This document shows positions 1 to 64,000 of a stretch of DNA of 64,000 nt, one piece after another. A program made the translations under genes and the position numbers. The stretch comes from Ilex aquifolium (Eukaryota > Streptophyta > Magnoliopsida > Aquifoliales > Aquifoliaceae): contig OX637409.1 in NCBI GenBank assembly GCA_951799425.1, forward strand, positions 11,752,960 through 11,816,959, written 5' to 3'. The notes below the pieces were generated by a model, which was given only the letters and a program-made list of their open reading frames with translations, had not been told where the DNA came from and searched no databases. Each line of letters begins with the position of its first letter. Position 1 is the stretch's first letter.

Positions 1-120
1 AATTTAATAGCATATGTAGTGCGTATGAAGGAATGAGTAGCACCGGGATCAAATAAAATTTGGGCCCAAGAATTATAGAGAAGCACAATACCTTCCACAA
101 TTGCATTGGAAACATCTTCC
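1..120 (-). pseudogene. Retropepsin start of element A (partial)
   Basis: The minus-strand translation gives an NAIVEG...LFDPGATHSF block, which matches the beginning of the gypsy aspartic protease; D-P-G-A sits where the catalytic D-S/T-G-A normally is. It follows the gag zinc knuckle at 274-315, as expected for a gag-pro-pol polyprotein. The domain is cut by the window edge. Identification rests on the DxGATHSF motif and the position after gag. Confidence 0.7.
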
Positions 121-199
121 TCTGGTTGGGTCAAAGCAAAAAACTCTTCCTTGATTGGTACCACCTAGGGCTATAGCTCCTAACGGTTTCTATTGTAGT

Positions 200-2899
200 G
201 GCTTCTATAGTGGTGGCTTATTTGCATTTACCTGTCCAGTCGTCTGGGTATTCTTCTGGGATGGAAAGATCGGACAATGATTCCAAATATGCCCCAAACC
301 TCCACATGCAAAGCAGGCTCATGGGTCTACTCCTACCCTCTCCGATAAGCCTCCAACTCCTCGAGTTGTCTAAAATCTCTGTCCAACCGCCTGGTCTGGG
401 CGACGATATGGAGCTTCCCTCTGCACTCCACTACTGCTAGCACCAGTCCTGATTGAACCTCCCCTCGTGAAGTTATGTCGTCGTTGGTTGTCTTCGGTGT
501 CTCTCTCCACCAGTGCAATGTTAATAGCATGCTCTAAGACCAATCATATAGATGATGTTTTAGGGTTGTACTAACAACATTCATTACTTAATTAAACAAA
601 AGGGCAAGTTTATTTATCATGTTTCTACTTTATTTCATTTTAATATACATGATATAGTCCATAAAGTATAAGTTAAGAAGATAGTTTCTCAAGGTGTTGA
701 GAAGATGAGACCTATACTTCTTAGTACTTAACTCTTAAATATTCCTAGTCATAGGATTGTTATTTGGGCATTACGTAATCCGGATAGACTAGCACACACT
801 ATGTTTACTCATATTTGATATGAGGTGACTCGTCCAAGTCACTAGTGTTGGGACACTAAAGCAGGTGTGTGGGTGCTTGTTAGAGAACAAGTACACTGAA
901 CGTGACCATTGACTAACGTAGGATTTTTCATATAGAGTTTTACATGCCTGTCAATGGTAAATCCTAAAGTTATAGTTATGCAACTGATCCTTAGACTTGA
1001 GACACCATGGTTGTCTTGTGCATGGACTTCTATGCTTTAACTATACAACATATTTATATACTAACCATGTAACTTGGATATGTATTGTTGGACATAGTTA
1101 GGCATGCATGAAGACTTATGAGTGTACAAAATAGAATCTATCATCCTTAGTAATTAAAGGGAGAATGGCATATGTGATCTTCTGGGATATGACTCAAAGA
1201 GTCCTTGGCCAAGGCAGAATGACAATTAGAAAAGAGTTTCTAATTGATCATTAAGAGTTATAGTCCTAAGATCGAACACATAAGATTGAATTAGGGGTTT
1301 GACAGTAATTCCATACCCTAGTAATTCAATTGTGGCATTGTGTGATAGAAGGATTGAATTGCATGACAACTATAGACTGAATGGGTTCTTTACCTACTTC
1401 GTGCTATCCGGAGATTGATCATGATATGCTGCTAGGTGTCACTCATGATTAGTAGAAGCTCGAAGAATGAAATTAATATAAATATATTAATTGTTCTTCA
1501 TAAAGGGAGAATTAGAAGAGTTCTAATTCAAGCTAAATTAGAAAGAGTTCTAATTTGAGATGCTACTTGTAGTTAGTATCGAATGCCTACAACCGGGTAT
1601 GCTTGAACTTATAGGGTCACACACAATAGAATTGATTGGAAACTAAAGGATAAAAGAGAGACAACCAATTAAGAGTTAATTGGGGTGAAAACCTAATTAA
1701 GAGTTAATTATGGACTTTATTACAATTAATGTTAATAAATGGGTTATATGTAATTATGAGATAATTGCAACTTGACCCAAATTAGGATTAGAGCCTTTAA
1801 AGCTCTATAAATACCTTTATGTAGGATGTGGATATAAGATATAACAACTCTCTTGCTAGCACAAGAAGAACCACCCCTCATTCTCTCTCTCTCTACTAGT
1901 TTTATCAATGGCTAAAGTAGATCCTACTAGTTTTATCAATTCGTGTGGATACCGATAGAGGCCAAACGTTTGCGAGGCTTGGGGTAAAGATCAAATTCAG
2001 ATTTGAAGATTTAAAGTTTTTGAGAATGCTTGAAGATTGCTAAAGGCACACTTCAAGATGTAACCCTTAATCTTCTCTATAGATCTAAGGTTTCTCGGTT
2101 TGTATTAAACATGAATAGATCTTGGTATGAGGAATCAAATTATTTTTTAAATTCCGCTACATTTATTATATGATTCCTTTCATGCAGCTCTGTCAACAAG
2201 ATCCCCAGAGTCCCGGATCTTGTGAGCCACAAGCTTCTCCCTGATGGCAGGCCTCAAGCCCTGCTCAAATCGTTTAGCCCTCCTAGCCTCCGTAGAGATG
2301 AATTATGTGGTATATCGGGATAGCTCATCAAACTTTCTCTCATAATTCGCCACCGTCATGCTACCCTATCTTAGAGCCAAGAAATCCGCACTCATTTTAT
2401 CCCTGACCGATTCAGGAAAATACTTGTCTTGGAAGATCTGATCAAAATCCTCCCAAGTAAAAGCATCAGTGTTCCTCCTTTTTTTCACTGAATCCCACCA
2501 ATGATCTGCCTCCCCTTCCAGTAGATATGTAGCTAGCCCGACCCGTAGATCCTCGGTAACTCCCATGTTATCACATATTTTCTTCACCCGACGAATCCAC
2601 TTATCCGCCTCCAAAGGGTGAGAGCTTCCTTGGAAAGTAGGTGGGCGTTGCCTCAAGAATTCTCTTAGAACTATCATCCTTCTATTCTCGTCCCCGTTGC
2701 CCGGTATAGGAGCTAATGGTTGAAACGCCCTGTTGTGGTTGTTGTTTCCATTCTGGTGTTGTACTAGAGTGGTTAGGTCCCTTAGGCATTGATAAATGTC
2801 ATTCATGGCATCTAGAAGTAGAGGTGGTGGTGGGTTTGCTTGACCTCCACGACCACGACCACGTCCACACCCACGACCACGCCCACGTTCACCATCCAT
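200..2899 (-). pseudogene. Gag of element A, interrupted by an LTR-like insertion
   Basis: Translation starts at 2899 with an Arg/Gly-rich leader (residues about 4-20), followed by a retrotransposon gag capsid domain (PTFQGS, ADKWIRRVKKICDNMG, WWDSVKKRR, FQDKYFPESVRDKM). It continues past 2366 with a frame change and a stop (YERKFDELSRYTT, then RRAKRFEQGLRPAIREKL). Coding resumes below 540 with EHAINIALVERD and a zinc knuckle CFACGGLGHIWNHC (C-X2-C-X4-H-X4-C, 274-315). The gap between the halves is the foreign sequence at about 545-2182. The protein would package element RNA in virus-like particles; the insertion and lesions make this copy non-functional. Confidence 0.8.
545..2182 (+). mobile_element. 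LTR-like insertion (solo LTR or LTR fragment) inside gag A
   Basis: About 1.64 kb of non-coding AT-rich DNA separates two halves of one gag gene. On the plus strand it has a TATA box (CTATAAATA, 1804-1812), then a CT-rich leader (1877-1905), and ends in a pattern common at copia LTR ends (TTCCGCTACATTTATTATATGATTCCTTTCA). No primer site or coding domain is inside, so a solo LTR or small non-autonomous LTR element fits best. I could not find a clean TG...CA with 5-bp TSD, so both ends are uncertain by about 10 bp. Confidence 0.55.
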
Positions 2900-3071
2900 C
2901 TTTCACATCAATTTACAATTTAGTTTCTTTGATGTATGAGACACCCTAACTATCACTTTAATCTAAAGCATAAGGCTTGCATAATATTTAAGTCAACAAT
3001 TTATTCGACCTAGTCCTACCTCTCTAGTGGTAATCCATAACCTATGGCTCCCATGTAAGACCTAATTCCTA

Positions 3072-3084
3072 GGCTCTAATACCA
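3072..3084 (-). other. Primer binding site of element A
   Basis: On the minus strand TGGTATTAGAGCC lies 4 nt after the LTR end. It matches the plant initiator-tRNA-Met primer site TGGTATCAGAGC with one change and fixes the LTR at 3089-5275 as the 5' LTR. Confidence 0.85.
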
Positions 3085-3088
3085 AACC

Positions 3089-5275
3089 TGTAACGCCCCA
3101 AAATCTACCTTGGACGGAATTACTATCTAAAACCATTCACATCATGAGAGCAACTAATAAAATCCATAAATAAAGAAAATTCTATTCATCATACATAATA
3201 TCCACAACATCATCCAAAAGAACATGCCAAACCATGGCCATTAGATCCAAAAAGAATATGCCACACTATGGCAATTACATCTAAAAATAAAACTTAAGCT
3301 TGCAGCGGAATAAACAAAATATCATCCATACATTGACTCAAAATGCATCCCTTAGTCTAGGACATAAGGAGAACAACTCTAGACATCCCCCTCGGGATCC
3401 ACGCTTCCATCCAATTGAGCTTCCCAAGCGACCTGCCCATCAACCCCAAGTTCTTCCTCTAAACTGAGATCTGAAAATAAATATTGTTTGTAGGGGGTGA
3501 GTACTAAGCTCTGTAGAAAAATCCTCCCAAACTTGAACAAGGTTTAGAAAACATATGAAATCTTTCGGTCTCATTTTACAAATATCATATACGACTTTTG
3601 AAAGAAAACAGTGATAGTCATCCGATCTCAAGTTTACGCAATATCAATATATATAATGAAGAAGTGAACCCAATTTTCAAAAATAAACCATTCCAATATT
3701 AGACCATTTCAACCACATTTGTATCTTTATCTCAGGTATGCAGTAAGACTTCGCATGAATACACCCATTGAGAATGTCCTGGCCCACACACACACCCCCA
3801 ATCCTCACAAGGATACCCAACTTTAGGAAGGGCGTATACCGACGCATCGGTAGTGACGATCCAACCCAGGAATAGTATATTAACCCTCAGCCTCGATACC
3901 ACGTGAGTGAATAGTGGTTTGGTCCTCGCAAGGCACCAACCCCACTACGAGTGATAGGAAACCTTCAAACCCACTCGGAATAAGAAACGCATCTACCCAC
4001 TCTACGATACCCGGCCAACGGTCACCCATTTTCATCTAAACACCCACACAAGAGATACAATACTCAACTAATTTCTCAAATCACAAGTAAAAGTAAAAAC
4101 CCCAAATTCCACATGTATTTTTTCAACATAACAATTCAAGAAAATAAGCAAGAGATCATCAAAAGATATAATTTTATTGTTCAAATTAAAGCACTAGAGT
4201 TATTGAATCAAGAGCAATGGAATATCAAGGGTAAAATCTCTATTTCTTGAAAAACAAGGGTTTTGAGATCAAAACAAGGATTTTATGGCTATCAAACCAT
4301 AACTTCATTCAAAACATGATAGGATTTACAAGAACATCAAGAAACAATGATTTCATAACATATATCTAAGATTTAGAGTCAAAACATATATATGTATATA
4401 TATAAGCTCTAGCCTCAATGAAGAAGAGTGAGAAGAAACTCCTACCTTGCTTCCTTAGTGTTGTGTGAAAAATTAGAGATTTTGATCCAATCCAATGTGA
4501 GAATCCCCTTCAATCTTGTGTTTCTCCCCTTCTTTCTTACTCTCCAAGGCTCTCTAGTGGTTAGAATTGATGAAATGGGGCTAAAGGAGGCGTCATTTAG
4601 TATTTATAGTGTAAAAATTGGAGAAAAACCCTAAAACTGATCGGGGCCATTTTTAGGGTAGCGTCCGAACGGTACTTGGGCATCCGGACGGTTCAAAGTC
4701 ATTGTTTTTGATGAAAAATAAAATTTTAGGGTAGGGAGGGGCGTCCGGACTGTGCTTGGGGCGTCCGAACGGTACCAACTTTCTGTCCACACTTCTTGAG
4801 CAGTTTTCACCTATTTAGAAGTCGATTTAGGAAAATTTCTTGAAATAAACTTTTGTAGCCCTTGAACTCTAGTTTCCACTGTCCAAAAATCAGACTAATC
4901 GGAGTTAGGAGTAAAAATTTATGGCTAAAATACTAAGCTAGTGTCAAATTCCTTCCTATCGGAATTTTTTCTAAAATGCGTTCAAACTCCGGAATACTTT
5001 CTAACTTCTAATACACCCCATACTACCTCTCCCAAGGTTTATCAACCTTACGGATTCAATAGAAATCTTATTTTGACCTAAAAATCTTTAGAAACTTACC
5101 TCACAACCCTTCCCAATCTTAAGCGCCTTCGAAACTTAAACTTCACAATCAATTTGTCTCCCTAGTATTTATTCCTACCGTTACAATCTATATAGTTCAT
5201 TCTTACGTCATTAAATATGTAAGAATTACTAAACAATTACATTACTATATTAATATAAACAAGTGGGGGTTTACA
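3089..5275 (-). repeat. 5' LTR of element A
   Basis: The repeat is 2187 bp and, read on the minus strand, starts TGTAAACCCCC and ends GGGGCGTTACA, a long imperfect terminal inverted repeat beginning TGTAA. A TATA box (ACTATAAATA) is at 4601-4610. From about 50 to 180 bp upstream of it (4661-4780) are four variants of a GTCCGGACGG/GTCCGAACGG palindromic motif. The primer site lies directly after it. There are no long ORFs. Confidence 0.85.
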
Positions 5276-6157
5276 AAGGGTGGGTAGTGTTTCACTCATT
5301 CTTTGTCAGAGATAAGCTTATTGTTTGTTAAAAGTTACTTTGTAATTAAGAGTACCTCTACTTGGAGGGATAAGGATCACTCACTTTTCTAGCTTTCTCA
5401 AAGTCATGAAGAGTGAGTAGTTTCTCATTCACTCTTTAGTAAGAGGTGATGGACATGTATAAACTCATTCTGTAGTTATATTTGTGCATTTCATTTATGC
5501 TTAATGTTTTATCTTTTGCTTGCTTATTGAATGATTGAATGCATCTATCAAAGCTAAAGTACTTCGTAAAATCATGAATCTCTTCTAGACAAATTAATTC
5601 TTGGCATAGGAGAATTCATTGGTTCTTTGCGAGTACTCAAGCTAGGTCTTCATGACAACTTTTCAATCTTCATTATCATTGTGCTTTAAACTAAGAATGT
5701 GGTAATTTAATAGTTGTTGGATGATTTGTAGGAATCCTTACTTGTTTGTAGACGGGTTAAGTCCCGGCACTAACAATTCTTGTAAATCTCTACAAATGCA
5801 TCGGTGTCATGCTCTTAATCCGCACAGTCCATCTTTATCCTCTAATTAACTTGCTATTGACATAGGGGTTAATTGAGTTGTTTACAAAGCACAAATATAA
5901 CGACCGGATGAATAACTACATGTCCAGATCCTCGAGCTAAAGGGTGATTCTTTCATTTAAGTGAATCTTATATTCTATCCAGGAAATTCTATAATCATCA
6001 TAACTTTAAATCTCAAGGGTTTCAGCCACTTTGATCTCTGTCACTTAATACTTCAAAACACCAACATTAGTTCCCTGTGGATTCGACTCCGGACTTAACC
6101 GGGTTATAACTACAACTTGACCACCTGCACTTGGGTATACACACTTTGGATCAAGTC
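5276..6157 (+). repeat. Athila-like LTR fragment, plus orientation
   Basis: Near 6072-6155 it carries TTCCCTGTGGATTCGAC...CTTAACCGGGTTAT...GGATCAAG, the U5-end signature of Athila-type LTRs. The same signature occurs in minus orientation near 6708-6800, so this LTR piece faces the opposite way to the LTR at 6708-8257. Its left end was cut by insertion of element A at 5275/5276. There are no coding domains. Confidence 0.55.
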
Positions 6158-6234
6158 ATAAACCTTTTGAATGGTTCACCTTCAGGTTTACTAGGGTTAT
6201 TTGATTAATGCATGGTATATAGACCTTCTGGCTA

Positions 6235-6605
6235 ACCGATAGGAAAAAGTTTCAACCAAGCCATTTTAGAATTATCTTGCAAAGCACCACATACTTCCTC
6301 AAATCTTTTCATATGCAAATACGGGTTTTCAAACTCAAGACCATGAAATTGTGGTAAAAACTGTATTGTCCCTGCCTTAATGTTAAAATTTGGAGCTTTA
6401 GTGGGAAAAGCAAAACCATGCGGGACACTAGTGCGTGTGGGATGCAAGTATTCTCTTCAAGTCGGACGTTCTTAACTACCTCTTGTTCCCTTTGATTATT
6501 ATTAGTCATGCTTAACTCAAAAGAGTCAGAAGATGCTTGTGATGATGAAGATGGAGGACTAGATTGATTTACAGACCCTACTGATGACTTAACAGACATA
6601 AACAA
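6235..6605 (-). pseudogene. Athila-like gag N-terminal fragment (element D)
   Basis: Two overlapping minus-strand frames hold the typical Athila gag start: a low-complexity Ser-rich leader (about 6605-6500), then APNFNIKAGTIQFLPQFHG, NPYLHMKRFEEVCGAL and WLKLFPIG. The gag domain breaks off at 6235, at a junction with an inverted 78-bp piece (6158-6236). A frameshift separates leader and domain. It lies downstream of a tRNA-Asp primer site and the LTR at 6708-8257. Confidence 0.75.
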
Positions 6606-6683
6606 TTAAAATACAATAAACAATGTATATACATATAATACAAAGTAGACAACTTCCCTGTTTATTTCGAAATCACCGTAACT

Positions 6684-6700
6684 CCCCCGCAATGGTGCCA
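6684..6700 (-). other. Degenerate tRNA-Asp primer binding site of element D
   Basis: CCCCCGCAATGGTGCCA on the plus strand matches the 3' end of plant tRNA-Asp (CCCCGGCAACGGCGCCA) at 14 of 17 positions. This is the primer type used by Athila elements; the better copies here are at 44209 and 50038. Confidence 0.7.
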
Positions 6701-6707
6701 AAAAGCT

Positions 6708-8257
6708 TGATCTAACCTGATTTATGTCATACACCCAATTATAAGTGGTCAAATTATAATATTTCTCGGTTAAGTCCGAGGTCGAACCCACAAGGAGCTA
6801 ACTGTCGGTATTCAAAGTAGAAACAGTGAAATTGTCGTGTGTGTGGTGTGAAACGTAATAGCTTGTGGTGTGAGCTTAGAATTGTCAATCAATACTTTAA
6901 TTAAAACTTTGAAAAAAAAATAATGATAAAAATGTACTCTTCAATGCAAGGATCCAACATGCTCTACACTATTTATTTATGAAATTGCCACCTTACAACA
7001 ATTAACTTCAATTTCACTGGAAAGCTAACCGGTAGATTTGATGTATAACTGAACCACATCACAAAAATTGATTAGGTTAGCTGGAAGGTCTATGCACCAT
7101 ACATCAATCAAATAATCCTAGTAAACCCGAAGGTGAACCATTCAAAAGGTTTACTCTAGCTATTTAATCAGTAGGTTGATGATTCAATGATGATAGAGTT
7201 CCGGTTTATACATTGAATCAAAAGCATTGGCTATGGCGAGATTTAACCCGTCTATAATCAATCTCCCAACTGTTACATAAAGCCCAACAACGTGCATCAC
7301 CGTATCATACAAGAAGTACGTAATAATAATAGATTGAATGGTATATATCAATAGGTTTTGCTCGGTGTTCATAACCATGAGCATATTATAAATGTAACTA
7401 TCCATCAATTAAGGAAGTTATGAACATTAATGCATAAATAAAACATCTTTATTTTCATAACTTAAAGAGTATTACACATGCATTCACCCTTCACCGAAGA
7501 GTATAAATGGACTACTCACGCCTCATTGCTATAGACGAACAAAATGAGTGAGATAATCTCATTACAACTGGAAAAAAAAATAGAACACGTCCTTCCCTGA
7601 GGAATAGCTGAAACACTGCCCCTCTTATTACCAGCTAGGGCACAAAAGTGGGAGAGGTTCAACCCTTCAAGTAGAAAGGATAAACAGAAATGTAGAAGTA
7701 CAGAAAATTCTAGCTGGGAAGTGATTAGGGCAGGGCTCCACTCGTTTTCTAGCTGGAACAGTCACTAAAGTCTCCCTTTCTCTCTTTCTTTCCTCCTTTC
7801 TCTCCTATATTGCACTGAACTGAGCTTTCGTTACCTCTCTAAAAAATGAGCTAAGGAGGGCTATTTATAGGCACCGGTAGAAGGATATAAGGCGGCAAAC
7901 ACCCTGGCTGACCAATGGGGTGCTTGTATTGCTTGAATGGACCAATGGGAGACGAGAAAGAGTTGAGGCGGTTTAAGGACTGTCCAGATGCCATCACCAA
8001 CGTCCGGACGGTGGCAATTCTCTGGTTTCCTTACTTGGTAGCCTCCTTGTTTGACTTCTAATTGCACTTGCCTCCCTTTCTTTATTTAGCCTTTTCACTT
8101 TGATCCACCTGAATTTCTGTATTTTTGCTTGAAACCCTGCAAAATGCACAAATTACGTATTAACTCTAATACTTTATAATTTAATTATTTTAACCTAATT
8201 CACGCACACAATTAACTCTAAATCCAGATTCAATTACGCACTTTTTTGGGTTAATCA
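6708..8257 (-). repeat. 5' LTR of Athila-like element D
   Basis: It lies next to the primer site and is bounded by TGATC (6708) and ATCA (about 8257) on the plus strand. A minus-strand TATA box (TATAAATAG) is at 7861-7869; a CCAGATG...CGTCCGGACGGT palindromic motif lies 110-145 bp upstream of it (7976-8014). The U5 end carries GTGGGTTCGACCTCGGACTTAACCG. The outer boundary is inferred from the terminal TGAT/ATCA pair only. Confidence 0.7.
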
Positions 8258-9112
8258 CCAATCATGCAATATTTGGTTTAAATATATTTCTATACCTATT
8301 TCCATATTCTAACAACCCTAGGTATGTGTGATACATGAGATTTCATCTCTAACTCCCAACCCATTTCATATTTTAACCCTAGGTTGAAAATAAAACTAGC
8401 TAGGAAATGAACCCTACCTCTTTTAGGGTGTATATACATAGTAGAAACTCCAAAAGACCCAAATCTAGCTTCTAAGCTTTGATCCCAGCAATCCTGTCTT
8501 TGAGATTGTGGTGAAACTCGCGATCTTTGATAGGTACGTGTAGCTCTCGTCACGTGGAAGAACCTTTGTTCTTGGCCCAAAGAGATCCGACGGTCGAATT
8601 GTCGTAGATCAGAGGGAGAAGTTAGAAGTACCTTTGGTTTTCTCTCTCGTCTTGCTCTCTCTCTCTATTTCCATAAATTTTAGGTGTAAAGTGGGGAGAA
8701 ATTCTGATTTTCTCCCCTATTTATACCCCCCAATACTTGGCTCTTATTAAGCCACACATCCCGTCTTTTTCTGATCTAATTTTATTTTGAATCAATTAAA
8801 TCTCGTTCCATTTTAAGTTTAGTACATTTTTATTGAACTAACTTTAAATTATTTCTAGATTTTTTCAATTTAATCCTGATCGCGTTTATTTTGGTCGCAT
8901 GATATCCGATTGCCTCGTAAAATGCAAAAAATTTGACAGTATCGAAATTCAGCGAAAATTGACTGGATAACTAGATTTCGCGAGACGAATCCAACGGTGA
9001 GGTCTGTTTCGTCATCCGATTTCTAAAAAAAATTGAATTTTTAACCCGTACTGTAACGGCTAATTACCGTTTTTCCCTTTTCATAAAATTTTAAATATTC
9101 CCGAGTTTTACA
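8258..9112 (-). repeat. Truncated 3' LTR of Tekay/Del-like element C
   Basis: The LTR begins (minus) at 9112 with TGTAAAACTCGGG right after a polypurine tract. A TATA box is at 8718-8725. Sequence such as AACTAGATTTCGCGAGACGAATCCAACGG is shared with the LTR of element B (61440-61500), so A, B and C are related families. The LTR stops near 8258 without reaching a TGTxACGCCCC end, apparently cut by the neighbouring Athila-like LTR. Confidence 0.75.
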
Positions 9113-9127
9113 TTTTTCCCCCCTTAA
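9113..9127 (-). other. Polypurine tract of element C
   Basis: On the minus strand TTAAGGGGGGAAAAA directly precedes the LTR start at 9112. The same tract precedes the LTR of element B at 61606. Confidence 0.75.
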
Positions 9128-9192
9128 AAGAATTTTGTCCATGTTGCACACCCATGCATATATAACAACATGCATATGCGACAAGTCATTTA

Positions 9193-10079
9193 TTACTCTA
9201 TGACTAGAAGAAATGTACCTCCATCTTGAAACAAGAACATATAGGTAGCATGGATAGTGTCCTTATGCTCCCATGTCATCTCCTTCATACCACGGTGCTG
9301 CCACAGCACCTTCACCAGCGTCACAGTCTTGTCACGCAAAACCTGCTCTCGGCTATCCATGATACTCACTGGTCCTTCCTCGAAGGTCCCATCTACATCG
9401 ACATTTAGCTCACCCCAATCCACCACATATGTAGGATCTAGAGTGTACTTCCAGAGCATGAAGACATGGAACACCGCAACACCAGATAGATTTGGCAGTA
9501 ACGCCAACCAGTAAGCAATTGTACCAACCCTCTCAAGAACCTTGAAGGGTCCGATATACCTCGGTGATAGTTTTTCCCGCTTCCCGAACCTGACCACTCC
9601 CCTCTTAGGCATAATCTTCAAGAAGATATGATCCCCAACCTCGAACTGCAGTGGTCTCCGTCGCATATCGACATAGCTCTTCTGCTAGTTCTATGCTATA
9701 AGAAGACACTTTCATATCAATTCCACCTTCTCTAAGGTGTCTCTGACCAAGTCTGGACTTGTGGAAGATCCCTCTCCAACCTACGTTCAACAGACTGGAG
9801 AACGGCATGGCCTTCGATAAAGTGCCTCATAGGGTGTCATCTGTACACTCGTCTGGTACCTATTATTGTAGGCGAACTCCACTAAGGGTAAGTGCTCTTC
9901 CTAGCTTCCCTTGAGGTCAAAGACGCATGCCCGAAGCATGTCCTCTAAAGTCTAGATGGTCCTCTCCGATTGACTATCCATTTGGGGATGAAACGATGTG
10001 CTCATCATCAACTACGTCGCCATGGCTCACTGAAAACTTTCCCAGAAGTGAGCCGTGAACCTGGGATCCCGATCCGATG
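9193..10079 (-). pseudogene. Integrase C-terminus and chromodomain of element C
   Basis: Read on the minus strand: integrase core end (SDRDPRFTAHFWESFQ, then STSFHPQMDSQSERTI), the VEFAYNNRYQTSVQMTPYEALY block, a GPY/F-type module (PRYIGPFKVLERVG) and a chromodomain-like tail (REQVLRDKTVTLVKVLW..EMTWEHKD). The last 157 residues (from 9666) are open; upstream there are several stops. The order is that of Tekay/Del chromoviruses, in which integrase inserts the cDNA and the chromodomain targets heterochromatin. At about 10080 coding switches abruptly to a copia gag, a truncation junction. Confidence 0.85.
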
Positions 10080-10305
10080 ACTTATACTCAGTTTTAAAAC
10101 AAGTCTTTAGGGATTTTGATTCAACAACAACTTCACCACCTTTAACCGGTGTGGTGGCCATCAAACTGTTCCAACCCTCTAGCACACAAAACCAAACATA
10201 CTCATCAATTGATTTTAGAAATGCCCTCATTCGAGATTTCTAATATGCATAGTTTGTACTATCAAAGACCGGCAGTCATGCTATTGAACCTCCTTCTTTT
10301 TTAGA
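10080..10305 (-). pseudogene. Ty1/copia gag N-terminal fragment
   Basis: Minus-strand reading gives PVFDSTNYAY followed by RMRAFLKSIDEYVW and GWNS. This is the start of copia gag (DUF4219/UBN2 type: FDGTNYxxWKxRMxxFL). Two stops interrupt it. It lies 110 bp downstream of a primer site and LTR (10431 onward), so it is the 5' end of a minus-strand copia element whose remainder is gone; it is fused at about 10080 to gypsy integrase. Confidence 0.75.
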
Positions 10306-10415
10306 CTAAATTAATAACCAACCAGTAGTTATAATGAAACTCAAATCACAAAAATTAGGTCAAATAGGCAAATATACAATAAGTGCCTACTCTAAATGCA
10401 ATACAAGGAAAACCT

Positions 10416-10430
10416 TGTTCTGATACCAAT
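10416..10430 (-). other. Copia primer binding site
   Basis: On the minus strand ATTGGTATCAGAACA directly follows the LTR end TTTTCCCACA. It is an initiator-tRNA-Met-type primer site. Confidence 0.8.
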
Positions 10431-11430
10431 TGTGGGAAAAATATTACACTTCACAAGTAGGATCTTTTCACTCGATTATACACGAGGAATGACACATTAG
10501 ACCTAGACGGGGTGAGTAGGTTATTAAAAATTTTGCTTGCACAAACACTAATTTTAATCCAATTCGACCTTAATTACCTCTTCTCACAATGATGTGGCAA
10601 TTTCAGTGAGAACCCCTTTTGAATCACCATAACCCAAAATAACCCAAGTAGATTAGTGTATTAATTTTATCAATTTGTTGATTGACACTTAATCTCACAC
10701 AGCGATCTCCACCAAGGCAACCCAAAACCAATCAAACAACTACATGAGATATGTAGATTAAAATAATCAATTCATCAAACACATATTGCGCGCGTATGCA
10801 TCAAATCACAAGTGTATATGGAAAAGCAATAAATAACACAAGTAATTTGTTGACATGGAAACCATTCTTGGGAAAACCGTGGGGAACTATCTCGGTTCAC
10901 CAAAATCTAATTCACTAAAACTAAAGTCAATCTATAAGTACTTCAGTCTTATACCTTAATCAATCAACATAGCTAGATTCTCCTTTTCTTTGTAGATCTC
11001 TCCGCCAAAGGCCCTTCTTCGATGTTATGGCTAGCTTCATTTGGACCTCTCTGTCGCACAGTTCGTCTAGGCCTCAAGCAATCTTCAAGGCTTCACACCC
11101 AAGACTCTTGGATTGCACACACTAATGGGTTTATCAAACCAACAAGATCTTCAACTCCAATTTGTGAGGTTGGGTAGAATCTATAGTGATAGCCTTTGTA
11201 TCTTAGGGATATAGGTTGTAGTGGAAGCTCTCAAGATAAAATTATGATTTTCTCTCTTGGAAATCTCACTAGAGGCTTAACCTAGGTGTAGGAAAAGTTC
11301 TCCCTATTTATAGGTCCAAAATAAAGGTAATAAGAAAAGTCAGATTTGCGAACGATCGTTCGATCAGTGGGAGGGCGGTTGTCGCTGGAATGAAAACAAT
11401 GTTTCAAACACGACTAAGGTATGCATCACT
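10431..11430 (-). repeat. 5' LTR of the truncated copia element
   Basis: The inner end (TGTGGGAAAA on the plus strand, 10431) is set by the primer site. A minus-strand TATA box (CCTATAAATAGG) spans 11304-11314, and a perfect palindrome CGAACGATCGTTCG is about 35 bp upstream of it (11349-11363). The outer end is not resolved; 11430 is a guess based on loss of LTR-like composition. Confidence 0.55.
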
Positions 11431-12084
11431 CAAGCAACTATGGAGACTTCTCGAGCTAGCTCAAAGAACAAGCCCTATGCTGCCGTCTGTGGCCTTTTCC
11501 CATTTTCTTCCCCAAGTCCTAAAGAAATGACTCTAGTAAAGGTTAGTAAGCGTAGATCGGTCCCTACATGTTTTTATGCATAAAACCATGTAAAAACTTG
11601 TCATCTTGAGTACTAAAAGGTGTTGCTTAAAGAGAGGTCCGATAATGACTCAAACTATTTTTTCAAAACTCATAAATGGTTTAGAAAAACTTTTCTTTTA
11701 AAATTACCAAGGAGTTATAACCGGATTGCTTTCAATTCCATTTTCATCCTAATAAACCTAAGTTAAAAATAACTAAGGGTTCATCTTAGGTGTTTAGGTT
11801 ATTACCTTGTCCTAAGCATGAAGGTGCATATGGAGGTTGAATGATGTTGCTTTGACGCCTAATCTCCTCCCTTCAATGATATTTTTAGATCTTGAACTTG
11901 ATAGCATCATGACCATGGAATAAGTTAAGACTTTATAATAAACTCCACAAAATTAGCTAATTAAAAATATGATCTAACTACTTCCAAGAGATCTATCATT
12001 ACTACTAGTTAGTTTTAAAGGGAGTCTCAAAATGAAGGAGGATCAATTGTACGGCCACCTCTATTTGATGGTTCTAAAAGCTCG
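11431..12084. other. No recognisable gene
   Basis: AT-rich DNA between two copia fragments. A short plus-strand reading from the ATG at about 11439 (METSRASSKNK) has no family I recognise and stops within 50 codons. It could be the rest of the copia LTR or the leader of the element whose gag end lies at 12085. Confidence 0.4.
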
Positions 12085-12540
12085 CATGAGAGCATAATGT
12101 CCTTGTGCAAAGAAGAAGGATATGCCCAAAGAAAGGAGGACAACCATGATGGCCAGATTGAGTGAGAGTGAAAGTGAGTACATTGCGAGTGATGACTCCT
12201 CTTCTCAAGAAAATGAAGAGAATTTTACGTTCTTTGTTGGTTCGCATGCCTATTCCCCCAAGTGAAACTTCTACTATTGAAGTTGAATCAATCCCTACCA
12301 AAGGTATATGATTTAAATGTTAAAGTCTCTACTAGTGAGGATAAAATTGAAAGTATTGAGGATCTTCAAGATGCATATAACCAATTATATAAAGAATTCC
12401 TCAAACAAAAGAAGAAGATGCTTTCATTAAGCATGAGGCTTAACAAATGAAGATGATAAGAAAGCACTTCATGTGGACTTAGTGAAGTCCAAATCTCATA
12501 TTTGTGGGCTTGATGAGGAATAGAAGAAAGCCTTCATACC
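12085..12540 (+). pseudogene. Ty1/copia gag C-terminal fragment
   Basis: The plus strand encodes MPKERRTTMMARLSESESE with a following acidic Ser/Glu stretch, then, after stops, DKIESIEDLQDAYNQLYKEF and a Lys-rich helical segment. This resembles the region after the zinc knuckle of SIRE/Tork-type copia gag (acidic linker then coiled coil). At least two stops are present. It is opposite in orientation to the copia gag start at 10080-10305. Confidence 0.5.
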
Positions 12541-13281
12541 AAAAACATATTTTGGTCATAATTTAACAACATTCAATGTAAAATATTAAAAACCTAGAAT
12601 TCAACAATGAGCAATAACAAAGCCAAAACATTTTTTTTTTGGAGAGAATTGAGTTGTAATTTGTTAAAAACCTAGAATTCAGCAATGAGCAATCTCGGCT
12701 ATTGAAGGGTATGATGGTAAAGTTATGTAAAAATCATGAGAATTGACCAAAAATGAGTTGGTTGGTATATGGAGCCCACAAGATCCTAAATTAGTATCCA
12801 AATGAAGGATTGGATAAAAGCAAATATGGTAATCCATCCTTTTAGCCAGCTGCCAAGGGATTTCATTGGATAGGGTTGAGATCTAAATCGAAACCAATCC
12901 AATCCTTCTGTTGATAGCCAAACACGCCCTCAAGGGATCCAGCTTCCCTTTCACCAACCCAACCCAAAAACAAATTTAACCCAAAAAAATGGGTCTTTTG
13001 GGTGTGGGTACATTTTTTTGTACTTATTTGAGAGGAAGTGTATTGATAATTTTTTTACTCTATTAAGTTCACTTTTACTAAAACATCTTGTTATTATGTA
13101 CAAAATTTAGAAACCCTTTTATTATATTACTTGTTTACCCTTCCTTAAATAATGCATGATTGATTGGCAGTTTATTTCTAATCAAATATGTAAATATTTG
13201 ATTAGATTTTATCATTCATTTGGATTTTGAACATTTATTCTTATTCTCTCTCTCCCTGTTACTCTCACTCTCTCTCTAATT
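12541..13281. other. No gene; short direct repeat
   Basis: AT-rich intergenic DNA. A 26-bp direct repeat (TTAAAAACCTAGAATTC.. plus AATGAGCAAT) occurs at about 12588-12614 and 12665-12690. No domain is recognised in any frame. Confidence 0.5.
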
Positions 13282-14042
13282 ATTCCCTTTCTCTCTCACT
13301 ATCTCTCCCCCTATTTTCTCTCTCCACTACGTATTCAAGGCATAATTACTTTCTCTCTTTCTTTCTCTCAATCCGAAGTTGACATTCTTAAACATCGTTG
13401 TATTGATACTCCAAAAGAGATACACCGAAGAGATCATAACTGATTGATAATTTATTTTCTTTTCAAATACGTAAAAATTTGATATAATCGAATATCAATG
13501 GTACACCAATAGTTACTTCGACATAATCGGCTGTCAACGTTACACCAAACAATTACACCAATGCTACATCTTTGGTGTATTTTTTTGGTTCACCCATTTT
13601 GGTGTATTTTATTAGGGTAATAATGTGGTGATACTGAATGGTGTAACTCTTTGGTTTATATAAATAACTGAATGATGCATTGGTTATGGTGTCATCATTT
13701 TGTGTCCCTATTTGATGTAGTTGTTTGGTCTATCAGAGCGCATGTGTAACTCTATGGTGTACCATAGTGCAAGTGTAATTAAGTTTGTGTAACTGTTTGG
13801 TGTAACATTGATATCTGATTACATCAAAGTAACCATTTGGTGTAACGTTGATATTCAATTATGTCAAATTTTTACGTATTTAAAAGAAAAATAAATTATC
13901 AATCAGTTATGATCTCTTCAGTGTATCACTTTTGGAGTATCAACACAACAACATTTAAGAATGCCGACTTCGGATTGAGAGAGAGAGTAATTGTCTTGAA
14001 TACTCAGTGGAGAGAGAAAATAGGGAAGAGAGAGAAAGTAAC
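13282..14042. mobile_element. Foldback element with about 280-bp inverted arms
   Basis: The arms 13282-13565 and about 13781-14042 are inverted copies. For example CAATCCGAAG, GTTGATACTCCAAAAG, GAGATCATAACTGATTGATAATTTATTTT and TACGTAAAAATTTGA appear in both in opposite orientation with scattered mismatches. The loop and inner arms repeat TTTGGTGTAAC/GTTACACCAAA. No transposase is present. The shape fits a non-autonomous foldback DNA transposon (MULE- or MITE-like). No TSD was found. Confidence 0.75.
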
Positions 14043-14069
14043 ACCTTGCACCTTGCACCTTGCACCTTT
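14041..14069 (+). repeat. Short tandem repeat CACCTTG
   Basis: Four near-perfect copies of the 7-mer CACCTTG sit directly at the right edge of the foldback element. Confidence 0.8.
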
Positions 14070-14628
14070 GCATTTTTTTTTACTTTTGTTGAATGGTCTT
14101 TTGGTCTTTTCCACAAAAATGTACTTGGGGCCAAATAAATTTTCTTAATTTATTTTATCTCAAATAAGTCTAAATTTTTGTACCGACTTTTATTTTTCCC
14201 AAAAAAAGAAAAAAAGAAAAAAAACCCACAAACAAAAGTCAGACCCAACAAAGCAAATACCCACATGAAGATGAAGATTATAGGGGAAAGCTCTGAGAAG
14301 TGCACCATATTCCTCAAATATTTCACGTTTTTAACACAAATGAAATCCCAAGTACCGATTTAGTCTGACACCAGGCTTCTAGTACTGCCCAAAATCGAAC
14401 AATACTTTCAGTCCTAAGCCCAAAACTAATGGGTCCAGTAACTTAACCGAATCCTTTAAATATTGAAAATCAAATTCAAATATCCAATCCGAAATAAAAC
14501 ATGTGTCCAGAATCAGATACACAAATATAGAAGATGAATTTTTTTGAATTAGATAATTGGTCAAAAAAATCTATCAATGTTCAAATATTCAGGTTTTGAC
14601 TTGGATTTGGATCAAAATCTGATCCATT

Positions 14629-15230
14629 TGATGAGCCCGGATTTAACTAAGTCAGGCCCAGTTAATTAAGTAAGCCCGAATTAGATACAAGGCAGGTCAA
14701 GTCCGGTTCGTGGATTCGGCCCAATCCAAGATTCAAGAGACCCAAGAAGCCAGCCCACGTGGGGAGCGATCATCAGGATAACCACTCTCCTAGATGAGAA
14801 CTATCTTTAAGTGTACATATCCTTAGCTATAGCTATCCTCCCCGAAAAGCTAATAACATATTCATCACGTCACCGACTCAACTAAGGTTCCGTACCTATA
14901 AATTGTAAACCCTCTACACATGAAGGACACACCTTTTACACATCAACATCTCTCTACACACTTTATACATCTATATCTCTCATAGTTACCAAGAACATAC
15001 TCTTGTTCTCTCTCTCTCTCTTTGTCTCGCCTACTACTTCATCAATAAGGACGACCAGCCACCGTTGTCGTTTTCAAAATGGAATAGATCACCCTGACCG
15101 AACCACTATACATCTATATATTGCTTGTGTTAATCCAATATTTGTCTCTTTCGTTAATTACTTTATTGATTGTTTCATGAATCATACACTCGACTGTTGA
15201 TTATGCATAAACCTATTTTGTGCATCATCA
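14629..15230 (+). mobile_element. Probable solo LTR
   Basis: A 602-bp segment starts TGATGAGCCC and ends GTGCATCATCA, flanked by CCATT (14624-14628) and CCATC (15231-15235), a 4/5 TSD match. A TATA-like CCTATAAATT is near 14895, followed by a CT-rich leader (15000-15020). The TGATG...CATCA ends match the Retand-type LTR at 31466. No primer site or coding sequence adjoins, so recombination to a solo LTR is inferred. Confidence 0.65.
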
Positions 15231-15745
15231 CCATCGACAAACCAAAGCTCAGTCATCAATCTATTTGCTAGATGCCATCCTAGAAAGTCAAATTCATCGC
15301 AAAAAACAACACCAAATTTTTATCAGGAAATGGCATCCAAAATAGTCCCGGATATCAGGTCTCTTCTGCACAACCCACACAAATCAAATACAGAAATGGA
15401 GAAAGAGAGGAAGAATAACAAGACACGGTAGCTGCATGACTAAAACCCTTTTCACTGGTCACTTGCACCCAAATCCGCTTCAGAATGTAACACGTGTCAA
15501 ATTTATAATCCAAGATAACTCTTTTTCCCAAATAAAGAGCATATGACAACCGAGGGACATGGTGTGTAAATCAAAAAAGATACACATCCCCAATAACATG
15601 AATCACCCACCAACCCAAAACAAAAAAGAACACAAGGGTATACAATTTCTACACTTTATAACAAGTTCAAAACTGCATTCGTTACTATACATAAGTGAGA
15701 ACCTCCCTTTATGATTTCATATGACATACTGTATAACCGAGCAAT
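15231..15745 (-). other. 3' flank and probable 3' UTR of SelO
   Basis: Non-coding DNA just downstream (minus strand) of the SelO stop at 15746. The cDNA 3' end cannot be fixed by eye. No other gene is seen. Confidence 0.5.
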
Positions 15746-16000
15746 TCATGATGAACAAGAGAGCATGCACACCCCGGGACGATAAGCCCAAGCCGGGGGC
15801 AAGCGGGCATATTTCTCCATCCCTGGTTGCTCATCATATGGTCGTTCCATAACTTTCAACAACCTTCGAACCTCTCCAAAATCACCTTGTTCAGCTGCAT
15901 CAATGGCACTTTGACATAAGTAGTTTCTAAGGATATACTTGGGATTTGCAGAATCCATCGAGGACCTCCTCTGCTCATCAGAAATACCACTTGTAGAGAG
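15746..16000 (-). CDS. SELENOO: SelO coding exon 8 (C-terminus)
   Basis: 255 nt including the stop TGA. It encodes [20 protein letters not shown].. and ends [17 protein letters not shown]. The two terminal cysteines are TGC (637) and TGT (641); there is no in-frame TGA before the end, so no Sec decoding is needed. Confidence 0.94.
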   Translation of the reverse strand, partial: LSTSGISDEQRRSSMDSANPKYILRNYLCQSAIDAAEQGDFGEVRRLLKVMERPYDEQPGMEKYARLPPAWAYRPGVCMLSCSS

Positions 16001-19000
16001 CTGCACAAGAAAAAGGAAATTGTGAGAATCAGATTAACTTACGGAATAAGATTCGTACATGCAAAGTGCATCGCCAGACCTTTAGGAAAAGTGATGTTCA
16101 CAAAATTCACAGCCTGCTTAAAACATAAGACATCCTCTGTGATTTTACATGCCCAATCAATATGCACCCTAACTGAACATCTTATAGCTATTGCATTTGG
16201 AGTAGTTGCAGCAAGGTTCCGATTCTTTATTTAATTTTCTCTGCTAACTGCTACCAGATAGGGCACAAAATTGCTTCGTTTCTTCAATTTGAAAAGTCAA
16301 AGAAATTATTGCAAGCACAGTCAACATTACACAGGCACAATGCTGAGAGGAACTTGGGATTATTCAACACTCACCAAGTCATCTACCTAGTAGTGCAGTG
16401 GCTTTTTAACACTTCGAGACGAGATTTTTAAGTTTCACTACATCACTTGAGAGAGAGAGAGACAGAGAGAGAGAGTAGATATACCCATGGTGGTTAATAT
16501 TTCTACAGTTCCAGTGAACATTGTGGCCTGCAAAACCGACCCTTGGGGACACAAACTTCCATTGCTCAAATCTTTCAAGCACAATCGGGTACTGTGAACT
16601 TGTAATTCACTGCCCCCATTGTTCGAATTAGTTCAAGAAAGGTAACCCACCTCTGTCAACACTTAGAAGTATGTAGTTGATTCTATTCTATACAAAGCAT
16701 TACATAAGTTCATGATGGTACAATTACTCATAGTTGTAGTAAAGCAATGGACTAAATAGATTTCTAGCCCGTTGTGTGTCTGTCGGACATAGTTGTCAAA
16801 TCGCGTATCGGAAGGCGTATCGTTTTTTAAAAATAGTGTATCGTATCATATCATGTATCATAAGATACGCGTAATTTTAAATAATTATTAATAAAATATA
16901 TATATACACAGTTGTAAAAAAGTCATAAACTCATAATAATATAGCATTTCATTAATATTCCACCAACTATTCAAGTTCCCAACATAGTTCAGTAATATCA
17001 AAATACAAAGACCTCTAATTCAAACTTCAAAAACAACTACTTGAACAGCCTTAATATTAATCAGGAATTTTGAGGTCAATTAAACAACATTAATAGCAGA
17101 CTTTATTTTTTTTTAAACTATAACTACAAAAATAAGTCTTGGGGTGAAATGATGTCATTTCAGCCTCAAAAAACCAAAGAAAAAAAAATCTACATGTATC
17201 GTACATATCGTATCGTACATATCTTATCATACGTATTGTATCGTGCATCGTACAATACGATGCAAAAAATGATAAAAAGACACGAGGCGTATCGTTTTTC
17301 AGGTGTATTGTGACGTATCGTGCATCGTATGATACTAATAAGTATGATATCGGATGTATAACTAATTCAAGAGAGCCAGATGCTGGATATAACTGAAAAT
17401 GGCTCATCAGAAAAGATGTTTTGGGGACAAAATCGGACTAAACTTGGATGCATTTTGAAAGAACTCCAAATAGAGATGAAAAGAATCAAAAAAGAAAACT
17501 TTTGATGCTCAAACGATTCAAGGAGCGATAATACTAAATATTACAATTGAGTTGCTTATGGTATGTAATACAAACAACACACGAGAAGTACAGAAAATAA
17601 TACGATAGGAAAAAGCCAGTTTCAAGAAGTGACACAGATATTGCAAAACATCCAACATAGGCGTTGCCCAGGACTCTCTTTAAAATTTGTTACTGTTTGC
17701 TTTTCATGTTGGTCAAGCTCAAGCAACTGACAGTCCAAGCCTCTCTCGTATTTTGCTTCTAAGTTCCAATACAACATGTCCGAGCTAAAAATATTTTTTC
17801 AATAAGATGTACAAGCAAAAACTTTATAATGCCAATATGTCCTTAAGAAATGATGCATTAGTCCTATTTTTTATCATGAAGGAAGACTCTCTTGAAGCCA
17901 ATTACTTGCAATTTGTGATACACTCTTTTCACTTAAGTGCGCTTTAGGACCTATATGTCACTGTCCAGACTTCTCTCTCCTATTCAGTTCTCCTCCAACT
18001 TTGACCTTCACTTTCTCACTTCCGAAGTGTAAGTTCCTGAGAACCAGTGTGTTATTGTTTAAGCTTCTCTGATTTAATCTTTTCTTCCCTTTCATCTGAC
18101 CTCAAGCTTTCAATATAGTACTATGAAACTGACTTTGCTGCTGAATGTATAAGATCTTGCATCTGTAAGGGGAAGGAAAATTTCGTCTCCAGCACACCAT
18201 GAGATCAACCAATCACAAAGGTTATAATCAATAGCCAATTTGCTGTTTTTAAATGCTAATACACTCTGACCATTTCTCTCTTTCCCTCCCTTGGGAGACA
18301 TGTAAATATGAGGGAAGAGTACAAAATTATGATCGAGAAGTGGACAATACACATTCAATAAGCATGAGGCAACATAAATTAGAATCTCAATGACACCATG
18401 CTCTAAAACGAGTTAACTGACATTGAAGCAATGGAATTAGTACAGCCAGTAACTTAATACACATTCAAGAGAGGAAATTCAAGAAAACAAGTAGAAGCCC
18501 TGACTTATAACTTACCACAAACAACTTTAGTGAAAACTTCAATTAAAATCTAAATAGGCTAATTTTTCCCTTCCTGTTGTTTAATCGAAACCAAGCTCCA
18601 TGGCTCACTGAAGTACTAATATTTAAAAAATAGAAAAATTAAAAGTGAATGTGAGAGCAAGGACTTTGTTTCAAGTTGTTATCAATAATCAAATAATGGA
18701 TATTCATCATCTAAATTCTCAAGATAGATACATCAAAAAAAATTTAGTACAAGTAAATTACTATAGACATTGTCACAGTACCTCCTGTATGTAGGATTGT
18801 ACCCAGTTGGTCCATGCCTCCTTCCTCTCCTTCCCAATGTCCAGCAGAACAGCCTTCAGTGGAATTAACAATTCATCTTCTGGAATGTCAGGATCAGCTT
18901 TGATACTGGAAAGCGACCGAAAGAAGTTCGTGTAATCCACTTTATCAACAGCCATATTGTTGAGAAGTTTACTGATTAACTGTTTATTGTACTTTGGCAG

Positions 19001-22000
19001 ACCAAGTTTTCTGGTCATTATGGATTGATACTCATCCATAAACTTGGTTCCATATCTGTACCAAGCAAAGGACAAAAACATTCAGCAAAAGTCAACAAGT
19101 AGACAAGTTAACCCAAAAGTTGACGTTGTAAGTACCTTTCCATGGCATAATTTGCCTCTTTATCATTTATCAACTGCGCAGCTGATAGAGTCGATGTGAA
19201 CTGTGCAATATTCCATAAGCCAATATCAGGCTGATTTGCAAAACAGTACCTTCTCCCCGGAAGATCCGTGGTATTTGGAGTGTAACTAGGATCAAAAGCA
19301 TCCAAGAAACCAAAAGGACCATAATCAATGGTGAGTCCCAATACACTCATGTTATCTGTATTCAGGACTCCATGCGTGAAACCAACACCCTGCCAGCTTG
19401 CAACCAAGGAAGCAGTACGCTCAGCAACTTCCACTGCCCAAGCTGATGAGATCCGACATAGGAAACCACCAATGGAAAAAACAATTTAAATTGCATGCTA
19501 GACAAGAACAATTGCCAAGATATACTTAGGCTATGCTTTATAGAATGCACAGGGAAACAAACACCACGAGAGATATGACTGACAATTTTAAGGAGAAAAA
19601 GGAGTGCTTTAAAAAACACAGTACTGGTCTTAGCGAAATCAAATGCAAATAAAGAAAAAGGAGACCACACCAGAAACAAACCCACTCTGAACATATCTCA
19701 TCTGCCATACCAACACCTAGCTCAATCTCAGTTCTTAATGTATTAGATCCAGACTGCTTGAATGTATAGTGTCAATCAAAATGCATTTCTTATCTTACTA
19801 ATTTCAAATTGTCAACTACAAAGACTTCAAAAGCATCCTAATTAAATGTGCAATTTGTTTAGACAACACATAAAAGGAGTCTGGAAGAACCTTATCAACC
19901 AACTTCAACAAGAGTATTAGGCACAGAAAAACAATAAACGAATTATATGAACTGGTTGCCCATTAATAGACAACCAATGCACCAGCATTCAGGTGACATT
20001 CATCCCATTGCCCCAGACTAGGCTATAATTCAATGTTCACAAAAGTGGCAAAAATGACCAACAACTACAATAAAGATGGACCCAATTTGATGACCTCCAA
20101 CAAACATGTGAATAAGGTTTCTAAAGATTGGTCAAAAAGTCCAAAGTGATCAAAGGAATAGGACTATAGGAGTCCTTTGAATATAAGGGTGGGAGTAACA
20201 TAAATTACTAGAATGCAAGTTTAAACCTAACTAACTCTTTGTTGACGAAACTGGTTCACAAAAAGATCAAATTTTCATGCATGACATCTATGCCATAATT
20301 TCTCTCCCAAGTCAAATGCTTACCTGCATACTTGTTTGAAGTTAGATCCACAACTGGGTCATCTTCGTCACCTGTTTTGAAAGATAAACTTTCACTCTTA
20401 CTCATGTTCTCTATATGGGGGAAGTGATGCCTAATTGTGTATTCTGCTAGAGTACGAACAATGGCAAGGCCCTCCTTCCCTCTCTTGGCATGTATTTGGT
20501 ATGAACCAAAGCGCAGAAAGGATTGAGCAACCCTGCAAACAATTGCACCAGGCTCGTCCTTTGGATTGCCACTGCATGAGAATAAACAAAGAGGAGTTAG
20601 ATTTAAACTACGAATCACCTGTGTGGATGACAAAACTACTCTGACTTGTAAATAGTCCAGTTCTTTCAATAAACAGGTTTCAGAGTCTAAGACCAAGGGT
20701 TTAACTCACGATTTTTGCATCAATTTAATCTTCCTGCAGCATATTAAATGAAGATTTACAACTTTTCTTCCCCAAAACTCATTAATGTCGTAGATTTTTT
20801 TAGTTCCGAATCAGCTAATCTAGGAAAAAATTTCACAAATAAACGAAAATATGTAGTGTAATTTAGACTCGGTAAAACCTTATCAATGGAAAAGAACATG
20901 GTCAATTCTGGAAGTTCAATCATTAAGTAGTACCCCTCCTACAAACATGCATAAAGCGACTGTATTTTATGAAACATACTCGTAAAACATGTCACGAGTG
21001 ACATATTTTCCCGTCATCACAAGACAAAGTGCACGGGTTGTCGGGATTCCAAGACAGTGCATTGCTTCGCTGCAGAGGAATTCCCTGATACTACTACGTA
21101 AAACTGCAAGACCATCAGCAAACCGGCTGTATGGAGTCTTCCCAGCACCCTTAAGCTGCAGTTCCCACCTCTCAGACTTCAAATTCAACATCTCACCAAG
21201 AGTTATTGCCCGGCCATCCCCCAATTGACCAGCCCACATTCCAAACTGATGTCCTCCATAGCATTGAGCATAGGGCAGTCTATAACAAATCATCAGGGAT
21301 CACAAAGGTTAAATGAAGCTTCACCCACAAGGATCTAAAAGAGGCATAAACCAAAGAATTTACACTTACCCTCCGACCAAAGGAGATGCCCCAGAGAATA
21401 ATAGTGGAAAATCAGGTCTTTCAAATCTGAAACACCAAAACCAGTTAGTCCTGCAGATAATAGGACCACATATGACAGCAACAGAACTCTAAATGAAGCC
21501 AAGGACATACAAAATAATAATTAAAGGAAAATGCCAACCAAATGCTTCAAAATAATAAAGGAACAAAACTAGAATCAGAACCAACAAGCATTGGCCCCAT
21601 AATTTGAAGTCAACTATATCAATGATAGATTACAATAAAACAGCCCTAAGCCAGATATTAACTTATCATGCCCAATTCTCCGGATGCCAATCAAAAATAG
21701 AAGGCCTGCCCACCGTTGGTTAACAATAGTTTAGAGGAGGAAAAAATTAATCACATCAATTATAAACTTGTTCCACAAAATTTCCCAAGAGAAAGAGGAT
21801 GTGAATAAAGATGATAGAATGCACATTTCACTATAGTGATGATCACGCGTTCATCTCTTAGATCCCTGACCACCTAATAGGGCCAAATGTGTTCCCCGGA
21901 ACTTGAAAAAAAAAAATTAACTCAACATCTCTCCAATTAATTGATCATACAATATGTTGTTTTAAGTCTGATTTTTGTCATCAGCAATAAACTTGAGACT

Positions 22001-25000
22001 TATTAATGAGTACGTGACTAATAATATGATATTCCAATAACTAGCCAAACGGAATAAATTTTGGCAATTTTCAGACACTTTATTTCAAGAGTCAGTTGCA
22101 AATGATAACCGTTTACAAAAAGTTCGCATCATTCTGAATGAATTTGAGGGGAAGGAGGGAGAAAGGAGTTGGTGAGACTTTACTTTATTCAAATAAAATG
22201 CTTCAGGTAATACAACTCGTTTAACCTGCCAGGAAGCACAATTAAACGAAGTACTCACTCTTTAGGATCCAAACCCAGTAACTCTGCGACTGCTTCTGAC
22301 CATGCGACAAGCTGCGGGTTCTCCACCTCAGCAGAGGGGGATACTTTTGTATAGCAGGCATGCAACACCTACACATCCAAACATGACAAGATATTACTAC
22401 CGGGAATGTTGCTCATGAAAAATTCGTCAAGCAGTACCACATCATACCGAGATAACACAAACAATTTTGGAAATGTTTCGTAATCTAGTGAAATTGATCC
22501 TGAAATTGACATATGCAATTCCCGGGGCATAACAAAATGCATAGAAATGCAAAAAAAAAATTACATTCTATAAATGGTAAAACACTGTAAGACAAGGCAT
22601 TGAATCAATTGACGGTGAAACAACTTTTACAGTGCCAAAAAGCTTAGCCTCCAGAACAAACTAAGCAGGATCATTGGGATCCTAGGAAGCCCCTCCCATT
22701 AATTTCCTACGGCTAATATAGCAATGATCATGCAAGGGAAAGCTCTGAAACTACTGTGAGTGCTTCTTCTGTTTCATTTACCCATCCATACTACTAAAAA
22801 AGAATTCTTTGATGTTCACTATCTTCTTCAAGCCATGACAATGCAACTTTGTCCTGACAAGGAATGGCATAATTGTAACTCGGTATTTTTTTGTTCAATC
22901 ATAGTAACTTAGTCAGATTCAAGTTCTCAACACCCTTGGGCAATACAACCATTAGCATAAACTTCTGCAGGACCTATGAAAAGCAAAATAACTTAAAAGG
23001 AATAAAGGACTCAAAAAAGTAAGCAGCATATGAACAGCAGTGTGCTCCTCTAGTGGTAACTACATCATGACTGTCGCATATATACAATATGAAAAAAAAT
23101 TCTCAGCTAGCCACTTTTCCTCAAAGAGCTCTTTGCAAAAATTCAATTTCCCTCACAAGTAGCACATCTCCAAGCTTCACCAATTTTGACCGCAGCTGGC
23201 ATGAATTGATGAATGATGCAAGAATGACTCACAAGTGCATGATGTTGGTAATGAAGCATTCCACTGAATTTTGCGAGTGAAATACAGCCCTTCCACAACA
23301 ATATGTATAACTGACCCCCTTGAAATTCTTTCACAAGCATTCCAAAACAAAAATAATTATGAACATGCTCGCCATCTCACAAGTCCATTCTTAAAGTAAA
23401 ATGCAAAAGGAGGAGGAATAGCCTGTGTCAGTGTAGAACAAAATAATTACTCATCTACACTACATGCATAACAGCAGCTAGTAGAAGGGCGTGTGCGTAT
23501 CTTGCTATGTGAGATAAACAATTTCTCGGACCAGACATCAGGTTCCTTAGTATATATCATATGTTGACAAGATTATGTCCATTGAAGACTCACAAGTAGG
23601 GAGGGGAATTGATGGCGCAATCATTAATTGGTTGGACCAATATAATCGAATTTGGAAGTTTAGGCAAAGGACTAGCAATTTTTGGTCCAAAGAGAAGTGT
23701 AATTGGTAGTTTTATTATTATTATTTAATTTAGGAGTATCTGTTTGACTAAGAGTATTAGTTAGAATTTGATTAGGGAATTATTATAGAGTACTAGTGAA
23801 TAGGAATTTGAGAATTTGCTTATAAAACTCTTTTAATATTTTAGTAGGAGAGTAATTTTTATTTTGGTAGGATACTTGACTTATAAATATCAATGTAATC
23901 CCCACTATTTTTATTAGAGAGTGATATAATAAAAACTTGTTCCTCTGTAGAAAATTTTGTTTGTTTCTTGACCTAATACTTGCAAGGGTCTCTTCTTCTT
24001 CTTTCTATGCTCTTATTTCTTCCTTTTTCGTCCTACATCAGGAATCCATAGAAAAATAGCAACTATATCTCTATTACTTCAATTGTCTTGATTTCCCAAT
24101 CTTTATATAATTAGTAGTGTATTGTAATTTCCTTAATATCAGTTTACTATAAATAAAAGTGTGTTGGGCAACATAGCCTACACAACAAATTATTCTATTT
24201 CTCTTTTTCTCTTTTCTTCTTTTCTTACAAACCCTAATACTTGCTTCCACAATTTCAACTTGGTATCAGAGCATTGATTCTAATTTTTTCTTTTTTCTTT
24301 TTTTCGTGAACAATGTTTCGTGAGCATTTTCACGTGAATAGTAATAACACGTGATCTTGTTTGGTTGTTGTGTGATTTGTTATTTTAGATGATGGATTCT
24401 GCTTTAGTTCTTCATCGGAATTGCAACTAGTAGTCTTAGCCATTTGTTGCTTGTTTTTTGGCGTTATTTTCAGTTTTTTTTGTTTGATCACTGTTCCGTT
24501 GTGGGGAAGTTTCAATACAAATTAAATAGGTGCGATTAGATTGTAGAAAGTGGGATTTGCGATTCCCAAAGATTTGTTTTTGGTTTCAATGTGATTCCTG
24601 AGTTTTTGTGTTTGACTACTGTTCCGACCTTGAACAGTGATCGGAGCTGCTCTAGGTTGCTCCGATGTGGTGTTGTTTTACCCTATATTGGCTTCTAGAT
24701 ATAGGGTTTTTGGTTGTGGTTGAGGATCTATGGTGAGTTCGCTTCGACGCACTACTTTGCTCAATCTTGTCTTATTATTTGTTAATATCAGATTGTTGAT
24801 TAAGCTTCTACAGCCTCTGGTTCAGATTTGGATATTCTCTTGGTGTGGTTGCCAACATTTGGTGTATTAGTGGGTTATTTGTGGTTTGATTTTTTTGATT
24901 TAACACTGCATAATTACTTGAGTTTCTTTATGGTGACTTTGAAGGGTAGTAATGGTTGTGTTCATGGTGGCAGTTGCGATCTGCCCCATAATGTTAGTCG

Positions 25001-28000
25001 TGGAGGTCAAAACACAGGATATAATGGATTTGGTGGTCCAGTTGCTTCTGGTTCTGCTTCTCATGCAATCTTTCTTCTCAACTTACACAACTCATTCACA
25101 AGTTGTCTTCACTCTCTTCAAGTTTGTCTGCTTCTATTGCAAGTGTTACTAATAGAGATACCACAACATGCATGGTTACTCAGCCTTCTTCGTCTTCTTG
25201 GATTATTGATTCAAGAGCTAGTGCTCATATGTCGGGTATATCGTTCCAATTCTCTAATTTTCGTGCGTCAAACTCACGTACTGTATTAGCTGATAGTTCC
25301 TTTCAACCAAATACATGGGATTGGCGATCTTAGTCCCACTAAATCCTTGCCATTAGCTGATGGTTAGTCCATTCCTAATCTTTCCTTTAATTTGTTATCT
25401 GTAAGTTAGCTAACCAACTCCTTACAGTGTTCAATAACCTTCTCTCCATCTTCTTGTATTTTTCACGATCTCAAGACGAAAAAAGTGATTGGTATGGGAC
25501 ATGAGCGCAATGACCTTTATTACTTGGATCGCGAAAGCTCCTTTCCTGCCTGAAGTGCAACTATGTCTCTTCTACCGTGACATTTTCGACTAGGTCATCC
25601 TTCATTGCAGAAATTGCATCAAGTCATCCCTGTTTTGAGTTCCTCTTTTGTGTTAGAATGCGAAACTTGTCAACTAGGCAAGCATCACCGTAGTTCCTTT
25701 CCTCTTAGCTCTTCAAGTCATCAATCTAGTCCTTCTCATGTTGTTTATACTGACATTTGGGACCTACAAGAGTTAAAAGTATTTCTGTTTTTTAGTATTT
25801 TGTGATCTTTGTTGATGATTTTTCTCGTATGACTTGGTTATTTCTTATGAAAGACCGATCTGAGTTACCCAAGGTCTTTACCACCTTTTATAATGAAATT
25901 CTGACTCAGTTTGGTGTTCGTATTAAAGTACTTCCGTTTGACATATGAAAATCTTTTGTGCTGTCCGTGACATTAATTATCAAGCCACCTATCCTCGTAC
26001 CTCCTAACAAAATTATATTATCAAACATAAGCATCGTCATTTGTTGGATGTTGCCTACACCATGATGTTCAACATACATAGCTAACGTTGTTTTTACTTC
26101 AATTTATTTTATTAATCACATGCCTTCCCCAATTTTGGACAACAAATCTCTCTTCTCGTTGTTTTATCCTCATAAACCGTCATTTAGTCTCACTCCTCAT
26201 GTCTTTAGTTATGTTACATTTATTCAACTCTTTGATTTGGGTAAGGATAAACTTTTGTCTCGCTTGATTAAGTGTATCTTTTTTGTAATATTCTCATACT
26301 CAGAAAAGTTATCGCTGTTAGACCCTGTTTCTCGTCGATACTATGTCAGTGTTAATATCACATTTTTTGAGTCATCCTTCTTCTTTTCTGTGTCAGGCGA
26401 TACACTTTTCCCAGATTTAATTTTTCCTAATATAGGGGAGCCTTTGTCACCCATTGTGTCAGACTGGATATCCTCTTCCTTCCCAAGTCCTCCTCCTCCT
26501 CCTCCCTTGCAGGTTTATCATCGTTCCAAGAATAGACAAGATGTTCTATATACTCTAGCTCCACAACCATCACCTAATTCTATTAAGGTCCTGTCCCTTG
26601 AGCCATCACCTAGTTCATCATCTTCTAATTTATCTATTGCATTAAGGAAAGGTACCTGTGATCGTACAAAGCATCACATTTCTAATTTTGTTTCTTTGTA
26701 TTGACTTTCACCATCCTTTAGTTGTTTTGTCTCGACTCTGTCTTCGATATTTGTTCCTAATTCTTTGAAATGGGTATTGATATCTCCTAGTTGAAAAATG
26801 GCTATAGATGAGAAAATGAAATCCCTTAATGAGAATCAGACATGAGACTATACTTCTCTTCCTTCTGGTAAACAGTTTATTAGTTGTCATTGAGTCTACA
26901 CAGTGAATTATCATCCTGATGATTCAGTTAAGCGTCAGAAGGCCCATCTGGTTGCTAGGGGCTACACCCAGTGGTGTGGATTACTGTAAAACTTTCGCTC
27001 TTGTTACTCGTCTTAATTATGTTAGAGTTCTTATTTCGGTTACAGTGAGTTGTGATTGACTTCTGTATCAACTGGACATCAAGAATACTTTTTTACATGG
27101 AGCCCGGCAAATGGAGGTACATATGATACAACCTCTAGGATATGTTGTATCTGATAAGAAACAGTTAACGTGTCGTCTAAAAAAAGCACTATATAGTTTG
27201 AAGCAATCACCATGTGCTTAGTTTGATAAGTTCAGTACTTCAGTATAGTTTTCAGCGTTCTACTTCAAACCATTCCGTTTTTATTCGTATTTCTTCCACA
27301 TGTGTTATTATTCTTCTTGTGTATGTTGATGACACTATCATTAGTGATGATAACTCATATGACATTGCTCACTTTAAGATTAATTCGGGGAAACAATTTT
27401 ATGTCAAAGACCTAAGTTTTCTTCAGTATTGTTTTAAGGTTGAAATTGCTTAGTCAAAAGAAAGTATTAGTTTGTGCCAATGGAAGTATATATTGGATTT
27501 ATTCTTTGATACTCTTGGTGCACATCTAGCTGATACTCCCATGAACTCCACGATTAAGTTGAATAATGATAGTGGTCAAGTTTTTGATGATACAAAGCGT
27601 TATCGAAGGTTTGTTGGTAAGCTGATTTACCTTACATGTCCTAATATTACCTATGAAGTTGGAATGGTTAGTCAGTTCATGCATACTCCTTGTAAGCCTC
27701 ATTAGGAGATTATTTATCGTATTCTTCAGTATCTAAATAGAGCACTTGATAATGGATTATTATATCATCCTTCTTCCTCCATAATTATTACTGATTTTTT
27801 CGATGCTAATTGAATAGGTAGTCATCCTGATAGACGATCTATTTCAAGTTATTGTCCATTTATTGGTGATAATCTTGTTACTTGACGTAGCGAAAAATAG
27901 AATATAGTTGCACGTTCGAGTGCAGATGCTGAACACTGGGTTTATGACTCGTACTACATCTGACATGTTGTGGATTCGTTCATTACTTTGTGATATGAGT

Positions 28001-31000
28001 ATCAATGTGTCATCTCCTATGGAGATGCATTGTGACAACCAAACAGCTATTTCATTATCAGCACTCTGGTATTCCATGAAAGGACTAAACACATTTAAGT
28101 AGATTATCATTTTATTCTAGATCTCTTAATGCGTAAGAAAATTATTAGACCATACATCAAGTCTAGTGATCAGCTGGGTGATATCCTTACAAAACTATTG
28201 ACTCGATTTGTCTTCAATAATCTTTGTTCTAAGTTGGGCATTTTATATCTTTATACTCTAGCTTGAGAGGGAGTATTAGAATTTTTATTTATATTATTAA
28301 TAGTGTAGGGTAATATTATAATTTTCCTAATATCAGTTTACTATAAATAAGAGAGTGCAGAGCAACATAGCCTACATACAAAAGATTATTCCATCTCTTT
28401 TTCTCCTATATTCTCTTCTCTTCTCCTTTCCTTTTCTTACAAACCCTAATTCTGCTTCTACAATTTCAACTGCCGACACTGCACGATAAATTATATCCAG
28501 CTACCAAATAGAGCATATCATACTCTTCGATACCTAACTGCCTCTCTAGCTACCAAATAGAGCGCCCACTAAGCTCAGCATGACCAAGGATATTACAAAT
28601 AACGCAAATAGCATATGCCACAGGACTAGATAGCCTCACAGTCAAGGAGAAGATGATCAACCACTTCATCCCACCCAATTACACATGCATGACCGATGGG
28701 TAATTACCTTGCCCTCCTCAAGTTGCCAATGGTTACAATGGATCTAAGGTCCCTGTCCATCCAAAACTGCCATCTTCAACAGAGATTTGATTCGCCAAAT
28801 GCCTTTCCAAGGGAGTTCCAACATATACCAAAATATATTTAAATCCATTTAGACAATGAGAATTTATTCCAAGCAATGTAAGAATGGTCATCCAACAGAA
28901 AAATAACTGAGAAGGATGTTGGGCGCCCTTTTAAGAAAGACAAACCTCATGCTACTAAAACTTTCAAAGTGAGATAAGGCATCTTCCGCAGGGCTCAAAT
29001 ATCATCACTCCTATCAAACAACACTTCTATATCATCTAATACAATCTGCTGGAAAAAGATCTATAGTATGTCCGATGAGATGGATGCATTTCCATGCATA
29101 CTATTCCTTTCCAAGCCCATCCAACAATATTATAGAGAATTAAAGAACAATAACAAGAAGAAAAATGGGAAAAGAAGATCCTTGAATTCACACCTTCAAT
29201 AGATCCTTGGATACACACCTACAGTCTTTTAAGCTTATCACTAGTCTACATTGAGGCAGATTAATTTGTTCATTTTTTCTCCGCAATTCAGCAGACTAAC
29301 TTCACAAAAGATGATAAAGTATAACTGGAGTCAAACTCAAGAGTTAGTAGATAAGGTCCCAATTGGACTATCCGAACCAAATGCATGAACCACCACTGAA
29401 GGGCATAGTTGTCAAATCGCGATTCGTATCGTGAATCGGAATCCTAAATTTGAGAATCGTGAATCGTATCAAATCGCGAATTGTAAGATTCGACACAAAA
29501 TTTGAACAAAAATAAAAAATAATACTACATATTTAAAATAGATAAAATATTAAATATTAAACATTATTGCATTCTAAAAATAATCAATTGACATAATCAC
29601 GTCGTCTAAATGGAAAGACGCCAACCTTTTTTACTTCATTTTCATGTTTTACTTAATCATTTTCAAATTTAACAACTTGAAAAAAAAAATCAAGAACTAT
29701 GGTTATTTAAGAACCAAAATAGTGACACCTAGTATAGATTAAGTTACAAACATGAATGAAAAAAAAAAAAACAAATAAGAAAATTGATTGGGAGAAAACA
29801 TACAGACCAACATTTTAAAACAAAAAATTAGAACCTAACCAACTACCCATGAAAGAATTAAGAACAAAAATCAATCAATGATACGAGAGTGTTAGCCGTG
29901 ACCTTTAGCTTTAGACAATGCAAGATGTGCTTTAGACGACGTCAAAGAGAGAACGAGCAAAGAAATTGAATGTTTATTACGGCGTTGATTCATTTGCAAA
30001 TGAAACGACGTCGTTTTACTGTTTAACGGACAAAACGACGTTATTTTGCCAAAACTTTTGAGTTTTAAAAAAAAAGTGATCGAATCGTGCGATTCGTGCA
30101 ATACAAATCGAATCGTACGATTCAGGTACAATTCAACTCTAAAACGATTCGCATATAAAATACGAATTGTTTTGTACCTATATCGAACTGAATCGTACAA
30201 ATCGAATCGCGAATCGTACGATCTTGATAACTATGCTGTAGGGTGCTAGAATGAAGAGTAACTACACGATTTGCTTCCTTTAACAGGACAGTTCTAGAAG
30301 GAAAAATCCACTACCCGATTCGTCCACTTTAACAGGAGGGTTCTAGAAGGAATTTACTGACTACAGAAGTACCCATTCCATGTACCAACACCATACCCCA
30401 AAATCTTCTTGCTTTAGATTTGGCATTTCTTGAGCCTCTCATTGGATACATCACTAAAGAACTTCGAATGCAACAGAGCCTACACGTTCATCATGATTTA
30501 ATAAAACAACTAACAACCAAAACAACACCAATAGGTATTATTTTTCTTCAAAAAGGGTCTGTATCTAGTTTCCGCTCTGTTCATCTGCGTTTGGCCCAAA
30601 ATCAATTGGAGTGGTGTGGACAGACACAAACTCACCCATCGGCAATTGTTTGCACAAAGTGTTCCCACTTCGACAATATTCGCACAAAGTTTCTCACCAT
30701 TCTTAGCTCACTACTTTTACGCCCGCATCAATCAATAGCTCCAACTCTTATAAATAAAATTGAGAAATTAAAATTTGTAAAAGAAACCGACCTCTCGTGG
30801 AATTGTATCGGTCCTGGGATCACCGGGCAATTCCAGAACAAACGAATGGTCCCAATTCAATTCTTCAAGCTTCAACTTGACCACCCCATTGTTATCGTCC
30901 AAGCTCTGTTTCTTAAAGTCATCGGCGAGCGACGAACTGTCGGCGTTCACCATCGACGGAGAATCCATGGAAGGAATATCGGTGGCTGAAGTCCTTTTAG

Positions 31001-31172
31001 AAACGACGTCGCATGCAACGGAGGAGCTGGATTTCGATTGGAAAGGGTTGGAGGGGTAGAAGTGGAATTTTGTGAGGGATTTGGTGGTGGAAGATAGGAG
31101 AGAGCGGCTGAGGGTTAGAGCGGTGGCGCAGAGAGAGGAGCGAGGGAGCGATGCTGAAATGTGGGAAAGCAT
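15746..31172 (-). CDS. SELENOO: Protein adenylyltransferase SelO (selenoprotein O homologue), 8 coding exons, 643 aa
   Basis: SelO is a pseudokinase that transfers AMP from ATP to Ser/Thr/Tyr of target proteins and is usually mitochondrial. Coding exons on the minus strand: 31172-30792, 22368-22259, 21426-21370, 21279-20980, 20571-20324, 19442-19136, 19055-18782, 16000-15746. All inferred introns start GT and end AG, and the phases close to 1932 nt. Family marks: [22 protein letters not shown] (about 185-206), [14 protein letters not shown] with nucleotide-binding Lys226, HGVLNTDN (389-396), and metal-binding DYG (405-407) in place of DFG. The C-terminus is CMLSCSS with Cys641 (TGT) where animal SELENOO has Sec. 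The first about 30 residues are rich in Ser, Arg, Leu and Ala without acidic residues, consistent with an organelle transit peptide (inferred). Length is normal for plants. No lesion is seen. Intron 1 is 8.4 kb and full of transposon DNA. Confidence 0.95.
16789..17370. mobile_element. MITE-like element in SelO intron 7
   Basis: It begins ACATAGTTGTCAAATCGCGTATCG and closes with an imperfect inverted copy (GATATCGGATGTATAACTA). The interior is packed with short inverted words (CGTATCGT, ATGATACG, ATCGTACAATACGAT). The start matches the element at 29404-30245 for at least 16 bp. No coding capacity. It may be a Mutator-like MITE; the right end is uncertain. Confidence 0.6.
18782..19055 (-). CDS. 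SELENOO: SelO coding exon 7
   Basis: 274 nt encoding [20 protein letters not shown] through WVQSYIQE; acceptor TACAG, donor GTACTG. It ends in phase 0, so the next exon begins with a whole codon. Confidence 0.92.
19136..19442 (-). CDS. SELENOO: SelO coding exon 6 (catalytic loop)
   Basis: 307 nt containing [17 protein letters not shown] and the [11 protein letters not shown] segment that coordinates metal-ATP. It ends in a split Arg codon of YAMER; donor GTACTT is weak at +3 to +5 but the phase and protein continuity support it. Confidence 0.94.
20324..20571 (-). CDS. SELENOO: SelO coding exon 5
   Basis: 248 nt starting in the split Asp codon of [12 protein letters not shown] and ending at SNKYA; contains [13 protein letters not shown] and [12 protein letters not shown]. 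Acceptor CATGCAG, donor GTAAGC. Confidence 0.93.
20980..21279 (-). CDS. SELENOO: SelO coding exon 4 (ATP-binding core)
   Basis: 300 nt carrying the [14 protein letters not shown] and [14 protein letters not shown] motifs that build the inverted ATP pocket; acceptor TTATAG, donor GTATGT after ..RDMFY. Confidence 0.94.
21370..21426 (-). CDS. SELENOO: SelO coding exon 3
   Basis: A 57-nt micro-exon encoding [19 protein letters not shown] (first and last codons split); acceptor GTTTCAG, donor GTAAGT. It restores the phase between exons 2 and 4. Confidence 0.92.
22259..22368 (-). CDS. SELENOO: SelO coding exon 2
   Basis: 110 nt encoding [20 protein letters not shown] and following residues to LLGLDPKE; acceptor TGTGTAG, donor GTGAGT. 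Too short to appear as a long ORF; it was found by extending the SelO family sequence. Confidence 0.93.
23610..24040 (+). mobile_element. Solo LTR with perfect TSD in SelO intron 1
   Basis: A 431-bp segment starts TGATGGCGCAATC and ends CGTCCTACATCA, flanked on both sides by GGAAT (23605-23609 and 24041-24045). A TATA-like TTATAAATA is near 23881, followed by a CT-rich leader. There is no internal region. Insertion followed by LTR-LTR recombination explains it. It lies 44 bp before the copia 5' LTR. Confidence 0.8.
24084..24257 (+). repeat. 5' LTR of the intronic copia
   Basis: Shares AATATCAGTTTACTATAAATAA and the GCAACATAGCCTACA and CTTACAAACCCTAAT blocks with 28274-28468; ends CAATTTCA directly before the primer site. 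TATA box near 24150. Confidence 0.75.
24260..24271 (+). other. Copia primer binding site
   Basis: TGGTATCAGAGC, a perfect initiator-tRNA-Met primer site, 2 nt after the LTR end. Confidence 0.92.
24828..28250 (+). pseudogene. Copia gag-pol remnants
   Basis: Across shifting plus-strand frames: a protease-like [16 protein letters not shown] (25182-25240), GAG-pre-integrase [16 protein letters not shown] (about 25655-25710), integrase [15 protein letters not shown] (about 25808-25850), RT blocks ending LVARGY (about 26949), [13 protein letters not shown] (about 27064), the catalytic LLVYVDDTI (about 27315-27345) and RNase [13 protein letters not shown] (28024-28060). This is the complete copia pol order, so the copy was once autonomous. 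Confidence 0.85.
28274..28468 (+). repeat. 3' LTR of the intronic copia
   Basis: Follows a purine-rich tract TTGAGAGGGAG and ends CTACAATTTCA. It differs visibly from the 5' LTR along its length, indicating an old insertion. Confidence 0.75.
28560..28850 (-). pseudogene. LINE (L1-type) C-terminal scrap
   Basis: On the minus strand a frameshifted reading gives GIWRIKS, then TIGNLRRA and [13 protein letters not shown]. This resembles the zinc-binding region after RT in plant L1 LINEs (WKxIW..., NLRRR, ESVDHLLLHC). Several stops are present. Support is by motif order only. Confidence 0.5.
29404..30245. mobile_element. MITE-like element in SelO intron 1
   Basis: It starts GCATAGTTGTCAAATCGCG and ends in the inverted form CTTGATAACTATGC, with imperfect flanking repeats TGAAGGG/TGTAGGG. 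The interior is dense in GAATCG/CGATTC words and holds the palindrome AAACGACGTCGTTTT (near 30003). No coding capacity. TIR and TSD size suggest a Mutator-like MITE. Its start matches the intron 7 element. Confidence 0.65.
30792..31172 (-). CDS. SELENOO: SelO coding exon 1
   Basis: 127 codons. ATG at 31172 opens the putative transit peptide; the exon ends after NWDHSF...PRTDTIPRE with donor GTCGGT at 30791. A second in-frame Met (MDSPSM) lies about 68 residues in and could start a non-targeted form. TATAAAG lies only about 20 bp upstream of the ATG, so the true 5' UTR is unclear. Confidence 0.93.
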
Positions 31173-31465
31173 TGCTGACCTGACCCTTTATAGTTAATAT
31201 CTCTGTATCTATACTCTAGAAATCATATGTTTATCTCGGATCCGGCTCGTCTGCTTTTTGCTAAGAACAGCAGGGGCTGCTGCTCGCCCAAAACTATGCC
31301 GTTTTGTACAATTTTTTTTTTTTTTGGGCTCGTTAAACGGTACAGTTCCAATTACCCTTAAACAGCCCTGCCCAAATTTTGAACAGAACCTTCAGCCTCT
31401 TCATTGAGTAGAAGTCCAGTAGAAGTGGAAGTTCTCTTCATCGCCTCGCCATCACCATTGATATC
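31173..31465 (-). promoter_or_regulatory. Remaining proximal 5' flank of SelO
   Basis: Only 293 bp of native sequence separate the SelO ATG from the Retand TSD (ATATC, 31461-31465). It has a TATAAAG close to the ATG and a 14-T run near 31314. The older upstream sequence continues beyond the nest at 57311. Confidence 0.5.
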
Positions 31466-32050
31466 TGATGGTACCAAGAATTAATCTTAAGTATGAGCTC
31501 AGCCCAGGAGATCAAATCGGGAGGTCAGTTCAAAGCTCCAGAGCTCAGAGGGCCAGAACCTGAGCTCATCCCATGCGAAATTATAGCCGAAATGATAAGG
31601 AAATAGCTGGATGACAGCTGGTACCTCCGAAACAATAGTCAAGCAACGCCCCGAGCGTAAAACACTCAATTGACCAAAATCCTCCCCCATAATTAAGGGA
31701 GATCCCACGAATGATGGGCGAGGATCTCGTAAGAGATCTCTTAGAGTTAGGAAAAGGCATTATAAATACTGTACATTGCTCCAACCAAAAAAGAGAGAGC
31801 CAAATGGCATCAAAGAGCAATCTGTAAACACATTTTGAATGAATAAACACCTCAAGAGCAAGAGCCTCCATTGTAGAGTGGATTAGCAGAGCTCATCAGC
31901 CGGTGAACCACTATATTTTCACTGTGTTACACACACCACACCTCTGATAACCAGAGCATTCGCCTACCAATTTACGAGCCTTGTAGCTTAGATCTATTCT
32001 TAGCCATTGCCCACGAACTCATTGCTCATTTATGTGGAAAAACACCATCA
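31466..32050 (+). repeat. 5' LTR of the Retand element
   Basis: 585 bp, TGATGG...CCATCA. TATA box TATAAATA at 31761-31768. It contains a 36-bp segment (near 31515-31550) absent from the 3' LTR. Confidence 0.93.
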
Positions 32051-32051
32051 G

Positions 32052-32069
32052 TTTGGCGTCGTCTGTGGG
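32052..32069 (+). other. Primer binding site of the Retand element
   Basis: TTTGGCGTCGTCTGTGGG starts 1 nt after the LTR, the usual Tat/Retand primer sequence (TTTGGCGCCGTCTGTGGG) with one change. Confidence 0.85.
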
Positions 32070-32112
32070 AACGACTGTTCTTGTTACAAGTATACTGATT
32101 CATCAGTAATTG

Positions 32113-33200
32113 ATGGTCTCTACACGCAATATGAGCAGAAATCAGATGAATCCCCCAAGGTTGCAGAACCAACAAGAGATCACTAGCGGGAGACAACCAA
32201 AAAACCTTCATGATTTCGTGCCCACCACCGGAGATAACCCTCCTGCGGTGGATTCCCCTACCAACAATTAATTAGACGCCCTTCGCCTGGTCAACCAGTG
32301 CTTACTTCAACAAAATGAAGAGTTCTTGAAGCTCTTACGAGGTCCTCAGCAAACACAACCTGTCCAGCAAAGCCAAAATGATCCCCCCCGCAGGGAACAA
32401 CAACATCTCGATCCCCTCAGAGAAGTAAACGAAGGAGTGGAGAATAGCCAGACACCCCATCCGCCACCTAGGGATGGTGACAATGAAGAGGTGCAAAGCC
32501 AAAATGAAGGGGTCGAGAAAAACAGTTTTCTCCCTTTCCAGCAGAAAAGGATGGAGCAATATTGGGAACAACGTTTCAAGGACACCCATCAAGAGCTCAT
32601 CCACATGAAGGAGGCAGTGAGGGTTAAGACTCCAATAACGATGGATGCCTTGGTGCAACAAACGGAATCCTCATTCACTGCTGGGGTGTTGCATTTTCCT
32701 CTATCACCAAAGTTCATAATGCCCCAGATAGAGGCTTTCGATGGGACGAAAGACCCTGTGGACCACCTCAACACCTATAAAAACCAAATGGAGCTGCATG
32801 GATACTAGGATCCAGTGCGGTGTAGGGCTTTTGCCATCACTCTTAAGGGGTCAGCCTTAGCATAGTTTAATAGGCTCCCCCCAGCTTCGATCTCTTCCTT
32901 CAAAGAACTCTCCATTTCTTTCGTTTCTCACTTCATAGGAGCTCGGATTTACAGGAAGCCGAGCTATCATTTATTGAATGTAAAACAAATATCTAAGGAG
33001 AACCTGCGATCTTATGTACAGAGATTCAATTCAGAATCTCTGAAGGTAGATGTCCAAGACGAAAAGTTTGCCATCAATGCTTTCATTGTAGGATTAGGAG
33101 TGTAGTCAAAGGACTTGATGTTCTCTATATCAAAGAATCCCCAAGCAAGCATGGTTGATGTGTTGGCCAAAGCAAAAAAAAAATATAAATGGTGAGGAAG
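32113..33200 (+). pseudogene. Retand gag
   Basis: Starts at ATG 32113 (MVSTRNMSRNQ). An in-frame TAA near 32267 interrupts it, then reading is open to TAG at 32806. Gag signatures: FPLSPKFIMPQIEAFDGTKD, DHLNTYKNQMELHG, then past the stop IGARIYRKPSYHLLN, NLRSYVQRFNSE and a KKYKW region. This is the capsid part of a Tat-type gag. At least three stops remove function. Confidence 0.85.
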
Positions 33201-33427
33201 CACTCTTTTCTAAGGTGGGGAGTGCGTCATCATGAAAGGAGAAAGGAAAAGAAAAGAAGAAGAGGGATCGGAGTCCCAAGAAAGAAAGAGAACGAGAAAG
33301 ATCTCCAGGGAGAGACAGAGATCGCTCCCCAAAAAGAAGAGGGAATGTTAGAGACCGCTTAGGCCCTTCACAACCTGAGTTGCAGCCTAGGTACGCACCC
33401 TGACAATTCACCCCGCTCACCGCCACG

Positions 33428-34327
33428 GTGTCCCAGGTCCTATATGAGGTCCAGAAGGAAAAGTTCCTGAGGTGGCCACCTCGGATGAAGGTAGACCTAG
33501 CAAAGAAAGACCCCACAAAATATTGTGACTACCACAGAGACCATGGTCACCACACCGATGATTGCATTCAGCTAAAGAAGGAGATCGAGTTTTTAATCCA
33601 ACGGGGGCAGTTGCGTCGCTTTGTGGCCCATGATAATCAAAATCGAGCTCTTCCACCTCTGCCACCTCAACAACAGGCACCTGCACCACATCAACAACCC
33701 CTGGGGGAGATCAGAGTAATATCTGGAGGGTTTGCAGGAGGAGGAGAATCCAGCTCAGCCAGAAAGGCTCACCTCCGAAGGATCAGAGCCGGAGAAGCTC
33801 TCGAAGTGCATACTGTGTCCAAAGCACCGCGCCTAGACACAGCTATCATTTTTGCAGATTCAGACTTGGAAGGGTGTCAGTATCCCCAAGATGATCCCTT
33901 GGTGGTAAGAGCTGTGGTAGCCAACAGAACTGTTCATCGAGTCCTGATTGACAACGGCAGTTCGGCAGACATCATTTTTGCGTCTGCATTTGATAAAATG
34001 GACATAGGAAGGGAAAAACTCGAGCCTGTGAGTGCTCACTTGCTGGGTTTCTCAGGAGAAAGGGTATTGCCCTTAGGGCCAATTCAGCTTGTGCTCACCC
34101 TAGGTGACCTGCCTTGCCAAGCCACTACAACCGTAAAGTTCCTAGTGGTTGACGCACCTTCTGCGTACAATATTCTGCTTGGAAGACCCTCCCTCAATTC
34201 TATGAGGGCCATCCCATCTGCCTACCACCTGGTTGTCAAATTTTCAACAGAGAATGGAGTCGGAGTGGTCCGAGGATACCAGCGTGTAGCGAGGGAGTGC
34301 TACATGGCATCTGCGAAGAGGAAATAG
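33428..34327 (+). pseudogene. Retand zinc knuckle and protease
   Basis: 299 residues. A Tat-type zinc knuckle CDYHRDHGHHTDDC (about 33526-33567) is followed by a Pro/Gln linker and a retropepsin with VLIDNGSSADIIF (about 33942-33980), the lineage's DNGSS active site, and ILLGRPSLN. Protease would cut Gag-Pol. TAG at 34325 separates it from RT, so Gag-Pol expression is broken here. Confidence 0.88.
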
Positions 34328-34357
34328 GTTGAGAACATCCAACTGGATGAACTTGAC

Positions 34358-37300
34358 ATGAGAGATGAGCTGGAAACCAGACCAATCCCATCAGAAGAAC
34401 TGGAGCCTATACAACTCGACGAGGAGCCAGAACATCTTGTTTATGTAGGGTCCAAGCTGAGCAAAGAGATTAAAGAACTTCTCATCCAATTTCTGAGGAA
34501 AAATATGAAAGTGTTTGCCTGGAGACAAGAAGACATGGAGGGTATCGACTCCTCAGTCATCACACATAAGCTCAATGTGAATCCTACCTGCAAGCCCATC
34601 AAACAAAAGAGGAGGAGTTTCGCCCCAGAACGTCAGAAAGCCATCAATGAAGAGGTCAGCAAACTTCTCCATGCTAGAGCCATTAGGGAGGTGGATTACC
34701 CAGTGTGGCTAGCCAATGTCGTCCTCGTTAAGAAGACCAACGGTAAATGGCGCCTCTGCATTGACTTTACTGACCTTAATCAGGCTTGCCCTAGGGACAG
34801 TTTCCCTTTACCTCGGATATATTTGATTGTGGATGCCACCGCTGGACACGAGCTCCTCAACTTCATGGACGCCTTCTCTGGGTATAATCAGATTAGGATG
34901 GATCTTAATGACCAGAAGAAGACCTCCTTCATAACCGAGCAAAGGACGTACTGTTATCAGGTTATGCCCTTCGGATTAAAGAATGCTGGAGCCACTTATC
35001 AACGCTTGGTGAATAAGATGTTCCAAAAACAGATTGGACGACCATGGAGGTTTACATTGATGATATGCTGGTCAAATCACTGAAAGCAAAGCTCCACATC
35101 AAGCACTTGGCAGAATCTTTCCAGGTCCTGAAGGAATACAAAATGAAGCTCAATCCCGCCAAGTGTGCCTTTGGAGTTTCCGTTGGGAAATTTCTGGGTT
35201 TCATAGTTAACAGCAGAGGAATAGAGGCTAACCCAGAAAAAGTAAAGGCAGTACTGGATATGCAACCGCCATCTAACACAAGGGAGGTACAACGTCTGAC
35301 GGGAAGAATAGCTGCCTTAAGTCGATTTGTATCCAGATCAAGCGACAAGTGTCAACCCTTCTTTCAAATCCTAAAGAGGGTATTCCAGTGGGATACCCAG
35401 TGTGAGGAAGCGTTCAAAGCGCTGAAAGATTACCTGAGCTCCCCACCCATTCTTGTAAGCCTGCTGGAAGGCGAGGTCCTTACTCTTTACTTAGATGTCT
35501 TAGATTTCTCAACAAGTACAGCGTTTGTAAGGGAGCGGAACAGAGCTCAGCAACCAGTTTATTACTGTAATAGAGTTATGAGGGGGCAGATGAGAGATAT
35601 CCAAAGATGGAGAAACTTGTTTTAGCCTTAGTTACGACTGCCAGGAGGCTTAGGCCATATTTCCAAGCTCATACTATCGAGATCCCTTCAGATCAGCCGA
35701 TGAAGCAAGTATTACGAAAACCAGAGATTTCGGGAAGGCTAGTTAAATGGGGCGTCAAGCTCAGTGAGTTCGACATTAGGTACAAGCCTAGAACAGCAAT
35801 CAAAGGATAAATACTGGCAGATTTCATTGCAGAATTCACAACAGGGACATCCATGGAGGCCACTCAGCTGGTACCTGACCTTCCCACATGGAAACTTTCA
35901 GTAGATGGAGCTGTCAACGCCCAAGGCAGCGGTACTGGCCTAATTTTGACCTCCCCTGATGGAATAGATGTTGAATATGCACTTAGGTTTGGGTTTAAGG
36001 CCTTGAACAATGAGGCAGAGTATGAGGCTGTTATAGCAGGGCCCAATCTTGCTCACTTAATGGAGGCAGAACAGCTGGAGATCTGTAGTGACTCCCAGCT
36101 CGTGGTAAAGCAGATAGAAGAGTCATATGAGGCTAAGGGCGAGAAAATGATCATTTACCTCAAAAAGGTACAAGAATTGATCAAGAAGTTTGTGCAAGTC
36201 AAGATTATACATGTCCCTAGATCAGAAAATTCTCAAGCAGATGCGCTGACGAGACTAGCAACTGCTTTACAGGAGAACTTTGATAGGTTGATACCAGTAG
36301 AACATTTGGCGGAGCCATCAGTAAGAGTTGAGAAGGAAGAAGTGTTCCCAGTTCTTTCCCCACCAAGCTGGATGGACTCCATTAGGGAATATCTTCAGAA
36401 CGGAGCCTTGCCAGCAGACCCTAAGGAGGCCGCAAAGATAAAGGTAAGGTCAGCCAGATTCTCCATTTTGCAGGGAAACTTATATAAGCGAGGATTCTCG
36501 ATGCCTCTCCTCAAATGTGTAGGAGATGAGGATGCTAATTACATACTCAGGGAGATCCATGAAGGAATTTGTGGAAATCATATCGGAGCTCGAGCACTTG
36601 TAGGAAAAGCCTTGAGGCGGGGATATTATTGGCCCACTATGCTAAAGGATGCCACCGATCTGGTTAGAAGGTGTAAGGTATGTCAGATACATGCCAACGT
36701 CTCTCATTGTCCACCAGAGCTCCTAACATCGGTGGTAAGCCCTTGGCCCTTCCAACAATGGGGACTGGACATTCTTGGCCCTCTTCCCACCAGCGTAGGT
36801 CAGTGCAAATTCGTCATCATTGGGGTGAACTATTTCACTAAATGGACAGAGGTGGAACCTCTGGCAACAATCACAGAGCAGAAGATTCAGAGTTTCACAT
36901 GGAAGTCTATAGTATATAGATTTGGGGTTCCTAGAGCAATTGTTTCTGACAATGGGAAGCATTTTGACAACCCTAAGTTCAAAAAGTTTTGTGCAGAACT
37001 AGGGATAAAAAATTATTTCTCGGCCCTAGCTCATCCACAGTCAAATGGACAAGTAGAGGTGACAATCAGAACGATTAAAGCAGCCTTGAAGACCAAACTT
37101 GAGTCTTTGAAGGGAAAATGGGTAGAATATATTCCAGAGGTGTTGTGGGCATACAGAACAACTCCCAGGACAGCAACTCAAGAAACACCGTTTGCTTTGG
37201 CTTTCGGAACCGAAACAGTATTGCCTGTGGAGATAGGATTCCCATCCCCCAGAACTGAGTTCGCAGAGTCTGAACACAACGATGAATCCCTTCTGCTAAA

Positions 37301-37602
37301 TCTTGATCTCCTAGATGAAAAGAGAGAAAGAGCTTTGCAACACATTCAGAGTTATCAAAGAAAGACCGCCAGGTACTATGACAAGAAGGTCAGACACAGA
37401 AGCTTCAAGATAGGAGATCTTGTGCTTAGAAAGTTGTTGCTTGCAAGAAGGGATCCCACGCACGGGAAATTGAGGCCAAATTGGGAAGGCCCCTACATCG
37501 TTTCAAAAATAATTAGACCATGAAACTATGAGTTGCAAACAGAAGAAGGAAAGGTCCTACCTCATTCTTGGAATGCGAAGCACCTTAAGAAGTTCTTTTA
37601 GT
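34358..37602 (+). pseudogene. Retand pol: RT, RNase H, archaeal-type RNase H, integrase
   Basis: RT begins near 34560 (KLNVNP, LCIDFTDLNQACPRDSFPLP, MPFGLKNAGATYQR); a frameshift near 35040 precedes the catalytic EVYIDDMLVKS (35045-35077). A second frameshift near 35610 lies in RNase H, and a TAA near 35808 precedes ILADFIAEF. The second RNase H (WKLSVDGAVNAQGSG..ICSDSQLVV..SQADALT) spans about 35889-36260. Integrase has QWGLDILGPLP, a second Asp in IVSDNGKHF and AHPQSNGQVEV, where E is the third catalytic residue. A TGA at 37521 cuts the last about 27 codons (..NYELQ..LKKFF). The gene order is diagnostic of Tat; this copy is dead. Confidence 0.92.
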
Positions 37603-37689
37603 AAGTTTTCGCTGCAATGGAATTATTCTCAATAAAAATAGCACATTCTTGGTTCATCCTTGCGTGGCTTCCAAAAATAGCTAAAGAGC

Positions 37690-38150
37690 TAACGATGAGC
37701 TCTTCAGCTCATAAAACAAAAGTGAGCTCTATAGCTCAAGATGAGCTCCTCAGCTCATAAACAAAAGATGAGCTCTTCAGCTCATAAAATATAAGATAAG
37801 CTCTTCAACTTATAAAATATAAAATGAGCTCTACAGCTCAAGATGAGCTCCTCAGCTCATAAAAAAAAGATGAGCTCTTCAGCTCATAAAATATAAGATA
37901 AGCTCTTCAGCTTATAAAATATAAAATGAGCTCTACAGCTCAAGATGAGCTCCTCAGCTTATAAACAAAAGATGAGCTCTTTAGGTCATAGAACAAAAGA
38001 TGAGATATTCAGCTCATAAAATATAAGTTAAGCTCTTCAGCTTAAAAAATATAAAATAAGCTCTACAGCTCAAGATGAGCTCCTCAGCTCGTAAACAAAA
38101 GATGATCTGTTTAGCTCATAGACTATAAGATGAGTTCTCCAGCTCATAAA
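37690..38150 (+). repeat. GAGCTC/CAGCTC tandem array
   Basis: About 18 copies of a 24-28-bp unit of the form GAGCTCTTCAGCTCATAAAAxATAA form a higher-order repeat of about 101 bp (starts near 37765, 37866 and 37968). Each unit contains paired GAGCT/AGCTC words able to fold. It separates sense pol from the antisense genes of the Retand element. Confidence 0.85.
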
Positions 38151-38579
38151 GTTAAACCTTGTCAAAACCAGAATTCATAGTCATAAACGTTCAGAAGAAA
38201 AAAGAAGATGCAAAAGTTACACAAAAGCCTGGCAGTTCATTGAACAAAAGAGAGTACAAGAAAGAGGAGCTCCTAGTTCTTTTTAAGCTGCTGCTTCAAC
38301 TCAACAACCTCTCCCTTTAGGCGGGCGTTCTCTTCTTTCAGCTCGTCCCTTTCCTTTTCCGTTTCAGAAAGCAATTTGAGAAGCTTCTCTCCTGCCGAGG
38401 AAAACAAAACAGTGCCAAAGGAAGAATCAGGTGAAGAGGAACCATCCCTCCTGCGCTTCTTTGAGGACACACAAGCATCCCCTTCCTCGTCAGAATCAGA
38501 GGGGAGAGGTCCAAGGAGAATCTGGGAAGAAAGAAAACTCTTAAGCAGTTGCCTCAGCGCCAAGCAAATAGAGGTTCTC

Positions 38580-39924
38580 TGTTGTCCAAATTTGATATTG
38601 ACAATTTACGTGCAAGTATACACGATCAACAAGTAATAAAGTGATAAGTAGAGTATCGTTCCCACGAAGAATTATTACCAATAATTTCCAAGTACTAACT
38701 TTATATCAATTCAATTTTATTTAAACAATTGGAATTGAACTATGAAATAACTAGTTTAAAACTAAATCTAAAATTAATAATCAAGGATTGAATTTAACGG
38801 ATTAAAGAATTTAAGATTACAACTTCCCCTAATGCTTCGTATAAATCTTTCCACTCTCTTTCCAGTTAATTGATCAAAATAAGTTGTTAACTGAGACTTC
38901 AAAATTATTTATCAAACCTCTTCCGATAGTAAGATAAACATATCTCTCCCAATTAAATTACTATATTCCTATGCAAAATAAGTTGGAATAGATTCATTAA
39001 GTTCAAACTCTCATAAAAGTTACACACGACATATAGGTATATTCCTATCTTATACACAAACCCAACAATTCAATCCTAAGAAGAATCAACCAGACGCATG
39101 TCATCATATTCCGATCTAAACCTAGAATTCATCTCCCAATTTCATCTAGGTTATCGAATTGATTGATGACCAAACAATCATATATTAAGCACAAAATATG
39201 ACAAACAACTCATGTATGATCAATAGAACTAGAATCAAGAGTAGATCAATTTAACTAGACATTAGGTTCCGTTGCAATCTTAATACAAATTTAGTTCATA
39301 ATGTAATTGAAAAACATCATTCTCAAATTAAACAACATCTCAGAAAATCAAGAAGTAAAAGTAAGAGAAAAGAATGAAAACTTAGTTGCAATCTTCAACT
39401 CCTCTCTAGCCTTCAAGTCTGATTTTCTTTGTGTCAGTTCCTTCGATTTTTGCCTTCAATTTTCTATCAATTCTTGGTCTCCTCCTTATATTTTCAGCCC
39501 CCAAAATCAGTCTATTTATATCCCCACTCAAACCCTAGTATATATGAGGCATTCGAGTCCAATTTCGGGTCAAAAACAAGTCGGAATTCGCGTCCAGAGC
39601 CAACACAAGCGCAACTGCGCTAAAAATCAGCGCAGGGGCGCTGAGTTACTGATTTTCCAGTGCAAGGGTGCTGGTTCTGGCGCAGGGGCGCGGGTCCGCT
39701 TTCAGGCCTAAAGTTGCTTTGTTCCTTAGCCTTCAAAAATCCAACATTTAGGCTCCAAATTGACCTTGTTTCCTTCCACATGATTTGTTTGCTTCCAAAT
39801 GATGATTCATACCAAATAACATCAAAACACACAAAACAAAGAAAAAAGAACATAAAATAATTGAAAACTTGCAAATTCCTCAAGCCGAAAATATTCAATT
39901 CGTAGGTATAAAACTCACTCATCA
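38580..39924 (-). repeat. 3' LTR of element E
   Basis: 1345 bp, plus-strand TGTTGTCCAAATTTG...ACTCATCA. Minus-strand TATA box at 39513-39520. GC-rich self-complementary words (GCGCAACTGCGC, AGCGCAGGGGCGCT, GCGCAGGGGCGC) lie 90-175 bp upstream of it (39608-39692). It is 40 bp longer than the 5' LTR, in this GC-rich part. Confidence 0.92.
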
Positions 39925-39940
39925 AATACCCCCAAACTTA
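39925..39940 (-). other. Polypurine tract of element E
   Basis: Minus strand TTAAGTTTGGGGGTAT directly before the LTR start TGATGAGTGAG, preceded by CTTGAGGACAAGCAAAGAT, a familiar Athila-type 3' end. Confidence 0.8.
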
Positions 39941-41354
39941 AATCTTTGCTTGTCCTCAAGCAAAATACTAAAAACAAAAACTATAAAAATTAATCAACCA
40001 ACTACTCAAACAATGGATCAATATGAATTTGAATAATGGCCCCAAAAGTTACTACAAAAAATTAATTCACGGGAAACTTCAAAACAGTGCAAAGTCTATC
40101 AACTAAACATACTCCTTAATTTTACCTCTGGTCATGACCCTTTAAATACATGTACATATCCGAACTATCAAGCTAGTCATCACCCAAATACATTTACGTA
40201 ATCAAATACTTCATAAGAGATACTCAATATCAATTCTCTGAACTTACGTTTCACATCAATCTCCGCTTATTAAGGCAACCATATAACTAGAAAGTCCACA
40301 TATTTTTTTTCCTCTCACTCTTTCTTTTTTTTTTTTTTCTTTTGGTGAGTGCATTTTATGCTCCATCTCACCTCCTATTGAGCGAGTGCGTTTTACGCTC
40401 TCTCGCCTTTTCTTGAACGAGTGCGTTTTACGCTCCATCTCGTTCTCAACATGTGTTATGAGTGAGTGCGTTTTATGCTCCATCTCTACTCACCACATGC
40501 CCCTTTCTTGTCTCTTGTCTTCCTATTCTTTTTTCTTTCTAACTCATGAAGGATCAAATCAAAATAATTTTAAAAAACACCCTTTTTTTTTTTACTAACC
40601 CATCATAACCAATATTTCCCCCAAACTTATATGAATGCCTAAACTTTGCTTTGAATGATGCTTAAATAAGTTTTCTAGAGTTTCACTGATATCTCCCACA
40701 AGCACTTAACCAAATAAATTCTCTGAATAATAACTAATCAAAAAGATTGATATGTACTCATGCATGAAAGGATCATAAACAGTGTAAAACCAACTAGTAT
40801 GTTAAACTAAAAACTCAACATGTTCATCAATTTCCCTTGAATTAACAATTAAACCATTTCATCATTGGTCATAATCAAATTCTCTCAACCCATTGCTCAA
40901 GTTGTAATAAAACATGCAATCTAAATGCATACCTAATAATGCAAATGCAAACAAGAAAACACTCCCAAACTTAAACTAAATATTGTCCTCAATGTATAAA
41001 GTAGAAAAAATTAAGACAGAGGATTTCCCTGAGACTTCGCTAGTTCGCATCATCGTCAGCGTCCTCGTCGTCCGCAGAGTCGGGAGTGTATTCGGGAAAC
41101 ATAGGTGGGTTGTTCTTGGCTCCTTGTAAGGCTTTGTGAGTGCTCCAACTTTATGTTCAATCCTTGGGACCTGCAAGCAATTGACATACCAATTAAAATG
41201 CACTAACTAACTAACTAACTACATTATTTTTTATAAAAAACTAAATTAAAATAAAATGAAATAAAACTTAGAAACTAAAATTTGGGTTGCCTCCCAATTA
41301 GCGCTTGTTTTATAGTCTTTAGCCTGACTACTTCCTGTTTCATCCCGGGTCGAC
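39941..41354 (-). other. Non-coding 3' internal region of element E
   Basis: AT-rich, no domain in any frame except the gag-pro tail at 41270-41354. It contains the 40345-40494 repeat. Runs of T (40326-40340 and 40583-40594) are present. It ends at the TSD of element F (ATGGG, 41355-41359). Confidence 0.7.
40345..40494 (+). repeat. Four copies of GAGTGCGTTTTAYGCTC
   Basis: Four near-identical units (first begins near 40347, last ends near 40482), spaced 30-50 bp, each with GCG-TTTTA-CGC able to form a small hairpin and mostly followed by CATCTC. It lies inside the 3' region of element E. Confidence 0.8.
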
Positions 41355-41359
41355 ATGGG

Positions 41360-43233
41360 TGATGAGCACAAAATATTGTATATTTCAAGGCCTCATTACA
41401 TGCATTTTAACTCAACTTTTGCATCTAAGTACTTAGAGTTAGCCGATTTTATAAATAATGTTGAATTCTCGATATTGCATGTTTTTATAGCTTAAATCAT
41501 GTATTTTAGGACCTTGCAACTATGATGGATGTGTGGTGAGGGCATGGAAACATTACATGAAGATTCGGAGGCTTAAAAGTGAAGAAATCAAGGAGGTATT
41601 GATGTTTGGGAACAAAAGCACCAGCAGCCACACCACTGGGTTGAAGAGCCTCGGTTTTACTCCATTTTGACCATGATCCACTTCGAATCTGAAAAAGTGA
41701 AAAACATGAAAGTTGTATATCTGGATGTCTTCTGTATTGTGTCAAAATTTTATCTCAATCCAACGGCTGGATCAAAAGTTATGCCGATTCTAAGAAAAGT
41801 GGTCCGGAGCAGAACAGTACCGGTACACAGTACCGGTACTATACCGTTCCGGTACTGCGTACCGGTACTTCGAACTCCAGAAGGTTTAGAGTACCGGTAC
41901 ACAGTACCGGTACGCTCCCAGAACAGCCCAGAACACCTGCAAACTCTTCTCCACGTGCTTGGGGGTCCCACCATTGGTTCTCTCACACCTAGCCCGACAT
42001 TTTATCCCTACAATCATGCCTCCTACACCATAGTTAAAGACTTTGGAGGCTTGACATTGAATGAGAGGAGAGAGAAGGGGTGAAGCCTGGGGAGTGCAGG
42101 CTAAGCCTGTGCTAGCCTGCCATACTCATCCATTCAGCCCCCTATTGATGGGAGGCTTGCTCACTCATGCTAGAGGACCCTATGGACGAAAATGCAGAGG
42201 CTACACACCATATATTCAGCATTACACAAGTTCTTGAAGGGTGGCTACCTAAGCTTAGAAAATCCAAGGAAGAAGATGATGAATAGTAGATAGAAAAGCT
42301 TAGATTTTTCCATTCTTTTCTCCATTTCAATTGTTGTAAGCTTTAATGTCTTGTAATCCTTAACTCTTGCACTTTAATCTCATCTATGTCAAGTTTAGTT
42401 CAATGTTCTACATTTCACCATTGTTGTTTAAGTTTTCTTCATTTTCATGCTTTGAAATGGGTATTAAATATTTTTCTTCATAGTTTACGATTTTTGGCAT
42501 TGAGTTAAGTTTTAATCTCCATTTCAATACCATGTCTCTTTACATATTGTATGTCTTTCCTTTATGCATGAGTAGCTAGATTTTTAGTTGGCTAATCCAA
42601 GGGAGACCTCCTCTTGGGTGTGCCATTTCAACTCATTTTCTTTCCTCCTCTCGGTGTACGATGGTTCGGTTTGACTGAGTTGGGGGTGAGGACGTGGTTG
42701 TGAGTCTTTGATATCCCGTAGGCATTGTCACGGGTTATGCTTGGATCCTCACCTCCCTTTAGTCCCGAGCTTCCCACGAAACAATCGTTCATCTATGCAC
42801 CATTGGGGGAAGGCTTGAGTTGATTTGGTATTCCCATTGGAATGACCTCTTCAGATTAACCAACACTTGTTTTTCTTGCATTTTCATTACAAACACAACT
42901 CTACAAAACAAACTAAAAGATTTTACATTTTCTTTACCTTTTGCAAAATCACCTTCACACAACTTGAACTTTCCTTCCCTGAGGAGACGACCTTGGAATA
43001 CTTTTCCAAGTAAAACACCGACACACAAAAGACTCTTTGCGATTGGGGAGCACTTTTGTTCACACACCCACATTTCATTTCATTCACATTTTGTTCATTC
43101 CATTTTTCACCAATCCGTTGTTGCCTAATCTCTTGCATCACCCCGAGGGAGAGTGACACTCCCTTTCACACATATTCCATATACACATGTCAAAGGGTGA
43201 TGTTTAGGGGTTGGAAACAACAACGTTTTTGAT
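41360..43233 (+). repeat. Left inverted LTR of element F
   Basis: Plus orientation from TGATGAGCACAAAATATTG to ..AACAACAACGTTTTTGAT; the terminal CAATCA of the right copy is replaced by a T run. A cluster of GTACCGGTAC palindromes spans 41817-41913 (five perfect, one variant). Confidence 0.88.
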
Positions 43234-44097
43234 TTTTTTCATTTTAAAATTTTTTTGTTGTATAAATACCCTTTCTATCCAATCTATCCAAACATAGCAA
43301 GGATAATGATTCAAAAGTCTCAACCAAACCGAGATGTGGGCAAGTTTATGCAATACAAAAGATGGAGTATTCAATTTCTCTTTAAGAGTCTCTACATTTA
43401 ACTTCATTTCAATGCCCTCCCCAAATTGAAAAATGTGAATCTCAACACCACCCTTAGATGGAAAAATGACCTTGGGCTCATTAGCCTCATGTGAGATGAT
43501 ATCCTCATTAAATGTTTCACAATCTAGAGTGGTGGGAGATTCAACATCACTATGCATTTCATTGGTATGATCATCCTCAATACATTTACTATGTTCCAAC
43601 TGTTGTTCTTCATCCATAGCAATTATAGCATTAGTCAATGTATCAAGTTGTTGGGTTATTTGGGCATTGAATTCCATTTGGTATTGCATAAAATCGCACC
43701 AAATATTTTCCAATTCTTCTTCGGTTGAGTTCCCGTATGTTGGATATTGGGAAAATTCATTTGGTGGTGTGAGATTGGATGAAAAATCATGAGGTTCATT
43801 CTCCCAACCATAACTCGGATAACTCGGTGTAACATAATGATTGGGGTTAAAATTTTCGGAGGCCAAAAATGAATTTGAACCTTTGCATGCAAAGTCTTGA
43901 ACCAGATAATTTCTTGGGCATTCATTAGTGAGGTGTCCATATTCACCACAAATTTCGCAAATGTTTTCAAAATAAGAGGCCATTCTTGGGCACTCACTAG
44001 TGATGTGCCCATAGTCATCACAAATCTCACACACATTTTCATAATATGGGGCATTTGATACATTTTCATAGAAATTATAAGACATAATACAAAACAC
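43204..44097 (-). CDS. Gag-like ORF of element F with two zinc knuckles
   Basis: 297 residues in one open frame, ATG at 44097. Near the start are two CCHC knuckles, CEICDDYGHITSEC and CEICGEYGHLTNEC (about residues 22-60), then an Asn/Tyr/Pro-rich stretch and an acidic middle (EEQQLEHSKCIEDD). No capsid core, protease or RT. The last about 10 residues come from the inverted left LTR, so the native C-terminus is lost. It follows the primer site by 112 bp. A nucleic-acid-binding role is inferred from the knuckles; a second in-frame Met follows closely. Confidence 0.7.
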   Translation of the reverse strand: MFCIMSYNFYENVSNAPYYENVCEICDDYGHITSECPRMASYFENICEICGEYGHLTNECPRNYLVQDFACKGSNSFLASENFNPNHYVTPSYPSYGWENEPHDFSSNLTPPNEFSQYPTYGNSTEEELENIWCDFMQYQMEFNAQITQQLDTLTNAIIAMDEEQQLEHSKCIEDDHTNEMHSDVESPTTLDCETFNEDIISHEANEPKVIFPSKGGVEIHIFQFGEGIEMKLNVETLKEKLNTPSFVLHKLAHISVWLRLLNHYPCYVWIDWIERVFIQQKNFKMKKIKNVVVSNP

Positions 44098-44208
44098 AAA
44101 CTAAAACAAAATATTTACAAGTTAGACGTCATACCTTGGCCCGTGATGAAAATCACGAGACTTACCTATGCCGTCCCAAAATCACCTTTGAACTCGACGC
44201 TTAACCTT

Positions 44209-44225
44209 CCCCGGCAACGGCGCCA
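44209..44225 (-). other. tRNA-Asp primer binding site of element F
   Basis: CCCCGGCAACGGCGCCA on the plus strand is a perfect complement partner of the plant tRNA-Asp 3' end, 3 nt from the LTR. It exists only at the right LTR, showing which LTR is the genuine 5' LTR. Confidence 0.9.
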
Positions 44226-44228
44226 AAA

Positions 44229-46118
44229 TGATTGATCAAAAACGTTGTTGTTTCCAACCCCTAAACATCACCCTTTGACATGTGTATATGAAATATGTGT
44301 GAAAGGGAGTGTCACTCTCCCTCGGGGTGATGCAAGAGATTAGGCAACAACGGATTGGTGAAAAATGGAATGAACAAAATGTGAATGAAATGAAATGTGG
44401 GTGTGTGAACAAAAGTGCTCCCCAATCGCAAAGAGTCTTTTGTGTGTCGGTGTTTTACTTGGAAAAGTATTCCAAGGTCGTCTCCTCAGGGAAGGAAAGT
44501 TCAAGTTGTGTGAAGGTGATTTTGCAAAAGGTAAAGAAAATGTAAAATCTTTTAGTTTGTTTTGTAGAGTTGTGTTTGTAATGAAAATGCAAGAAAAACA
44601 AGTGTTGGTTAATCTGAAGAGGTCATTCCAATGGGAATACCAAATCAACTCAAGCCTTCCCCCAATGGTGCATAGATGAACGATTGATTCATGGGAAGCT
44701 CGGGACGAAAGGGAGGTGAGGATCCAAGCATAACCCGTGACAATGCCTACGGCATATCAAAGACTCACAACCACGTCCTCACCCCAACCCAGTCAAACCG
44801 AACCATCGTACACCGAGAGGAGGAAAGAAAATGAGTTGAAATGGCACACCCAAGAGGAGGTCTCCCTTGGATTAGCCAACTAAAAATCTAGCTACTCATG
44901 CATAAAGGAAAGACATACAATATGTAAAGAGACATGGTATTGAAATGGAGATTAAAACTTAACTCAATGCCAGAAATCGTAAACTATGAAGAAAAATATT
45001 TAATACCCATTTCAAAGCATGAAAATGAAGAAAACTTAAACAACAATGGTGAAATGTAGAACATTGAACTAAACTTGAAATATACTTGACATAGATGAGA
45101 TTAAAGTGCAAGAGTTAAGGATTACAAGAAATTAAAGCTTACAACAATTGAAATGGAGAAGAGAATGGAAAAATCTAAGCTTTTCTATCTACTATTCATC
45201 ATCTTCTTCCTTGGATTTTCTAAGCTTAGGTAGCCACCCTTCAAGCACTTGTGTAATGCTGAATATATGGTGTGTAGCCTCTGCATTTTCGTCCATAGGG
45301 TCCTCTAGCATGAGTAAGCAAGCCTCCCATCAATAGGGGGCTGAATGGATGAGTATGGCAGGCTAGCACAGGCTTAGCCTGCACTCCCCAGGCTTCACCC
45401 CTTCTCTCTCCTCTCATTCAATGTCAAGCCTCCAAAGTCTTTAACTACGGTGTAGGAGGCATGATTGTAGGGATAAAATGTCGGGCTAGGTGTGGGAGAA
45501 CCAATGGTGGGACCCCCAAGCACGTGGAGAAGAGTTTGCAGGTGTTTTGGGCTGTTCTGGGAGCGTACCGGTACTGTGTACCGGTACTCTAAACCTTCTG
45601 GAGTTCGAAGTACCGGTACGCAGTACCGGAACGGTATAGTACCGGTACTGTGTACCGGTACTGTTCTGCTCCGGACCACTTTTCGTAGAATCGGCATAAC
45701 TTTTGATCCAACCGTTGGATTGAGATGAAATTTTGATACAATACAGAAGACATCCAGATCTACAACTTTCATGTTTTTCACTGTTTCAGATTCGAAGTGG
45801 ATCATGGTCAAAATGGAGGAAAACCAAGGCTCTTCAACCCAGTGGTGTGGCTGCTGGTGCTTTTGTTCCCAAACACCAATACCTCCTTGATTTCTTCACT
45901 TTTAAGCATCCGAATCTTCATGTAATGTTTCCATGCCCTCACCACACACCCATCATAGTTGCAAGGTCCTAAAATACATGATTTAAGCTATAAAAACATG
46001 CAATATCGAGAATTCAACATTATTCATAAAATTGGCTAACTCTAAGTACTTAGATGCAAAAGTTGAGTTAAAATGCATGTAATGAGGCCTTGAAATATAC
46101 AATATTTTGTGCTCATCA
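44229..46118 (-). repeat. Right inverted LTR (5' LTR) of element F
   Basis: 1890 bp, minus orientation, TGATGAGCAC...GATCAATCA. The GTACCGGTAC cluster is at 45565-45661. ORFs in it repeat those of the left arm and are not genes. Confidence 0.9.
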
Positions 46119-46123
46119 ATGGG

Positions 46124-46946
46124 TACTTGAGGTCTTTTCGTGATCAATGTCGCCGCCCCAATATTGCTTCTGTCTCTGCCCCTTCACCTTGAAAATTCTT
46201 TTCGAATTGGCTTCCTTGACTTTAATCGCTCCATGTGGGAACCTCTCCTCTTTATATAGCTTGACATTCTCAAATGGATCTGAAATACAACTTCCTACGA
46301 ATACCTCATTCACTGCCTTGTCAACCATATCAACTCGAAAACATTCTTCCACTTCCTCTGGAAATTTCATAGCTGAAAATACATTGAATGTAACCTCTTG
46401 ATCTTGGACTCGCATAGTTAGCTCACCTTTCTGTACATCGATAAGTGTTCTCCCCGTTGCTAAAAATGGTCGCCCAAGAATAATAGGTATTTCCCTATCT
46501 TCCTCACAGTCTAAAACTATAAAATCAGCTGGAAAAATGAACTTATCCACTTTAACTAGAACGTCCTCAACTATGCCCCTTGGATAAGTGAGTGATCTAT
46601 CCGCAAGTTGCAATGTAACATTAGTAAGCTTATCTTCTTTCAAACCCAATTGTTGATAAATTGAGAGTGGCATTAAGTTAATACTAGCTCCCAAGTCACA
46701 CAATGCTTTCTAAAAAAACTGGCTGCCTATTGTGCATGGAATTATAAAGCTACCCGGATCTTTAAGCTTTTGTGGTAGCTTCTTTTGAAGAATAGCACTG
46801 CACTCCTCCGTAAGTGCCACTATCTCAAAATCACCTAGTTTTCTCTTCTTTGACATAATTTCCTTCAAAAATTTCACATAGTTAGGCATTTGCTCCAATG
46901 CATCTGCGAAAGGGATATTTATTTGGAGCTTCTTAAACACTTCCAT
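46124..46946 (-). pseudogene. Retropepsin of element E (copy 1 of the duplication)
   Basis: Minus-strand frames give QINIPFADALEQMPNYVKFL (46946-46710), a stop, then CDLGASINLMPLSIYQQLGL (D-L-G-A active site), LADRSLTYPRGIVEDVLVKV, DCEEDREIPIILGRPFLAT and GELTMRVQDQEVTFNVF. This is the Athila-type protease. A TAG at about 46707 breaks the frame just before the active site, where copy 2 is open. It ends at the TSD of element F. Confidence 0.85.
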
Positions 46947-46967
46947 GAATTTAGAGAACTGCTTATC

Positions 46968-47726
46968 CTACTTCTGTTTCTGCAAACGTTGTGGAAATGG
47001 CACAGGAGGCACAATAGGTCTCAAATTACCTCCCTTAGAAATTACATTTAGATCACTTTCCTTCTTCTCATGTTCCACATTCTTGCTAACTTTTATTTCA
47101 CCCTTGCTATTATCTCCACGTGACTGTTTTGGAGTTCCACTGACAACCTCAGGTAACTCTTTTCCACTTCGTAATGCAATAGCATTGCAGTGCTCCTTAC
47201 CTTCTCTCTTAGGATTGATCTCTGTATCACTCGGTAGAGTGCCTTGAGGTCGGTTGTTAATGGTAGTAGCAAGTTGACCCATTTGGTTTTTCAGGTTTCG
47301 GATTGATACATCTAGATTGTTCATCCTTGTCTCATTCTGTGCTATGTACCTGGAAAGCAGCTCCTCCAAATTCGACTTCTTTTCTTGCTGTGGTGGAGCT
47401 TGATTCTGAAAGCCTGGTGGGTATGATTGTGTTGGAGCAGAAGTTTGGGCTTGATTATTATTCCAAGACAAGTTTGGATGAGTCCTCCAACTAGGTTTAT
47501 AACTGTTGAAATTATTGCCATGTTGTTGCCTGTTGAAGTTACCAACGTATTGTACCGACTCTGAACTAATTGCACATTGATTACTCGGATGGTTCCCATC
47601 ACACAATTCACAAACAACTGCCACACTCTGAATAGGCTGCACCCCTAAAGCATCAATCTTCTTTGTCAACGTAGCAACTTGTGCAGCAATTGCAGTAACT
47701 GTATCGACTTCATAAATCCCTGCCAC
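46968..47726 (-). pseudogene. Gag C-terminus with zinc knuckle, element E copy 1
   Basis: 252 open residues: YEVDTVTAIAAQVATLTKKI, knuckle CELCDGNHPSNQC (C-X2-C-X3-H-X4-C), a Gln/Pro/Asn-rich stretch, then LEELLSRYIAQNETRMNNLD and ALRSGKELPE. This is the usual Athila region between capsid and protease. It ends in a stop just before the protease segment. Confidence 0.85.
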
Positions 47727-47903
47727 CTTTGGCTAATTGATCCTTGTAGAGGGCCACTAATAATTATTGGCAGCCATCGTCTCCAATAACTCATAAGCTT
47801 CATTGAAAATTTTCCCCATTAATGCCCCTCCTGTAGCTGATTGATCCTTGTAGAGGGCCACTAATAATTATTGGCAGCCATCGTCTCCAATAACTCATAA
47901 GCT

Positions 47904-49150
47904 TCATCGAAAATTTTCCCTATCTTCCTCACAGTCTAGAACTATAAAATCAGCTGGAAAAATGAACTTATCCACTTTAACTAGAACGTCCTCAACTATG
48001 CCCCTTGGATAAGTGAGTGATCTATCCGCAAGCTGCAATGTAACATTAGTAGGCTTCTCTTCTTTCAAACCCAATTGTTGATAAATTGAGAGTGGCATTA
48101 AGTTAATACTAGCTCCCAAGTCACACAATGCTTTCTCAAAAAACTGGCTGCCTATTGTGCATGGAATTATAAAGCTACCCGGATCTTTAAGCTTTTGTGG
48201 TAGCTTCTTTTGAAGAATAGCACTGCACTCCTCCGTAAGTGCCACTATCTCAAAATGACCTAGTTTTCTCTTCTTTGACATAATTTCCTTCAAAAATTTC
48301 ACATAGTTAGGCATTTGCTCCAATGCATCTGCGAAAGGGATATTTATTTGGAGCTTCTTAAACACTTCCATGAATTTAGAGAACTGCTTATCCCACTTCT
48401 GTTTCTGCAAACGTTGTGGAAACGGCACAAGAGGCCCAATAGGTCTCAGATTACCTCCCTTAGAAATACATCTGGATCACTTTCCTTCTTCTCATGTTCC
48501 ACATTCTTGCTAGCTTTTATTTCACCCTTGCTATTATCTCCACGTGACTGTTTTGGAGTTCCACTGACAACCTCTGGTAACTCTTTTCCACTTCGTAATG
48601 CAATAGCATTGCAGTGCTCCTTACCTTCTCTCTTAGGATTGATCTCTGTATCACTCGGTAGAGTGCCTTGAGGTCGTTTGTTAATGGTAGTAGCAAGTTG
48701 ACCCATTTGGTTTTCCAGGTTTCAGATTGATACATCTAGATTGTTCTTCCTTGTCTCATTCTGTGCTATGTACCTGGAAAACAGCTCCTCCAAATTCGAC
48801 TTCTTTTCTTGCTGTGGTGGAGCTTGATTCTGAAAGCCTGGTGGGAATGATTGTGTTGGAGCAGAAGTTTGGGCTTGATTATTATTCCAAGACAAGTTTG
48901 GATGAGTCCTCCAACCAGGTTTATAACTGTTGAAATTATTGCCATGTTGTTGCCTGTTGAAGTTACCAACGTATTATACCGACTCTGAACTAATTGCACA
49001 TTGATTACTCGGATGGTTCCCAGCACACAATTCACAAACAACTGCCACACTCTGAATAGGCTGCACCCCTAAAGCATCAATCTTCTTTGTCAACGTAGCA
49101 ACTTGTGCAGCAATTGCAGTAACTGTATCGACTTCATAAATCCCTGCCAC
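47904..49150 (-). pseudogene. Gag C-terminus and truncated protease, element E copy 2
   Basis: The same order as copy 1 but with frameshifts in the knuckle region (CELCAGNHPSNQC) and linker; the protease part (48428-47904) is open through CDLGASINLMP and stops at the duplication joint after DCEEDRE. Confidence 0.8.
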
Positions 49151-49169
49151 ATTTGGCTGATTGATCCTT

Positions 49170-49822
49170 GTAGAGGGCCACTAATAATTATTGGCAGCCA
49201 TCGTCTCCAATAACTCATAAGCTTCATCGAAAATTTTCCCCATTAATGCCCCTCCTGTAGCTGCATCGATATTGGTTCGGGTAGCACTAAACAACCCATT
49301 ATAGAACGTTTGAACTTGCAACCACTCAGGAATACCATGGTGATGGCATTTTCGGAGTAAGTCTTTGAATCGTTCACAAGCTTCATAGAGAGTCTCAGAA
49401 TCATGCTGTGCGAATGAAGTGATGTCGTTCCTCATCCTTGCAGTTTTAGCTGGTGGAAAGAATTTAGCTAAGAATTTTTGAGATAAATCTGACCACGTAG
49501 TAATAGAACCCGAAGGCAATGAATGCAACCAATTCTTCGCCTTATCACGAAGTGAGAAAGGGAAAAGTTAGAGTCTAATTGTATCCTCAGAAATCCCATT
49601 GTATCTGAATGTGTCGCATATCTCCAGAAAACTCACCAAATGATCGTTTGGGTCATCGTTAGGCAAACCCCCAAATTGCACTGAATTATGAATCATTTGA
49701 ATGGTACCCGGCTTGATCTCAAAATTGTTTGCTTGAATTGCGGGTCTTTGAATGCTCGATTGTATTTCCGTCACAAGTGGCATAGCATAATCCCTTAATG
49801 ATTTCTGTTCATCTTCAGCCAT
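49170..49822 (-). pseudogene. Gag capsid region of element E
   Basis: ATG at 49822 (MAEDEQKSLRDYAMP). Athila capsid blocks: NNFEIKPGTIQMIHNSVQFG, DPNDHLVSFLEICDTFRYNG, then an in-frame TAA at about 49568, then NWLHSLPSGSITTWSDLSQK, FLAKFFPPAKTARMRNDI and LYEACERFKDLLRKCHHHG. Only one stop interrupts the core, so it is fairly well preserved. It lies about 220 bp downstream of the primer site. Confidence 0.88.
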
Positions 49823-50037
49823 AGCTTTTTGGTTGTTTACTTCTTGACTCTATTTTCGCAAGTTTCGGAGCCTTCTTTCGATTTCGCCTTCGTACGGTAG
49901 TAGCTCCTGACCTGTAGATCGTGTTTGTATACAAAATTCAAGAGTGCTTGCGAAAACAATTAAAACAGAAAATTAAATAAGTTTAAACTAAGATCAAATT
50001 GATTGAAATTAATATTGAAATAATTACTAGAATAAAT

Positions 50038-50054
50038 CCCCGGCAACGGCGCCA
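50038..50054 (-). other. tRNA-Asp primer binding site of element E
   Basis: Perfect 17-nt match to the plant tRNA-Asp 3' end (CCCCGGCAACGGCGCCA on plus), 6 nt from the LTR edge. Confidence 0.92.
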
Positions 50055-50060
50055 AAAACT

Positions 50061-51365
50061 TGTTGTCCAAATTTGATATTGACAATTTACGTGCAAGTAT
50101 ATACGATCAACAAGTAATAAAGTGATAAGTAGAGTATCGTTCCCACGAAGAATTATTACCAATAATTTCCAAGCACTAACTTTATATCAATTCAATTTTA
50201 TTTAAACAATTAGAATTGAACTATGAAATAATTAGTTTAAAACTAAATCTAAAATTAATAATCAAGGATTGAATTTAACGGATTAAAGAATTTAAGATTA
50301 CAACTTCCCCTAATGCTTCGTATAAATCTTTCCACTTTCTTTCCAGTTAATTGATCAAAATGAGTTGTTAACTGAGACTTCAAAATTATTTATCAAACCT
50401 CTTCCGATAGTAAGATAAACATATCTCTCCCAATTAAATTACTATATTCCTATGCAAAATAAGTTGGAATAGATTCATTAAATTCAAACTCTCATAAAAG
50501 TTACACATGATATATATGTATATTCCTATCCTATACACAAACCCAACTATTCAATCCTAAGAAGAATCAGCCAGACGCATGTCATCATATTCCGATCTAA
50601 ACCTAGAATTCATCTCCCAATTTCATCTAGGTTATCGAATTAATTGATGGCCAAACAATCATATATTAAGCACAAAATATGACAAATAACTCATGTATGA
50701 TCAATAAAACTAGAATCGAGAGTAGATCAATTTAACTACACATTAGGTTCCGTTGCAATCTTAATAAAAATTTAGTTCATAATGTAATTGAAAAATATCA
50801 TTCTCAAATTAAACAACATCTCAGAAAATCAAGAAGTAAAAGTAAGAGAAAAGAATGAAAACTTAGTTGCAATCTTCAACTCTTCTCTAACCTTCAAGTC
50901 CGATTTTCTTCGTCTTGGTTCCTTCGATTCTTGCCTTCAATTTTCTATCAATCATTGGTCTTCTCCTTATATTTTTAGCCCCCAAAATCAGTCTATTTAT
51001 ATCCCCACTCAAACCCTAGCATATATGAGGCATTAGAGTCCAATTTCGGGTCAAAAACAAGTCGGAATTCGCGTCCAGAGCCAACACAAGCGCAGCTGCG
51101 CTGAGTTACTAGTTTTCCAGCGCAGGGGCGCGAGTCCGCTTTCAGGCCTAAAGTTGCCTTGTTGCTTAGCCTTAAAAAATCCAACATTTAGGCTCCAAAT
51201 TGACCTTGTTTCCTTCCAAATGATCTTGTTTGCTTCCAAATGGTGATTCCTACTAAATAACATCAAAACACACAAAACAAATAAAAAAGAACATAAAATA
51301 ATTGAAAACTTGCAAATTCCTCAAGCCGAAAATACTCAATTCGTAGGTATAAAACCCACTCATCA
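50061..51365 (-). repeat. 5' LTR of element E
   Basis: 1305 bp, TGTTGTCC...CTCATCA on plus. TATA box at 50994-51001 (minus) with GCGCAGCTGCGC and AGCGCAGGGGCGC about 80-130 bp upstream. Confidence 0.92.
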
Positions 51366-52202
51366 TTCTCAGGCGTCATCAGATCTGAAAAAGGCATGGG
51401 ATCTACGAGCAGTAGTTGATCGATATTCATCATCTTCGGCAAATCCAGGTCAGGGGCACCTGCATAACAAAAACATAATGAGAACGGATTTTCACAGGGT
51501 TTAGACGAGTTAGCTCTGCCTGAACATACCTATACGAGAGAAGCTCCCCCAGGAGCGTGGAATTCTAGTACTAGGGCAGCGCTGCTCGGTAGACCTCCAA
51601 GAATTCCCGGATGTGAAAAAGAAGCGAAGAGACCACCCTTCAGAAAGAGGAGGAAGGTCAAGAACCATGGGGGGCAAGTTGAAGTGCCTCCACCGAAAGA
51701 AGCTGAAGCAGGGGAGCTTATCCTCTTCGATCTCATAGAAATAAAGAAACTCAGCAACAGTAGGGAACCCACCGTTGCCATGTAGACGCCAGAAGAGGAA
51801 AAAGCTGACCATATCAGCCCAACCTCGGGGTGAGAGACGAGAAGGACACAAGCCATAGTACGCAAGGACTCGCCCAATGGAATGATGAATGGGAAGACGA
51901 AGGCCCATGTCCATGGCACCCTCGAAGAAGCAAACTTCCCCTCGAGGAAGGTAGTTACAAGGCTCATCAGAGGTCGGGACTCGTAGGGACAAGTCTAGTT
52001 CAGGGAATAACCATTTTTTTATGTCTTCCAAGTTTGAAGGCTTCATCGTAGAAGGGGTTAAGTAATGAGAATGCCACTTCCAGTCAATCCCAAAGGAAGT
52101 GCGTTCTTTAAACTGGGAAGAAACATGAGCAGCCATCAAATGTAATCTCCAAGACTCAAGAAAAGACTCTGAAATCTTTCGGCAAAGGAGAAAGAAATCC
52201 AA

Positions 52203-53360
52203 GAAGTATTGGAAGCTTTAAAGGAAATCATAAGTTTTTGAGAAACCAAGAACCACATGGAAAGCAGAGTCGACGGTCTTTTTGGTTTCCTAATTAATGA
52301 GGGCAGTTGCGATTTGGAAAGCAGTTGAGTAAATGCAGAAGAAGATGAATCAGCATAGAGTGACCCCCTAATGCGACCAAAGTAATTGGGGACAAGTATG
52401 AGCTCGACCCAACCTGAACAAAACTCATATCAGATTTCTTTGGGATGAGGTCAGCTGGAATGGCTACCTAGCCTTTCCAGCACATCTCTTCGAGACCATC
52501 AGCCCCAAAGAACCACGTTCATATCCTGGATAAAATGGACTGGTATTTCTCAAGCTCATCTGTCATCAAAGTCCTCATGTATGTAGCAACATGACCTTAG
52601 CAGCTCTACCTTTGGAAGAACTCAAGCATCAAGTTGCTTACTCTCTTTACCAAATCCAACAAACCTCTTGTCGCCGTGAGGAATGTCAAGTCCACTACCC
52701 AATGCCCCCTGGAGAGAACCAAAAGCGTGAGTACCAGTGTCACACAAGATTCACATCCTAAGGAGCTCTGAAAGGCTTCCTGCTTTTCAGAGGGTGAGAT
52801 AGAGAAACCCTCCCCAGTAGCCTCAACATTCCCCTGATACTCCCCAACCATCTCCAGAACTCAGCGAGCTAAAAGAAGCCCATCACAATAAACTGCAGCA
52901 TAAGTTGTGAGGCTAACTTCAAGTTCTCAAGAAGTAAAACCTCACGGTCCCAACAGCTCTCTTAGCTCAGTAGTCCTTGGTGAAGCTTTTGGCAAACTCA
53001 GCTGAATAGGAGATCTAAAGGTATCCTCGAAACAAAAAGGGGAAGGGGAGTCCATAGCACAAAACCTCATCAGTTAAGTCTATGCTCTGGCTCTCCATTA
53101 GTCTCTATCCAAGTTTGATAAATCTTGCTTGAAAAGGAGAACTAAGGTACTCCTCCAAGCAAGGGGGCAAGGGGAATGCAGGCAAAACAATGAAAGTTAC
53201 AGTGACAATGACAGAATAGACTGCATTGAAGAACAGAGTAGACTGTATTGAACAGCTCCAAAAACAAAAACAAAGTATGTTCAACATTTACATCAATAAC
53301 TCAAAGTGTGTTCAGCATTTACATCAATAACGGCACATATCTACCCTAAGTTCTGGACTC
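52203..53360. other. Spacer between the two antisense genes
   Basis: No domain recognised. A minus-strand frame at 52851-52606 has no family signature. It may contain the promoter of antisense gene beta or the 3' UTR of alpha. Confidence 0.4.
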
Positions 53361-56240
53361 CTAGGACCCTGAAGAGGCAGGGGGAAGAAAGCCCGGCAGC
53401 TCAGCAGTAGGAGTGCTTGATGGATTAGCAGATGAAATCTCTGATGGGACAACAGTTGAAGCTTCTGGCAAAGTAACAGTCGAAATCTCTGGAATAGTCA
53501 ATTGTGTAGAGACCTCGACTTCAGTTAAAGCCCTTGTTACTAGGTCAGTAGAAAAAGGGGCAGCAGCAGGAAAGTCAGTAGGCACAGGAGTTAAAGAAGC
53601 CTCAGAAGTGCCCACGGTAGCAGTGGATACAAAGGTGGGAACATTCTGAGCCGGGACCTCAGCCGGTGGGGTAAGTACCTCAGAACCCGTGGGAGTAGAG
53701 GCCAAGGCACCATCCTCATCTGCTGAGCTAGGCACCTCTGCCTCCTTTTTAGCTGGAATCTCTACCTCCCCCCCAGCCGGAATCTCAAAATTAAAGTCCA
53801 GGTTAGAGTATGTTTCTTCGGCTATTTCCTGGAAAGCAATCCACCCTTTAGCCCACCTGGTAATGACATCATCTTTCAGCTTAGCAATCAGATCATCCCT
53901 CTCTTTAACAGCTGTCCTCTGCACCTCAAGCTCAACTAGAGTGGCATCGTGCGCCTCTGCCAATACACCGTATTCTCTTTTCATGCCGTTATAAGAGCCC
54001 AAGGCCGCAAAGGTCTCCTGGCTAGCTCTGACCCAAGCTTCAGTCTTAAGTTTGAGATCCTCCGAGACCTTTTGGAGCTCATCTTTGCTTTTTTTTTCTC
54101 TCCTCTTCAGCCTTCTTTTTCTCCACCTCTAAGCTCTTGATGGTAGAAGCCTGCTTCTCCACTTGTTCTTGAAGACTCTGAAGTTGAATTTGGAGATCAT
54201 TATTAGCAAAGGTTAGCTCTGTAGCTTTAAATTCAAACGCCTTGGATGCCTTGGTAGAGCTCTCCAGAGAGCGAATTCGACTCAGTAAACCCCTCACATG
54301 TATAGCCAGCTGGAGAGACATACGATCAGAAATAAGAAATAACAATAAACGGCAAGCATAAGTTGGAAGCTTAAGTAGAGTAATAACAAATACTTACAGC
54401 TGTGGTTCCATAAATGGCTGAGTTGTTGGAGCTCTCAAGAGGCATCGTGGCAGCCCTCAGAACGTCGGAGTCAGGGATGATAGAAGTAATAGCACCAGCT
54501 GCAAGATCAACACTGTCAAGGAAAGATTCTTCATTCCCTTCCACTTTAGAAGACTTCCCTTTCTCCAACTTGGAGCTCGGTTGGGATGGATGAGAGATTT
54601 TCTTAGATGATCCAAGAGGAGGAGAGGTAGGTTGGAGCTGAGGAATCAACTCCAGGGCCCTATCAACCTCAGATGAGGAAGGTGAGGTCAGGCCCTCTGC
54701 AAAATCTCTACCAGGAGCATGCAAAGTCCCTTTGAAGAGAGGGATCTCTATGGCTTGTGGGGCGCTTAACGGCGGAACAAGTAGTCCAGTAACTGAGGCA
54801 GGAGAGCTAGGGGGCACTCCCGACTTCTGCATCTTAGCTTGGGTAACAGGGCTGCTACCAGAATCGACCTTAGCCTTGCATTTGCTCCCACTCCTGCCTT
54901 TCTTTAGCTGAGCTACCTTAGCCTGGAGTTCTGTTGGGGTGGGCTCCATCGAGGAAGAACCTAAAGAATCAAAAAGAGCAGTTTAAAAAAAAAAAAAAAA
55001 AAAAAAAAGGAGGTCAAAGAGGAGAACTGCTACCTGCCACTTTAGCCGTAACAACTGAAAGAGGAATGTGAGCTTCGACAGAAAGAGGAGTGGGGGATTC
55101 TATTATCACCCCTGGGGGGCTGAACCCTTGCTTTACAAGAACCCAAGGTTTGATGAGTTCAGAGTATTTTGCTGAAGCACACTTCTCTAACCTCAACAAC
55201 ACCTGTTCGTCCTCTACACTAAGCTCAGGGCGTTCACCTGGGGAACAACATTAACAAAGCAGAGTCAGAGAGAGCCACCAAACCCGATCGCAGTTAGTTT
55301 GGGCAAGGACTTACCTAGGTTATCAAGGACTGACCAGACTTTAGGGATTGGAAGAGTGTCTGTTTTATCTGCAGAGTTGTACTCCCATTGTGAGCCCCCT
55401 ACGTAAAAGAATTATTTTTTCCAGTTCTTGTGGGAGCTTGGGAGTTCAGAAATAATTACTCTGACCTTTGTTCATTTGCAGATATATAAAAAGCCCTCGG
55501 AAGTAGTATGCTTAACGTTAAAAAAAATACACGAGTAAGGAAATAGTGGGAACCCCAAGCTTGTGGATCTTAAAGAAAACGAGGAGACCCACCAGGACCC
55601 CCCAGAAATTAGGAGAGAGCTGAGCAGGACAAATATTGAAATGCTGAAGAACACCCTTTATAAAAGGGTGTAAGGGAAAGCGCAGACCATTCTCAAAGGC
55701 AGCCACGAAGAAGCAAACCTTCTTATGAACCTGGGAGACGTATGGGGTGAATTCGTCTGGACACCAGCATTGAACCCCTGGAGGGAAACCATAACGAGCA
55801 CTAAAAACCTTCATAAGAGAAGGAGTGACCTCACTAGGGCCCACGAGCTCTGCATTTCTAAAAGCAGTCCCTATGCCTGGAGCCAAGACACTTACGCCAC
55901 TCACCTTGCTTTTGCCTTTGTCGGGGTTTTTGACCACAGGGGAAGAAGTTAAGGGAGGCTCATCGGTATGTACCTGAGCATCGGTAGAATCAACGCCGGG
56001 GAAATTGTCAATCTCCTCACCCACAACACCTAAGTCAGAATCCTCTTCAACAGACCGATCTCCGAAGAGGGAAACAGATGAAGGGGTAGCTCCAGAGGAA
56101 GCAGACATAGCTGGGAAGGTAAATGGAAGTTTAAAAGACTTATAGAGGGGTGGAATCTTAGAAAAATACTCCTTGAGAACTCTGGGGTCGACACAACTGT
56201 GCCCGATAATGAAAATTCTAGCGGTAGAATAGGGGTCCAA
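53361..56240 (-). pseudogene. Antisense gene alpha of the Retand element (spliced, Transposase_28-like)
   Basis: Proposed exons (minus): 56240 (or Met at about 56108) to 55315, 55237-55034, 54960-54398, 54309-53361. Donors GTAAG/GTAGC and acceptors CCCCAG, CTTTAG and CTCCAG keep one phase throughout. Exon 1 has a PF04195-like domain (VHKKVCFFVAAFENGLRFPL, HPFIKGVLQHFNI, PAQLSPNFWGVLVG). Exon 3 is Ser/Pro/Lys-rich. Exon 4 begins with a long coiled coil (LQIQLQSLQEQVEKQ, KSLEVEKKKAEEE) and ends with a Pro/Thr/Ser-rich tail. Lesions: a frameshift in a T8 run near 55520, two stops near 55450 and 55400, and a frameshift in an A9 run near 54093. Function unknown. Confidence 0.7.
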
Positions 56241-56756
56241 AAAGAGGGGAAAACGAGACAGGGAAAGGCCTCGGTTCCTAAAATAACAGAATCGAAAAGT
56301 CCAGAAATGGAGAAACCACCTCAGACTCGAGGGATCCAGAACGAAAGAGCGTGAAAGGGGCCAAGAACGTACCTAATCGAAGGCAGATAGTAGGCCAAAG
56401 TTTGAAGCAAGCCAGTCTCACACACCAATTCGAAGGGAGACGAGATTCAGCAAAACCCTAGATTCGCCAGAAAATTAGGGAAGTCAGGAATCTGCTAAGA
56501 GGAAGAAGGTGAAGAGCTTGAAGGAAGAAAATTCAAAAGGGAAGAAATGGGAGCCATTTCCATCAACTAAAAGGCATTTAAAGCTGACTGTACAAAGTGG
56601 AGAACGTGCGCGGGAAACGAGGAGGGAAAATGATTACCTGTAACCGTTAAAAACCTGTTTGCACACAAACCGAGGTCGACAAGTAGAGGTCTATCTTGAC
56701 TGAACCTCAGCTCAGCCCCTACCTAAGTTCACTTGGACTAAGGGCTGGGGGGCAAC
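56241..56756 (+). other. 3' untranslated region and polypurine tract of the Retand element
   Basis: Non-coding. It ends in AGGGCTGGGGGGCAAC (56741-56756), the polypurine tract directly before the 3' LTR. The antisense gene alpha would be driven from this region. Confidence 0.75.
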
Positions 56757-57305
56757 TGATGGTACCAAGAATTAATCCTAAGTATGAGCTCAGCCTAGGA
56801 GATCAGAGGGCCAGAACCTGAGCTCATCCCATGCGAAATTATAGCCGAAATGATAAGAAAATGGCTGGATGACAGCTGGTACCCCCGAAACAATAGCCAA
56901 GAAACGCCCCGGGCGTAAAACACTCAATTGACCAAAATCCTCCCCCATAATTAAGGGAGATCCCATGAATGAAGGGCGAGGATCTCGGAAGAGATCTCTT
57001 AGAGTTAGGAAAGGCATTATAAATACTGTACATTGCCCCAACCAAAAAAGAGAGAGCCGAATGACATCAAAGAGCAATCTATAAACACCTTTTGAATGAA
57101 TAAACACCTCAGGAGCAAGAGCCTCTATTGTAGAGTGGATTAGCCGAGCTCATTAGCCGGTGAACCACTATATTTTCACTGTGTTACACACCACACCTCT
57201 GATAACCAGAGCATTCACCTACCAATTCACGAGCCTTGTAGCTTAGATCTATTCTTAGCCATTGCCCACAAACTCACTGCTCATTTATGTGGAAAAACAC
57301 CATCA
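56757..57305 (+). repeat. 3' LTR of the Retand element
   Basis: 549 bp, TGATGG...CCATCA, TATA box at 57018-57025, followed by TSD ATATC (57306-57310). Confidence 0.93.
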
Positions 57306-57728
57306 ATATCCATCGTCGTCTTCGTTCAATCGGCATCGAAAACACACAATAGACGAGTTGGGGCATTGCCATCACTCAAGATGATTTTTTATTTTTTTAT
57401 TTTTGCACTAAGTGGACGAGTTGGGGCAAAAAAATTCAAACTTTTGATTGTTTACATGTAAGCTTTTCTCTGCTCTATTTGACATGACTATTTTCTTTTG
57501 GATTCTTGTTTGTTTGATTGGGAAATTTGGATAGTTTTTAGCATAAGAAACAAGACATGAGTTTGTGTTTGATACTTCATTTTTTGATTTTTAAACAAAA
57601 AGAATGGGTTTCTTCCACTTATGGAAAGAAAAGAAAAATGGGTGAAGGGTCCTTAAATCCACAAAATGGGTTTGTGGCTATGAGTAATGGGTCATTTTCA
57701 GATTCTCAATTATGAATTTATGATTATA
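57306..57728. other. Old flanking DNA between two element insertions
   Basis: Continuation of the sequence upstream of SelO before the Retand insertion. GACGAGTTGGGGCA occurs twice (near 57352 and 57414). No gene is seen. Confidence 0.6.
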
Positions 57729-60700
57729 TGTGACGCCCCAAATTTCCGGGGGTCCTTTATTAACCGTTGACCATCCGTCAACCCGCGGAAATACTCGTGA
57801 TAGTCGTATAACCCGACACCACGTCACTCACATGCTTTTAATCGGATTTACCATCCACAAGGTCAATTATACCTTCATTTATGTCCATTTATGTCATAGA
57901 AACCAAAGAAAACAAAGCCCAAAAGCATGGCTAAGCATTTTGAGAATTTCAAGTTTTTGGAAAAACCTTCCGGAAGGTAGATATACACCTACCGGAAGGT
58001 CGCTGAAGGAACTGTTACATGAAAAGGATCAATTTCAAGAACTTCCGGAAGGTCGACATCAGTAGCAAAAACCTTCCGGAAGGTCCATTCCAGTAGCCAA
58101 AACCTTCCGGAAGGTTTATTCCAGAAAACAAAACCTTCCGGAAGAACTCGGCAGTCAAAAAGAAACCCAAGGCAAAACCTTCCGGAAGGTTCATTCCAGT
58201 AGACAAGTCCTTCCGGTAGGTTTTACTCCAGTAGCTAAAATCCTCCGGAAGGTTTATTCCAGTGGGCAAAACCTTCCGGAAGGTATTAGCCGTGAACAAG
58301 GCATCCAGGGTTTTTAGCAAAACCTTCCGGAAGGCCGACATACACCTTCTGGTAGGTTTTCAGACTGTGAGCAAAAATAATGGATTTCTTTCCCCTCCAA
58401 ACCATCCTTAAAGCTACCCCATACACTCCAAACTCATCCAACACATGTTTAATGAGATTTTCCATATAATACACAACTCATACGAGCTCTATCACAATTC
58501 ATTCCATATATTTACATCTCAAAATGGAATTCTTACAAAAACTTTACTAAATAACCATAAAAGCCACAAGTCGGCTTTCTTCAACTTTGGGGCTCGAATT
58601 GGGAGCCGTCCGCCGGCGTGAACCCCGCACCTGAAATGTTGTCCCACGAAGGGTGAGCCACGCTCAATAGGATATCCTCCTACAGAGGCTACTCCCCAAC
58701 CTAAGTGCATATGAAATGCGCACATGCAACTAATCAACAAGCATCAACCAATCTAACAAGAATATACACCTCAATGTTAGAAAGCTACCATGCTATACTA
58801 TGTCATGCCATGATATGAGATGGAACTCACTCATGCACCTTGTCCCGAGTCTTCCCCGACTCACACCACACAATGCAAAAGCCAATGTGTATGAACCCGT
58901 CTATTGACGGAAAAACCCTCCCAATGATCGTTTGAGATAAAAGTTATGTCTTTATAAAAAAATCAAATCATTGTTTGAGGCTACCCATTGGATGGGTGTT
59001 TTTATATAACAAAATCTTGTGTCTTCCTGGGCAACGGATTTTGGAATCGCACCGCCGGCTCCGTGGGCCTATCTACACTTTTTGGACTTGCACCGTCGGA
59101 GTGTATGAACCAGTGGTTCCGGGTTTTTCACCCGAGGGAGTGTCTAGCCCTACTTGCTTTACCCGACACAAGTTTTCCTTATGCAATGCAACCGTGCAAC
59201 TCAGTCGGATCTTCGATCCCGACTTTCCCGAGTTCACATACCAACCACCAAGATTTGGTGTTTGATCCGCAACACATGCACACACCCACACTCATGCCTA
59301 TGACCCATGAATGCGATGTCAACTCACCCACACATACTCATGTCTTATAACCATGAATGTGATGTACCCATGTGAATGCAATGTAATGTACCAATTGCAC
59401 TCTAACCACATGTTCGATATGTATGAGTGCCATATGAACAATGTCAAGATAAATCTACATATTCATGGTACTTCATATCATAAGCACATAAATACCATAA
59501 TTCAACACATTATCAATATATAGCAAGCATGCCTATATCAACATTTCATCCAATAACCATTTTCAAACATGTTATCACATAAGCATGCAATTAACATAGC
59601 AAACTCATCAATACATCATTCTAGGCATTTAATCAAGGAAGTGATCTAAGTCATTTCTCTAATTATTTTGTAAGTGTTAAGGCTCTAACACCCTTCTTTT
59701 CCATACCAACATCTCATATAAGCAACTAAGGTGAGGAATAATCCCAAATAGGAAGAATCCTACACGTCATCATGTATCACAAGAAATTACTCTAAGTAAT
59801 TTCTACACCACCATTTCAAGATAGAATATATTGTATCCACTTTCAACATCCATCTAATCATGTCACCAACAACAGGTAAAAGCCCCATTTAATCAAGTCA
59901 CCACCCATAGGTAAGAGTCCTATACAAGGTCTCCTACATCAACCCCTTTTTACATAAACATCATAGCATGAAATAAGCCCAAGACAGCCCATAAGTTTAA
60001 CCCAAAACAGTCCGCAATTTCAGCCTCAAGGCAACCACAATTTCAGTCCCCAAACAACCATAAAAAAAAACAGTCCACTAATTAGCCACAAAACAATCCA
60101 CTAATTAGCCACAAAACGTTCCACTAATTAACCACAAAACAGTCCCCAAATTAAGCTACATAGCAGCCCCGAAATAGGCTATAAACCAGTCCACTATTTC
60201 ATTCACTTCCACAAAGATATACAAGTAACTTCCATATATCAATTGTAAGCTAGAATTTAGCTTAAGTTATTCCTATAATCAATTCTTCATTTCCTTAAAA
60301 ACATACAATTCCAATTGTGAATCACACCACCCAAACATGTTATTCCACTTTCGTTCAAATAACAACTTTTATCCTTTAAGGCATTTCATCAAACGTCATA
60401 TAAGCATAATGTCATGTAACCACAAGGTATAGCCCACACACATCAATTATCATCATCAAACTCATGAAATCATGTCTAGTGATTTCTACATAACTATACC
60501 AAGATAGAATTTATTCTATCCATTTCTTAATATCCACATATCATAATCTCCCAAGAGAATTATAAAGCAACCACCTCTAAATGTCAATTCCATTTAGTAT
60601 TTCACGTAACCAATTTTCCCATATCCATTTTCTACACTTCAAGTTCCTTTATGAAATTTACCCAACAAGTAAATATATACACCCATTTCATACCAACCTT

Positions 60701-61606
60701 GCTTAGCACATTTGGTACCCATTTCCCACACATAAAATGCATTAGTGGTACATTAAACTAGAGAATGTGATTTAAATCATACCAACCATTCTCAATACCC
60801 ATTTCACCCAATTAACCACAATAGGCAAGTGATACATATATATGTACACCTACCCATTCCATATAACCTTCCTAGGTTGGAAATAAACCTAAGTAGGAAG
60901 AAAACCCTACCTCTTGTAGCGTGTAGAATCGCCGTGGGAAGCTCCTAGAACTCAAAGCAAGCTTGAATCCTTCACTTCCAAATTTTCGGCCCTCCAACGT
61001 TCGGTGAAAACCGTCGTTTTTGGTACCCACGCGTAGCCCTCGACGCGTAGAGCAACTCTTGTTCTTGGCCCGAGTCGATTTGAGCGCTAGAACGGAGTAG
61101 ATCGTAGAGAGAAGGTGGAGTTTTCTCTCATTTTCCCTCTCTTCTTTTCTCTCGGCTGAAACCGGCTGAAGTGTGAAGGAGAAGTCTGATTTTTCAGACT
61201 TTAGGCCCCTATTTATATTTTTAGGATACTTGGCCCACAATTGGCCACACGTCCCTTTTAATTCCGGGTCCGTTTTAATCCCGAAACGATTAAATTTCGC
61301 TCCGGTTTGAGTTCAAAATATTTTTATTTTAACTTGCCTCTAATATTTCCCCAAACTTTAAAATTTTATAAAAATTTCGTGTACGGGGTCACCCGAGGCC
61401 CGTTCGTCTCGTAAAACGCGAAAAATCCGACTATCTCGGAATTCAACGAAATTTGACGTGGTAACTAGATTTCGCGAGACGAATCCAACGGTAAAATCCG
61501 TTTCGTCATTCGAGATCTAGAAAAATTCAGTTTTTCAACTAGTCCCGAAGTGGCAATTCACCTATTGCCCTTGTTCGTCAAAGTTTAAATTTTCCGGGGT
61601 TTCACA
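57729..61606 (-). repeat. 3' LTR of element B
   Basis: 3878 bp. Minus strand: TGTGAAACCCCGG at 61606, ..GGGGCGTCACA at 57729. TATA box TATAAATA at 61210-61217, only about 390 bp into the LTR, so most of the LTR is transcribed leader/tail. ORFs inside it are chance. Confidence 0.9.
57966..58362 (+). repeat. CCTTCCGGAAGG palindrome array in LTR B
   Basis: About twelve copies (a few with one change, such as CCTACCGGAAGG) spaced mostly 30-40 bp, often in the frame AAAACCTTCCGGAAGGTTYATTCCAGTAG. It lies near the U5 end of the LTR. The matching part of the 5' LTR begins at 63773. Confidence 0.92.
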
Positions 61607-61620
61607 TTCTTCCCCCCTTA
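61607..61620 (-). other. Polypurine tract of element B
   Basis: Minus TAAGGGGGGAAGAA directly before the LTR start; nearly identical to that of element C (9113-9127). Confidence 0.85.
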
Positions 61621-62398
61621 AAAGAATTTCGTCCCCGAAATTCACACCCACATGCACATTCGACCATATGCATAAATTACAACATTACTGTCTCACTGTC
61701 CCTCATGTATCCGTCTCTCTCCCGGACTAGGTTCTAGACGCAACCAAGTCCGTCCTTAGAGGCACCACATATCCCGTGTACCTCTGTCCCATTTCCGGGA
61801 CTACTAGAATAGGGGGTAAAGTAACCTTCTTTGTAATTTGACAATAGTACCGAAGCATCCCAAGGTGAAGCATTCGGTAGTGAAGTCCTTATTCAAACTA
61901 GAGTTCTCACAATTCTACCCGTGTCATTCTATGAGGAGCCATAGAGTAGACAACATACCGGGGTGTAACTTAACACTGAAGTCTACATCCCAATGTGGAG
62001 GCAAACATTCGTAAGCTCCTAAAACTTAAAACATACACACTCTGAGGTGTAAACAGTGACTCGCTGACGATCACAATCACCGACGACTCAGTGTGCCGTC
62101 AATCCGTCAATCCCAAGGATGACATCAAACCCGACATGTCCACGACCCTAAGGTCCATAGTGAGTAGAGTCCCCGAGATCTCAAACTCACAACCGTCATA
62201 TCTGATCAATGTAGGCCCTAATCCCTAAGGTGGAATTCACCCCTGAGGACTCTTCTAGAGTTATAATATTTAAAACTGTACCATGCACAAAACATGAAAA
62301 ATAACAGTATTTGACACGCTCAAGTCAAATAACATGTGTACCCATAAATAAGGAATAAGTGATGTACCGTGGGTCGCTGCCTGATCTCCCGACTCACT
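61621..62398 (-). pseudogene. Decayed protease and leftover internal sequence of element B
   Basis: Minus-strand frames near 62080-62170 give VDMSGFDVILGIDGLTAH-like residues, the end of a Tekay-type retropepsin (MPGFDVILGMDWLTAH in the family), with stops and a frameshift. The rest is unrecognised. RT and integrase have been deleted between here and the polypurine tract. Confidence 0.55.
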
Positions 62399-63169
62399 CT
62401 ATGGTGCAACATCAAAGACCGTTTCCTGGGTCTCCAATGTTGTCGCTTCAGAGTCTTGTTCCTGGCCTTGGCCCATACCTTGGCTCATCCGGTCTGATTG
62501 CGGAGTCTCCGCACGTGGCGTACTAGGGACTTGCACAACGCTCTGTAGTTGGGACTGATTTCCCTGGTCCTTAGTGGAATAGGGAAGAACAATATGTGCC
62601 TGTGTGAGTCCCACCGACGACTGGGATTGAGAAGTCTCGGAACTCTGTGAGGTTTGCCTCAGGGGGCAATCCTTCTTCCTATGGCCCGGTTGTCGACAAT
62701 AGAAACATGTCTTCTGGCCTCCTTGAAACGTTCCCTTGAATTTCTTCCCTCCTTGGGACAAAAGATTTTGGGTTTGAACCCGCTCCTGTGATCCATACCT
62801 CCGAGGACAATCCCTCCTCTTATGACCCACTTGGCGACAATGATAACATGGCCCCTGCCCCGCTTGGCTGGGAACCCTGAAGTGCCCACTACTTTGGGAG
62901 GTTTGCCCTTGGCCTTGGCCTTGATAGCCGCGGCCCTGCCCCGATGATTCTTGTGGGCTAGATGTCTTTTGCTTTTTCCGTGGCCGTTGATGGCCCATGG
63001 AACTTAAACTCCTTTGGATGGCTTGAGCCCCTTGGTTCAAATTGGCGCTTGCCTGTGCTAGGTTAGCAGCCATCGTACTCACAGCCTCCATATAGGCTTG
63101 TTGGTCCAAAGCCGGTAGTGGTTGGTTGTTCCGTCCACCGCCTAGACGTCCCCTTCCTCTATATGCCAT
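62399..63169 (-). CDS. Gag-derived protein of element B with two zinc knuckles
   Basis: 256 residues, ATG at 63169, one open frame. An Arg/Gly-rich start (MAYRGRGRLGGG), a short helix (about 22-60), a basic patch (RPRKKQK), a Gly/Gln/Ser-rich linker, then CYHCRQVGHKRRDC (about 108-121) and CFYCRQPGHRKKDC (about 155-168), and a Gln/Ser-rich tail. The usual capsid domain between start and knuckles is missing. It should bind nucleic acid; self-assembly is doubtful. It lies about 350 bp downstream of the primer site. Intact coding fits a young or recently active family. Confidence 0.8.
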   Translation of the reverse strand: MAYRGRGRLGGGRNNQPLPALDQQAYMEAVSTMAANLAQASANLNQGAQAIQRSLSSMGHQRPRKKQKTSSPQESSGQGRGYQGQGQGQTSQSSGHFRVPSQAGQGPCYHCRQVGHKRRDCPRRYGSQERVQTQNLLSQGGKKFKGTFQGGQKTCFYCRQPGHRKKDCPLRQTSQSSETSQSQSSVGLTQAHIVLPYSTKDQGNQSQLQSVVQVPSTPRAETPQSDRMSQGMGQGQEQDSEATTLETQETVFDVAP

Positions 63170-63520
63170 CTACACACATGTCAAATAGCAATAGAGTACT
63201 AACTTAATATCCCAAGGTAGGGATCAAGTTCAAAACATTGAGAATTCTCTCATCGTGTCCCTAGTAGAGCGAGTGTCTCACACTAGTAGACATTTAACCC
63301 ATGAACTATCCCGTTCATCCTTTTCCGAACCCCCAAGGTTATGTTTTCTAAACCTAGTGTTCCTCTTTTCCATATACATTTTACCATGTATATAATTTAA
63401 ACATAACACATAATCATGTAGCACATAGTCATGTAACAAATAAAACACATAACATGAATGCACATGGAATGCAATGGTGTAAACCCATTCCCCTCAAGCC
63501 CTAGGTAATCGTATACCTAT

Positions 63521-63535
63521 GCTCTGATACCAAGC
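63521..63535 (-). other. Primer binding site of element B
   Basis: Minus GCTTGGTATCAGAGC, a perfect initiator-tRNA-Met core directly next to the LTR end at 63536. Confidence 0.92.
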
Positions 63536-64000
63536 TGTGACGCCCCAAATTTCCGGGGGTCCTTTATTAACCGTTGACCATCCGTCAACCCGCGGAAATA
63601 CTCGTGATAGTCGTATAACCCGACACCACGTCACTCACATGCTTTTAATCGGATTTACCATCCACAAGGTCAATTATACCTTCATTTATGTCCATTTATG
63701 TCATAGAAACCAAAGAAAACAAAGCCCAAAAGCATGGCTAAGCATTTTGAGAATTTCAAGTTTTTGGAAAAACCTTCCGGAAGGTAGATATACACCTACC
63801 GGAAGGTCGCTGAAGGAACTGTTACATGAAAAGGATCAATTTCAAGAACTTCCGGAAGGTCGACATCAGTAGCAAAAACCTTCCGGAAGGTCCATTCCAG
63901 TAGCCAAAACCTTCCGGAAGGTTCATTCCAGAAAACAAAACCTTCCGGAAGAACTCGGCAGTCAAAAAGAAACCCAAGGCAAAACCTTCCGGAAGGTTCA
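63536..64000 (-). repeat. 5' LTR of element B (partial)
   Basis: The first 465 bp match 57729-58193 with one visible difference; includes the start of the CCTTCCGGAAGG array. The rest lies beyond the window. Confidence 0.92.

Follow-up and report, generated by a model that had tools for sequence, protein, structure and literature searches.

How can an LTR retrotransposon come to lie in a genome with its two LTRs inverted and U3 at both outer ends, and still be framed by an intact target-site duplication (TSD)? This question is raised by a copy at positions 41355–46123 of a stretch of 64,000 nucleotides of Ilex aquifolium contig OX637409.1, here called the window, to which all plain coordinates refer. 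We consider it highly probable that the window copy arose when a single aberrant retrotransposon cDNA with U3 at both termini was inserted by integrase.

The arms of the copy, 41360–43233 (+) and 44235–46118 (−), are 97.9% identical over 1885 aligned columns with two gaps, differing by 27 substitutions, one 11-bp indel and one 1-bp indel. They are inverted, not direct, and the outer termini are U3 tips on both sides, which bears out the preliminary description. The right LTR is an ordinary 5′ LTR of 1890 bp (44229–46118, −) with TG...CA ends (TGATGAGCAC...GATCAATCA) and a primer-binding site (PBS) adjoining its U5. The left, inverted LTR (1.87 kb, 41360–43233, +) is whole from its U3 tip TGATGAGCAC, has an 11-bp deletion and a 1-bp insertion relative to the right one, and lacks the final 6 bp of U5, CAATCA. 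Along the two LTRs the substitutions are spread somewhat unevenly (KS p = 0.055; largest gap p = 0.05), a borderline result that we discarded as evidence of two RNAs.

Between the inverted LTRs lies a remnant of 995 bp (43234–44228, −), recognised by comparison with relatives as the 5′ third of the internal region, which holds the PBS and a zinc-knuckle ORF. Inspection of the sequence beside both LTRs revealed no PPT, and the copy is also without the 3′ internal part. The PBS-like motif TGGCGCCGTTGCCGGGGA at 44208–44225 (−), 3 bp inwards of the right LTR, also follows U5 in ordinary relatives; we take it to be of the tRNA-Asp type, as was noted previously. The ORF (43204–44097, −) had been called gag-like, and it does contain a zinc knuckle, but zinc-knuckle models are all that it matches in Pfam. 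Its final codons cross the joint into the inverted LTR, reading KKI up to the joint and KNVVVSNP beyond it, where two database homologues read KKIHGQRVISELKPD and KKIHERKVISELKPD. A second protein search with the ORF alignment returned no proteins beyond the same two homologues, and scans of viral contigs with this ORF and with the protein of the host element described below found no relatives.

The copy sits inserted in another LTR element (38580–51365, −) that has direct LTRs at 38580–39924 and 50061–51365 (93.2% identity), a TSD TTCTC, and protease and zinc-knuckle ORFs, from which we presume it to be of the gypsy type; the final portion of the host protein gave no match when searched against proteins. 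ATGGG stands directly outside the U3 tip on either side (41355–41359 and 46119–46123), and the chance of two host 5-mers matching is 0.0018 (about 0.2%). In the genome, the joined flanks are contiguous in 40 out of 40 scored host copies, and a base-by-base reading of the empty site gave the same result in three out of three (L045–L047). Thus ATGGG is a genuine target-site duplication, as had been proposed, and no host DNA was lost. To our knowledge DIRS-1 has no TSD, and the presence of one ruled out a DIRS-type element at this locus.

The empty site also bears on whether two independent insertions in opposite orientation were merged by deletion. Nested family copies are known, with solo LTRs in L026 and L040, which makes such a history conceivable. 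However, with host flanks contiguous around one ATGGG, two insertions would need the same target base. Moreover, when the two window LTRs were compared with 29 other LTRs of the family (31 in all), the nearest relative of each was the other window LTR (98.56%, the next reaching 96.3%), and each carries private derived sites. Being mutually nearest, both belong to a single insertion. Empty site and LTR kinship together rule out two merged insertions at the window locus, and as a general account of the structure we regard a merger as very improbable. The same differences speak to the quality of the assembly. Assemblies are known to go wrong at long inverted repeats, and a false palindrome might be suspected for this reason, but 27 sites and two indels distinguish the arms, with derived bases private to each side, the TSD lies in the flanks and the same class of structure occurs at three loci, so that there is very little likelihood of an assembly error.

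The search for relatives with direct LTRs that had been suggested was successful: pieces of both LTRs, directly oriented, are present in 19 of 20 fetched relatives, while L030 shows no 5′ LTR. Ordinary relatives have an internal region of about 3.1 kb, an Asp-type PBS, mostly 5-bp TSDs and a PPT, mostly AAGTTGGGGGGTG, that precedes the U3 tip of the 3′ LTR. Measured against six of them, the window copy is missing about 2.06–2.12 kb of internal DNA, PPT included. We take the family to resemble non-autonomous gypsy-type elements that have only a PBS and a gag-like ORF (LARD or TR-GAG-like).

All 20 fetched relatives have an internal region that runs on past the break point of the window copy, and 17 of them carry ATCAA there. 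This motif is common to the LTR end, which in reverse complement reads TGATTG-ATCAA-AAACG, and forms a 5-bp microhomology (43229–43233, −) where the internal region joins the inverted U5 end. Given this microhomology, the loss from the LTR may be anything from 6 to 11 bp; the absence of CAATCA that had been noted stands. A tag spanning the joint occurs once in the 800 Mb genome at 0 mismatches, the next best match having 2. The inner junction is derived and unique in the genome; the proposed search for the same junction at other loci came back empty. The switch point is marked by the microhomology ATCAA and not by the T/A-rich run that the preliminary description had thought a possible aid.

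The joint also allows us to weigh suicidal autointegration, an event in which integrase inserts its own U5 end into the same cDNA, with later rescue of the product into the genome. Inverted two-LTR circles are known products of autointegration, although the excerpts of the two reports on which we rely describe them as non-productive (PMC4751563, PMC2644782). Autointegration would be expected to leave a processed U5 end, ...CAATCA, at the joint and would probably free no U3 tip beside it. As the CA end is absent there (the last 6–11 bp of U5 are gone), we reject autointegration as exceedingly improbable.

A post-insertion inversion of an ordinary element deserves closer attention. The left LTR would have been flipped and some 2.1 kb of the internal region lost, the break falling 4–6 bp inside the outer U5 tip and rejoining at the TGAT common to both LTR tips. 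Such an event would account for the exactness of the U3 tip as well as for the 6 bp absent at the inner end. Since the LTR tips form a perfect 4-bp inverted repeat, TGAT/ATCA, an inversion rejoined at TGAT could yield an exact tip at the window locus: the flank would keep TGAT, the flipped piece would begin with ATCAA, and only two bases would be lost at the break. The earlier judgement that an inversion is less likely therefore has to be tempered, an exact-tip break being less far-fetched here than was supposed. On the other hand, the break has to fall no more than about 3 bp from one tip, the U3 tip must then be chosen although the lost internal DNA by itself offers 13–16 TGAT sites (six relatives), and equal exactness would be needed again at two other loci with other joints. 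Because the structure recurs, we consider an inversion unlikely, and the recurrence in three cases is hard to explain by it.

The first of these other loci, C2:28317178–28323056, has the TSD GTGGC, U3 tips at both ends and arms of 98% and 94%. Its three U3 copies are 97.1–98.2% identical to each other, compared with 93.8–95.0% for the nearest of 31 other LTRs, when substitutions only are counted, and 91.8–93.7% once gap columns are counted; the comparison with other LTRs gave 81–86% with only six of them, and the contrast is smaller with 31, which reach at most 95.0%. In each of the 40 scored copies the empty site is contiguous, which, together with the mutual nearness of the U3 copies, argues against merged insertions here too. 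The lower figures with gap columns, the reduced contrast with other LTRs and an additional, unexplained inverted piece of LTR in the interior count against this case.

The second, C1:24690389–24699206, has the probable TSD CGTCC and again U3 tips at both ends. Next to its buried U5 end stands CCAAAA; read in reverse complement this is the TTTTGG of the U5/PBS boundary, and it suggests a free cDNA end. The inverted LTR is only 84–87% identical to its partners, the nearest other LTR reaching 90.8%, so that a co-packaged second element or a coincidence would be required, and this case could be read as two merged insertions.

In all three cases base 1 of U3 is the first base of the inverted arm, whereas the last lies near LTR position 1884 in the window, near 633 at C2 and at 1852 at C1; TSDs and joints differ among all three. 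Arms that are exact at the U3 tip and stop short at different places are as expected of plus-strand strong-stop DNA. At 30 further LTR places read at both ends we found no U3–U3 arrangement, subject to three exceptions among them, namely C3:20567915 and C13:22381985 (5′ LTRs with the far end unread) and C4:30463054 (tip lost). Among 100 listed of 3006 U3 tips, all on C1, there are at least four outward-facing pairs within 14 kb and at least 12 direct pairs about 5 kb apart. One of the four listed outward pairs is explained by a solo LTR nested in L026; matching flanks occur in one of the remaining three and are absent from two.

The true TSD, the sister LTRs, the derived and unique joint and the two additional insertions with different TSDs and joints all support the original proposal of an inverted-LTR cDNA inserted by two U3 ends. 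For its origin we infer the following course. Plus-strand strong-stop DNA, whose 5′ end the PPT primer sets at the U3 tip and whose 3′ end would be incomplete, would have been joined to a sense-strand template during reverse transcription. The landing point would lie close to where the gag-like ORF ends at the window locus, and in U3 or at the U5/PBS end at the other two. DNA synthesis would then have continued to the other end, and integrase may have made an ordinary 5-bp staggered insertion; with the internal U5 end buried, it would be left with two U3 ends to pair. A broken cDNA end-joined to a strong-stop LTR duplex would give an identical sequence outcome. Integration in infection is said to require action on both the U3 and U5 ends in the excerpt of PMC11054761 on which we draw, a statement that counts against a U3–U3 insertion.

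The two further insertions suggest a recurring accident in this genome. More tentatively, it is quite conceivable that stray landing of plus-strand strong-stop DNA on sense templates is a regular event in this family and that linear U3–U3 cDNAs are inserted as readily as normal ones. If so, U3–U3 insertions would constitute a standing structural class, roughly one in a hundred insertions of the family by a guess based on small samples, which LTR finders based on direct repeats would miss. The main reading by itself, if right, would be natural evidence that the integrase serving this family needs no pair of U3 and U5, and that cDNA rearranged by inverted switching can still insert with a proper TSD. 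Tools requiring direct LTRs would split such copies into solo LTRs and fragments. The kilobase-long genomic inverted repeats left behind are possible sources of hairpin RNA and silencing. With three cases in one family, the frequency could be measured genome by genome. Such insertions would also form a fossil record of reverse-transcription errors, preserving the stopping and landing points of strong-stop DNA.

In the titles and abstract openings of the literature on inverted LTRs, template switching, autointegration, U3 ends and strong-stop DNA, with subscription journals mostly outside this survey, no integrated inverted-LTR element with a TSD is reported; the ‘opposite orientation’ in the excerpt of PMC2151762 concerns PCR primers. 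DIRS-1 of Dictyostelium likewise has ORFs between inverted LTRs and, according to the excerpt consulted, uses a tyrosine recombinase and circular intermediates (PMC5633606). In contrast, the window copy has a TSD and relatives with direct LTRs, and its ORF matched no recombinase model in Pfam. From these ordinary gypsy-type non-autonomous relatives it differs by its inverted LTRs and by the lack of a PPT and of the 3′ internal part. With retroviral and Ty1 inverted two-LTR circles it shares a rearrangement at the cDNA stage that leaves the LTRs inverted, but in the excerpts available those autointegration circles are circular, unintegrated and joined by integrase at a processed end (PMC4751563, PMC2644782), whereas the window copy is linear, integrated with a TSD and has its joint at a microhomology that lies before the U5 end is reached. 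A further parallel is with the complex insertions of grasses, single insertions with a 5-bp TSD of rearranged cDNA that have been attributed to abnormal template switching (Sabot and Schulman 2007, PMC1950507); like them, the window copy is a single insertion with a TSD and closely similar outer LTRs. Those insertions have three LTRs, two internal regions and identical outer LTRs and used the standard integrase reaction, and inverted LTRs are not described in that paper, whereas the window copy has two inverted LTRs, U3 at both ends and one-third of a single internal region. If the reading preferred here is right, the U3–U3 inverted-LTR insertion adds a further variant to the template-switch insertions.

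The insertion at 41355-46123 of the window is built from two LTRs in opposite orientation. The right LTR (44229-46118, minus strand, 1890 bp), delimited by sequence and repeat comparison, is accompanied on the same strand by a primer-binding site (PBS) recognised from its sequence (44208-44225) and, between the PBS side and the inverted LTR, by a 995-bp internal remnant in which ORF and domain searches identified a zinc-knuckle ORF. The left LTR (41360-43233) is reversed relative to it. Tip and flank sequences confirmed the preliminary description in that the U3 tips lie outermost, both reading TGATGAGCAC inward with ATGGG immediately outside each, and the LTR alignment that the left LTR, whole from its U3 tip, stops 6 bp short of the end of U5 on its inner side. 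Repeated palindromic AGTACCGGTAC motifs in the U3 of both LTRs (41814-41913 and 45564-45664) could form strong hairpins.

The element sits in a host LTR element (38580-51365, minus strand) whose direct LTRs are 93.2% alike and which has its own target-site duplication (TSD), TTCTC. A 216-bp empty-site query, made of the two host flanks and a single ATGGG, was searched against the 800-Mb, 103-contig assembly containing the window, and spanned the joint in all 40 scored host-family copies (of 511 candidates), with all 216 bases covered in 39 and bases 1-214 in one; ATGGG was kept base for base in the three copies read out. As the empty site is contiguous in these copies, ATGGG is a genuine 5-bp TSD, intact as had been claimed, and zero host bases were lost. 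An ordinary relative at a different locus (L036) likewise has ATGGG as its TSD, and the family may favour such sites. RT and integrase appear to be missing from the host copy, because a protease-like ORF reaches one side of the insertion site and the roughly 1.4 kb from the other side to the host 3' LTR (39925-41354) holds no long ORF. Its gag-protease region carries a 1.35-kb direct duplication (46490-47839 and 47915-49263, 97.9%) and a repeat of 104-bp period (47732-47920). Elsewhere in the window are a 465-bp direct repeat (57729-58193 and 63536-64000, 99.8% identity), whose second copy runs to the window end, and, judged by ORF appearance, putative remains of a second gypsy-type polyprotein with protease, RT, RNase H and integrase-like stretches (33428-37523).

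When the two LTRs were aligned with 29 other family LTRs, counting substitutions only, they were 98.56% identical to each other, whereas the closest of the others, a solo LTR, was 96.3% identical to either. The differences between them are 27 substitutions, of which 17 are transitions and 10 transversions, an 11-bp indel and a 1-bp indel; a simple allele count makes 7 differences private to the left LTR and 10 to the right, and leaves 10 unassigned. LTR pairs inside single relatives are 97.1-99.0% identical (six pairs; a seventh row, comparing an element with a nested LTR, was left out). Since the two arms are closest to each other and fall within the range of ordinary pairs, they look like a pair from one insertion rather than two.

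Ordinary direct-LTR relatives, the search for which had been suggested, were found. Among the 20 fetched, which matched the internal piece best of the 39 copies listed apart from the window (of 1825 candidates, 40 were scored), 19 show pieces of both LTRs in direct orientation and one (L030) has no visible 5' LTR; flanks read by eye in the ten copies with both ends visible gave seven exact 5-bp TSDs, two matching at 4/5 and one mismatched. The internal region continues beyond the window's break in all 20, for about 2.1 kb (2058-2124 bp in the six measured), and the break point reads ATCAA in 17, ATCCA in two and ATTAA in one; TGGGCG, or something close to it, comes next. The LTR end, reversed and complemented, reads TGATTG-ATCAA-AAACG and the window joint AAAAAA-ATCAA-AAACG. 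As ATCAA is common to the internal region of most of these relatives and the LTR end, the inner joint, on this comparison, is derived and coincides with a 5-bp microhomology. Where the window ORF reads KKI-KNVVVSNP, two homologues from the database have the endings KKIHGQRVISELKPD and KKIHERKVISELKPD. A tag for the joint had a single 0-mismatch match in the genome search, the next best having 2 mismatches, and no second exact match of the spacer-to-inverted-LTR joint tag occurs in the 800-Mb assembly; the 15 matches with up to 3 mismatches are similar in number to the 14 of a reversed control. For this locus alone, an inversion after insertion deserves serious consideration: if the element broke slightly inward of the U5 tip and rejoined at TGAT, an exact U3 tip could result, and the bases missing from the left LTR would also be accounted for. 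Very few break positions would serve, however, and the tip must be chosen although the internal DNA that was lost offers 13-16 TGAT sites (counted in six relatives).

A second U3-U3 element was spotted among genome-wide LTR matches, as LTR pieces in both orientations at one place on contig 2. C2:28317178-28323056 opens with a U3 tip after sequence ending in AAGGTGGC; at its other end the U3 tip faces outward and GTGGC follows. In between come the 5' LTR and PBS, a few filler bases with an inverted piece of LTR, the 3' internal part, a PPT, and U3 as far as position 674 or so, from where a short loop leads into U3 running back to its own tip. By substitutions only, the three U3 copies agree with one another at 97.1-98.2%, against 93.8-95.0% for the closest of 31 other LTRs; with gap columns counted, identity of the 5' U3 to the two other copies is 93.7% and 91.8%. 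In the host family of this element, all 40 scored copies (of 1713 candidates) run unbroken across the empty site, and joining the flanks leaves the host reading frame open. The inverted LTR piece (LTR positions 1836 to 847; 2379-3460 in L048, the stretch of contig 2 with this element) stands with the filler directly after the PBS, replaces the 5' internal part, and is 82-88% like the LTRs compared.

A U3-tip pattern gave 3006 tips genome-wide and 0 for the reversed control. Among the 100 listed, all on contig 1, 12 pairs are direct with a spacing of about 5 kb, and four pairs face outward across at most 14 kb. One of the latter (L026) proved to be a nested solo LTR; for the other three, the fetched flanks match at one pair, as CGTCC, and at neither of the remaining two. 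The CGTCC pair is the third case, C1:24690389-24699206: an LTR that runs from the U3 tip through position 1852 is followed by CCAAAA and by a complete ordinary element the opposite way, U5 end first. Reverse-complemented, CCAAAA gives TTTTGG, the bases that separate U5 from the PBS in the family and would be expected beside a 3' LTR on free cDNA. The LTRs of the ordinary part are 97.0% identical (98.1% when only substitutions count), but identity of the inverted LTR to these partners is only 84-87%; a co-packaged second element would be required, and we therefore count this case as weaker.

The inverted arm starts at U3 base 1 in all three cases and ends at LTR positions ~1884, ~633 and 1852. 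In retroviral reverse transcription, plus-strand strong-stop DNA has its 5' end set at the U3 tip by the PPT primer and its 3' end wherever synthesis stopped, exactly such a combination of fixed start and varying ends. We suggest that this strand would switch to a sense template, in the window at ATCAA/TTGAT near the ORF end, and that the finished cDNA would carry U3 at both ends, its U5 end unexposed, so that integrase would pair two U3 ends. If a broken cDNA was instead end-joined with a strong-stop LTR duplex, the final sequence would be the same as after a template switch, and either may have happened. The true TSD, the sister LTRs and the three arms starting at U3 base 1 favour the earlier proposal of an inverted-LTR cDNA, and these elements are probably aberrant reverse-transcription products with two U3 ends, inserted by integrase. 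Inversion had been judged less likely, and this stands, as three such events with three different TSDs are hard to accept, although an exact tip break is less forbidding than supposed because the LTR tips, TGAT and ATCA, allow rejoining there. In a review, a concerted-integration assay is drawn with one kind of viral-end oligonucleotide, which we take to mean that two identical ends can be paired; integration in infection is said there to require action on both U3 and U5 ends (PMC11054761).

Thirty further family LTR places, taken from genome-wide LTR matches and read at both ends, comprised 17 solo LTRs with exact TSDs and one with a mutated tip, five 3' LTRs, four 5' LTRs and two with a mutated PBS, and one LTR with its tip lost. 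Solo LTRs, recognised by 5-bp flanks that match and by the absence of both PPT and PBS, are thus common (17/30), and none of the 30 places showed the U3-U3 arrangement, the elements of two 5' LTRs being read at their near end only. One U3-U3 element among the 100 listed tips, beside the direct pairs, suggests a frequency of about one in a hundred insertions, from a small sample, the second case coming from a separate similarity-ranked list.

Among the titles and opening lines of abstracts found in literature searches on inverted LTRs, template switching, autointegration, U3 ends and strong-stop DNA, none reports an integrated U3-U3 element with a TSD, subscription journals lying mostly outside this scope. 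Among the nearest published structures are template-switch complexes with TSDs (PMC1950507) and inverted two-LTR circles from autointegration (PMC4751563, PMC2644782). At two places on contig 1 (C1:24036194-24046262 and C1:27444179-27454330), known by tip positions, three U3 tips follow each other in direct orientation at spacings of about 5 kb, the pattern expected of three-LTR complexes like those in PMC1950507. DIRS-1 shares inverted LTRs with the window element but uses a tyrosine recombinase (PMC5633606).
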